Shown: positions 1 through 46,993 of the stretch, piece after piece
Position numbering within the stretch: position 1 is the first letter of the stretch
Layout of the letters: every line of letters begins with the position of its first letter
Assembly (NCBI RefSeq): GCF_017447225.1
Contig: NZ_JAFSNZ010000009.1
Location: 1-46,993, forward strand
Reading direction: 5' to 3'
DNA from: Methanobrevibacter sp.
GTDB lineage: Archaea > Methanobacteriota > Methanobacteria > Methanobacteriales > Methanobacteriaceae
Length of the DNA stretch: 46,993 nucleotides
Translations under genes and position numbers: made by a program
Notes under the pieces: generated by a model
What the model was told of the DNA's origin: nothing
The model's input: only the letters and a program-made list of their open reading frames with translations
The model's database searches: none

Positions 1-489
1 GCATGTACCGGTTGCGGAAAATGTCTGGTAGGATGTCGTCAAAAGGCCATTCATGTTAACGGTAACATTGATGAAAAGATTATGGCAACCATTAAGGGAG
101 TACTTTCCAAAAAACAGGAAGGTCAGCGTATGATTCTTGTATTCTTGGACAATATAGGCTATACTGCAGCGGACAACATCGGAGTCAACAGGCTATCCTA
201 CCCTGAATCCATTCATATTATAAAGGTCATTTCAGTCAATCGTGTAAGGCCAAACCATATCAAGTATGCTTTGGAAAATGGAGCTGATGGTGTCTTTATC
301 GGAGAATTCCCTGGTGATTTGATGTATGATGAAGTTGAACGTAAAATTGTAAGGATAAAAGAAACTTTAGAAGAATTTAATGAAAACCCTGAAAGAATTA
401 TGTTTTCTAAAGTTTATATTCCGTATTTTACGGGTCTTGCACGCAAACTAACTGATTTTGACAAAAAAATTGAAGAATTAAATCTTTAA
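1..489 (+). CDS. Ferredoxin-MvhD-like redox protein, 3' part
   Basis: The reading frame is open from the first base, so the gene starts upstream. The first residues hold a Cys-rich 4Fe-4S signature (CTGCGKCLVGC, bases 4-36), followed by a domain resembling the delta subunit of methyl-viologen-reducing hydrogenase (MvhD family). Its landmarks are FLDNIGYTAAD, then GVNRLSYP, then GADGVFIGEFPGD. In the family this domain passes electrons through an iron-sulfur cluster between hydrogenase and heterodisulfide reductase. Here the positions that normally carry Cys (CNWC, CSGR, GCHPGDCH) read LDNI, SVNR and GEFPGDLM, so the domain probably holds no cluster of its own. An ATG at 82 would give a version without the ferredoxin motif, which I think is not the real start. 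The T-rich stretch after the stop (488-514) is a plausible terminator. Confidence 0.7.
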   Translation, partial: ACTGCGKCLVGCRQKAIHVNGNIDEKIMATIKGVLSKKQEGQRMILVFLDNIGYTAADNIGVNRLSYPESIHIIKVISVNRVRPNHIKYALENGADGVFIGEFPGDLMYDEVERKIVRIKETLEEFNENPERIMFSKVYIPYFTGLARKLTDFDKKIEELNL

Positions 490-550
490 TTTTTTTCTTA
501 TTTTTTTTTTAAAATCCTCTTTTTTTAGCCGTTTTTGGCATTTTTTAGAA

Positions 551-562
551 TACTATATATAT
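551..562 (+). promoter_or_regulatory. TATA box of the giant adhesin gene
   Basis: TACTATATATAT lies 53-64 bases before the GTG start at 615. With the usual archaeal spacing of about 25 bases, transcription would begin near 583 and leave a leader of about 30 bases. No clear Shine-Dalgarno sequence is visible in that leader. Confidence 0.5.
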
Positions 563-614
563 TCTTAAAATCCATACTAAAAACATTAACTAATATAATA
601 ACAATCATTATATT

Positions 615-3600
615 GTGAAAAAACTTGGGGGTTTTTTTATTAAATACAAAACGATATTGTTTGTCTGTTTAATTGTATCTTTATTTGTAACTCTCTCTTG
701 CGCTTCTGCAAGTGATGTTAACAATTTAGATGATAATTTAACAGCAGTAACAGATGGAAATGATATCATCTCTGTTGATGATATGCAAAATAATGAAATT
801 ATGATGATATCGGATGATGATGTTATGGAAGCATCAGATTCTGATGACTTACTAACTGGAACCTATACGGACTTAAATAGACGTATAAGTAATTCTCCGG
901 ACGGTTCCACTATTTATTTGAATGATGACTACAGCATTTATAGTGCAATCTATTTTAGTTATAGGCATGATTTGATTATAGATGGTCAGGGACATACCAT
1001 TGATGCAAATGGCAATTCCAGAATATTCCATTTATATTCAACGTCATCAAATATCACATTTAAAAATATTAAATTTATAAACGGTTATGCAACTGAAGGT
1101 GGAGCAATTTATTCCACAATTCCTTTAAATGTTATTAACTGTACCTTTGAGGATAATGAAGCTACAGCATCAGGTAGGGGTGGTGGAGCGATTTATTTTG
1201 CTCAACAGGACAGTACAGTAATCAATATTACTGATTCCACTTTCAGAAGAAACACAGCTCTTCAGTATGGTGGTGCAATTGAATTCGACAATTCCAACCA
1301 GCCAGGATATATCGCTAACATTAAAAACTGTGTTTTTGAGGAAAACACTATAACAGGAATTAGTGCAATGGGTGGTGGAGCGATTTTGGTATATAGATAT
1401 GTTACAGTTAACATTGATTCAACCAAATTCATAAATAACTCTGCAAAAGATTCTGAAGGTGGAGCTATAAGATATTCAGGAACAGTCACTGTCAATAATT
1501 CAGAATTTTATTCCAATAATGCTATACATGGTGGAGCGTTATGTTTCGGTCAGATTTATGCTTTAAATGTTTATAATTCCAAATTTGTTGATAATTATGC
1601 TAAATTTCAGGGTGGTGCTGTTAAAGCTCGTGATTTTGACATGAATAATGTGACTTTTATCAACAACACTGCTGATGAAGCTGGTGGAGCATTATTTTCA
1701 AGATCAGGTGTTGCTGTTTTAGCTGATTCACAATTTATTAACAACACAGCTCCAACTGGTGCAGGATTATTTATTCATGGTGATGTAAGCAGTATAAGTG
1801 TTGTAGATACCAATTTCACTCATAACATAGCTTCTGCCAATGGTGGGGGATTATATTCAAACACTCCAAACATGATAGCTATTGCAGGCGCAAATTTCAT
1901 AAATAACCTCGCTAGCAATGGTGGTGGAGCATATATTGCTAAAGGAAGAACTTCCATTTCAGTTTCCAAATTTGAAGATAACACTGCTTCCGCTGAAGGT
2001 GGAGCAATATATATTGCAGCAGCCAATAATGAGGTTATCAACTCAAATTTCAAAAACAACACTGCTCAGATAGGTGGTGCTGTATATTGGAATGGGGACG
2101 CAGGTAAACTTCAAGGCTCAACATTCATTTCAAACAATGGTATAAACGGTTCTTCTGTTTACTGGAGATCCACAAACGGTAACTTAATCAATTCAAACTT
2201 TGATGACACTGATTCAACTGGAAAATCACTTCAATGGCATGGTACCAACGGTAGAATTTCCGAATCTCGATTCATCGGAAATGACACTATTTTCATTTGC
2301 CAGCATGCTTCAGTAAGTTTGGATTCAAACACACAGACCTCAACTTCCAGCGAAGGCTATTCAGTATTCAATGAGGGTATTGCAAGTTTCGCTTCAAACA
2401 CATTCAACAATCTAATTTATAATAACGGAACCATTACTTCAGATACATATATAATTACATTAAATAATGACACTCTCATTTCAGATATAAATTCTGCAGT
2501 AATATATACATCAGTTGAAGACGATAACGGTAACTACATTAAACTGAACAAAGACTTGGTCAATGTTTTCGAATCTCAAAGGTTAAGCACATCTTTCAAT
2601 AATACCCATTATGTTTCAACAGTTAACAATATTGCTATCGGTTATCATAATGTTTCAGCAGATGACTATGCTGGATTAGGTCTGTCCGATGTTAATGTGA
2701 TGCCTGGTGGTATATTATATTTAATAATTAACCTTACTGTAAACCAGACTAATTATGGTGAGAAAGTAGTATTCACAACTACTGTAGTAAACACTACATA
2801 TAACGGTACTGTTGATTTGGCAATTAATGACATTCATTATAATGTAACTCTTATAAACGGTACTGCTGTATTGACTTTGTATAATATGGCACCTAATACA
2901 TATGATGTTATCGCATCATATATGGATTATAATCAGACTGTCACTGCAGAGGTGGAAATCAAGGTTGAACTTCGTAATTCCACTTTAAGCATTATTGCTA
3001 ATAATGTATATTATGGCAATATCACAACTATTAATATAACTGTTACAAATGGTACTACTGGTACTGTATATGTATTCGTAAATAATAAGATGTATATCCT
3101 TACTTTAGCTAATAGTACTGCACAGCTTAATTTAACTGGTTTGTCAGGTAATAACTATACTGCTTATGCAATCTATAATGGTGATTCATACTTCTACAGC
3201 TCATACAATCAGACTAGTTTTACAGTATATAAACACACCCCACAAATAAATATTACAGTCAGTGATATCCATGTGGGTGAAATAGCTACAATTAAAGTTA
3301 ACTTGCCTAGTGATATCACAGGAACAGTATTTATTGATGTAGATGATGATGAATATAGATATGTTAACAAATCATCAATTACATTATATGTTAATAACTT
3401 AACCGCAGGCAATATCAGTGTAAGAGTACATTACTTAGGTGACAATAAGTATTATGAAGCCAATAACAGCGCTTCATTCAATGTGACTAAAAAGAATATG
3501 ACCATTATTGTACAAACTGCCCCTATCCCAGTTGGTGAAAATGAGACAATTTCTGTCATTTTACCTAGTGATGCAAAAGGCCTTGTACTTCTGGATGTAA

Positions 3601-6600
3601 ATGGAACCAAGTATTATGCATATGCAAACAACACTGTAGCTAAGTTTATAATCAGCGGACTTTCCAGAGGAGTATATAATGTAACTGCAGAATATGCAGA
3701 AGGTCCAATTTACAATACAGCCACAAATACATCTTCATTCTTTGTATACTACATTTACGCATTTGACTTTAATGTGTCTGCAACAACAGACAGTGATTTG
3801 AATGTATATGTCAGCATTTCCCTTCCAAGTGATGTTGATGGGGATGTGGTCGTTGAAATCAACGGATCCAACTACACTGCCCACATAAGTAAAGGTAAGG
3901 CTACCGTAATGATTCCAAATCTTAACGGCGGTGCATATAACGGTACGGTCTATCTTGAAAACGACACTAAATACGGACCTTCCAACAGAACATTCATAGT
4001 TGATTTGGAAAGGGTTTCTCCAACAGTTAACGTTATTTATAACTCCACTATCTATGTTGATGATGATGCAATAATTAAAGTAACTGTTGACAGCGATGCA
4101 ACAGGAAATATTACAATCACAATCAACAACACAGATTACACTGAAAAGATAAATAACGGTGAGGCATTATTCAATATCACCGGCCTGGTATGGCATGAAT
4201 ATGCATTCAATGTAACTTATACGGGCGACAGGAAATATCTGCCTGATGTAAAAGAGCATGTCCTGACTGTAAGCAGAATTCATAACTACTATTCAATGCT
4301 TGAAACCGAAAGCATTTATGTAGGTGAAAATGCAACAATTAAGGTTACATTTGAAGAGGATACAACCGGAAATGTCACACTGCTCATAAACGGATCAACT
4401 TACATAATTAATCTTAAAAATGGAACAGGTTCCATTAATATCTCAGGATTGCCTGTAGGAAAACACACTATTGACGCTACATACAGCGGAGACAGCAAAT
4501 ATGAACCATGTCACAGAGTATTTGAAGATTTCTATGTAAGAAAAATTGCAAATTATGATTTCACTCCTAACGGTCAGGCTAATGATACTCATGCAAATAT
4601 TACAGTAGAACTGCCTGCTGATGCTGATGGTTATGTAAATATTACCATTAATGGGCAAACTTATCCTAATATTGAAGTGAAAGACTGTAAAGCTAATTTA
4701 ACTGTCGGAGGATTGTCTGCAGGTGTACAATATCCTGTAAAAATCGATTACAGTGGTAATAATAATTATGAGCCTGCTTCTAAAAACATTACCTTAAGAA
4801 GTGATAAAACATTTGATTATGAATTCAATATCACTATTAATGATATACATGTTGGAGACATTGCTTATCTGGTAATTACCATACCTGAAGCAAATGACAC
4901 TGATTTGGTTAGAATCACTGTCGAAAACAGAACTCCTGTAATCGCATCCATAGTAAACGGTACTATCAATCATCCAATAATCGGATTGGAAGAAGGAGAT
5001 TATTCCATCATTGTCGAGTACTTAGGTAATAGCAAATTTGAAGCATCTACCAGATATGAGGATGTCCATGTATCCAAGATATCTTCCTATAAGTTTGATG
5101 TCGTTGCCAACGAACCTAAAGTAGGTGAAAACTTAACTGTAGATATACAATTGCCTACTGATTCATCAGGAAATGTAACTGTAACTGTAAGCATAAACAA
5201 TACAAACTATACCGCAAATGTTACAAACGGTACGGCCCGTGTTGTCATTCCGAATCTGCCTGAAGGAATCTACAATACTACTGTATTCTTCTCAGGAGAC
5301 AACAAATACCACAATGCAACCAAAGTAATTGAAGTGACTGTTGTCAAAATTGATTCTTATGCATTTGACGTAACTCCGGAAAATATCTATGTTGGAAGCG
5401 AAGAACACATTAAAATTACCTTACCTGAAGATATTACGGGAAATGTAACAATTACAATCGATAATACTGATTATATCAACAAATCTGTCACTGTAGTTAA
5501 CGGTACCGGATGGTTTAATGTAACAGGTTTGGCTAAAGGACAATATGTTTTCTCAGTTGCCTTTGATAATGATTCCAAATACGAATCAGACATCAAATAT
5601 GGAAACTTTGAAGTATTATCCATAAACGATTACTTATTCAATGTAACCGTCAGCGATCCGAATTACGTCAGGGACAACATTACATTTAAAGTGGAATTGC
5701 CAACCGATGCTACAGGTGAGGTTAATGTCCGTATTTTTGCGACAGACTTCAAAGGAGAAGTTAAAAACGGTGTTGCTGTTGTTAATATAACAGCTCCTTA
5801 TTATGGAAGTTTCCCATATCTCGTTTCATTCGAAGAACCTGGAAAATATGTGTTAAAAACACAATCCGGAACACTTACTATTTCAAAATTGGACGTTGAT
5901 GTAACTCCTGAATATAATAAAACCGTTCATGTTGGAGAAAAAGTCACATTTAAAGTGCAATTGCCTGAAGACGCTACCGGAACAATCACGATTGTCAGCC
6001 GTATTGTTTCATATACCGTACCTTTAGTAAACGGTTCTGCTAATGTTACCATTGACGGTTATCCTTTAGCACAATCATACTCACCTGCAATCTCATACAG
6101 TGGGGATGACAGATATAATCCGGCCAGCTTAACCTTAAACGTTACTGTAATTAAGGTAAGTGACTATGATTTCGACTTCAATGTATCCGATATCAATGTA
6201 GGACAGACTGAAATCGTAAATGTCACTCTTCCAAGCGATGCAACAGATGATGTTTTGATATATGGTAACTTCAGTTCAAACAGATACTCCCAAGCTATTA
6301 TAAACGGAAATGTTACATTCAACATCAGGAATTTGGCCGCAGGAACATACAATATCACGGTTTTATATCAGGGATATAATAAATACGAAAGCAAAAACAT
6401 AACTAAAACGTTCACTGTCAGCAAAGTCAATTCCACAATAGCTATTGACTTTATAGATAATAGTATAGTTGTTGTAAGTGTCCCTGGTGATGCTACCGGA
6501 AATGTGACCATAAGGGTAGGCAGTATCAATAGGAATGTAACTATTGCAAACGGCAAGGCCACATTGGATGTCACTGATCTTTATCCTGACACTTACACTG

Positions 6601-9600
6601 TTTATGCAAATTATGCCGGTGACGGAAAATACTTGGAAAACGCTACAGATAAACAGATTACCCTACCTCAAACGGGTAATTATTTGATAAATGCTACAGC
6701 TAATGATATTATTGTAGGTGAAAATGCAACAATTATTGTATATCTTCCAAGTGATGCAAAAGGATATGTGAATATTACTGTAAACAATAGTGAAATTAAA
6801 AGGGCGGAAATAACGAATGGTGTTGCAAGATTAACTGTTCCTGATTTGGCTGTCGGAAATTATAAAGTTGTAGTCAATTTCACTGATGACAAGTATCTGT
6901 TCAAAACAAATTCCACAACATTCAATGTTGCTCAAATCAGAACAGTATTATCCCCTTCAGTCATTGTTGAAAACAGAACACTCAATATAACTGTGGACAT
7001 CACTGAAAATGCAACAGGAAACATTACAATTTATGTGGATAATGTTCCTTATAGTCGTGAAATCAAAGACAACAAAGCTAATTTGGTTATTGATGTAATT
7101 CCGGGTGATATTTTCGTAAGAGCATCCTATGCCGGTGATGACAATCATACAAGCGCTAACTCTAATCTGGTTCTTGTTGAAGTTGAAAAGATTGATGATT
7201 ATGATATTTTAATCGATTTAAAAGATTTAATCACTGTAGTTGAAAATAACGTAATCACTTTCACATTGCCTGAAAATGTTACTTCAAATAATTTAATAGT
7301 ATTTGTTGAAGATGATGATTATATTGTTGAAATCAATTCAACAACCCATAAGGCAACATTAACTCTTCCATTACTTCCTGAAGGAGATTATGACATTGTT
7401 GTTCCTTATGAGGATGACTTATACGATTACAAAGAATTCACAGCTTCTTTCATTGTGATAAAACTTAACACAACTGTTGATGTGGAAGTTAAAAACATTA
7501 CTAAAGATATGTCTGAAGTCATTAACATTACATTAAATGACACTGCTTCAGGCGAAGTATTGATTGATTTGAATGGAACAGTTTACCATAAATATCTTGA
7601 AAATGGAAAAGCCAATTTAACTGTAAGTGATTTGACTGACGGAAACTACACAGTAATTGTAACCTATCTGGGTGATAATTACTTCAATGACAATTCCACA
7701 ACAGTATATTTCACTGTTTCAAAATTATCAACAGATCTGATAATCAATGCTTCCGATATTATTGTAGGTCATGATTTGAAAATTGAATTCACATTATCAT
7801 CAAATATCACTGATATAATAACCGTTAAAGTAGGAAATGAAAATTACACAACATTTGTATATAAAGGAAAAGGTAATCTCACTGTCCGTGATTTGCCTGT
7901 CGGTGAATATAACATCACTGCATCCTATGCCGGTGACAATAATTATTATGCAGTTACAAACACTACAAATATCACTGTAAACGGTAAAAAATCTTCCAAA
8001 ATTAATGTAAGTGTTGCAGATATTACTGTTGGTGAGGATATTATGGTTTATGTGAATGCTACTGAAGGTATTTATGGTCCTGTTTATGTGACTATCGGTG
8101 GTTTGGCTTACACTCATGATCTTGTTGACGGTAAGGTTAATTTCACTGTTTCCAATTTAACTGCACGTAATTATCAAGTCTCAGCATTCTTCATGGGTAA
8201 TGATGAGTTTGAATTGTGCAATACCACTTCAACCTTTGTTGTCCATAAAAAAGACACTCCAATCAGTTTAAATGTAACTAACATTAAAATCGGTGAAGAT
8301 GAGATAATTAACGTAACTGTTGCCGGTGAAGCTACCGGTGATGTCTTAATTGATATTGATGACTTACATATTTATGCTGAAATTATCAATGGCAGTGCTG
8401 TTGCTGTTATCAGTGATTTTGCTGTTGGCAAATATAATGTAACTGTTAACTATCTAGGTGATGATAAGTATAATGCTAATTCAACCAGTTCATCATTCAC
8501 AGTTTCTCAGCTTGAAACTACAATTTCCATTAGCGGTTCTGATATTATAGTCGGTCAGAGAGAAGTCTTTGACATTGTGATGTCTGCTAATATTACTGAG
8601 GTTGTTATTGTTGAGATTGGTGGTGTTAATTATACTACTTTTGTTGAGAAGGGTGTTGGTAAGTTCAGTATTTCTAATCTGACTGCTGATGTTTATGATG
8701 TTGTTGTTTACTTCCCTGGAAACACCAAATACGGTGCAGTAAACAACACTACTTCTATTAAAGTCAGTGATAAATTGCCTTCTGCAATCACGATTAATGT
8801 TTCAGATATATTTGTTGGTGATGAGTTAACTGTTTATGTTAATGTCACTCCTGGCGCTACTGGCCGTGTAACTGTCGTTGTTGCAGGTGACACTTTCACT
8901 AAGGAATTATCCGGTGATTCAGCTAATTTCACAATTTCCGGTTTAATTGCCCGTGATTATCATGTGACTGCATACTATCGCGGTGATGATGTCTACCTAA
9001 TCAGCAATTCAACAGCTAACTTCACGGTTAACAAGAAAGATACTTTAATTAATGCGTCTGCTAAAGACATTATTGTAGGTGAGGCAACTGAAATCTCTGT
9101 AAACCTTACTGATGGTGCTACAGGCATTGTTCTTGTTGATATCAACGGAACCAAATATTATGCAAACATTACTGATTCAAAAGTCATATTGAATGTTCCT
9201 AACTTGGCTGTAGGATCTTATGATGTGGTTGTTTCATATCTTGGTGATGACCGCTTCCATTCAAATGAAACTGAGACAAGCTTCAAAGTCTCCAAAGTGA
9301 CTTCTGAGATTAGCATTTCCCTGCCTGACGGAGAAATCTATGCTTACGGAGATAATGTCGTCATTCATGTAACAGGTCCGGAAGACGTAACAGGCGTTGC
9401 AACCTTAAATGTTGTAACTAAATACGGTCATGACGAATACACGGTTTATATCAATAATGGGGAAGCTAGTTTAACTATTATAAAACCTGATGTGGACGAT
9501 TATAATGTTTCAGCAGTTTATCTGGAAAACTACAAATATTACTCTTCAAATTCATCCAAACTACCATTTGAAGTATATATGAACGGTTCTGAAATCAATG

Positions 9601-12600
9601 TAAATGGCCATGACATCAGTGTAGGCGAAACCGAAACAATCGTTGTCACTTTCCCTATAGGAGAATATTCAGGAAATGTAACTTTCTATGTCGATGAAAG
9701 AGAATTCACAAGAGAAATATCATATGACTCTGCAACAAACATCAGTACTGCTACTTTAACATTGGATGACCTTGTTTCAGGAACTTATACTGTCAGAGCA
9801 GTATTCGTAAATGTTGAAGATGGAAAAACTGTAGTTCATGAAGGAAGTGATGTATTCACAGTATCCAAAATCAAATCTGCAATTGTTATCGATTCAATTT
9901 CAGACATTAAAGTTGGTGAAAATGCTACAATCAGATTGCTCATAACTCCTTCAGATGTTACAGGAACAGTTGATGTCTATGTAAACAGCAAACATTATAG
10001 CGTAAACGTAACAAATCCTATATTAACAGTCTCAGACTTGAAAGAAGGTGAAGCTTCAGTTTATGCTGTATATCCTGGAGACAGCAAATACTTGTCATCA
10101 AATGACACAGCATCATTCAATGTTTACAAAAATGATGTGGTGCCGGAATTAAGCGTATCAGATATTGATATCAGTCAGATGATTAACATTACTGTTAAAT
10201 TGCCTGGCGATGCAACCGGCTATGTATTACTTGACATTAACGGAACCCAGTTCTATGCTGATGTAGAAAACGGAACTGCAAAATATCTAATTGTTCCAGC
10301 AAATACTGGTGAATTTGTTGTAACCGCAACATATCTCGGTGACGACAAATATTATTCAAATTCAACTACATGTTCTTTTGTGTGCTCTAAAATTAAAACA
10401 GACATCATAATATCAGGTGAAAATATTGTCGTCGGCCATGATGAGGTACTGACAATTACCACCGCTAACTTTACAGAAGTAATCACTGTTGAAATTGAAG
10501 GCATCAATTACACAACATTTGTAGAAAATGGAATTGGTAATTTAACTATTTCAAACTTGCCTATCGGTAATTATAATGCTACAGTCTACTTCCCTGGAAA
10601 CACTAAGTATAATGCAGTAAGCAACCGTACCTCATTTGAAGTCACTGACAAAAAATCTTCCGCACTTTCAATCGATGTCAAAGACATTATTGTCGGACAG
10701 GATGCAGTTATAACTGTTAATGTCACTGATGGGGCAACTGGTGAGGTAACAATCGTAATCAGAGGAAGAGAATACACAGAAAAATTAGAAAACGGATCCG
10801 CTACATTCACTATTTCCAACTTAACAGCTAGAGACTATGAAGTCACTGCAATCTACAGCGGCGATGAAAGTTACCTGCCAAGCAATAATACTGCAGGATT
10901 TGCTGTTGAAAAAATAGCTGTTGAAATTAAAGTGGATGCAAAAGACATACTGGTCAATGAAACAGAAACAATTGAAATCAGATTATCTGAAGATATTGAC
11001 GGAATTGTTTTAGTAAATGTCAATTCAACAGGTTACTATGTAAATGTCACAGAAGGATATGGAGTATTGAAACTTGATAACTTAAAATCAGGCGATTATA
11101 ATGTGACTGCAACATTCCTCGGTGATGATGTCTATAAATCAGCATCCAATGCAACTTCATTTGCAGTAAGCATCAAATCCGTTCCGGAAATAAATGTGGA
11201 TGTAAATGATGATAATGTTACTGTAGTCCTGCCTGAGGATGCAACAGGCAATGTAACTGTATTGATTGATGGTAAAGAAGTTCCTGGAGAAGTTATCAAC
11301 AATACTGTCGTTGTAGATACCAGTAATTTAGCTCCTGGAAACCATACTGTCGAAGTCATCTATCCTGGTGATGATAAATATGCTCCATATGACAATACAA
11401 CAACCGTTGAAGTGCCTAAAGTTGATGATTACAAATTTGATGTTGATATTAAAGTTGATGGAAATGATGCAGTCGTTTCAGTTGAACTGCCTGAAGACGT
11501 TAACGGCGTAGTATTTGTTGATGTTGACGGTACCGGTTACTATGTAAACGTCACAAACGGTAAAGGATCAGCTGAACTGACCAATTTCGACATAGGCAAA
11601 CACAACATTACAGTCAGATATGATGGTGATGACAAATATGGTGAAAGTGAGAAATCTTCCTCATTTGTTGTCGATGATAAGCATATCACTCCAATTGACA
11701 TCATAACTCATGATATTCATGTTGGAGATAATTTAACTGTTTATGTAATAGTACCAAGTGATGCCACTGGAGAAATCACTATCCAAATTGATTCAGCAAA
11801 TTACACTGCTCCAATTAACAGAGGCGTATCCAGATTCAATATTTCCGGATTGGCTGAAGGCAATTACACAGTAAATGCAATCTATAACGGCAGCGTAAAA
11901 TATGACTCAAACACTACATCAGCTCCAGTAAAAGTTTCAAAAGTTGATGATTACCCAATTGACATTATTGAAAACGGTAAAAATATCACTATCAACCTTC
12001 CTAGTGATGCAACCGGTAATGTTACTGTGATTGTTGACGGAGAAAACTTTACCGGTAAGGTTGTAAACGGAACAGTTACTATTTATGACCCTAACTTGAC
12101 TGCAGGCCCTCACAATATTACTGTAATCTACAGCGGTGATGATAAGTACTCACCAGAGAAGAATGATACTGAAGTTGACATTAAAAATAGGGTTTTAATC
12201 GATGCTCCTTATGTAATCAAGTATTATTCTGGTCCTGAAAGATTATATGTATATCTTGAGGATTTAAACGGAAATAAAATAGCTAACGCTTCTGTTTCAA
12301 TCAAAATCAATGGTGTTACATATAATAGAACCACTGATGAGAACGGTACTGCGTCACTTGCCATTAACTTAGGCGGAGGAAACTATTCAGCAATCGTTAC
12401 ATTCAATGGAAATGAAGAGTTCAACAGTACTTCAATAACCTCATTCGTATCTGTTTTACCTACAATCTATGGAAACGATATTGTTAAAGTTTATAGAAAC
12501 GGAACTCAATATTATGCATTATTCCTGGATAGTCAGGGTAATCCGTTAGTAAATGAAAATGTGTCCTTTAATATCAACGGCGTATTCTATACTAGAACAA

Positions 12601-13220
12601 CTAACGAAAGCGGTTGGGCTAAATTGAATATCAACCTGCAAAAAGGCACATACATTTTAACTGCATTCAACCCTGTAACTGGCGAAAAACATTCCAATTT
12701 AATAACTGTGCTTACTCAGATTGTTGAGAATAATAACCTGATTAAGTATTATCACAATGACAGTCAGTTTGTAGCCAGAATCATTACTGAAGATGGATCT
12801 TATGCTAAAGCGGGTGAACAGGTAACATTCAACATTCATGGTATGATTTATAACCGTTATACTGACAATGATGGATATGTCAGATTAAATATTAATTTGG
12901 GTCCTGGCGATTACATCATAACCACATACTATAAAGAATGTGCCGAAGGTAATCACATCCATATCTTAGAGGATTTCATAACAAATGATTTGGTAATGAG
13001 TTATAAAGACGGTTCTCAATTCATTGCTCATGTGCTGGATGGAAAAGGTAATGCGTATGAAGGTCAGACTGTTACTTTCAATATTAATGGAATGTCTTAT
13101 GATAGGACAACAGATATCAATGGTGATGCCAGACTGAATATCAATCTGCAATCAGGTCAATATCTGATTACATCAACATATCTGAACGAAGTTCATACAA
13201 ACACAATTGTGATAAATTAG
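615..13220 (+). CDS. Giant adhesin-like surface protein (4201 aa)
   Basis: This is a secreted protein of roughly 450 kDa. The start is a GTG; no better in-frame start is visible and the signal peptide follows at once (hydrophobic core at residues 12-28, cleavage probable after ASA near residue 32). Residues ~95-610 form a right-handed parallel beta-helix with repeated GGAIY/GGALF turns and FxNNTA rungs, as in pectate-lyase-like and Pmp-type passenger proteins. From ~700 to ~3855 I count about 36 Ig-like domains of ~85-90 residues, each opening with a VGE(N/D)xTI strand and closing with YxGDxKYxxxxxxxSFxV. The last ~350 residues are four different ~85-residue domains (INGVxYxRTTDxxGxAxLNINLxxGxY), related to Big_1-type folds. 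Asn-X-Ser/Thr sequons are very frequent, so heavy N-glycosylation is likely. I see no LPXTG motif, pseudomurein-binding repeat or C-terminal membrane helix; the C-terminal domains may do the anchoring. Binding target unknown. Confidence 0.92.
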   Translation: MKKLGGFFIKYKTILFVCLIVSLFVTLSCASASDVNNLDDNLTAVTDGNDIISVDDMQNNEIMMISDDDVMEASDSDDLLTGTYTDLNRRISNSPDGSTIYLNDDYSIYSAIYFSYRHDLIIDGQGHTIDANGNSRIFHLYSTSSNITFKNIKFINGYATEGGAIYSTIPLNVINCTFEDNEATASGRGGGAIYFAQQDSTVINITDSTFRRNTALQYGGAIEFDNSNQPGYIANIKNCVFEENTITGISAMGGGAILVYRYVTVNIDSTKFINNSAKDSEGGAIRYSGTVTVNNSEFYSNNAIHGGALCFGQIYALNVYNSKFVDNYAKFQGGAVKARDFDMNNVTFINNTADEAGGALFSRSGVAVLADSQFINNTAPTGAGLFIHGDVSSISVVDTNFTHNIASANGGGLYSNTPNMIAIAGANFINNLASNGGGAYIAKGRTSISVSKFEDNTASAEGGAIYIAAANNEVINSNFKNNTAQIGGAVYWNGDAGKLQGSTFISNNGINGSSVYWRSTNGNLINSNFDDTDSTGKSLQWHGTNGRISESRFIGNDTIFICQHASVSLDSNTQTSTSSEGYSVFNEGIASFASNTFNNLIYNNGTITSDTYIITLNNDTLISDINSAVIYTSVEDDNGNYIKLNKDLVNVFESQRLSTSFNNTHYVSTVNNIAIGYHNVSADDYAGLGLSDVNVMPGGILYLIINLTVNQTNYGEKVVFTTTVVNTTYNGTVDLAINDIHYNVTLINGTAVLTLYNMAPNTYDVIASYMDYNQTVTAEVEIKVELRNSTLSIIANNVYYGNITTINITVTNGTTGTVYVFVNNKMYILTLANSTAQLNLTGLSGNNYTAYAIYNGDSYFYSSYNQTSFTVYKHTPQINITVSDIHVGEIATIKVNLPSDITGTVFIDVDDDEYRYVNKSSITLYVNNLTAGNISVRVHYLGDNKYYEANNSASFNVTKKNMTIIVQTAPIPVGENETISVILPSDAKGLVLLDVNGTKYYAYANNTVAKFIISGLSRGVYNVTAEYAEGPIYNTATNTSSFFVYYIYAFDFNVSATTDSDLNVYVSISLPSDVDGDVVVEINGSNYTAHISKGKATVMIPNLNGGAYNGTVYLENDTKYGPSNRTFIVDLERVSPTVNVIYNSTIYVDDDAIIKVTVDSDATGNITITINNTDYTEKINNGEALFNITGLVWHEYAFNVTYTGDRKYLPDVKEHVLTVSRIHNYYSMLETESIYVGENATIKVTFEEDTTGNVTLLINGSTYIINLKNGTGSINISGLPVGKHTIDATYSGDSKYEPCHRVFEDFYVRKIANYDFTPNGQANDTHANITVELPADADGYVNITINGQTYPNIEVKDCKANLTVGGLSAGVQYPVKIDYSGNNNYEPASKNITLRSDKTFDYEFNITINDIHVGDIAYLVITIPEANDTDLVRITVENRTPVIASIVNGTINHPIIGLEEGDYSIIVEYLGNSKFEASTRYEDVHVSKISSYKFDVVANEPKVGENLTVDIQLPTDSSGNVTVTVSINNTNYTANVTNGTARVVIPNLPEGIYNTTVFFSGDNKYHNATKVIEVTVVKIDSYAFDVTPENIYVGSEEHIKITLPEDITGNVTITIDNTDYINKSVTVVNGTGWFNVTGLAKGQYVFSVAFDNDSKYESDIKYGNFEVLSINDYLFNVTVSDPNYVRDNITFKVELPTDATGEVNVRIFATDFKGEVKNGVAVVNITAPYYGSFPYLVSFEEPGKYVLKTQSGTLTISKLDVDVTPEYNKTVHVGEKVTFKVQLPEDATGTITIVSRIVSYTVPLVNGSANVTIDGYPLAQSYSPAISYSGDDRYNPASLTLNVTVIKVSDYDFDFNVSDINVGQTEIVNVTLPSDATDDVLIYGNFSSNRYSQAIINGNVTFNIRNLAAGTYNITVLYQGYNKYESKNITKTFTVSKVNSTIAIDFIDNSIVVVSVPGDATGNVTIRVGSINRNVTIANGKATLDVTDLYPDTYTVYANYAGDGKYLENATDKQITLPQTGNYLINATANDIIVGENATIIVYLPSDAKGYVNITVNNSEIKRAEITNGVARLTVPDLAVGNYKVVVNFTDDKYLFKTNSTTFNVAQIRTVLSPSVIVENRTLNITVDITENATGNITIYVDNVPYSREIKDNKANLVIDVIPGDIFVRASYAGDDNHTSANSNLVLVEVEKIDDYDILIDLKDLITVVENNVITFTLPENVTSNNLIVFVEDDDYIVEINSTTHKATLTLPLLPEGDYDIVVPYEDDLYDYKEFTASFIVIKLNTTVDVEVKNITKDMSEVINITLNDTASGEVLIDLNGTVYHKYLENGKANLTVSDLTDGNYTVIVTYLGDNYFNDNSTTVYFTVSKLSTDLIINASDIIVGHDLKIEFTLSSNITDIITVKVGNENYTTFVYKGKGNLTVRDLPVGEYNITASYAGDNNYYAVTNTTNITVNGKKSSKINVSVADITVGEDIMVYVNATEGIYGPVYVTIGGLAYTHDLVDGKVNFTVSNLTARNYQVSAFFMGNDEFELCNTTSTFVVHKKDTPISLNVTNIKIGEDEIINVTVAGEATGDVLIDIDDLHIYAEIINGSAVAVISDFAVGKYNVTVNYLGDDKYNANSTSSSFTVSQLETTISISGSDIIVGQREVFDIVMSANITEVVIVEIGGVNYTTFVEKGVGKFSISNLTADVYDVVVYFPGNTKYGAVNNTTSIKVSDKLPSAITINVSDIFVGDELTVYVNVTPGATGRVTVVVAGDTFTKELSGDSANFTISGLIARDYHVTAYYRGDDVYLISNSTANFTVNKKDTLINASAKDIIVGEATEISVNLTDGATGIVLVDINGTKYYANITDSKVILNVPNLAVGSYDVVVSYLGDDRFHSNETETSFKVSKVTSEISISLPDGEIYAYGDNVVIHVTGPEDVTGVATLNVVTKYGHDEYTVYINNGEASLTIIKPDVDDYNVSAVYLENYKYYSSNSSKLPFEVYMNGSEINVNGHDISVGETETIVVTFPIGEYSGNVTFYVDEREFTREISYDSATNISTATLTLDDLVSGTYTVRAVFVNVEDGKTVVHEGSDVFTVSKIKSAIVIDSISDIKVGENATIRLLITPSDVTGTVDVYVNSKHYSVNVTNPILTVSDLKEGEASVYAVYPGDSKYLSSNDTASFNVYKNDVVPELSVSDIDISQMINITVKLPGDATGYVLLDINGTQFYADVENGTAKYLIVPANTGEFVVTATYLGDDKYYSNSTTCSFVCSKIKTDIIISGENIVVGHDEVLTITTANFTEVITVEIEGINYTTFVENGIGNLTISNLPIGNYNATVYFPGNTKYNAVSNRTSFEVTDKKSSALSIDVKDIIVGQDAVITVNVTDGATGEVTIVIRGREYTEKLENGSATFTISNLTARDYEVTAIYSGDESYLPSNNTAGFAVEKIAVEIKVDAKDILVNETETIEIRLSEDIDGIVLVNVNSTGYYVNVTEGYGVLKLDNLKSGDYNVTATFLGDDVYKSASNATSFAVSIKSVPEINVDVNDDNVTVVLPEDATGNVTVLIDGKEVPGEVINNTVVVDTSNLAPGNHTVEVIYPGDDKYAPYDNTTTVEVPKVDDYKFDVDIKVDGNDAVVSVELPEDVNGVVFVDVDGTGYYVNVTNGKGSAELTNFDIGKHNITVRYDGDDKYGESEKSSSFVVDDKHITPIDIITHDIHVGDNLTVYVIVPSDATGEITIQIDSANYTAPINRGVSRFNISGLAEGNYTVNAIYNGSVKYDSNTTSAPVKVSKVDDYPIDIIENGKNITINLPSDATGNVTVIVDGENFTGKVVNGTVTIYDPNLTAGPHNITVIYSGDDKYSPEKNDTEVDIKNRVLIDAPYVIKYYSGPERLYVYLEDLNGNKIANASVSIKINGVTYNRTTDENGTASLAINLGGGNYSAIVTFNGNEEFNSTSITSFVSVLPTIYGNDIVKVYRNGTQYYALFLDSQGNPLVNENVSFNINGVFYTRTTNESGWAKLNINLQKGTYILTAFNPVTGEKHSNLITVLTQIVENNNLIKYYHNDSQFVARIITEDGSYAKAGEQVTFNIHGMIYNRYTDNDGYVRLNINLGPGDYIITTYYKECAEGNHIHILEDFITNDLVMSYKDGSQFIAHVLDGKGNAYEGQTVTFNINGMSYDRTTDINGDARLNINLQSGQYLITSTYLNEVHTNTIVIN
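7735..9300 (+). repeat. Adhesin super-repeat, copies 1 and 2 (A-B-C-A-B-C)
   Basis: Three consecutive Ig-like domains of distinct subtype recur as a unit of ~260 residues. Type A contains NYTTFV(Y/E)KG and starts near 7735 and 8514. Type B is introduced by KKSSK or KLPSA and contains the LTARxY/LIARDY turn (near 7984 and 8772). Type C is introduced by KKDT and contains VLIDI or VLVDING (near 8251 and 9031). A type-C domain also precedes copy 1 (7450-7734). Such phasing suggests growth of the gene by duplication of three-domain blocks. Confidence 0.75.
10387..11170 (+). repeat. Adhesin super-repeat, copy 3 (A-B-C)
   Basis: This third copy of the three-domain unit is separated from copy 2 by four other Ig-like domains. 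Type A (NYTTFVENG) begins near 10387, type B (KKSSALSIDV, then NLTARDY) near 10650 and type C near 10912. As in copy 1, a type-C domain precedes it (10135-10386). Codon choice differs clearly from copy 2 although the protein is alike. Confidence 0.7.
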
Positions 13221-13255
13221 GAGCATATTTTTACTCCTATCTTTTTTTCTTTTTA
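13218..13255 (+). terminator. Terminator of the adhesin gene
   Basis: TAGGAG (13218-13223, starting with the stop codon) pairs with CTCCTA (13234-13239), and a T-rich run (13241-13255) follows. The rest of the gap up to 13446 lies between convergent genes and shows only AT-rich sequence. Confidence 0.6.
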
Positions 13256-13446
13256 ATTAAAAATTTGATTTATAATTTAACTGTTTTTCTATAAAACTTA
13301 TAATTTAATTAATCATACTTTTCAAATTATTACATCTTTCATAAAAATAGAATTATTGGATTATGCTTATCTACATTGGAAGGTTAATTTATTAAAATTT
13401 AATCAATTTTTTCAAAAATTGTAAAAATAAAAAAAGTTTGAGGAAG

Positions 13447-15111
13447 TTATAATTCCCCATTAGCTCTTCTTTCATCAAGAAGCTTTAATCCTAAGTCGCC
13501 TAATTTGTATTTTTGAATTTTACCACTTGTAGTTAATGGGAATTCATCAACGAAGAATACGTATTTAGGAACTTTGTATCTGGCTATGCTTCCAATACAG
13601 AAATCACGGATGTCTGCTTCAGTTACATCATCAAAGCCATTTTCCTTAATAATGAATGCTCCAACGATTTCTCCGTATTTTTCATCAGGAATACCTGCAA
13701 CTTGGACGTCCTGAACGCATTCATGAGTAAAGAGATATTCTTCGATTTCCCTTGGGTAGATGTTTTCTCCTCCTCTGATAATCATATCCTTGATACGACC
13801 TACAATGGAGTAGTATCCGTCTTCATCTACAGTAGCTAAGTCTCCGGAGTGGAGCCATCCGTCAGGTTCAATGGTTTCAGCAGTCTTTTCTGGCATGTTA
13901 TAGTATCCTTTCATTACATTGAAACCTCTGCACATGATTTCTCCGGTTTCGCCAGGACCTAACTCTTCGCCAGTTTCAGGATCAACGATTTTAACTTCAA
14001 TGTTAGGGAATTTTCTGCCTACAGTATTGATTTTTTTCTCAAAGGAATCTGCAGCATTTGTCTGTGTAAAACCAGGAGCCGCTTCAGTTAATCCGTATAC
14101 GCTTGTAATCTCTTTCATGTTCATTTTTTCAATAGCATCTTTCATGGTTTCAACAGGACAGGTTGATCCTGCCATGATACCTGTACGTAAGGAGCTCATA
14201 TCGAACATGTCAAACATTGGGTGGTTCATCATACCGATGAACATGGTAGGCACCCCGTAAATGGAAGTACATTTCTCTTTCTGAATTGATGAGATTGCAA
14301 GTAACGGATCGTATTCTTCAAGCATAATCATGGTGGAACCATGGGTAATGACTGCCATAACACCTAAAACGGTTCCGAAACAGTGGAATAATGGCACTTG
14401 TAGGAGTAATCTGTCGGCAGGTGAATAGTTCATGTTTTCACCTATGTAGAATCCGTCATTAACGATGTTCCTGCTTGTAAGCATTACTCCTTTAGGGAAT
14501 CCTTCCGTACCACTTGTGTATTGCATGTTGATGACGTCATTTTGGGTTACTGCATCCTTTACCTTTTGGTATTCGTCGTCATCGTAGTTCATACCGAGTA
14601 ACAGCAATTCGTTAGTGTTATACATTCCGCGATGTTTTTCCTGTCCTACGTGGAAGACATATTTTAAGCATGGGAATTTTTCACTGTTGAGGCTGCCTCT
14701 GGCGCAGTTTTTTAATTCAGGAACGAGCTCATGAATAATGTCAAAATAGCTTGTGTCCCTGAAGCCGTCAGTCATAGCAATAGCTTTCATATCTGATTGC
14801 TTTAAAACATATTCCAGCTCATGTGACTGGTAAGCGGTATTGACTGTTACGATTGTTGCACCTATTTTGGCTGTTGCAAACATGTATGTTAACCATTCAG
14901 GTACATTTTTAGCCCAGATACCTACATGGTCTCCTTTTTCAATTCCTAAAGCTAATAATCCTTTTGCAAGATTATCAACACGTTCATCAAATTCTTTATA
15001 TGTAAATCTTAAATTTCTATCTGGATATACGATAAATTCATGATCTGGTTGTTTTTCTACTTGTGTTTCGAAAAATTTTCCAAGAGAAAGCTCTGTAAAT
15101 AATTCACTCAT
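13447..15111 (-). CDS. AMP-forming acyl-CoA synthetase
   Basis: This ANL-superfamily ligase activates a carboxylic acid through an acyl-adenylate and transfers it to CoA. Numbering below counts from a possible GTG at 15117. The phosphate-binding motif is [11 protein letters not shown] (200-210), followed by YGLTE (341-345), SGDL (424-427), [16 protein letters not shown] (440-455, hinge and A8 loop) and the C-terminal TTSGKIQK with catalytic Lys533. All core residues look intact and the length is normal for medium- or long-chain fatty-acyl-CoA or aryl-CoA ligases. I prefer the ATG at 15111: AGGTG sits 5 bases before it and directly follows the stop of the small ORF at 15123, which suggests translational coupling. 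The upstream XRE-cupin gene probably controls it. Substrate unknown; activation of imported branched-chain or aromatic acids is one possibility. The gene family is common in bacteria, so transfer is plausible. Confidence 0.88.
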
Positions 15112-15122
15112 TTTCACACCTT

Positions 15123-15281
15123 TTAATTATTTTGTATTTCGTAAAAAAGTCTGGTTTCGAATTCTGCTTCTTGTTGCAATCGCAATCTTTTCAAGTCCAA
15201 GTCTGGTTTAAAACATCTAAAACTGTCATTTACTTCAAATTCTTTTTCATTATTTACTTTATTTAAGTTCATTTTAAACAT
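15123..15281 (-). CDS. Small ORF (52 aa) between regulator and ligase
   Basis: An ATG at 15281 opens a 52-codon frame that ends in TAA at 15123. It begins [15 protein letters not shown] and ends with a charged segment rich in Leu, Arg, Gln and Glu, probably helical. AAGGAG (complement of 15293-15298) stands 11 bases before the ATG, and the AAAAGGTG site of the downstream ligase directly follows its stop. That tight packing in one operon favours a real gene. There is no signal peptide, membrane segment or Cys pair. I do not recognise the family. Confidence 0.5.
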
Positions 15282-15302
15282 TTTAACCAAAACTCCTTCA
15301 AT

Positions 15303-15878
15303 TTAATATGGTGTGTATAGTACTGCTAATATTTTAGATTCTTTTTCACCGGTTGCATGTAAATGGTGAGGAACAACGGAATCATAAAATATGCTGTCTC
15401 CTTCGCCTATGGTGAATGTGTCTTTTCCATAGATTACTTCAATTTCTCCTTCTAATACATAAATGAATTCTTCTCCTTCGTGTGAGGATAATTCCTTTTC
15501 TCCAGGTTCATAAGCGATGTCGATTATGAACGGGTCAATATTCCTGTCGATTTTACCTGATCCTAAAGAATGGAACTCAAGGTTACTTGCGTTTGTAACA
15601 TCTTCTCTTCCTGAGAAGTATAATGAGTTTGTCGGTTTTCCGGCTCTTGTGACTACAGGTCCAATCTGTGGGGTGTCATCCAGGAATGTTCCAAGTCTGA
15701 CTCCTAAAGCTCTTGCCATTTTTGTTAATGGTGTTAATGACGGGATAACTTCTCCATCTTCCATAGCTTTTAGAACGTCTAATTTAACGCCACTGTTTTC
15801 GGCGAGCTCTTCTATAGTCATATTCTGTCTTTCTCTAATGCTTTTTATTTTAGAAGCAAATTCTTTATTTTTTTCCAT
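15303..15878 (-). CDS. XRE-family regulator with cupin sensor domain
   Basis: Residues ~8-65 form an XRE-type helix-turn-helix (IRERQNMTIEELAENSGV, then ALGVRLGTFL). Residues ~115-188 form a small beta-barrel cupin (HEGEEFIYVLEGEIEV, then GDSIFYDSVVPHHLHA), with His and Glu positions that could hold a metal or line a ligand pocket. Such proteins usually control the neighbouring metabolic gene in response to a small molecule. This one is first in a minus-strand operon with the 52-residue ORF and the acyl-CoA synthetase, so the ligand may be the acid or acyl-CoA of that enzyme (inference). A near-perfect palindrome sits 27 bases ahead of the gene, at the expected transcription start, which suggests autorepression. 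GTGAT lies 5 bases before the ATG. Confidence 0.88.
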   Translation of the reverse strand: MEKNKEFASKIKSIRERQNMTIEELAENSGVKLDVLKAMEDGEVIPSLTPLTKMARALGVRLGTFLDDTPQIGPVVTRAGKPTNSLYFSGREDVTNASNLEFHSLGSGKIDRNIDPFIIDIAYEPGEKELSSHEGEEFIYVLEGEIEVIYGKDTFTIGEGDSIFYDSVVPHHLHATGEKESKILAVLYTPY

Positions 15879-15904
15879 AATATATCACTTTTTTACTTTA
15901 TAAC

Positions 15905-15923
15905 ATACTAAAAATTTTAGTAT
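15905..15923 (-). promoter_or_regulatory. Palindromic operator candidate before the XRE-cupin gene
   Basis: ATACTAAAA and TTTTAGTAT form perfect 9-bp arms around one central A. On the minus strand a TATA-like element (TATATAAAT, around 15945-15953) lies about 25 bases upstream, so the palindrome covers the probable transcription start. This is a classic position for repression by the adjacent helix-turn-helix protein. Confidence 0.5.
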
Positions 15924-16074
15924 AATATAATTTTGTACTTTCTATTTATATAATACTTTGTAAAATCAGTTATTTTTCAGTAGTTTTAGGGGTTTTTATA
16001 AAATTTTAATTGTACATTTATGGACATTGATTAAAAAATAATGTTTTTTGATGGTTAATGATTGGTGAAAGTTA

Positions 16075-16614
16075 TCATCTGTCAATTACATTCATAAATC
16101 TGTCTTTTATCTCTTCCGGTGTTAAATCGATAATTGGTGCTTCAGAATTTCCAGGTTTGCAGTTAAACACTATAAAATTGCAGCTGTCATTTCTTATTTT
16201 TTTCTTTAATTCGATATCAAAGAAATTATGGCTTTTAATACCTACGCTTTTTGCAATGCTTACCAGGTCCAGACCTTTTGCATATGTTTCCTGATTTCCT
16301 GTTGAGCCGTATGCGCCGTTGTTGATTACAATCCATGTCAGATTTCTTGGACTGCATGCATTGACCGTAACGAGTGAACCCATATTCATAAGAAGTGCTC
16401 CGTCACCGTCAATTACAACAACGTCCTTTTCAGGCTGTGACAGTGCCAGACCCAGACCTATTGATGAGGCAAGTCCCATTGATCCGATCATATAGAAGTT
16501 TTCAGCCCTGTCCTGGATATCATAGAGTTCCCTTGAAGGAAATCCTATATTGCAGATTACCAGTTCGTCATCGATTGATTCCATTATTTTAAAAATAGCG
16601 TCTCTTCTCTGCAT
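16075..16614 (-). CDS. comE: Sulfopyruvate decarboxylase, beta subunit
   Basis: With ComD, this subunit makes the thiamine-diphosphate enzyme that decarboxylates 3-sulfopyruvate to sulfoacetaldehyde in coenzyme M synthesis. The 179 residues contain the TPP/Mg binding motif starting at GDGALLMNMGSL (~residue 70) and ending in WIVINN (~94-99). The preceding GSMGLASSIGLGLAL is typical of the family's C-terminal half. Its ATG lies 4 bases after the comD stop, and the ribosome binding site GGTGAT overlaps that stop, so the two subunits are probably translated in a coupled way. The gene could instead be a phosphonopyruvate decarboxylase-like protein, but the split two-gene form in a methanogen points to ComDE. 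Confidence 0.88.
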   Translation of the reverse strand: MQRRDAIFKIMESIDDELVICNIGFPSRELYDIQDRAENFYMIGSMGLASSIGLGLALSQPEKDVVVIDGDGALLMNMGSLVTVNACSPRNLTWIVINNGAYGSTGNQETYAKGLDLVSIAKSVGIKSHNFFDIELKKKIRNDSCNFIVFNCKPGNSEAPIIDLTPEEIKDRFMNVIDR

Positions 16615-16618
16615 GTTA

Positions 16619-17110
16619 TCACCAGTATTTAATTTCCAATAGTATTGATACAGGTTTTCCTTCCTGTTCGGACAGTTCCCAAGAGTTTCTTATGTCTTCA
16701 TATGCCGCTTCAGGATTTCCCGGTTTGAAAAAATTAAAATTCATTGCTTCCAGTATCAAAGGCGTGGACTGTCCCATCGGGACCTGTCCGCAGATGTTTT
16801 CCCCTTCAGTTCCTCTGTGGCTCATTACCATCAGTAAAGGAAATCCGTACAGTTCAGTTAGAGATTTCAATGCATTGATTGAGTTTCCAAGCCCTGAGTT
16901 CTGCATCAGTATTGCAGTTTTCCTGCCGCCAAGATAAGCTCCGGCACATAATCCTATTCCTTCTTCCTCCCTTGTCACAGGAATATGGATTATATCTTTG
17001 TCTTCATCAATCATATTTAATAATTTAGATAAGTTGACGCATGGAACGCTTACGATAAAGTCAATTCCGGCATCTTTCAGACCATTGTAAATAGCTTCTG
17101 TACTATCCAT
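16619..17110 (-). CDS. comD: Sulfopyruvate decarboxylase, alpha subunit
   Basis: This is the N-terminal (PYR-type) half of the ThDP enzyme encoded with comE. At 163 residues it has the family length. It opens with [20 protein letters not shown] and contains [18 protein letters not shown] (residues ~45-62), where the Glu pair includes the conserved residue that activates the thiamine ring, then [14 protein letters not shown]. comD is first in the operon. Its promoter region is shared with the divergent cofH and contains two TGTACA boxes placed between a minus-strand TATA box and the probable start site, so repression of comDE from there is plausible. Part of the coenzyme M pathway. Confidence 0.88.
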
Positions 17111-17143
17111 ATTATCATCTTTTTAATTTCTTTATTTTCATAT

Positions 17144-17159
17144 TGTACAATGTTGTACA
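17144..17159. promoter_or_regulatory. Paired TGTACA boxes, TrpY-like operator candidate
   Basis: TGTACAATGTTGTACA holds two identical TGTACA boxes whose centres are 10 bp apart, also readable as the inverted repeat TGTACAA-TG-TTGTACA. On the minus strand TTTATAAAA (17165-17173) would be the comD TATA box, putting the boxes between TATA and start site. TGTACA is the core of the TRP box bound by the repressor TrpY in Methanothermobacter. A matching site stands before aroA' at 39962. Confidence 0.5.
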
Positions 17160-17191
17160 CTTTATTTTATAAATTAATGTATAATAGTAAC

Positions 17192-17199
17192 ATATATAT
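17192..17199 (+). promoter_or_regulatory. TATA box of cofH, leaderless start
   Basis: ATATATAT is centred about 28 bases before the cofH ATG at 17224 and no Shine-Dalgarno sequence precedes that ATG. Transcription should therefore start at or next to the start codon. Confidence 0.5.
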
Positions 17200-17223
17200 T
17201 AAATTATTTACTTATTTATATTT

Positions 17224-18342
17224 ATGTTTGATAAACTACCAATTTCTTCTAAAACAGAAAAAATCTTAACCAAATCTCTGGATGAGGCAATTTCTGTTGA
17301 AGAAGCAAATTACTTGATGAATATTAAAGGTTCTGATTTTTATCCGTTGATTGCTACAGCGGATTATTTAAGGCATGAAATTGTTGGCGACAATGTTACA
17401 TTCATTAACAACTGCAATATCAACTTCACGAATATCTGTACAGTTAAATGTGGCTTTTGCGCTTTCGGAAAGGATGAGGATGACCCTGATGCTTATATAT
17501 TAAATGATGAGCAGATTCTTGCAAAGGCTGAGGGGGCTGTTGAAAGGGGTGCCCATGAATTCTGTCTGATGGGAGGAGTCCATCCTGAAGCGGACATTGA
17601 ATACTATGAGCATTTGCTGCAGCTGCTTAAGGGGGAATATCCTAATGTTTTGATTCACGGTTTTTCACCTACCATGATCAGCGATGCGGCTTTAGCATCA
17701 GGAATTGATATTGCCGAAGCCTGCGAAAGACTAAAATCCGCAGGTTTGGATACTTTACCCGGAACTGCTGCTGAAATACTGACTGACCGTTCAAGGGAAC
17801 TGATCTGTCCTGAAAAGGTCAGCGTTGACGAATGGATTGATATAGTGAGGACTGCACACGAAGTCGGAATTCCGGGTTCAGCCACAATCATGTACGGTCA
17901 TGTCGAGACATTGGAGGAACGTGTTGAACACATTGATGTTATTCGCCGCCTGCAGGAAGAGACCCACAGTTTCACGGAATTCATTCCAATGACGTTCATG
18001 CACGAGTATTCACCTATATTTCTTGAAGGCCAGTCAAATCTCGGTGCAACGGGAACTGAAGACTTGAAGCTATATGCCGTTGCCAGACTGATGTTGAGGG
18101 ATTTGATTCCAAACATTCAGGTTTCCTGGGTAAAGATGGGTTTCAGATTCGCTCAGGTTTCACTTACCGCAGGTGCTAACGATTTGGGCGGTACTTTAGG
18201 TGGAGATGAACTTTCTGAGGCTTCAGGTGCTCCAGATGGTGTTGATGCATCCATCGATACCTTGGGAAGGATTGTAAGAAATCTTGGCAGAAATCCTATC
18301 GAGAGAAATTCCAAATACACTGAATTTTATCCGATTGACTAA
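17224..18342 (+). CDS. cofH: FO synthase subunit 2, CofH (radical SAM)
   Basis: CofH joins a tyrosine-derived 4-hydroxybenzyl radical to 5-amino-6-(D-ribitylamino)uracil; with CofG this gives FO, the deazaflavin core of coenzyme F420. The radical SAM cluster motif is Cys72-x3-Cys76-x2-Cys79, inside NINFTNICTVKCGFCAFG. Next comes MGGVHPEADIEYYEHLL, typical of the CofH/MqnC/MqnE group, then HGFSPTM and LPGTAAEIL. The 372-residue length and the GG-HP-YY pattern favour CofH over CofG and over the menaquinone enzymes. The gene is divergent from comDE and seems to be leaderless. Because it consumes tyrosine, control by an aromatic-amino-acid regulator would make metabolic sense. No cofG is present in this window. 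Confidence 0.88.
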   Translation: MFDKLPISSKTEKILTKSLDEAISVEEANYLMNIKGSDFYPLIATADYLRHEIVGDNVTFINNCNINFTNICTVKCGFCAFGKDEDDPDAYILNDEQILAKAEGAVERGAHEFCLMGGVHPEADIEYYEHLLQLLKGEYPNVLIHGFSPTMISDAALASGIDIAEACERLKSAGLDTLPGTAAEILTDRSRELICPEKVSVDEWIDIVRTAHEVGIPGSATIMYGHVETLEERVEHIDVIRRLQEETHSFTEFIPMTFMHEYSPIFLEGQSNLGATGTEDLKLYAVARLMLRDLIPNIQVSWVKMGFRFAQVSLTAGANDLGGTLGGDELSEASGAPDGVDASIDTLGRIVRNLGRNPIERNSKYTEFYPID

Positions 18343-18393
18343 TTGAAATAAAAGTAGTTTATCATATCTATCATTAATTAACAGTGACTTATC

Positions 18394-18963
18394 ATGAAAT
18401 TCATAGCAATTGACGGCCTTGACGGGTCTGGAAAGGATACTCAAATAAATTTACTGGCTGAAGCATATAAAAAACAGGGAAAGAACGTTGTTGTACGTTC
18501 ACATCCATGCAATGATAACAAATATGGCCGTAAATCCAAGGAAGCTCTTCTAAAAACCGGTAAGATTAATCATTTGAAAGCTACAATCTATTTTGGTCTT
18601 GACGCTATCAGGTCTGTTCGAAAATACTCACATGATGACAGTATTGATGTTCTGATTTTTTCAAGATATGTTCTTGCGGTCATGTATCTTCCGGACGTGG
18701 TGAACATGATTGTCTATAAAATCGTTTGCTTTGTTCTTCCTACATCAGACTGCATGTTCTTTTTGGACGTGTCTCCTGAAGAATCATTAAGAAGAATAGG
18801 TTCAAGGGATGAGGATACTGAAATGTTTGAAAACAAGGAATCTCTTATTAAAGCACGTAACAAATCCAAAAAGTTTACTTACAATTGGAATGTTGTTGAC
18901 GGGGATAAATCAGTAGAGGAAATCAGTTCACAAATTATTTCTAAATGTCTGAGTTCAGACTAG
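18394..18963 (+). CDS. Thymidylate kinase-like protein
   Basis: This small P-loop kinase carries Walker A GLDGSGKDT at residues 8-16, after the beta strand MKFIAID. The pattern FSRYVLAVMYLPD (~89-101) matches the Asp-Arg-Tyr region of dTMP kinases, and FFLDVSPEESLRRIGSRDED (~126-145) gives the usual second half with the LID Arg residues. The family phosphorylates dTMP to dTDP. The middle of the protein (KATIYFGLDAIRSV) departs from typical Tmk, so another deoxynucleotide or related substrate is possible. It follows cofH after 51 bases on the same strand, with a weak GTGA site before the ATG. Confidence 0.75.
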   Translation: MKFIAIDGLDGSGKDTQINLLAEAYKKQGKNVVVRSHPCNDNKYGRKSKEALLKTGKINHLKATIYFGLDAIRSVRKYSHDDSIDVLIFSRYVLAVMYLPDVVNMIVYKIVCFVLPTSDCMFFLDVSPEESLRRIGSRDEDTEMFENKESLIKARNKSKKFTYNWNVVDGDKSVEEISSQIISKCLSSD

Positions 18964-18996
18964 TTATTATTATTTTTTTAATACTTTATACACAAC

Positions 18997-19005
18997 TTAT
19001 AAATA
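18997..19005 (+). promoter_or_regulatory. TATA box of the TPR gene, leaderless start
   Basis: TTATAAATA is centred 28 bases before the ATG at 19029, with no Shine-Dalgarno sequence in between. A leaderless transcript is expected. Confidence 0.45.
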
Positions 19006-19028
19006 TCATAAAAATATAATATATACTT

Positions 19029-19880
19029 ATGAGTGAGAAGTTACTAGACCATTATGAAGAAGAAAAAAATTATGATGCAATGATAAAACTGATAGATGAA
19101 ATGATTCTTGAAAACCCACAAAAAGCATCAACACTACTTTTTAAAAAAGCCGAAGCATTAATCGAATTAGAAAAATACAAACAAGCCATAACCACACTAA
19201 AAGTATATTTAAAAGACTGTTCCGATGGTGAAATGCTTAAAGCATATGTTCTGATAGCAACGTGTTATGCATCACTTGAAGATGATGAAAAAAAAGTCGA
19301 ATATCTTGAAAAAGTATTGGAATTGGACCCGGAAAACGACTTGGTTTTAAAACAGCTGTCCTACCATGCATATATCGGCCATGATTTTAAGAAATGCTGT
19401 GAATACATTAAAAAACTGATAAAGCTTGAAAAGGCAGATATTGAAGATTATACTAATCTGATTTTCTGCTGCATACAACTGGACATGATAGATGATGCAC
19501 TGAAATATGCAGAAAAGGTAATATCACTAGACCCTACAAATCTCGATGTATTTGCAACACTAACGATAGTCTATGAGTCCCTGGAAGATGATGAGAAGCT
19601 AAAGGAAGTCTGTGAAAGGATAATAAATTTAAATGATGATGGAACATTACAAATCATGCTTTTAAAGGCTCAGGCGTCACTGGAATTGGGAAAAGAAAAG
19701 GAAGCTTTCGAGCTTGTTGATAAAGCAATAAAATTAAATCCGTATGACCCTTTCCCTTATCTGATGAAAGGAATACTGTTGAATAGCTTGAAAAGATTTG
19801 ATGAAGCAAATGAATGCTTTGGTGAAGCATTCACATTAAATCCGGAAATATTGTTGTCAATGGAAAAGTTAAGTAATTAA
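19029..19880 (+). CDS. Tetratricopeptide repeat protein
   Basis: The 283 residues consist almost entirely of TPR-like helix pairs of ~34 residues, with typical signatures such as AKAEAL-type helices, YLEKVLELDPENDLVL (~95-110), ALKYAEKVISLDPTNLDV (~157-174) and ELVDKAIKLNPYDPFPYLMKG (~229-248). About seven repeats fit. TPR arrays are protein-protein interaction scaffolds, usually cytoplasmic. There is no signal peptide, membrane helix or extra domain, so the partner is unknown. Such proteins are numerous in Methanobacteriales. The 3' end abuts a decayed gene remnant only 5 bases later, which suggests a recombination junction. Confidence 0.85.
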   Translation: MSEKLLDHYEEEKNYDAMIKLIDEMILENPQKASTLLFKKAEALIELEKYKQAITTLKVYLKDCSDGEMLKAYVLIATCYASLEDDEKKVEYLEKVLELDPENDLVLKQLSYHAYIGHDFKKCCEYIKKLIKLEKADIEDYTNLIFCCIQLDMIDDALKYAEKVISLDPTNLDVFATLTIVYESLEDDEKLKEVCERIINLNDDGTLQIMLLKAQASLELGKEKEAFELVDKAIKLNPYDPFPYLMKGILLNSLKRFDEANECFGEAFTLNPEILLSMEKLSN

Positions 19881-20529
19881 ATATTTTGCCAAAATGCAAT
19901 GTTAATCTTAATTCTGTATTGCTCAGCGATAAGTGTTATAATGAGTTCAATATTGAGAATAATATTATTTCAAGTTATTCTGAAATTGAAACATTCACAA
20001 ATCAAATTTTAAGCAGTGAATCGTTTAATGATTTAGATAAATATATTTATAAAGAGTATGCTCCTTATTCCTTCATGTATTCATTTAAATATCAAATTTT
20101 TAATACAGCCAATACTATCGGATCTTCTAATTATTTTGATGTTGATAATTATATTGATATTTTTTGTGATTGTGAAGCTCAACTTCCATGTGAAAATTAT
20201 TTTAATGAATATAATGATTTATTCTCTAAATTCTCCACAAATTTGGACTTAATAAATGATGAGAATAATTTTAACAGATATTGGAATTTCCTAAGAGATC
20301 CCATCATTGAACTTTGGAAAACATTTGCAAGAGGTCTTAGAGTAAATTTTAAAAATGATTATTATGGTTATAAAGTTAATTCATGGAATAGAAAATATAA
20401 AAGTAGTATTGATGAATTTTAATAAATGAAACGGATAAATTGATAAATTTTAAGGATTCTTCAAAAGAATATTCACATTCTCAAAAAAAGTTACTAAATG
20501 CAACTATTAGTGCTTATTTGAGGGGTTAA
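19877..20529 (+). pseudogene. Truncated, frameshifted remnant of an unknown gene
   Basis: A 178-residue frame starts with a TTG (19886) that has no ribosome binding site, 5 bases after the TPR stop; its next internal Met is near residue 64. The frame ends at 20422, but coding-like sequence resumes one frame over (from 20416: NETDKLINFKDSSKEY, then HSQKKLLNATISAYLRG) and stops at 20527. I read this as a gene that has lost its 5' end and carries a frameshift near 20415-20425. Its composition is more T-rich at third positions than its neighbours. Visible features are aromatic and Asn-rich sequence and a WNFLRDPIIELWKTFARGLR segment. No family recognised. Confidence 0.5.
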
Positions 20530-20628
20530 ATTGTTTGAAATTAACTGTCATTTTTTTATATATGAATATATTGATATTACCTGTGGATAACTTATATATG
20601 AAATCTGTAAAATATTTAAAGAGTAATA

Positions 20629-20886
20629 TTATAATATTTCTTTAATCCCACTATCTGTAATAATCATCAATGAATTAAGGTTTTCCAGCATTAATGAAGC
20701 TATCGGATGTGTCTGGATATCCTTATTCATTAAAACCAATTCTTTATCGACGATATCCACCCAGTTTACATTGTAAATAACAACTCCGTTAACTATCAAT
20801 CCCAAATATTCCGGAACAAACCTGTTTTCATTCATCTCTTCAAAATACTGATTTTCACGAAAAATCTCTCTTAAAACATTATCCAT
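20629..20886 (-). CDS. Unknown 85-residue protein after priS
   Basis: This small acidic protein begins MDNVLREIFRENQYFEEMNE and contains a probable beta-rich middle (YLGLIVNGVVIYNVNWVDIV). It has no Cys, signal peptide or membrane segment. Its ribosome binding site GGAGTGAT lies within the last codons of priS and the ATG follows the priS stop by 2 bases, so it is co-transcribed and probably translationally coupled with the primase subunit. That placement suggests a role near replication or a simple housekeeping link; I do not recognise the family. Confidence 0.7.
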   Translation of the reverse strand: MDNVLREIFRENQYFEEMNENRFVPEYLGLIVNGVVIYNVNWVDIVDKELVLMNKDIQTHPIASLMLENLNSLMIITDSGIKEIL

Positions 20887-20888
20887 AT

Positions 20889-21863
20889 TTAATCACTCCT
20901 TTCATAAACAAACTTCGGCACTGCCTCTTTAAACGGATCAAAGGTTTCTCTGTTTTTAACTTCCATACATTTCATGCTGACTTTTGAATGAAGTGATGAA
21001 GGAAGTCTTAAAATCCTTTTCAAATCAATTGATACTTTGGCATCAATGGTTGCCAGGTTGACGCGAGCCATTGCTTCAACTAGATTCTTATATCTTCTGG
21101 GGCCGATATCTCTTTTAAAGTATCCCCATTCGTCATTGTCAAGGTGATGTCTGGCTTTCAGTATATCCTTCATAAGTTTAGGATTGATTCCGTCAAGCTC
21201 TTCCTGGCCTGTCAGATGCTGAACGTTATATTTCATTTTATCCGTAAATATTTTGGAATATCCTATAGGAATTGAGAAATGCTCAAAATTGAATGCCTTG
21301 TTTGAAATGTCAGTATTTATGAACTGTGACTTTGGAACTTCGGCTCCTGCGACATATTTCAATACTTCAGAGCGCAGTTCGCTGTTTGCAAGCATCATCT
21401 CTTCATCAAGAATTCTTATGTGATATCCTCTTCCGGAATAAATGAGATGGATATTGTCCAGTCCCAAATCACCTTCCAGTGTATCAATCAATGAATTTAC
21501 AATTTCTAAAGCCTCGCCCAGACATATTTCACAGACGCTGTCGCAGTTGCATGACCTTATTGGAATGTCCTTTGCATCAACATCAAAAATGTATTCTGCT
21601 TTCTGCCAGTCCTGCCTTCTTCTAGGCTCATTGTAAAAAGCTACTGAAATATATGCAGCAAAGGGCGCCTTATATCTAAGGAATTTTCTAAGTGAATCTG
21701 TTCCTCTGAAAGTTTTATACCTATCGTTAGGACCGTTTCCATTATGGTCAAAACCAAACTCACGCTTTTTAATTCCATTTTTTATGAAATCAGGAAGGTC
21801 CTTTTCACTCCATTCCTCACGATAGTATTGGCGTCTTTCTTTCATGGTGGCTTTAGAAAACAT
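20889..21863 (-). CDS. priS: DNA primase small (catalytic) subunit
   Basis: PriS makes RNA primers for archaeal replication together with PriL. The catalytic Asp pair is in YIFDVDAKD (Asp94, Asp96). The zinc knuckle follows at once (Cys105, Cys107, Cys111, Cys114), and the nucleotide-binding SGRGYHIRILD lies at 143-153 with His148. RILRLPSSLHSKVSMKC near the C-terminus is also typical. At 324 residues the protein has normal length. No Shine-Dalgarno sequence precedes the ATG. The large subunit gene is on the same strand but lies 2.5 kb away, separated by three plus-strand genes, so the two are not in one operon here. Confidence 0.93.
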   Translation of the reverse strand: MFSKATMKERRQYYREEWSEKDLPDFIKNGIKKREFGFDHNGNGPNDRYKTFRGTDSLRKFLRYKAPFAAYISVAFYNEPRRRQDWQKAEYIFDVDAKDIPIRSCNCDSVCEICLGEALEIVNSLIDTLEGDLGLDNIHLIYSGRGYHIRILDEEMMLANSELRSEVLKYVAGAEVPKSQFINTDISNKAFNFEHFSIPIGYSKIFTDKMKYNVQHLTGQEELDGINPKLMKDILKARHHLDNDEWGYFKRDIGPRRYKNLVEAMARVNLATIDAKVSIDLKRILRLPSSLHSKVSMKCMEVKNRETFDPFKEAVPKFVYERSD

Positions 21864-21921
21864 AATATGAATTATTTTTATTAAAGTATTTATTATTTAG
21901 TGAAGTGTGATTTTTTAAACT

Positions 21922-21930
21922 ATTTATATA
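21922..21930 (+). promoter_or_regulatory. TATA box of the unknown gene at 21952, leaderless start
   Basis: ATTTATATA is centred about 26 bases before the ATG at 21952 and no ribosome binding site lies between them. The transcript is probably leaderless. Confidence 0.45.
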
Positions 21931-21951
21931 CTATTTTTTAAAATATTAAAT

Positions 21952-22467
21952 ATGGAAGAAATATTTGAAGTAATCGGTACTGAACACTTAAAGACGATAT
22001 TGTCCGGCTTATCTCCTGAAGATATTGTAAAGCCTGCATATGACAATTGGTTTCCAACCCAAAAGACAGGTCATACCATACTTGATCTGGAAACCGGTGA
22101 AGTCAGAGGACTGTCAATAGAGCATAACCAGATGCCTTTGCAGTCAATGATGTACATTGAATTGTATACCATAAAATCAAGTGATTATCCGATTGAGCCG
22201 GAAGAGCTTTTCTCAAAAACAGAGTATGAAGAGTTTTTGGAGTTTATGAAGGATGAGCCTTCAGAGTTTGCACCGGATATGGTAAGCATATTCTGTCAGG
22301 ACAATGATATCGATGAGGATTCTAGAAATATCGGAATATTGGCTTACAGATTCTCCCAAAACGATCAGCTGAATTATAATATGTGGGAATCAGCTATTTT
22401 AAATAAGTATTATGACAAAACTGATGAAAACCATAATCCATTTAAGTTCAGCCAGAGCAGTTTATAA
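21952..22467 (+). CDS. Unknown acidic 171-residue protein
   Basis: The protein is cytoplasmic by appearance: no signal peptide, no membrane helix. It is acidic, rich in Glu, Asp, Ser and Tyr. Distinct stretches are HLKTILSGLSPEDIVKPAYD (12-31), a possible strand pair around GHTILDLETGEVRGLSIEHN, and FKFSQSSL at the end. It is divergent from priS, with a well-placed TATA box that implies a leaderless mRNA, and it precedes an ABC exporter pair on the same strand by 137 bases. I do not recognise the family and will not assign a function. Confidence 0.7.
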   Translation: MEEIFEVIGTEHLKTILSGLSPEDIVKPAYDNWFPTQKTGHTILDLETGEVRGLSIEHNQMPLQSMMYIELYTIKSSDYPIEPEELFSKTEYEEFLEFMKDEPSEFAPDMVSIFCQDNDIDEDSRNIGILAYRFSQNDQLNYNMWESAILNKYYDKTDENHNPFKFSQSSL

Positions 22468-22604
22468 TTTTACTAATGCATAAAAATGAACAATTTTAAA
22501 CCATTATTTTTTTTGAAATGGGCAATATTTATATATCATTAAGATAATTAATTATTCATTGATTTTAAATAGGTTGGGATAATATTAAGTTCATTACATT
22601 AATA

Positions 22605-23711
22605 TTGAAAAATCCGTTTAGAAACAAGACGCGCAGTGCACTATCCATTATCGGAATAGCTATTGGAATTGCTACAATTGTCGCATTAGGCCTTATCACT
22701 GCAGGTATGGAGGATTCTGTTCAGACAACATTCAATGAAGGCGGAGCAGAAATTACAGTTACCAATGCAACTAATATTGGTGGGGCTTCAGGTCTTCTCA
22801 ACGCATCGTTTATTGATGAATTGAAAAATGTAACGAATGTTTCGGATGCTGTCGGCCAGCTGTCGGTCAGTGAGTCCAACCAGTCGTTCATGCAGTCAAG
22901 AAGCCCTGTTATGGGAACAACGGTATATGGAATTAATGCTTCCAAGCTGAATCTGGCAGGCATTAGCAATGTGGATGGTGATGTTTATGAGGAAGATTCC
23001 TTTGAAGTTATCATAGGTTCAAGATATGCTGATTTGAATAATTTCAGTATCGGTGACAACTTAAGCTTTTTAGGTCATGATTTTGAAGTTGTCGGAATAT
23101 ATGAAACAGGAAACATGATGCTTGACAATGGAGTTTACACTTCACTTTCAAAGCTTCAAAACATTTCGGATACGGACGAAGTCTCATCCATTTTGGTTAA
23201 AACGTCAGAAGGCGTCAATGACTCAATTGTCAGTCAAAATATTAAAGACAAATATGAAAACGTATCAACACTGACAAGCGAGGAAATGTCTTCGATGCTG
23301 GATGAGGTTATTGGAATATTGGATGCTGCATCTCTTGCAATTTCCGGTTTGGCAATTATTGTAGGCGCAATTGGCGTTATAAATACGATGGTCATGACGG
23401 TATATGAAAGGACAAAGGAAATCGGTGTTTTAAAATCGATTGGCTGGAAAAGCAGAAAGATTTTAACAATGATTTTAGGCGAAACGTTAGTCTTGACTAC
23501 TTTATCAGGCATTATAGGTTCAGTTTTTGGAATATTGATAGCTGAAGTTGGTGTCAGACTTATCGGAACTGATGGATTTTCACTTGTCTACACTCCTAAA
23601 ACATTCATATTGGCATTTGGAATTACTATTATCGTCGGTATCATAGGAGGAGTGTATCCTGCTTATAAAGCATCTAAACTCGCTCCGACAGAAGCGTTGA
23701 GGTATGAATAG
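22605..23711 (+). CDS. ABC transporter permease, MacB/FtsX type
   Basis: The protein has the four-helix MacB-type layout: one N-terminal membrane helix (IIGIAIGIATIVALGLITAG), a ~200-residue extracytoplasmic domain and three C-terminal helices (~240-262, ~283-308, ~333-355). The coupling segment VYERTKEIGVLKSIGW and the C-terminal GGVYPAYKASKLAPTEALRYE are typical. It would act with the ATPase encoded next door as a mechanotransmitting exporter or lipoprotein/peptide transporter; the cargo is unknown. The start is uncertain: TTG at 22605 lacks a good Shine-Dalgarno, while the frame stays open upstream and reads KFITLILKNPF from an ATT at 22584, which looks like the usual N-terminus of this family. 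Confidence 0.9.
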   Translation: MKNPFRNKTRSALSIIGIAIGIATIVALGLITAGMEDSVQTTFNEGGAEITVTNATNIGGASGLLNASFIDELKNVTNVSDAVGQLSVSESNQSFMQSRSPVMGTTVYGINASKLNLAGISNVDGDVYEEDSFEVIIGSRYADLNNFSIGDNLSFLGHDFEVVGIYETGNMMLDNGVYTSLSKLQNISDTDEVSSILVKTSEGVNDSIVSQNIKDKYENVSTLTSEEMSSMLDEVIGILDAASLAISGLAIIVGAIGVINTMVMTVYERTKEIGVLKSIGWKSRKILTMILGETLVLTTLSGIIGSVFGILIAEVGVRLIGTDGFSLVYTPKTFILAFGITIIVGIIGGVYPAYKASKLAPTEALRYE

Positions 23712-23719
23712 GTGATAGG

Positions 23720-24394
23720 ATGGAACTGATTATATTATACAATGTTTTAAAGCAATATGATGACGGAGCAGTAACTGCCTTAAACAACATCAGCCTGTCT
23801 ATAGAAAAGGGAAGCTTCGTGTCCATTATTGGTCCGTCCGGATCCGGAAAGTCAACTTTACTGAATATGCTGGGTGCACTGGACTCTCCAGATTCAGGTC
23901 AGGTTATCATTGATGGGATTGATCTGGCAACTCAGAAAGACTTGAGTGATTTCAGACGCCATGAAATCGGTTTTGTATTTCAGCTTCACAATCTGCTTCC
24001 TAACTTGACGGTTCAGGAAAATGTTGAAATTCCTCTAATGGATGCTAACATGTCTGAAAAGGACAAACATAGAAGGGCATTGCTCTTCATTGAGGCTGTA
24101 GGTCTTTTGGATAAGAAAAAACAAAAACCAAATAAATTATCTGGTGGTGAACGTCAGAGGGTAGCTATTGCAAGAGCTCTGGTTAATTTTCCATCAATAA
24201 TTTTAGCTGATGAACCTACGGGCGCTCTTGATACAAGAACCGGTGCTAAAGTCCTAGATGTTTTAAGATTTGTCCATGAATCCATTGATGCAACATTAAT
24301 TATTGTAACTCACGATAGGGATGTCGCAAGATTGGCTGACAGAACCATAGAAATCAGGGACGGTCAAGTGATTAATGATTATTATAATCGGTAA
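23720..24394 (+). CDS. ABC transporter ATP-binding protein, MacB/LolD type
   Basis: A single nucleotide-binding domain of 224 residues. Walker A is GPSGSGKST (38-46), the Q-loop is in FVFQLHNLLPNLTV (86-98), the signature is LSGGERQR (140-147), Walker B is ILADEP with Asp164-Glu165, the D-loop is GALD and the switch His is His198 in VTHD. It powers the permease ending 8 bases upstream; the GGTGAT ribosome binding site lies in that gap. The sequence belongs to the LolD/MacB/FtsE branch. Its stop codon directly abuts the stop codon of priL on the other strand. Confidence 0.93.
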   Translation: MELIILYNVLKQYDDGAVTALNNISLSIEKGSFVSIIGPSGSGKSTLLNMLGALDSPDSGQVIIDGIDLATQKDLSDFRRHEIGFVFQLHNLLPNLTVQENVEIPLMDANMSEKDKHRRALLFIEAVGLLDKKKQKPNKLSGGERQRVAIARALVNFPSIILADEPTGALDTRTGAKVLDVLRFVHESIDATLIIVTHDRDVARLADRTIEIRDGQVINDYYNR

Positions 24395-25744
24395 TTATTC
24401 TTTTGCCTGTTTGTCTAGCTGGAACTTTTTACGTCCGTAACATGATAGTGGATTGTTAATTCCTTTGCATGAACCGTCCGGCTTACACAATTGTGGCAAA
24501 TGGATTTTTATTTTTTCACAGCTCATTGGAGTGTACCATGTTGTTTCACCTTCGTGGTTGATGTCAATTTCGCTGTGCATTCCGAATCCTAATTTTGATA
24601 TGATATTTACCTTTTCCTGAGGCTGGTCTTCAAATAGCGGTGGCGTACAGTTGTCGGCAGCATCAAATATTAACGGTAAAATCTCATTTTGGGTAATGCT
24701 CAAATCCGGATCAACATCAGAGACTTTTATACTTTCATCTGATGCGAAAATTCTAGGATAAAGACGTGCATAGGAGGCAAATGAAGTTAAAAGAAGCACG
24801 ATTGCATCATTACGCCCTCCTGAAGATACACCATTTACTGTATTTTGTATGCATGGTGGGAATGCGTCCGGGTTAAGTTTTCCTGCCTGCACGGTTCCGT
24901 AAATTCCGCCACTTCCGGCATAATATTGATTGTATTTGCTTATTTCTTCAGGAATGAATTCCTTCAGCTCTTCAGACAGTTTAATAATTTCAGGATGTAT
25001 TTCTACTCTTGAAGACATTTCCTTGATTCTTGCAATATATTCTTCAGTTTTCTGCATTATCAGACGGGAAAGAATCAGTTCCTTTACGCTGTCCCCAACA
25101 AGGATATTATACATTCTGTCAGGGCTTCTGTCTGAAAACTCATCACCATAATTGTCTAAAAATTCATCCTGCTGAAGTATCAAATCTCCATTCTGCAGAA
25201 GAAGTTCGCTTAATTTTAATTTTTTGGTAGCTATTACATCTTTCAGTGAGCTCCATTTGATTGATCCGTCCACTTTAATCTCATCAAGGATTTCATCTAT
25301 TATTTCCTCTCTTGATGATGGGGTGAGTTTGGCCAGTCTTTCCTGAATCAGAATGCCTTGGGATTCAACAAAAAGCCTGGTTTCCCTTGAACCTATATTG
25401 AACTGTATTGCAATGGCCTGGCAGAGAGTGTGGAATATTACAACGTCCTGTTTGAATATTGCCTCATTTGTAAGGTATTCGAATTCATTCTGGTTGAAAT
25501 TTTTATTGTTTTTCTTTTCGATTGCCCATTGCATACGTTTAAATGCCAAATCCTTATATGATTTTGGGATTAATGAGTCATCTGAGATTTTCTGATTTGT
25601 GGTGTGGATTACCTCTTCAATAAGGTATTCATCTTCTTTTTCAAGCTGATTTAAATCACCATAATCTCTTATGATTTCTCTTCCTTCATTTGATAATGGG
25701 TTAATATATGAAATTTCTGCCATGTTTTTTAATTTTTGTTTCAT
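24395..25744 (-). CDS. priL: DNA primase large subunit (4Fe-4S)
   Basis: PriL regulates primer synthesis by PriS and binds template through a C-terminal iron-sulfur domain. The N-terminal SYINPLSNEGREII (12-25) and the C-terminal FPPCIQNTVNGVSSGGRNDAI (295-315) are diagnostic. Candidate cluster Cys residues are Cys298 (FPPC), Cys366 (DNCTPPLF), Cys420 or Cys426 (LCKPDGSC) and Cys435 (NPLSCYG). Length is 449 residues, normal for the family. The ATG at 25723 (MAEISYINP) would be closer to the usual N-terminus than 25744; neither has a ribosome binding site. It lies tail to tail with the ABC ATPase gene, with no spacer. Confidence 0.92.
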   Translation of the reverse strand: MKQKLKNMAEISYINPLSNEGREIIRDYGDLNQLEKEDEYLIEEVIHTTNQKISDDSLIPKSYKDLAFKRMQWAIEKKNNKNFNQNEFEYLTNEAIFKQDVVIFHTLCQAIAIQFNIGSRETRLFVESQGILIQERLAKLTPSSREEIIDEILDEIKVDGSIKWSSLKDVIATKKLKLSELLLQNGDLILQQDEFLDNYGDEFSDRSPDRMYNILVGDSVKELILSRLIMQKTEEYIARIKEMSSRVEIHPEIIKLSEELKEFIPEEISKYNQYYAGSGGIYGTVQAGKLNPDAFPPCIQNTVNGVSSGGRNDAIVLLLTSFASYARLYPRIFASDESIKVSDVDPDLSITQNEILPLIFDAADNCTPPLFEDQPQEKVNIISKLGFGMHSEIDINHEGETTWYTPMSCEKIKIHLPQLCKPDGSCKGINNPLSCYGRKKFQLDKQAKE

Positions 25745-25906
25745 ATATTAAAAAATTAACTTATTTTTGAAAGCAATATTTCCCTGTGGAGGTAATTTTC
25801 GATTGTAATAATTGTGAAATATTGCTTTAATCATGTAAAATGTTCTCACTGATTCATTGGATAAGTATTTTTTTATTTGGAGTTATAATTAAAACTTTTA
25901 CTTGAT

Positions 25907-26527
25907 ATGAAACAATTTAAATTTATGAAAATCAAAAATTTTATTTTAAATTTAATTATTTTTTTAGTTACATTTTTAGACTCAAAATCAGATGTTGATA
26001 AATACAAACAGTTTGAAATAAAAAATGTGCCTTCTATCAGAAGAAGTGATTTGCCCAATGAATTCACTGATGATTCGTTTAAAACAGTTGATGAATTTAT
26101 TAGAAAAACTGCTAATTTGAATTTTGAATGTGTTATATATTTTGATTATATTACTGGTGAAGTTCTTAAATGTGCAATTGGAAAATTAGATGAAGTAATT
26201 TTAAATTTTGATATTGATGAATTTAAAGGTAAACATATTGCTTCAATACATAATCAGCCTCCGTATGTATTTTCTCCACCTTCCGCTAAAAATTTTGGCA
26301 TTTTAATGAGAAATTTTGAAGATTTTGAATTAATTGCAAGTAAAAATGAATTATGGATTTTTAAATCTAAATGTGTTGATGAAAAATTAATGTTAGAACT
26401 TAATATTGCTTCAATAGAATTATTCAATTCAGCTTGGGAACAAGCTAATACATTAGATTTAAATGAAAATTTGACAGATGATTATTGTGATTTTTTATAT
26501 GGGATGTTCATATCAATATATAAATGA
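25907..26527 (+). CDS. JAB-like protein with degenerate metal site and N-terminal membrane helix
   Basis: The 206 residues begin with a hydrophobic segment (FILNLIIFLVTFL, ~12-24), probably a membrane anchor or signal. The core reads CVIYFDYITGEV, then GKHIASIHNQPPYVFSPPSA (~107-126), then FEDFELIASKNELWIFK. This resembles the His-x-His-Pro...Ser...Asp arrangement of JAB/JAMM metalloproteases and their relatives in phage and polymorphic toxin proteins. The second His is Gln here and the usual Asp position is Asn, so metal binding is doubtful. Codons are strongly T- and A-ended. A 70-residue gene follows after 44 bases and is probably co-transcribed. The assignment is a motif-level guess. Confidence 0.5.
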   Translation: MKQFKFMKIKNFILNLIIFLVTFLDSKSDVDKYKQFEIKNVPSIRRSDLPNEFTDDSFKTVDEFIRKTANLNFECVIYFDYITGEVLKCAIGKLDEVILNFDIDEFKGKHIASIHNQPPYVFSPPSAKNFGILMRNFEDFELIASKNELWIFKSKCVDEKLMLELNIASIELFNSAWEQANTLDLNENLTDDYCDFLYGMFISIYK

Positions 26528-26571
26528 TAAAAACATAAATGATATACAATTAACTAAAAAGGAGTATTACC

Positions 26572-26784
26572 ATGACCATTAATTCAGATATGTATTTTTC
26601 AGAATTTAAAACATTCAAAAAAATTACTGATTCTAAAGAACGCGAAAGAGTTAAAAAAGAAATTAATAATCCATATATATTGACTGGTATGGATAGATTA
26701 CGTGCATTCTATAGTATGATGGATTTGGAGTTTGATGATGAATTCTTCAATAATATTTTGGATGAATTTCCAATCTCCGAATAA
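26572..26784 (+). CDS. Small 70-residue unknown protein
   Basis: This is a small charged, mostly helical protein (FKTFKKITDSKERERVKKEI, later LRAFYSMMDLEFDDEFFNNIL). A good ribosome binding site, AAGGAG, lies 8 bases before the ATG. It follows the JAB-like gene by 44 bases on the same strand and shares its AT-rich codon style, which suggests a two-gene unit. A T-rich terminator-like run follows (26785-26806). I do not recognise it. Confidence 0.6.
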   Translation: MTINSDMYFSEFKTFKKITDSKERERVKKEINNPYILTGMDRLRAFYSMMDLEFDDEFFNNILDEFPISE

Positions 26785-26907
26785 TATATTTTTTTCTTTT
26801 TTTTATTATCAAAGTTTTTTAAAAAATATTGCAATTAATGCCTTTTTGTTCATTAATCAATTCTTCTTTTCTATTTTTTTGATTTGACTAAATTCCTAAA
26901 AAAATAT

Positions 26908-26921
26908 TACTTTATAAAGTA
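26908..26921 (+). promoter_or_regulatory. Palindrome ahead of the metG promoter
   Basis: TACTTTATAAAGTA is a perfect 14-bp palindrome. A TATA-like stretch (CATATATATTTA, 26930-26941) lies 9 bases downstream, and the metG ATG is at 26968 behind AGGAG. The palindrome could be an operator or simply AT-rich promoter sequence. Confidence 0.3.
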
Positions 26922-26967
26922 TGAATAACATATATATTTATGCTTAAAAAATTTAGGAGAACAATAG

Positions 26968-28950
26968 ATGACTAAGATATTTATTTCATGTGCACTTCCT
27001 TATGCGAACGGTCCGTGTCATTTGGGTCATATACGTTCCACTTATTTGCCTGCAGACATTTTTGCTAGGTATAACCGTATGATTGGCAATGACGTGTTGA
27101 TGGTTTGTGCTACTGATGAACATGGAACTCCAATCGCAGTTAAGGCAGATAAAGAGAATAAAAAACCGATTGAGATTTCTAAACGTTATCATGACATGAT
27201 TGTTGCTGATGTCGAATCAATGAACATCTCTTTGGATAACTTTACAAGAACCACTGATGAAATCCATTATGAGATTGCTCAGAATTTCTTTAAGGACCTT
27301 TACGATAAGGGTTTGATTTACAGGCTTGACATTCAGCAGCTGTATTGTGAAAACTGTAAGAAGTTCCTGCCTGACCGTTATGTTGAAGGTCTGTGTCCTG
27401 CATGCGGCAGCGAGGCTCGTGGAGATCACTGTGAAAAATGCGGAAGAGCGCTTGAGCCAACTGAATTAGATGAACCAAGATGTTTGACCTGTGGAAATAC
27501 ACCAGTAATCAAGGATACCTATCAGTATGCCTTTAAACTGTCTGAATTTGAAAAAGAGTTAACTGATTACATTAACGGCAATGATAATCTTCCTGCAAAT
27601 GTTAAAAACTACGCATCAAACTGGCTTAAGGAAGGTTTGAACGACTGGGTTTTAACAAGAGATATGGATTGGGGAATTCCTGTTCCTTTGGATGAGGCTA
27701 AAGGTAAGGTTTTATATGTCTGGATTGAGGCATTTTTAGGCTATATTTCCTCAGCAGCCCAATGGTCAAGAAGTACCGGTATCAAATGGGAGGACTACTG
27801 GAATGATTATGTAGTCCATTTCATCGGAAAGGACATCATTTACCACCATTCAATTTTCTGGCCGGGTCTTTTGACTGCATACGGATGCAAAAAGCCCGAC
27901 ATGATTTATGCAGGCGAATTTCTGTCCCTTGAAGGGGAGAAAATGTCAACCAGTAAAAATTGGGTTATCTGGATATCTGATTTTGTAAAAGACTTCGAAC
28001 CTGATTTGCTCAGATACTATCTCACAATCAACGCTCCTTTAAACAAGGATTCAGACTTCTCATGGGATGATTTCCAAAGAAGAAACAATGATGAGCTTGC
28101 AGACGTAATCGGAAACCTGCTTCACAGAACATTCACATTCACACACAAGTTCTTTGACGGCAAAGTTCCGCAATATAAGGATGCATCAGATGGAGACTTG
28201 GCATTTGAAGCTGAAATTAAGAAGTTGCCTGACACAGTCAGTGAATTAATAGCCAATTATGATTTCAGAGAAGCTCTGCTTGAAATATTTAAGGTAGCTA
28301 AAATCGGAAATAAGTATTTCAACGATCAGGAACCTTGGAAAGCTGTTAAGGAAAACCCTCAAAAGGCAGCCAATACATTATACTTATCAAATCAATTGGC
28401 AAAATGCCTGGCATATGTACTGAAACCTTTCCTGCCTACAAAAGCTGACGAGATAGCTAAAATATTGAATTTGGCTGATGTAAGCAAATGGGAAGACGCT
28501 AAAGTACACCTTGAAGAAGGCTATGAAATTGAAAAGGCTAAGCCATTATTCAAAAAAATCGAAGATGATGTAATAAACGATCAAAAAGAAAAATTACAGG
28601 AAAACTTAAAAGAAAAAGAGGAAGATACTATGAGTGATATTATTGATATTGATTACTTTGACAAAGTAGACATTAGAATCGGCCAAATCAAAGAGGCTGA
28701 AAAAATTGAAAAATCCGATAAACTATTGAAATTGCAGGTGGATATCGGTGATGAAACCAGACAAATTGTCGCAGGACTTGCCAAATTCTATGCTCCTGAA
28801 GAGTTAATCGACAGAAAAGTTGCAGTATTGGTTAACTTAAAACCTGCAAAACTCTTTGGAACATTATCTGAAGGTATGCTTTTAGCAACCGGTGAAAGCG
28901 GCGCATTACTTTCACCTGACGATTGTGAAATCGGTGAGCAAATTCAATAA
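26968..28950 (+). CDS. metG: Methionyl-tRNA synthetase with fused tRNA-binding domain
   Basis: This enzyme charges tRNA-Met with methionine. The class I HIGH motif is His18-Leu-Gly-His21 in [11 protein letters not shown]; the KMSKS loop reads KMSTS (325-329). The connecting domain holds two zinc knuckles (CENC...CPAC and CEKC...CLTC, ~127-171). Residues ~555-660 are an EMAP-II/Arc1-type tRNA-binding fold ([13 protein letters not shown], then [16 protein letters not shown]), joined by a Lys/Glu-rich linker. Some archaea encode that domain as a separate protein. AGGAG lies 9 bases ahead of the ATG. An internal ATG at 28630 is preceded by AGAGGAAGATACT, so separate translation of the tRNA-binding domain is possible. 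Confidence 0.96.
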
Positions 28951-28962
28951 AATCTGATTAAC

Positions 28963-30540
28963 ATGGAAGAATCTGTCTTAGTAATTAAAGCTGAGGAATA
29001 TTTAAAAGAAATCGCTTCTGATAATATTAGTTTGGATAATATTGAAGAGTTTGATAATTTTAAAAACCTCTACTTTAAGCTGGATGACAGATTGGAAACA
29101 TTAAAGCAACTTAGAAAAGATATGGAAGTGCAGGGATACGGCACTCCATTCGCTTCCCTGAATAAATATGGGAACAAATCTGTAGGCGAAGTTTCCCTGG
29201 ATGAAGTAAGTGAAAATAGCCGCCACAACCAGATGTTTAGAAACAAGGCAAATGCCAAAAAAAATATTCTGGACAGGGTAAAATCAGCTATTGACTCACA
29301 TCAAATAGCAATTGGTCATCTTGAGCAATTCGGATATCTTAAGTGCAATTCATGCTATAAAAAATATTCAATTTCCGAATATAAACAGCTCAATGGCAAA
29401 TGCAGCTGTAAAGCAGAATCATTTTCATTTAAAATAAGCAAACAGAATGTTTACAGAATTGAAATTATCCCATATTTGCCGTTGTCCGGTAACTATCGTG
29501 TATTGATGGCAGAATTATCAAAATCTGGCAGAAATTCATTTAAGAAAGTTATCAATGCACTTAAACAGGAACGTACCGGACATGTAAAAACCATCGCACC
29601 GTTATTTAGATATAAGGATAAGAATAATCGCTGGTTAAGAAAAAGAGTTACTTTTGATTCGGAATTCGTAGACAATTATGAAGAGGAACTTAGAAAAACC
29701 TATGGGAAATATGTAAGGATTGAGAAACTGGAGTTCCACAGGACAAAACCTGCAATTATTGATGATAAGCATGCAAGAACAGCTGTGGCTCTAGGTTATG
29801 TACGCTATGCTGAAGATATCATCAGCTCAATTCGTGACGATATCCTAAAAAGACAGCTGACTGACTTTAAAAGAATCAACAAGTATGATGAAATCGTTCA
29901 TAAGTATAGCAATTATACTCCAAACTTCATAGATTCATTTGACATTGCAGAAATCGAAAACTGGAGAGAAAACAAAATTAATGAAAGTTTTAAAAGTCTT
30001 CGTTACCTTGACCGTCATGGTGAACTTAACCGTTCACTTAAAAGGGATCTGAAAACTCGTGAAACGATTGAAAGAACTATTTTTGAAGATATTGCTCCTG
30101 CACTTATCAGCTGGGATATTTTCAGATATTATCTAACCACATCCGTTTCAAACCGTAAGCTTACAACCGGACCGTTCCCTTATATACGTGTCGAGCTTGA
30201 CCGTCAGCAAAGAAAAGTTTTCCAAAAAAGATATCCTCGCGTAATAGACACTCTAAATCAGTTCAGCGATATTAGAATTCTGGATGTGGACCAGAAGGAC
30301 CTGATTTTATATGAGAAATTCAAATTTGAGAAACTGATGAAAAATTCAAACATTAAGGTTAACCATCCTGCTTTAGGAGCGGCACACCTTCATCTGAACA
30401 GTGACATTGACATTGAAGCTATAAGCAATTCATTCAATGTAAATGAATCCAAAATCAAAAAGGAAATCAAGCATATAGAAAACATTAAAAATCCTAAATC
30501 CGACAAGTCTAAAAAATTCCTGGATTTAATTAAGAGGTAA
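28963..30540 (+). CDS. Archaeal DUF530-family protein
   Basis: The 525-residue protein is cytoplasmic and highly charged. Visible features are a Cys-based knuckle (Cys112-x2-Cys115 region CNSCYKKYS, and GKCSCKAES) near residues 126-150 and many basic stretches (RYKDKNNRWLRKRVTF; HRTKPAIIDDKHARTAVALGYV). The end is helical and may bind nucleic acid (IEAISNSFNVNESKIKKEI). I assign it to DUF530, an archaeal family of unknown function that I recall in methanogens, from overall pattern only. It follows metG by 12 bases and overlaps the TAATG junction with the DUF1699-like gene, so metG, this gene and the next probably form one operon linked to translation or RNA work. Confidence 0.7.
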   Translation: MEESVLVIKAEEYLKEIASDNISLDNIEEFDNFKNLYFKLDDRLETLKQLRKDMEVQGYGTPFASLNKYGNKSVGEVSLDEVSENSRHNQMFRNKANAKKNILDRVKSAIDSHQIAIGHLEQFGYLKCNSCYKKYSISEYKQLNGKCSCKAESFSFKISKQNVYRIEIIPYLPLSGNYRVLMAELSKSGRNSFKKVINALKQERTGHVKTIAPLFRYKDKNNRWLRKRVTFDSEFVDNYEEELRKTYGKYVRIEKLEFHRTKPAIIDDKHARTAVALGYVRYAEDIISSIRDDILKRQLTDFKRINKYDEIVHKYSNYTPNFIDSFDIAEIENWRENKINESFKSLRYLDRHGELNRSLKRDLKTRETIERTIFEDIAPALISWDIFRYYLTTSVSNRKLTTGPFPYIRVELDRQQRKVFQKRYPRVIDTLNQFSDIRILDVDQKDLILYEKFKFEKLMKNSNIKVNHPALGAAHLHLNSDIDIEAISNSFNVNESKIKKEIKHIENIKNPKSDKSKKFLDLIKR

Positions 30541-30545
30541 TGCCT

Positions 30546-31010
30546 ATGGATGAGGATGTAACATCAATTCATATTACCGGAGCATTATCTTCATTTATGA
30601 TTATGAATCTCCTGGAGGATTATCCCAATCTTGAAAAGATTACATGTTCTCCAAGCGTTTATAACAGAACTTCCAATGATTATATTCAGGCTTTAAACCA
30701 GCTTGACATTGAAGTTGCCAAGGAATATCACTGGGGTGCTTCAAAGCAGGACTGTGATTATGAGCAGGAACTGTTGGATTTGGCCAGCGAAGGCTATAAG
30801 GCTCGTGAAATTGCGGAAATTTTAAACATCACTGTAAATAGGGTTTACTATTTGCTTAGACGAAACAAGACCAAACTGAATACCAACACCAAAAAATATG
30901 ATTATGATGAGGTCAAATCTCTAAAGGAGTCCGGCCTTAAACCTAAGGAAATATCTGAAAAATTAAATATTCCAGTTAGGACAGTCTATTATATTTTGAA
31001 TAAAAAATAA
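30546..31010 (+). CDS. DUF1699-like protein with tandem helix-turn-helix
   Basis: The N-terminal half (YPNLEKITCSPSVYNRTS, then LDIEVAKEYHWGAS) resembles archaeal DUF1699 proteins, whose pattern is CP..., SYxxTxS and a later WGH. Two helix-turn-helix units follow: GYKAREIAEILNITVNRVYYLL (residues ~83-104) and GLKPKEISEKLNIPVRTVYYIL. A DNA-binding regulator is therefore likely. I use the ATG at 30546 because GAGGT lies 7 bases before it; an ATG at 30540 overlaps the stop of the preceding gene but has no room for a ribosome binding site. Target genes unknown; the operon context is metG-DUF530. Confidence 0.65.
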   Translation: MDEDVTSIHITGALSSFMIMNLLEDYPNLEKITCSPSVYNRTSNDYIQALNQLDIEVAKEYHWGASKQDCDYEQELLDLASEGYKAREIAEILNITVNRVYYLLRRNKTKLNTNTKKYDYDEVKSLKESGLKPKEISEKLNIPVRTVYYILNKK

Positions 31011-31059
31011 TCGCAAATTATTTTTTTAACTATTAATAAATATATTATAAGTGATTGTT

Positions 31060-32073
31060 ATGATGATATTGCCTCAACTGCCGTTATATGTTATAGCTAT
31101 AATCTGTGGCCTGTTTTCTTTTTTAGTCACCAGATTATCAATGCCCAGGATTATTAAGAAGTTAAAAGATGCTGATATTGTAGGAATGGACTTGCATAAG
31201 TCCTGGCATCCTGTTGTTGCTGAAATGGGAGGATTCGGAATCCTTTTCGGTTTTACCATAGGAATGTTTTCAGGAATTTATATGCACGACATTCTTGCAT
31301 TTCCATTGTGTATTGTTCTGATTGTAATTTTACTTGTAGGAATTATTGGAATTGCTGATGATTTGCTAGTATTATCATCTAAAGAAAAATTGTTCCTCCT
31401 GTTTTTAGCAGGTCTTCCTTTGATTTGGGCTGCTCCGGCAAATGTCGGTATTTTATACCTGATTTCCATTCCGATTGCACTTTCAATCGGATCCAACCTG
31501 ACTAACATGCTTGCAGGTCTTAACGGTATTGAATCAGGTTTAGGTATAATCTCTCTAACATCCCTTACAATTGCTTGTATTATTTTAGGAAAATATGATG
31601 TAACCATTGTCAGCATGAGTATGCTTGGAGCATTGATTGCATTTCTGTACTATAACAAGTATCCGGCAAAGATTTTCCCCGGTGACACTGGTACACTCAT
31701 TATCGGTGCTGCAATCGTATCAATAGCATTTATCGGTCGTGTAAAGCTGATTGCACTTATTGTTCTTATGCCGAATATTATTGATGCAGCTATGAAATTC
31801 TACAGTGCAGGTGTAATGGAGCGCCAGCAGTTCAAACCGACACAGGTAAGTGACGACGGTAAACTGATAAGGCCTGAAACAGGTTTCAAGTCATTAATCA
31901 GGTTTGTAATCAGAAAACCTATTACTGAAAAACAGGCCGTTCGCATAATCTGGGGAATCGGTTTGATTTTTGGTATTTTAGGTATATTTGTTGCACTTAC
32001 AATGCCTGGTGTAATAGGCAATCAGACATTAGCAAACTTCCTTCAAATTAAAGAGATGTTCTATCACATATGA
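31060..32073 (+). CDS. MraY/WecA-family glycosyl-1-phosphate transferase
   Basis: This polytopic membrane enzyme (about ten helices) transfers a sugar-1-phosphate from a UDP-sugar to a polyprenyl phosphate. Motifs counted from the ATG at 31060: the Asp pair in GIADDLL (Asp100, Asp101), SNLTNMLAGLNGIESG (145-160) and KYPAKIFPGDTGTL (200-213) with Asp209. In a Methanobacteriales cell it could start N-glycan synthesis (AglH-like GlcNAc-1-phosphate transferase) or the lipid-linked step of pseudomurein synthesis; the sequence alone does not decide. GTGAT lies just before the ATG at 31060; the GTG at 31051 is part of that ribosome binding site. Confidence 0.88.
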   Translation: MMILPQLPLYVIAIICGLFSFLVTRLSMPRIIKKLKDADIVGMDLHKSWHPVVAEMGGFGILFGFTIGMFSGIYMHDILAFPLCIVLIVILLVGIIGIADDLLVLSSKEKLFLLFLAGLPLIWAAPANVGILYLISIPIALSIGSNLTNMLAGLNGIESGLGIISLTSLTIACIILGKYDVTIVSMSMLGALIAFLYYNKYPAKIFPGDTGTLIIGAAIVSIAFIGRVKLIALIVLMPNIIDAAMKFYSAGVMERQQFKPTQVSDDGKLIRPETGFKSLIRFVIRKPITEKQAVRIIWGIGLIFGILGIFVALTMPGVIGNQTLANFLQIKEMFYHI

Positions 32074-32082
32074 GATGATTTG

Positions 32083-32751
32083 ATGAAACCTTACGTTATT
32101 TTAAATGCAGCTATGACACTAGACGGAAAAATAGTAACTGCAAACAACAGTTCAAACATATCTGGAGAAGAGGACTTAAAAAGGGTACATGAACTCAGAA
32201 AAGAAGTGGATGCAATTATGGTGGGAATAGGAACAGTCCTTGCAGATGATCCAAGGCTCACTGTTCATAAAGTTGATGCAAATCCGGAAGACAATCCTGT
32301 TCGCGTAGTTGTAGACAGCAGATGCAGAACCCCGATAGCTGCTCGCATTACAAATAAGGATGCAAAAACTATAATTGCCGCAGCCAATGAATTCAAATAT
32401 GATTTTATGGTAAGCGACAGATATAACGTTTTCAAACAGAGAGGTGTTGAATTCTTCTTCAGTGGTGATAAAAAAGTGGATCTGACTGCACTGATGGATT
32501 ACCTGGCAGGTCATGGAATAAAAAAACTGATGCTTGAAGGAGGAGCAACCCTGAACTTTGCAATGATAAAAGAAGGTCTGATTGATGAGATAAGAATTTG
32601 TGTGGCACCAAAAGTGGTCGGCGGTGTTAATGCTAAAACACTCTTTGACGGTGAAGGCTTTGCTACAATGGATGAGGGAGTCAATCTGGAGTTAACAGAC
32701 TCATTCACCTTAGGAAAAGATTTAATTTTAACATATAAAGTTTTAAAATAA
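32083..32751 (+). CDS. arfC: Diaminohydroxyphosphoribosylaminopyrimidine-type reductase (archaeal RibD C-domain)
   Basis: This enzyme reduces the ribosyl side chain of 2,5-diamino-6-(ribosylamino)-4(3H)-pyrimidinone 5'-phosphate with NAD(P)H in archaeal riboflavin synthesis. The product lineage also gives the ribitylaminouracil used by CofH for F420. Diagnostic segments are LNAAMTLDGKI (7-17), DAIMVGIGTVLADDPRLTV (45-63), VVDSRCRTP and LMLEGGATLNFAMI (~148-161). It is a stand-alone reductase domain of 222 residues, as usual in archaea. GAGATGAT precedes the ATG at 32083, which I prefer to the TTG one codon earlier. The gene follows the MraY-like gene by 9 bases. Confidence 0.9.
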   Translation: MKPYVILNAAMTLDGKIVTANNSSNISGEEDLKRVHELRKEVDAIMVGIGTVLADDPRLTVHKVDANPEDNPVRVVVDSRCRTPIAARITNKDAKTIIAAANEFKYDFMVSDRYNVFKQRGVEFFFSGDKKVDLTALMDYLAGHGIKKLMLEGGATLNFAMIKEGLIDEIRICVAPKVVGGVNAKTLFDGEGFATMDEGVNLELTDSFTLGKDLILTYKVLK

Positions 32752-32752
32752 G

Positions 32753-32773
32753 ATGGATATTATTAATATCCAT
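32753..32773. terminator. Shared bidirectional terminator palindrome
   Basis: ATGGATATTA (32753-32762) and TAATATCCAT (32764-32773) form perfect 10-bp arms around one T. The palindrome fills the gap between two convergent genes and overlaps the stop codon of the minus-strand one. It probably ends transcription from both sides. Confidence 0.5.
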
Positions 32774-34197
32774 TATTTATTCACATTTGTTTTATTGTAA
32801 TCAGTATTTCCGTTTGTCTGACGGGATATGAGTTGTTTTGCAATCCCAAATATTGTTTTTAAAAGTATCATTCCATCCTGAGAAGCCTGTTTTATAAGAT
32901 AACCTGGTCTTAAATAAAATTTGAGAAATGCCTTTTTCTGTATGCTTCTAAGTTCATTACTGGAGCAGTCAATTGTCTCTAAAACCGGGTCGATTAAAGT
33001 GAATTTTGACCAGTCTTTGATTTGAATCAGATTTTTCTTAAATGTTTCATTATAAAAGCGAGTTCCCGGATATGGGGTAGCTAGACTGTATAATGCATAA
33101 TTTGGATTCAGTTCCTTTACAAAATCAATTGTCTTTTGAATTGATTTTTTGGTATCCTCAGGCATTCCGATTACGCATGAAGCTATTGTTCTGATTCCAA
33201 CCTTACGGGCTAACTTGAATGCTTTTTTAGTTTTTGATATTGTGATGTTTTTGTTCATTTTTTCAAGCATTTGCTGGTCAGCGCTTTCAACACCGATAAA
33301 TATGGTTATGCAGCCGGAATCTTTCATTAACTGCAGAATCTCTTCGTCCAAAGTGTCGACTCTTGAAGTGCAGCCCCACCAGAATTTAAGATTTCTTCTT
33401 TTTATTTCATTGCAGAAATCCCTGACGAATTTCTTGTTTAATGTGAAAGTATCATCCATAAATGCGATGGTATCGATATTTTCCTCTTTAAGTCTCATTT
33501 CTATTTCATCACAGACATTAGTGTATGACCTTCTTCTCAGATGATTTCCGTGCAATGCCGCTGATGAACAGAATGAGCACTGCATAGGACAGCCTCTGGT
33601 TGTAATGATGGTTGCGACATTTGTTGTGATATTTAAAATCCTGTATTTCTCCATTGGAAAGAGATGAAACGCCGGAAACGGCAATTCGTCCAAATCCTTA
33701 ATTATTGGCCTGTCCGGTGTAACGATTAATGAATCATCACTTTCATCCAGAAATGCCAGACCCTGAACATTAACCAAATCTCTGCCGTTTTCTATGGACT
33801 GGACAAGTTCAAGCATTGTATATTCTCCTTCGCCACGAACAACAATGTCTACACTAGGCTCTTCCAGCACGCTTTTATATTCAAATGTCGGGTGATATCC
33901 TCCCAGAACAACGACTGTGTCTGGCTTAACATTCTTGATTTTATCGGCTGAATCAAGCGCCACACCTATTGTTGGAGTAAGGGCACTTATTGAAACTATA
34001 TCCGGGTTTCTTTTTAAAATCTCCTCACCTATTTCATCATAACTCAACTCTAAAGCCGATGCATCCAATACATCAACATCATAACCGTTTTTTTCCAGTA
34101 CTGCAGCCATATAGCCTATGCCTAATGAGGGAGCTACAACACCTAAAAATTTGTATTTTGAGTTAGTCTGTGGGGGATTCAAAAAAGTAATCTTCAT
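32773..34197 (-). CDS. B12-binding-domain radical SAM protein
   Basis: Residues 1-140 form a cobalamin-binding-type Rossmann domain (NPPQ near the start, LGIGYMAAVLEKNGYDVDVLD, VVVLGGYHPTFE) but lack the DxHxxG loop, so any cobalamin would bind base-off without the lower His. The radical SAM motif is Cys203-x3-Cys207-x2-Cys210 in TTRGCPMQCSFCSS, followed by FMDDTFTLNKKF, GCTSRVD and FIGVESADQQML. This layout belongs to the large BchE/methyltransferase-like class. Substrate unknown; methylation of lipids or polyprenyl-linked wall intermediates has been shown for some relatives. The C-terminal ~80 residues are basic (FYLRPGYLIKQ). Monocistronic, with its own AT-rich upstream region (34198-34291). 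Confidence 0.85.
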   Translation of the reverse strand: MKITFLNPPQTNSKYKFLGVVAPSLGIGYMAAVLEKNGYDVDVLDASALELSYDEIGEEILKRNPDIVSISALTPTIGVALDSADKIKNVKPDTVVVLGGYHPTFEYKSVLEEPSVDIVVRGEGEYTMLELVQSIENGRDLVNVQGLAFLDESDDSLIVTPDRPIIKDLDELPFPAFHLFPMEKYRILNITTNVATIITTRGCPMQCSFCSSAALHGNHLRRRSYTNVCDEIEMRLKEENIDTIAFMDDTFTLNKKFVRDFCNEIKRRNLKFWWGCTSRVDTLDEEILQLMKDSGCITIFIGVESADQQMLEKMNKNITISKTKKAFKLARKVGIRTIASCVIGMPEDTKKSIQKTIDFVKELNPNYALYSLATPYPGTRFYNETFKKNLIQIKDWSKFTLIDPVLETIDCSSNELRSIQKKAFLKFYLRPGYLIKQASQDGMILLKTIFGIAKQLISRQTNGNTDYNKTNVNK

Positions 34198-34291
34198 ATA
34201 ATCACCATCATATAGTATTAAAGAAAAACACTTTATTAAGTTTTTCTATAATTTAATATCTGATTTATGGTTATTAATCAATTAAAAAATA

Positions 34292-34756
34292 TTAAAACAT
34301 TCCAAAATAGCTTTCGTTTTGGCAAACACAGTATCTGCAGAGAGATTGCTTTTCACGAATGGTTTTGATTCTTTGTTTGCAGTAATACTTTTCATCTAAA
34401 ATATAGACCTGATCTTTTTTGTTATCAGTGAATGGATGTAATGGCTTTTTAGCTATCAATGCAAGATATAATGAGAGATATTTGGTGAATTCCCTTGTTT
34501 CAATATCTCCTCCCGCATATGTGTCAAAATAATAGTCAATATCGTTTTTAAGGTTTTCTATGACTCCGTCTTTAATGTCGAAGTCATCAGTGATTTTAAG
34601 TGAATAGATTTCATCATAGCTTTTGGAATTGTATTCAGCCAGTTTTTTAACCAAAGGATCCTTATATCTGTCATCGGTTGCCTTGTTTCTTAAATATTCG
34701 ATAGGATAATCTTTCAGCCCCTCTTTAATTGTTTCAAGTAGCTGGGATGCTTTCAT
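34292..34756 (-). CDS. DUF2115 (UPF0305) family protein
   Basis: The 154-residue protein shows the family's C-terminal signature: [10 protein letters not shown], then YYCKQR and a Cys-rich end [10 protein letters not shown]. The four Cys positions (YYC, CRYC, CVC) could bind a metal. The N-terminal part is helical and charged. DUF2115 proteins are found in methanogens and have no known function. The ATG overlaps the stop of the PHP gene by 4 bases (ATGA), so the two are translationally coupled and may act together. Confidence 0.8.
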
Positions 34757-35415
34757 AATATTCCTCTGCTTTTCAACAGTTCACGGGGATTGTCTACAAT
34801 AGCTTTCATGGCTTCCTCATCGCTTAAACCGGCACCTCTAGCTATTTCATATGATTTTTCAAATGTTATCAAATCATCAGGTGAGTGAGTGTCTGTATCG
34901 ACGATAAGCTTATTTCCAACTTCACGTGCAATGCTTGCAACATGTCCGTTTCCCAAACAGTGTCCTTTACGTGCACTGATTTCCAGATAAATGTCATTTT
35001 CAAGTGCAAGTTCAGCTTCTTCTTTTGTAATAAGTCCAGGGTGGCCTAAAATGTCCACATATTTGGACTGTACGGCAGCAAGGTTAGTTCCCGGAGTCAC
35101 GGGTTCGTTCAATGTTTCACCGTGCACCACTACGATTTTAGCTCCAAGCTCTTTTGCCCTTTTTGCTATTCCGTCAATTGATTCTACCGGAGCATGGGTT
35201 ACTTCAGCGCCTAAAACGACGGTAATGTCCCATTTTGAGTTTATATCATCAATTGCAGCTTGAATTTTTGGAATTTCATCAACATTATAATAATCAACAT
35301 GGTCGGTAATTGCTATTACTTCATGATTCAGCTTCAAAGCTCTTCTGGCTAGTTCTGAAGGCAATAATTCACCGTCACTAAATAAACTGTGCATATGTAA
35401 ATCTATTCTTTTCAT
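34753..35415 (-). CDS. PHP-domain metal-dependent phosphohydrolase
   Basis: The PHP fold is clear from its metal ligands: His7-x-His9 in [12 protein letters not shown], Asp38-His39 in [10 protein letters not shown], Glu in GAEVTHAP, His in VVHGET and GHPGL, and Asp/His in [10 protein letters not shown]. The 220-residue length and HSLFSDGE pattern fit the histidinol-phosphatase/YcdX-like group. In archaea such proteins can serve as histidinol phosphatase, but no his genes are nearby, so the substrate stays open. GAGGT lies 7 bases before the ATG. It is transcribed away from the secreted protein gene at 35479 through a 63-base shared promoter region. Confidence 0.87.
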
Positions 35416-35478
35416 TTTTTAAACCTCAAAGTTATATATTGTGTGTCATATCATATAATTATTATAGGAGGGGAAAAA

Positions 35479-35964
35479 ATGAAAAACAAAACTATTCTTT
35501 CTTTGATGGCAATTTTTTTAGTATTGGGCAGTGCCGCCTTTGCATATGCTCAGGAAGTTAATTATGATGGATTTGATCTGCAGTTTGCAGATGATGACTT
35601 CAAGGTCAATCAGACCAACAATACCAGTGTGGTTTTACGCAATGGTGGGGAGCAGATTATCATAACCAGTGAAATCACAGGCAATGATTCTGTAAATTCA
35701 TTTTTAAGTGCTCAGGGCTTTAATTTCACCCAATCAACTCATGTCGAAACAAAAGTTTCAAGCACTCAGTCAGGAAGTTTCGAGTATGAATTGAATGAAT
35801 ATGCCAAAGATAAGGGTGCCGCTTCAGCGTTTTTCTTAAACAAGAATGATAAGAATTATACGGTTATTGTAATGGATAATGATGTTGATGCCGATGATGA
35901 TTTTGACACGTCTGATGCGATGGATGTGGCAAAAGATATCGTAAAATCAATAATGTTGGCTTAG
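35479..35964 (+). CDS. Secreted protein of unknown function (161 aa)
   Basis: A clean signal peptide opens the protein (KNKTILSLMAIFLVLGSAAF, cleavage probable after AYA near residue 24). The mature part has NxT/NxS sequons, acidic Asp clusters (DNDVDADDDFDTSDAMDV) and predicted strands such as SVVLRNGGEQIIITSEI. I see no anchor. The ATG at 35479 follows AGGAGGGG by 5 bases, much better than the upstream frame extension. TTATATA (~35432-35438) would be its TATA box. Family not recognised; the Asp clusters might bind calcium. Confidence 0.75.
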   Translation: MKNKTILSLMAIFLVLGSAAFAYAQEVNYDGFDLQFADDDFKVNQTNNTSVVLRNGGEQIIITSEITGNDSVNSFLSAQGFNFTQSTHVETKVSSTQSGSFEYELNEYAKDKGAASAFFLNKNDKNYTVIVMDNDVDADDDFDTSDAMDVAKDIVKSIMLA

Positions 35965-36052
35965 ACATTATTTTTTCTTTCTTTTTTTTGATTGGACTAT
36001 AAATGCCTTTTTATATTTGAATTTAAAATTAATAAATAACATCTTTTGATGT

Positions 36053-36074
36053 TTGGTTGCATGTTGCAAACCAA
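36053..36074 (+). promoter_or_regulatory. Inverted repeat, possible redox operator or RNA hairpin
   Basis: TTGGTTGCA (36053-36061) pairs with TGCAaACCAA (36065-36074), with one bulged A, around a TGT loop. A TATA-like TTATATT follows at 36078-36084. The inner motif GTTG-N6-GCAAAC recurs ahead of the flavodoxin gene. It lies 175 bases upstream of the F420H2 oxidase start. Confidence 0.4.
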
Positions 36075-36100
36075 TAGTTATATTGAATAGGGTTGTGCCA

Positions 36101-36120
36101 AAATTTGTTAATACAAATTT
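36101..36120 (+). promoter_or_regulatory. Perfect inverted repeat upstream of the F420H2 oxidase gene
   Basis: AAATTTGT (36101-36108) and ACAAATTT (36113-36120) are perfect 8-bp arms around TAAT. It would sit at the start site of a promoter using the TATA-like element at 36078, or well upstream of the second TATA (TTTTATATATTA, ~36189-36200). The rest of the 284-base gap 35965-36248 shows only AT-rich sequence. Confidence 0.35.
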
Positions 36121-36248
36121 ATCCTTATTTATTTAAAATACTATTTTTTTCTGTATACGTTTATATGCTAAAATAAACTTTCAACTACTTTTATATATTA
36201 CCAGAAATATAATTTTTAATAACTGAAATTTTTATAGGAGATTTTATT

Positions 36249-37472
36249 ATGATAGCTAAAGCGGCAAAAATCGCAGAAGGTGTTTACTGGGTTGGTGCTC
36301 TCCACTGGAACAGCAGAACTTTCCACGGATATGGAATTCCAGGAACCACCTACAATGCATACTTGGTATTTGGTGAAGAAAAAACTGTATTAATCGATAA
36401 TGTCTATGGTGGATTGGATAATCAGTTATACGGAAGAATTGAAGATGCTTTTGCTCAGGAAGGAAAAGATATCCAAATTGACGTATTTGTGCAAAACCAC
36501 TCTGAAATGGATCATTCCACTCATTTGAGAGAAACTATCGAAAAATATAATCCTGAAGCTGAAATTTATGCTTCCCCTAATTGTGCTAAGTTTTTGGAAC
36601 AGCAATACCACAATTTTGGAGACTTGGAAATCAACACTGTTAAAACAGGTGATGAACTCGACATTGGAGGAAGAACTTTAGCGTTCGTATCCGCTCCTAT
36701 GTTGCACTGGCCTGACAGCATGTTCACTTTCCTGGTTGAAGAAGGCATATTATTCTCAAACGATGCATTCGGTCAGCACGTATGTCATTCCAAAAGGTTT
36801 GATGAGGATTATTCTTTAGATATTTTGGAAAAAGAAGCACAAAAATATTATGCTAATCTTGTAACCTTGGGTTCTCCAATGCTCAGGATGAAATTGCAGG
36901 AGCTAACTGATAACGGTATTGTGGACCAGATTAAGATGATTGCTCCATGTCACGGTCAAATCTGGAAAAACCCTGGATTTATTGTTGATTTGTATGCTAA
37001 ATGGGGCTCAGGTGTCTGCAAAGATAAGATTACTGTTATTTATGATACTATGCACCATTCAACTGAGAAATTGGCTTACCAGATTGCTGAAGGTATTGCA
37101 AGCGAAGGTGTTGAGGTTGCAATGTACTTTATGCAGCTTGACGGACCGGATGATGTCATTACTGATATATTGGATTCTAAAGCTATCGCTTTAGGTGCTC
37201 CTACAATGATGAACAAGCCTTTCCCTCGTATTGGTAATATGATGTATTGGTTGGACTGCGTTAACTTCAAAGGAACCACCAGTGAGAAAAATGCTTTGAT
37301 ATTCTCATCCAAAGGATGGGGTGGAGGAGCTGTCAAAAAACTCCAGACTGACTTGGAAGCTGCAGGATTTACTGTAACTGATACTTTGGATGTCACTTTT
37401 GTTCCTGATGAGGATGCTCTTGAAGAGGCATTCAACAAAGGTGCAGAACTCGCCAGATCAATCAAGGAATAA
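36249..37472 (+). CDS. fprA: Coenzyme F420H2 oxidase, FprA-type flavodiiron protein
   Basis: This cytoplasmic flavodiiron protein reduces O2 to water with electrons from F420H2 and protects the methanogen from oxygen. The diiron site is visible: His84-x-Glu86-x-Asp88-His89 in NHSEMDHS, then a His in MLHWPDSMF, an Asp in LFSNDAFGQH and a His in APCHGQIW. The C-terminal flavodoxin domain (from ~255) starts with VIYDTMHHSTEKLA, which binds the FMN phosphate. Length 407 is typical. AGGAG precedes the ATG by 8 bases. A flavodoxin gene with its own promoter follows, and two inverted repeats lie upstream. Confidence 0.95.
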   Translation: MIAKAAKIAEGVYWVGALHWNSRTFHGYGIPGTTYNAYLVFGEEKTVLIDNVYGGLDNQLYGRIEDAFAQEGKDIQIDVFVQNHSEMDHSTHLRETIEKYNPEAEIYASPNCAKFLEQQYHNFGDLEINTVKTGDELDIGGRTLAFVSAPMLHWPDSMFTFLVEEGILFSNDAFGQHVCHSKRFDEDYSLDILEKEAQKYYANLVTLGSPMLRMKLQELTDNGIVDQIKMIAPCHGQIWKNPGFIVDLYAKWGSGVCKDKITVIYDTMHHSTEKLAYQIAEGIASEGVEVAMYFMQLDGPDDVITDILDSKAIALGAPTMMNKPFPRIGNMMYWLDCVNFKGTTSEKNALIFSSKGWGGGAVKKLQTDLEAAGFTVTDTLDVTFVPDEDALEEAFNKGAELARSIKE

Positions 37473-37508
37473 TTTCATTTATTCCATTATTTTTTTTCAT
37501 CATTTAAT

Positions 37509-37536
37509 TGTTGTGTTTCGCAACATTTATATATTA
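37509..37536 (+). promoter_or_regulatory. Flavodoxin promoter with inverted repeat abutting TATA
   Basis: TGTTG (37509-37513) and CAACA (37521-37525) flank 7 bases, and the TATA stretch ATTTATATATTA starts at 37525. The motif GTTG-N6-GCAAC matches the one upstream of fprA in sequence and spacing. The placement directly before TATA would suit a repressor that blocks TFB/TBP. Confidence 0.4.
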
Positions 37537-37575
37537 ATTAATTCAAATATACTTATAACAAAGAAGGTGTATATC

Positions 37576-38085
37576 ATGGCAAACAGTTTAGTAATTTATT
37601 TTTCCCGCTCAGGTGAAAACTACTTTGGCGGAGAACTTAAAAACATAGAAAAAGGAAATACTGAAGTTATAGCTGAATATATCAAAGAAGAAACCGGTGC
37701 AGACTTATTCAAAGTCGAACCTGCAAATGAATACCCTGCAGACTACATGAAATGTATTGACGTTGCCAAAAAGGAACAGCAGGATGGTGCAAGACCGGAA
37801 ATCAAAGAAACATTATCTGACATATCTGAATATGACACAATTTATGTAGGTTTTCCAAACTGGTGGGGAACCCTTCCTATGCCAATGTGGACACAACTCG
37901 AACAGCTGGACTTTACAGGAAAAGTCGTAAAGCCATTCGTCACACATGAAGGATCAGGATTCGGCTCATCAGAAAGGGACTTGAAAAAACTCTGTGAAGG
38001 AGCAGATATCAAAAAAGGCTTATCAATTCCTGGCGGAAACGTCTATAATGCACAGGACAGCGTAAACCACTGGGTGAGCGAATAA
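37576..38085 (+). CDS. Flavodoxin
   Basis: This flavodoxin-fold electron carrier or FMN oxidoreductase has 169 residues. The FMN phosphate loop is YFSRSGENY (residues 8-16), with GFPNWWGTLPMPMW (~92-105) packing against the flavin and HEGSGFGSS (~125-133) closing the site. The pattern resembles the larger flavodoxins with a YxSxSGxT-type loop. The start is the ATG at 37576, 5 bases after GAAGGTGT, with the gene's own TATA box at ~37526; the open frame before it is not coding. Placed after F420H2 oxidase, it may serve oxidative defence. Its stop overlaps the next start by one base. Confidence 0.9.
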   Translation: MANSLVIYFSRSGENYFGGELKNIEKGNTEVIAEYIKEETGADLFKVEPANEYPADYMKCIDVAKKEQQDGARPEIKETLSDISEYDTIYVGFPNWWGTLPMPMWTQLEQLDFTGKVVKPFVTHEGSGFGSSERDLKKLCEGADIKKGLSIPGGNVYNAQDSVNHWVSE

Positions 38086-38489
38086 TGCCTGAAGAAATCC
38101 TTTTCGGAAAAGGGGAGGAAAATCCCTTCGGGGAATTTTTCACAGGAAAAAGCTACCTCAACATTCTCACACAAATGGGTGAGGTAATGGTGGCCAATGT
38201 CACTTTCGAGCCTGGATGCAGAAACAACTGGCACATTCATCATGCTGATGAAAACGGCGGTCAGATACTGCTTGTAACCAAAGGCGAAGGCTGGTATCAG
38301 GAAGAAGGCAAATCCGCTCAAAAATTAAAGCCTGGCGATGTAGTATCCATTCCGCCAAACGTTAAACACTGGCATGGAGCATCAAAGGATAGTGAATTCA
38401 CCCACATAGCTATTGAGGTTCCGGGAATAAATCCTGAAAATGAATGGTGTGAGAAAGTCACAGATGAAGAGTATGATGCTTTAGAATAA
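38085..38489 (+). CDS. Cupin-domain protein
   Basis: A single cupin barrel of 134 residues. Motif 1 is FEPGCRNNWHIHHADENGGQ (~41-60) with metal-binding His49, His51 and a Gln/Glu position; motif 2 is PGDVVSIPPNVKHWHGA (~82-98) with His94. Proteins of this type often sit beside carboxymuconolactone-decarboxylase or flavodoxin genes and have unknown substrates. The ATG overlaps the flavodoxin stop (TAATG), so the two are co-translated and probably share a function in redox or detoxification. No membrane segment. Confidence 0.87.
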   Translation: MPEEILFGKGEENPFGEFFTGKSYLNILTQMGEVMVANVTFEPGCRNNWHIHHADENGGQILLVTKGEGWYQEEGKSAQKLKPGDVVSIPPNVKHWHGASKDSEFTHIAIEVPGINPENEWCEKVTDEEYDALE

Positions 38490-38525
38490 TTAGATTTATT
38501 AAAAACCATTACCATATTATTTTTT

Positions 38526-39359
38526 ATGAGCGTTTCAGTTTTCACACCTGCACATATAACCGGTTTTTTCAGCATAGAAAACAGTTCGGATCCCTTAAAA
38601 AACGGATCTTGTGGTGCAGGATTTCTTCTTGACAGGGGAGTTAAAACTACACTTAAAGACTCTGATGAATTTAAAGTTAACATTAATCAAGGTTCTGAAA
38701 TAGTAATTAATGAGGTTTTAAAGTATTTTGAAACTGAATCTCCATTTGAGATTGTCCAGGACATTCAGCTTCCGATAGGTGCCGGATTTGGAACTTCAGC
38801 GGCATCCGCATTAAGCCTGTCTTTGGCATTAAACGAATTTTTTGATTACGGCTATTCATCTGTGGAATGCGGACAGATTGCCCATAAAGTTGAAGTTTCA
38901 CTTGGAGGCGGACTGGGTGATGTTATTGCACAAACTGGCTCAGGCATTGTTTTAAGGACTTCTCCCGGCGCTCCGGGCATAGGTGAAATACAGTCTTTTG
39001 ATGAAAATCTATTTGTTGCAAGCAAGTCTTTCGGAGGGATTGACACAGCATCCGTTATAAGTAATCCCGAACATAAAAGGATAATTTCTGAAAATGGACG
39101 CCAGTGTTTTGATGAGTTTAAAAATAATGTGTCTGTAAACAGATTTTTGGACCTTTCGTTGAGATTTTCTGAAAATACAAAACTGATGACAGACGAAGTC
39201 AAATCTCTAGTTGATTATTTTAATTTGTCGGATGATATTTTAGGTAGTTCAATGGCTATGTTGGGAAATACTGTATTCGCCTTTGCAGATAATGAAAGCA
39301 CTTTCAAAAACTCAGGTATTGAAAACTTGAATATAGATAAACTCTACTCAAAGAGGTAA
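38526..39359 (+). CDS. Pantoate kinase
   Basis: This archaeal GHMP-family kinase phosphorylates pantoate on the archaeal route to 4'-phosphopantetheine and coenzyme A, replacing bacterial pantothenate kinase order. The start VFTPAHITGFF is diagnostic for pantoate kinase, and the GHMP ATP loop is PIGAGFGTSAASALSLSLA (83-101). HKVEVSLGGGLGDVIAQTG (~123-141) supplies the catalytic Asp region. Length 277 is normal. The partner phosphopantothenate synthetase is not in the window. It begins 36 bases after the cupin gene and is followed by a methyltransferase-like gene after 3 bases. Confidence 0.9.
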   Translation: MSVSVFTPAHITGFFSIENSSDPLKNGSCGAGFLLDRGVKTTLKDSDEFKVNINQGSEIVINEVLKYFETESPFEIVQDIQLPIGAGFGTSAASALSLSLALNEFFDYGYSSVECGQIAHKVEVSLGGGLGDVIAQTGSGIVLRTSPGAPGIGEIQSFDENLFVASKSFGGIDTASVISNPEHKRIISENGRQCFDEFKNNVSVNRFLDLSLRFSENTKLMTDEVKSLVDYFNLSDDILGSSMAMLGNTVFAFADNESTFKNSGIENLNIDKLYSKR

Positions 39360-39362
39360 TTT

Positions 39363-39878
39363 ATGATAAAATTAAGTTATGATGTTTCAGACTACAGAAG
39401 ACAAATCCGGGAGGCAGTAAATGACGGAGACTGTGTAATCGAGCTTGGATGCCACACCGGAAACACCTCAAAAGTCATTCTTGAAAAGGATGTTAATCTC
39501 ATAGCTCTTGACAACTCACCTGAAGCTTTAGAGGAAATCTCCAAACTTGATTTGACCTTCATCAATGCCGATGTGCGCCTTCATGACACATTATCTGAAG
39601 TATTTAAATTAACTCAAAGATGTGATATCTTAGCTATTGATTTGGGTGGGGGATATCATCCCGACACAGTTTTCAAGGTATTCTACATCTGGTCATCAAC
39701 ATTCAAGCCAAAACATACCTTCATCAGAAACAGAGGTCTGGTTGAGTTTTACAATTCAGTAACTGAGGCTGCCGGAGACTACAAATCCTATGACGGATTT
39801 CTTGATTCATATAAGGACAGCGGCATTCCGCCTCAAATAAAGGAATTTGATTTATGGACACCAATGCCTAAAAAATAA
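39363..39878 (+). CDS. SAM-dependent methyltransferase-like protein
   Basis: A Rossmann-type protein of 171 residues. Motif I is CVIELGCHTGNTS (~25-37), the acidic end of strand 2 is LIALDNSPEAL (~50-60), and DILAIDLGGGYHPDTVFKVF (~88-107) corresponds to motif IV. These point to SAM binding, but the later GGGYH motif departs from common families and no substrate can be named. Archaeal relatives are annotated simply as class I methyltransferases. AGAGGT in the last pantoate kinase codons serves as ribosome binding site, so the pair is coupled. Confidence 0.75.
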   Translation: MIKLSYDVSDYRRQIREAVNDGDCVIELGCHTGNTSKVILEKDVNLIALDNSPEALEEISKLDLTFINADVRLHDTLSEVFKLTQRCDILAIDLGGGYHPDTVFKVFYIWSSTFKPKHTFIRNRGLVEFYNSVTEAAGDYKSYDGFLDSYKDSGIPPQIKEFDLWTPMPKK

Positions 39879-39961
39879 GATAACCGATATGGGCTTTTAT
39901 TAAACATCATTTAATTTTTTAATAAGGATTTTGGAAACAATTAAAATGTTAATATCCTAAA

Positions 39962-39977
39962 AGTACATTATTGTACA
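39962..39977 (+). promoter_or_regulatory. Paired TGTACA-like boxes before aroA'
   Basis: AGTACATTATTGTACA contains AGTACA and TGTACA with centres 10 bp apart, the same geometry as the pair at 17144 (shared core GTACA-N4-TGTAC). It ends 7 bases before the TATA box, where a repressor would compete with TFB. A TrpY-type regulator of aromatic synthesis is a natural candidate. Confidence 0.5.
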
Positions 39978-39983
39978 ATTAAA

Positions 39984-39993
39984 CTATATATAA
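39984..39993 (+). promoter_or_regulatory. TATA box of the aroA' operon
   Basis: CTATATATAA is placed for a start near 40013, giving a leader of about 25 bases that contains GAGGT ahead of the ATG at 40038. Confidence 0.5.
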
Positions 39994-40037
39994 CATCACA
40001 AATATATTATATAATGTTATTTAATGAGGTAATATAA

Positions 40038-40829
40038 ATGATTGGTAAAAAAATTCGTTTAGAAAGAATTTTCAATAGGAATACTGGAAGAACAGTAATT
40101 GCTCCAATGGATCATGGTGTTTCCAGCGGACCTATTAAAGGAATCGTAAATATAGATGATACAGTAGAAGAAATCTCCCAAGGAGGAGCAGATGCAATAT
40201 TAATGCATAAAGGAATCGTAAAAAGAGGTCACAGAGGATACGGTAAAGACATAGGTCTTATTGTACACTTATCCGCAAGTACTTCCCTTGCACCTGACCC
40301 AAACGACAAAGTAACAGTAACCTCTGTTGAAAAGGCAATACAGTTAGGTGCAGATGCAGTTTCCGTTCATGTAAACCTAGGAAGCGCAACTGAAAGCAAC
40401 ATGCTGCAGGAATTAGGTGAAATCGCTGAAACCTGTGATTACTGGGGAATTCCACTTCTTGCAATGATGTACCCTCGCGGTGAAAAAGTTGAAAATGAAA
40501 TGGATGTTGAATTTGTAAAACACGCTGCCCGTGTAGGTTCAGAATTAGGTGTCGACATTGTAAAAACCAACTATACCGGAGATCCTGACTCATTTAAGGA
40601 AGTAGTGGAAGGAGCTCTTGTGCCTGTAGTTATCGCAGGAGGACCAAAAGTGGACACCGATGAGGAACTATTGACTATGGTGAAAGATTCATTAAGCGTT
40701 GGCGGAGCAGGTGTAGCATTCGGACGTAATCTTTTCCAAGCTAAAAATCCTGGAAAAATTACAAGAGCAATTTCAGAAGTTGTACATAATGATTTAGAAG
40801 TTGAAGAAGCTTTAAAATTCTTAGATTAA
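40038..40829 (+). CDS. aroA': ADTH synthase (2-amino-3,7-dideoxy-D-threo-hept-6-ulosonate synthase)
   Basis: This class I aldolase-fold enzyme makes the first dedicated intermediate of the archaeal aromatic pathway from a 6-deoxy-5-ketofructose phosphate and aspartate semialdehyde. Lys176 in [10 protein letters not shown] should form the Schiff base, assisted by Asp25 ([10 protein letters not shown]) and Tyr145 (MMYPRGE). GGPKVDT (~197-203) and VAFGRNLFQ bind phosphate. The 263-residue length is typical; the fold is shared with archaeal fructose-bisphosphate aldolase, but the adjacent dehydroquinate synthase II gene decides the call. First gene of a four-gene operon, with a TrpY-like box ahead of its TATA. 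Confidence 0.92.
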
Positions 40830-40838
40830 GGTGATTTA

Positions 40839-41969
40839 ATGCAAAATAAATTCGCTTGGATAATGACTCCAGACCTCCCATGGGACGACAGAAAGGAAAT
40901 GATAACAACCGCTTTAGAATCAGGCATCAGCTATGTGCTTGATTTGGAGTATAGCGAAAAGATTCGCAAATTGGGTAATGTCAATATCGTTTCAAACGAA
41001 GAGGATGCAGACATCTATCTTGTGGGAATCGATGGTGAAGGCGACGGGTCAATTGATTTGAGTGAAAATTTATCAGACTCTACCGATTTGGCCAATGCAA
41101 AAAAGGCCAAAAGTGAAGGTAAAACAGTTTGTGCATACATTAAAATCACTGATAAGTTACATGAACAGCTTGCAGTAAAACTAGGACCAATCGTTGATTA
41201 TATTATTCTTATAGGAACCGACTGGACTGTAATTCCACTTGAAAACATTATAGCAGACCTTCAGAAAGTTGATGTTGAAATCATCGCTGCCGTAAATGAT
41301 GCAGAAGGCGCAAAACTTGCTTTGGAAACCTTGGAGCATGGAACTGACGGTGTGATATTTGAAGCAAATGACTTTGCCCAAATCAAGGATATCGCATCAG
41401 AAGCCGACAATGCATCCAAAGTCAAATATGATTTGAAAATTGCAACCATAACCAATGTAAAACCTTTAGGCTCAGGTGACAGGGTATGCGTCGATACAAC
41501 AGACATGATGCAGCCTGGAGAAGGAATGCTTATAGGTTCATATTCAAAATCATTATTCCTGGTTCACTCAGAATCATTGGAAAGTGAATATGTGGCTTCA
41601 AGACCATTCAGGGTAAATGCAGGTCCGGTTCAGGCATATGTCATGGTTCCGGGAAACAAAACCAGATATTTGGCTGAGCTTGTAGCCGGAGATGAAGTGC
41701 TTATTGTCAACACCAAAGGTGAAACCAGAACAGCTTATGTCGGAAGAAGCAAAATCGAAAGAAGACCATTGATTTTAATCGAAGCCGAATATGAAGGAAA
41801 AACAATAAGAACATTACTACAAAATGCGGAAACAATAAGAATTGTTGATGCTGACGACAACCCATTATCTGTAGCTGATGTAAAAGCTGGAGATAAGGTA
41901 AAAGTCTATATTGAAAAAAGCGCAAGACATTTCGGTATAGCTATTGACGAAACAATAATTGAACAATGA
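40839..41969 (+). CDS. aroB': 3-dehydroquinate synthase II
   Basis: This enzyme turns the ADTH synthase product into 3-dehydroquinate by oxidative deamination and cyclisation with NAD, bypassing DAHP in archaea. The start [24 protein letters not shown], the middle [13 protein letters not shown] and [25 protein letters not shown] are diagnostic of this family. Length 376 is normal. GGTGAT lies 5 bases before the ATG, 9 bases after aroA'. With its neighbour it commits carbon to Phe, Tyr and Trp; tyrosine then also feeds CofH. Confidence 0.93.
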
Positions 41970-41978
41970 GGAATTTTA

Positions 41979-42536
41979 ATGTCACAAATCAGAGTGTTTT
42001 TAGCAATTGACCTTGACGATGATTTAAAACCAAAAATCCACAAAATTATTAAGAAATTCAAAGGAATCGATGCAAACATCAAATATGTAGACCTGCAGAA
42101 CTTACATTTCACTTTAAAATTCTTTGGAGACATCGACACTGACGGAATAGATTTGATATCTTCAAAAATAGAAAATGTCATCAAAGATTTCGATTCTTTC
42201 AATATCAAAATAAAAGGCTGTGGAGCATTCCCGAATAAAAACCGCATAAAGGTTATCTGGGTAGGTCTTGACGAGGATGAAATCCTGAAAGACTTGCATG
42301 ATAAGCTTGACAATGAGTTCAGTTCAATAGGCTTTGATTTAGACAAAAAATTCTCTTCACACTTAACCATTGGCCGTATGAGGTCTGCAAAAGGCAAAGA
42401 CAAAGTTAAAAGTACTATAGAAGCATACGAGGATGTTGAAATAGGATCAATGGAAGTCAACAGCATCGTATTAAAGAAAAGTACTTTAACTCCTTCCGGA
42501 CCAATCTATGAAGACTTAATCGAATATAGGTTATGA
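41979..42536 (+). CDS. thpR: RNA 2',3'-cyclic phosphodiesterase
   Basis: A 2H-superfamily protein of 185 residues with both catalytic motifs: His43-Phe-Thr-Leu in LHFTLKFFG and His128-Leu-Thr-Ile in SSHLTIGR. The family hydrolyses 2',3'-cyclic phosphates on RNA ends and can ligate tRNA halves in vitro. The start VFLAIDL is typical. It begins 9 bases after aroB' and precedes cca by 4 bases, a pairing that fits tRNA 3'-end or splicing work. Confidence 0.92.
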   Translation: MSQIRVFLAIDLDDDLKPKIHKIIKKFKGIDANIKYVDLQNLHFTLKFFGDIDTDGIDLISSKIENVIKDFDSFNIKIKGCGAFPNKNRIKVIWVGLDEDEILKDLHDKLDNEFSSIGFDLDKKFSSHLTIGRMRSAKGKDKVKSTIEAYEDVEIGSMEVNSIVLKKSTLTPSGPIYEDLIEYRL

Positions 42537-42540
42537 TTTA

Positions 42541-43905
42541 ATGGATTATGAACTTATTTTGGATGAAATAAAACCTACCGAAGAGGAAAAAAATAAAGTT
42601 AAGGAAGTATCCGAAAAGCTTCTTGAATTTTTAAATGACAAAATCCATATTTCAGGCATTGATGCTGAAGCCGTTCTGGTGGGATCAGTTGCCAAAAGAA
42701 CATATCTGAGAGGAAAATCAGACATTGATATTTTTATTTCATTTCCATTGTCAACAGATAAGAAAGATTTAAAACAAATCGGGCTTGATTTGGCTCATGA
42801 GTGCTGTGATTCATTCAACGCCGAGCCTCATCACCAGTTTGCATCACACCCCTATGTAACAACAGAAATCGACGGCTTTAAGATAGATTTTGTTCCATGT
42901 TACAGTATTGAAGACGGAAGCCAGCTTAAATCTGCAGTTGACAGAACCATTCTCCACACTAAATATGTCCAGGCAAACCTTAAGGAAGGTCAAAACGATG
43001 AAGTACTGCTTTTGAAAAGATTCATGGACATGACAGGAACCTACGGCTCCGAATTCAAGGTGGGCGGATTTGCAGGATATCTGTGTGAATTGCTGATAAT
43101 AAAATATGGGAGCTTTGAAAACACATTAATGGAAGCTTCTAATTGGCAATTTGGCCATGTCATTGATTTGATGGATTATGGAACCGCTTCTAATTTCAAA
43201 GATCCTCTTATTTGTATTGACCCGACAGATAAGAATAGAAATGTCGGTGCGGCATTAAGACTGGATAAATATTCTCAGTTCATACAATCTGCCAGAAACT
43301 ATTTAAGTTCAGATAAAAAAACTGATTATTTCTATCCTTTAGATAAGGATTTGAATAAGGATGCTATTCTGGATGAATTCAAATCACGCAAAAGCAATCT
43401 GATAGCTATTAAATTTGATATTCCACAGATTCCTTTAGATACCTTACATCCTCAGCTTAAAAAAACTGCTGATTCACTGGAAAGGATTCTAAATTCAAAT
43501 GATTTTCTCGTTTTCCAGTCAGGCTACTGGACAGATGAGAAAAATTTCGCCATCATTCTTCTTGAATTGGCTGTATTTAAATTAAATGATATTAAAATAC
43601 ATAAAGGACCTAAAGTATTCATCAAACAGGCATGTGACAATTTCATTGAAAAATTCGGACTCGAAAACTGTTACGTTTTGGATGACTATATGGTTTCAAA
43701 TGTTAAAAGGGAATTTATTACACCACAGGATTACATTAATCATTTGCTGAGTGAGGAGTATATTTCACTTATCAAGGTAGGCAAGAACCTGATAAAGCCT
43801 ATATTGGAAAGTTATGAAATCTTGAATATTGAAGATTTAACCGGCAATGAATTACTGGCATTTTTGGATGATTTCCTATATCCAAATCAGCATATTAAAC
43901 GTTAA
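42541..43905 (+). CDS. cca: CCA tRNA nucleotidyltransferase, archaeal class I
   Basis: This enzyme adds or repairs the 3' CCA of tRNAs without a template. The polymerase-beta-like motif is GSVAKRTYLRGKSDIDIFI (48-66) with catalytic Asp61 and Asp63; the third carboxylate is Asp116 in FKIDFVPCY. Length 454 matches the archaeal class. The end of the protein (residues ~300-450) is the helical body/tail domain that holds the tRNA. Last gene of the aroA' operon and close behind thpR, which supports a shared tRNA-processing role for the two distal genes. Confidence 0.94.
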   Translation: MDYELILDEIKPTEEEKNKVKEVSEKLLEFLNDKIHISGIDAEAVLVGSVAKRTYLRGKSDIDIFISFPLSTDKKDLKQIGLDLAHECCDSFNAEPHHQFASHPYVTTEIDGFKIDFVPCYSIEDGSQLKSAVDRTILHTKYVQANLKEGQNDEVLLLKRFMDMTGTYGSEFKVGGFAGYLCELLIIKYGSFENTLMEASNWQFGHVIDLMDYGTASNFKDPLICIDPTDKNRNVGAALRLDKYSQFIQSARNYLSSDKKTDYFYPLDKDLNKDAILDEFKSRKSNLIAIKFDIPQIPLDTLHPQLKKTADSLERILNSNDFLVFQSGYWTDEKNFAIILLELAVFKLNDIKIHKGPKVFIKQACDNFIEKFGLENCYVLDDYMVSNVKREFITPQDYINHLLSEEYISLIKVGKNLIKPILESYEILNIEDLTGNELLAFLDDFLYPNQHIKR

Positions 43906-44236
43906 CCGATAATTTTATCCTAAAAATTATTTTTTTCATTACTATTTTTTCATGTTAATTTATATTCAGATATTTTTGATTTGTAACCATTGTTTTTAAG
44001 AATTCATTTATAAATCAATAAAAAAATAATGCAATATATTTATCTTAAATGTGCAAGAATACCTCGCCTTCTTAAGGTGAGGATGAATTGCACAAAATAG
44101 GGGTCTTTGATTTTTTTTGTGTAATTAATATTATTATTTTTAGTGTTTACTTTTTTTTTTTACAAGTGCAGGTCAATATTGGTATACTTTTATAATAAAT
44201 AGATTTAAATATCTTTTTTGGGATATGTTTCTTATT
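43906..44236. other. Gene-free junction between cca and the IS element
   Basis: This 331-base gap begins with T-rich sequence that probably ends the cca operon (43926-43951). It also holds the strong hairpin at 44050-44094 and AT-rich DNA with the likely tnpA promoter (ATTTAAATATCTTTTT, ~44201-44218). I see no ORF with coding character and no tRNA. Confidence 0.6.
44050..44094 (+). repeat. Two-part hairpin at the presumed left end of the IS element
   Basis: An outer stem TGTGCAA/TTGCACA (44050-44056 and 44088-44094) encloses an inner stem CCTCGCCTT/AAGGTGAGG (44062-44070 and 44074-44082, one G-T pair) with loop CTT. IS200/IS605 elements carry such subterminal hairpins, which TnpA reads as single-stranded DNA. 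Its order (GAAT, CC-rich stem, loop, GG-rich stem, GATGAATTGC) also resembles the right-end hairpin at 46154. Confidence 0.55.
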
Positions 44237-44642
44237 ATGGAGAGTGATTTGAATAGAAAATCAACATTCAGTATACAAATTAACATATCATTTGGTGTTA
44301 GTTATTAAATATCGTAGAAAAGTGATTAATCAGGATATTTTTGATTTTTTAATGGATATTTTCTCAGATATTGGTGATAAATATGATGTGGAGATTGTTG
44401 AGTCAAATTGGGATGTGGATCATATTCATGTGCTTTTTGATGCTGCTCCGGGTACGAATCTTGTTAAATTCATTAATGCCTATAAAAGCGCAAGCAGTAG
44501 AAGTATTAAAAGAGATTATCCATAAATTAAAAGATTTCTATGGAAAAGTGCTTTTTGGAAAACAGGTTATTTCATAACTACTTCCGGTGGAGCAAATTTA
44601 GAAACAATAAAAAGATATATCGAACGCCAAAGAGAAAAATAA
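44237..44642 (+). pseudogene. tnpA: tnpA, Y1 (HUH) transposase with frameshift and nonsense codon
   Basis: An ATG at 44237 gives eight codons (MESDLNRK). One extra base (44261) then shifts the frame, and the expected sequence continues as QHSVYKLTYHLVLVIKYRRK. The HUH metal motif is present (DHIHVLF). An in-frame TAA at 44523 interrupts between YP and IKRFLWKSAFW; the frame then runs on through YFITTSGGANLETIKRYIERQ to a stop at 44640. The nonsense codon removes the catalytic Tyr (in KRYIERQ) from the product. TnpA normally excises and inserts single-stranded IS DNA. Two independent lesions make it inactive. Confidence 0.85.
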
Positions 44643-44873
44643 AAATATTCATACCTAAATATGGGAGTTTTAACAAAATAATAAATATTTTCCTATTTTA
44701 TATTTTTTGTAAGAGAGGTATGAATCGGTATTATATTCTCTTTTTTTTATGCAAAGGTGTTGAATACTGTTCATTTGCTCTCTTGGATTTTATTTAAATA
44801 TGATTTGTAGAATATCATAATAATATACTATCAATAAAAAAAATAATTAACATTTTTTTTTGTAAGGGGAAAA

Positions 44874-46109
44874 ATGAAAGTTGTTAATAAAAATTTTGTG
44901 GTTAGGATTTATCCGTCTAAGGCGGATAAGAATGATAAAGGCGAAAAGATTGTCAGTATAGACAAAATCGAGTCTCATATAGGTGGTTATAGGTTCATAT
45001 TCAATAAAGAATTAGAATACATAAATGAATTTAGAAGGTTACTAATTCAAAATGGATATGATGATAAGATTATTGTTAATGATAGTTCCTGTAATATGCT
45101 TTTGAAGATGTTGCGACAGGATAATCTATTTTTGGAAAAAATAGAATCTAGCAGTCGCCAACAATCACAAAGAAACCTCATACAAGCCTTTAAAAATTTT
45201 CACAATCCTAACTTAAAATCTAAATATCCTCAATTTAAAAGCAAAAAAAATTCAAAGGATACTTTCAGGATAATCAACAACAATAATAATGTACGAATTC
45301 AAAAAGATAAGTATGGATTCGATAAAATCAAACTGGCTAATCAAGGTTTAGTTAAATTCAAAACCAGCAAAGAATATCCCAATATATTGCGCCAAACTAG
45401 CAATCCAGATGATCCCGCTGCAAAAATAAAGCATGTTACTATCAAAAAAGAAAACGGTGCATATTATGCTGTTTTCAATATTGAATGTGTTCATGTTCCC
45501 AAAAGGATTATTGGTCCGCTCCAACAAATCGGAATAGATATTGGCTGTGGCAAACTTGCTGTTCTTTCGAATACGCAAGAGATATCCAATCTTGTGTTAA
45601 CAGAGGAAACAGACAAAATAATCCAATATCAAAAAGAAATGAGCCACCATACACCAGGTTCCATAAGATACAACGAAGCACAAAGATTAGTTAATGTATG
45701 GTTCACCAAACTAGTAAACAAAAGAAACGATTACTACAACAAGCAGGCAGATTATATTGTTAAAAACTGTTGTTTTGTGGCTGTTCAAAATGAAAATATT
45801 ATCGCCTGGAAACACAATAAGTATTTAAGCCGAAGCATACAATTAAATGCACCTCGTATCTTCATGAACCAATTAGATTATAAATGTGACTGGAATGAAG
45901 TAGAATTCATAAAAATTCCTAAAAGTTTCCCATCCACTCAAATCTGTAGCAATTGCAAAGAAAAAAATGAAAATCTACGTGGATGGAAAAACATAGGAAT
46001 ACGTGAATGGGATTGTCCTTATTGTGGTGAACATCATGATAGGGATGTTAATGCCAGTATTAATATCCTCAATAGAGGTCTAGAACTCGTAGGGGCTACG
46101 GGGCAGTAA
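44874..46109 (+). CDS. tnpB: TnpB, RNA-guided RuvC nuclease of the IS element
   Basis: TnpB proteins cut DNA next to a target-adjacent motif using an omega RNA from the element's right end and are ancestors of Cas12. The 411-residue frame is intact. RuvC-I is GIDIGCGKLAVLS (with the catalytic Asp), RuvC-III is HHDRDVNASINIL, and the zinc finger is CSNC...CPYCG (~360-388). At RuvC-II the usual E-D-L motif reads VAVQNENIIAW: Gln occupies the usual Glu position and a Glu lies two residues later. TnpB groups with a relocated Glu are known, so activity may be kept. AGGGG lies 4 bases before the ATG. tnpA upstream is dead, so tnpB survives alone. Confidence 0.88.
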   Translation: MKVVNKNFVVRIYPSKADKNDKGEKIVSIDKIESHIGGYRFIFNKELEYINEFRRLLIQNGYDDKIIVNDSSCNMLLKMLRQDNLFLEKIESSSRQQSQRNLIQAFKNFHNPNLKSKYPQFKSKKNSKDTFRIINNNNNVRIQKDKYGFDKIKLANQGLVKFKTSKEYPNILRQTSNPDDPAAKIKHVTIKKENGAYYAVFNIECVHVPKRIIGPLQQIGIDIGCGKLAVLSNTQEISNLVLTEETDKIIQYQKEMSHHTPGSIRYNEAQRLVNVWFTKLVNKRNDYYNKQADYIVKNCCFVAVQNENIIAWKHNKYLSRSIQLNAPRIFMNQLDYKCDWNEVEFIKIPKSFPSTQICSNCKEKNENLRGWKNIGIREWDCPYCGEHHDRDVNASINILNRGLELVGATGQ

Positions 46110-46185
46110 AATTTCCAAAATAATATACAATATATTTTTTGGTTTGCGAATCCCCGCCCTCTACAGGGCGGTGCGACGAGCAATT
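46060..46185 (+). ncRNA. Candidate omega RNA (guide scaffold) at the 3' end of tnpB
   Basis: In this family the guide scaffold overlaps the end of tnpB and the right end, and the guide is the flanking DNA just beyond. Here the span includes the tnpB stop region and the right-end hairpin. The guide would be read from about 46186 onward. Boundaries are inferred from family knowledge and not seen directly. Confidence 0.35.
46154..46171 (+). repeat. Right-end hairpin of the IS element
   Basis: CCGCCCT (46154-46160) and AGGGCGG (46165-46171) pair around CTAC, in the setting GAATCC...GTGCGACGAG typical of the right end of tnpB-carrying IS605-type elements. It is far richer in G+C than its surroundings. 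Confidence 0.7.
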
Positions 46186-46200
46186 GCCTTTTAATTTGTT

Positions 46201-46219
46201 ATATAATCTTTGATTATAT
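46201..46219 (+). repeat. Perfect hairpin 4 bases before the group II intron
   Basis: ATATAATC and GATTATAT pair perfectly around TTT. It ends 4 bases before the GTGCAG that I take as the intron's 5' end. It may be part of the intron target or of the former IS flank. Confidence 0.5.
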
Positions 46220-46223
46220 GTTA

Positions 46224-46993
46224 GTGCAGTCACTGGACTGATAATCCTGTTATGCGGGTTATTCTCACTTGAAACTGCATTATTGGTGACGATAATGTGG
46301 GTTGCATGATTGTTTAAAACCTAATCGATAGTCATACTCCGGACTGTTGGGGGTGAGAGAAAGATTAGTATTGGTTAACGTTATGTGAACTTTCGTTTAA
46401 AGTCTCGTGAAGGGGAACGATGTTTTACAAAAAGGAGTTTAAATGATTCCATCGTGTCAACAAGCCAAATTATAAGTCATACGTTATTCGCCCGGAACGT
46501 ATATAGGTCATAACCTTTTAGAGCTTGTTCGGGATACAGAAAGAACCTAACCTAATCGTATCTAACAAAAGGTAAACTCGGTAAGTCTGATAAAGTCTAG
46601 AATAAATTCTAGTAGGGTGACCGTGAGGAAACTTGAATTCTTTATGAGATAAAGGATGTTAAGGAAGCAAAAGCCATTAATAGTCGAAAGACAGCAGGAA
46701 ACTGACAAATTTTAATAACTGTGAATGGATAGGCTGACTTTAACAGGTGAACAACATGTATATAAAACGAATTTTTTTGGTTTTATCCAAAGATTGGAGG
46801 TATAAATGATGAGTAATACACAAAATAATACGTTTGTGTCCACTACTTCAAACATTACTAACTGGTCTTCCATTGATTGGAAGAAAGCAGAAAAGTATGT
46901 AGATAAAATTCAAAAGCGGATATTTCGTGCTGAAAGTGAAGGTGATTATCGAAAAGTAAGAGATTTACAACGTTTATTAGGACGTAGTGCCTA
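46224..46993 (+). mobile_element. Group II intron, 5' part (continues past the window)
   Basis: A ~580-base structured leader precedes a maturase/reverse transcriptase frame. It opens with GTGCAG, matching the GTGYG-like 5' end of group II introns, and contains tetraloop hairpins (GTC-GAAA-GAC at 46683-46692 and CAG-GAAA-CTG at 46695-46704) and a 7-bp perfect stem CTAGAAT/ATTCTAG (~46606-46621). The composition is less AT-rich than the flanks. Domains V and VI and the 3' end lie outside. The RVT_N-type protein start argues against class C. Such introns are mainly bacterial and are acquired by gut methanogens. Confidence 0.8.
46806..46993 (+). CDS. ltrA: Group II intron reverse transcriptase/maturase, N-terminal part
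   Basis: The frame starts at ATG 46806 (or the next ATG), 4 bases after a strong GGAGGT, and is open to the window edge. The 62 visible residues hold the RVT_N region found before the polymerase domain of these proteins: NWSSIDWKKAEKYVDKIQKR, then IFRAESEGDYRKV and LQRLLGRSA. The full protein would splice the intron and copy it into new sites by target-primed reverse transcription. It sits in the domain IV loop position behind the structured leader. Whether the rest is intact cannot be seen. Confidence 0.85.
   Translation, partial: MMSNTQNNTFVSTTSNITNWSSIDWKKAEKYVDKIQKRIFRAESEGDYRKVRDLQRLLGRSA

Follow-up and report, generated by a model that had tools for sequence, protein, structure and literature searches.

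A candidate TrpY-type TRP box between comDE and cofH in Methanobrevibacter and its possible role in coupling cofactor synthesis to aromatic amino acid supply

In the window, i.e., the entire stretch of 46,993 nucleotides of Methanobrevibacter sp. DNA analysed here, the genes comD (16619..17110, minus strand; TIGR03845, 223.6 bits versus a cut-off of 148) and comE (16075..16614, minus strand; TIGR03846, 237.3 bits versus 221.5), coding for the alpha and beta subunits of sulfopyruvate decarboxylase, respectively, diverge from cofH (17224..18342, plus strand; TIGR03551, 450 bits versus 374), which codes for the L-tyrosine-using FO synthase subunit. All gene names at this locus were assigned by NCBIfam equivalogs scoring above their cut-offs. 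The window is contig C105 of a 2.16-Mb genome, and its gene content and order resemble Methanobrevibacter. The 113-bp gap between comD and cofH contains the sequence TGTACAATGTTGTACA at positions 17144-17159. Here the initial annotation had reported two exact TGTACA boxes one helical turn apart, and exact copies are indeed found at 17144-17149 and 17154-17159 with their centres 10 bp apart; the pair is better read as a single 16-bp palindrome, TGTACA-N4-TGTACA, which is probably one dimer site. Its spacer is ATGT, unlike the usual spacer consisting only of A and T. As read by eye, the likely TATA box of comD is TTTATAAAATA (17163..17173, minus strand) and that of cofH is ATATATATTAAA (17192..17203, plus strand). 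Given the former, the palindrome would cover about positions -16 to -1 of comD, and it lies, again as read by eye from the window sequence, about 26 bp upstream of the BRE of the latter.

A one-mismatch TRP-box-like sequence, TGTACATTTATGGACA, is also located upstream of the gene for an XRE-cupin regulator (15303-15878), at positions 16011-16026 of the window, and is found only in a weaker form, TGCACATTTTGATACA, in the related genome G009. A 4201-aa reading frame with repeated adhesin-like domains and an N-terminal region resembling a right-handed beta-helix occupies positions 615-13220.

TrpY is an HTH-plus-ACT regulator that responds to tryptophan in Methanothermobacter, and we take the consensus of its operator, the TRP box, to be TGTACA. 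In the Methanothermobacter-like relatives it is found as a 167-aa protein divergent from trpE. The genome under study codes for one full-length orthologue (G000:C111:9102-9602), as the search for trpY homologues proposed in the initial annotation revealed; it is 49% identical over 167/167 residues without gaps, scores 202 bits against the NCBIfam family TrpY_fam (NF053754, cut-off 180), and retains the VDRR residues of the putative DNA-binding part. A single-copy, full-length TrpY is present in 37/37 genomes of the genus, namely the one under study and the 36 congeners searched; TrpY orthologue and box thus occur together in the genome under study. In Methanothermobacter thermautotrophicus, where TRP boxes are known from trpY-trpEGCFBAD and trpB2 and where the regulator is orthologous to the one described here, TrpY represses trp via TRP boxes (PMC6737238), and trpB2 is a published TrpY target (Karr et al. 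2008, cited in PMC3729527). The trpY-trpE region of Methanothermobacter carries TGTACATTATTATACA, which has the same architecture as the boxes of the genus, and both its TGTACA half-sites and its TGTA-N8-TACA spacing are the same as at 17144-17159, where both arms are exact.

The same arrangement recurs at the tryptophan genes of Methanobrevibacter. In nearly all trpE promoters of the genus, TGTACA-N4-rkTACA or a near form of it stands just before the BRE and an TTTAAATA TATA box, and in nearly all of 30 trpB2 promoters TGTACATTTTTGTACA or a spacer variant lies directly upstream of BRE and TATA box, so that the published target trpB2 bears a box here as well; the spacing at 17144-17159 is that of these known or orthologous TrpY targets. 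The trpY leader contains a conserved TGTACAAAAAGTTGGA. Within the same window as the cofH palindrome, a second TRP-box-like palindrome with one mismatch, AGTACATTATTGTACA (39962..39977), is located directly upstream of the BRE and TATA box of aroA' and 61 bp upstream of aroA'-aroB'. The two genes code for the enzymes that catalyse the first two steps of the aromatic pathway of archaea, 2-amino-3,7-dideoxy-D-threo-hept-6-ulosonate synthase (aroA', 40038..40829, plus strand; TIGR01949, 398.6 bits versus a cut-off of 299) and 3-dehydroquinate synthase II (aroB', 40839..41969, plus strand; NF002626, 605 bits versus 485).

A position weight matrix (PWM) was trained on trpE and trpB2 promoters only, and held-out promoters were scored against dinucleotide shuffles; since the genomes of the genus are related, the resulting promoter counts are non-independent trials. 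At p <= 0.01 a box was recovered in 19/35 aroA' promoters and in 7/37 cofH promoters (9/37 at p <= 0.05); a box was also recovered in 12/30 regions preceding a phenylacetate-CoA-ligase-like gene, and 21/24 promoters of a sodium:solute symporter gene, scored from its own start, reached a score of at least 10. The proposed TRP box at 17144-17159 itself, an exact TGTAC-N6-GTACA, scores 16.4 with p = 0.003, the lowest value attainable with 300 shuffles. Among 171 other promoters in the loci fetched, 25 scored at least 10, all of which share their box region with trpB2 (20), with a site on contig C66 (2) or with a regulator gene on contig C87 (3); once such box-sharing promoters were removed, none of the remaining 146 reached this score.

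The number of motifs, in turn, is uninformative. The window has 10 copies of the single hexamer TGTACA, which is no enrichment over the 13.0 expected, and the genome scan for GTACA-N4-TGTAC suggested in the initial annotation gave 6 matches versus 3 for the reversed control, which is no clear enrichment, with 35 versus 75 for the one-mismatch motif. Because the loose motif is about as frequent as its reversed control, or less so, the genome-wide count was dropped as support, and the evidence lies in location and conservation. It is by location that the scan was informative: the window contains a single TGTACA-N4-TGTACA, none of 100 dinucleotide shuffles has one, and the genome has two exact copies, whereas exact TGTAC-N6-GTACA is limited to three copies in the 2.16 Mb, all of them in promoters, namely upstream of trpB2 (C90:1625), between the symporter and the ligase-like gene near indolepyruvate oxidoreductase-like genes (C5:3836), and between comDE and cofH, the latter two being the copies of TGTACA-N4-TGTACA. 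The genome was examined by motif search and in targeted stretches. A site on contig C1 falls within the coding sequence of uppP and was regarded as a chance match; other TGTACA pairs, which differ in spacing, are found upstream of a 2-isopropylmalate-synthase-like gene and in or at adhesin-like genes.

With respect to the distribution of the cofH box, 11 of the 37 genomes retain it in the promoter region, four of them in a weak form, and they do so at two fixed positions. It is found at -80/-79 in the window's clade, i.e., in G000 (the genome under study), G009 and G014, and at -69/-68 in G024, G003, G031, G036, G029, G025, G018 and G001, the last four being weak; the site of the window's clade is thus 11 bp, or one helical turn, further upstream. 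In the -69/-68 group the box reads TGTACATTTTCATACA or close variants; the cofH BRE follows about 15 bp downstream, and the likely comD TATA box, as read by eye, is roughly 80 bp away. Box and likely comD initiation region overlap in the window's clade, where the box is kept at the same position despite a changed spacer, intact in G009 (TGTACAAATTTGTACA) and with one mismatch in G014 (AGTACAAATCTGTACA). G007, G017 and G026 have apparent decayed copies at -69, and in the neighbouring genomes G020, G032 and G013, where the intergenic region is shorter, the box is lost or was never present. About two thirds of the 37 genomes lack a cofH box, and no such box is present at the cofH and aroA' starts checked in Methanothermobacter and its sister group. 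Conservation in related species, a point raised in the initial annotation, is partial, extending to 11/37 genomes and not to the rest of the genus or to Methanothermobacter, and the proposed link between TrpY and cofH is thus confined to part of the genus. A tree of 30 genomes built from three proteins has the box labels scattered, with 9 label changes and no clustering, and a single origin of the box thus finds no support in the tree. This scatter indicates that losses are common and that the box is under weak or lineage-specific selection. Its fixed position and common sequence would fit an old site that was lost many times, which the tree cannot show.

Taken together, the location of the box, its conservation in part of the genus, the architecture shared with the trp promoters and the presence of a TrpY orthologue make it very probable that 17144-17159 is a TRP box of the TrpY type. 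The initial interpretation is thus partly supported: the orthologue, the same palindrome at trpE, trpB2, aroA'B' and trpY-trpE and the recurrence of the cofH box speak for it, while the absence of the latter from some two thirds of the genus and from cofH of Methanothermobacter, the unusual spacer in the window and the lack of enrichment in the raw genome-wide counts speak against it. We put at roughly three in four the probability that a TrpY dimer binds here and places cofH, and in the window's clade also comDE, under an aromatic signal. According to this proposal, which is based on comparative sequence data, TrpY would recognise TGTA-N8-TACA, best in the form TGTACA-N4-TGTACA, and would control trpE, trpB2, aroA'-aroB', the sodium symporter and its own gene via the same palindrome, so that cofH would come under the signal common to the trp and aro genes, the effector being tryptophan or another aromatic. 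At cofH, the position upstream of the BRE would be compatible with activation or moderate repression. At comD, the box would span the region from just after the TATA box to the likely start, and bound TrpY would be expected to hinder transcription of comDE by steric block.

The comDE part of the link is weaker than the cofH part and is drawn from the geometry in three genomes. A narrower version of the same explanation, which does not exclude it, is that the TRP box serves cofH only and that comDE is a bystander, the overlap having resulted from intergenic shortening in the window's clade. The eight -69/-68 genomes, with their box close to the cofH BRE and distant from the comD TATA box, are in line with this alternative, to which we give somewhat less than an even chance; however, in G000, G009 and G014 the likely initiation region of comD is directly covered by the box, a classical position for a repressor.

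It is improbable that the palindrome is instead bound by a member of a genus-expanded family of 90-aa winged-helix (ArsR-like) regulators, of which several relatives encode a copy next to comDE. This family has 2-13 paralogues in nearly every genome of the genus, several of them next to comE, and one paralogue, on contig C87, has TGTACA palindromes upstream that are kept in the closest relatives. However, no copy was detected in Methanothermobacter, yet the same palindrome is present there at trpY-trpE; in addition, the motif is missing from 32/35 paralogue promoters at p <= 0.01, the presence of a paralogue beside comDE does not track the box, and it is trp and aro genes that carry the boxes. 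A chance palindrome without function in A+T-rich intergenic DNA is likewise unlikely, for although the loose motif counts exceed the reversed control little or not at all and two members of the same clade, G020 and G032, have lost the box, the exact 16-mer is expected 0.00 times in shuffled windows, the box is kept in place in G009 and, with its mismatch, in G014, and a second recurrent cofH box exists at -69 elsewhere in the genus.

In comparison with known systems, the candidate TRP boxes here are also found at aroA'B', the sodium symporter and cofH/comDE, whereas Methanothermobacter has none at the aroA' and cofH starts checked. Tar (TK0271) of Thermococcus kodakarensis (PMC6737238) is similar in that the trp, tyr-phe and aro operons are all controlled by one regulator, whose palindrome lies upstream of BRE and TATA box, but it is a protein other than TrpY and an activator, F420 or coenzyme M genes are not reported, and its operator, TGGACA-N8-TGTCCA, differs from 17144-17159 in arms and spacing. 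MsvR boxes (PMC3729527) share with the site at 17144-17159 a methanogen regulator, divergent promoters and an N4-spaced inverted repeat, but their sequence, TTCGTA-N4-TACGAA, differs and their regulon is a redox regulon.

Several further boxes deserve mention. The TRP box of the PutP-like sodium:solute symporter, whose function is unassigned (G000:C5:3836-3851 and relatives), lies 70-120 bp upstream of the start in 21/24 genomes, even where the symporter is not adjacent to the ligase gene, and predicts a transporter of aromatic amino acids or aryl acids in the TrpY regulon. The trpB2 box is common to a divergent conserved gene of about 343 aa (MRILAIDVGTGTQDIMIYD...), which is for this reason also a candidate TrpY target. 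At G000:C66:19979-19994, AGTACAAAATTGTACA is flanked by genes for an NCS1-type permease and for a pyridoxamine kinase; TrpB uses PLP as its cofactor. Finally, two TRP-box-like palindromes (G000:C87:11179-11249), of which TGAACA-N4-TGTACA is conserved in the closest relatives, precede the gene for a 91-aa winged-helix regulator, which is oriented divergently from mtxX (methanogenesis marker 4).

CofH consumes tyrosine in making the F420 chromophore, and a coupling of F420 synthesis to aromatic supply therefore makes biological sense. While the kind of operator is already known, its proposed cofH/comDE target is new: in a literature search, which left subscription papers mostly outside its reach, neither TrpY nor a TRP box was found reported for any cof or com gene. 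The link between TrpY and F420 is plausible, supported at the DNA level and lineage-restricted; that TrpY ties both F420 synthesis, via CofH, and coenzyme M synthesis to aromatic supply in part of the genus, through a link repeatedly gained or lost, is close to an even bet but falls just short of it. As far as the literature could be searched, little is described about how methanogens control the synthesis of F420 and coenzyme M, and a TrpY site at cofH/comDE would, if true, constitute a specific link from amino acid supply to the cofactors of methanogenesis.
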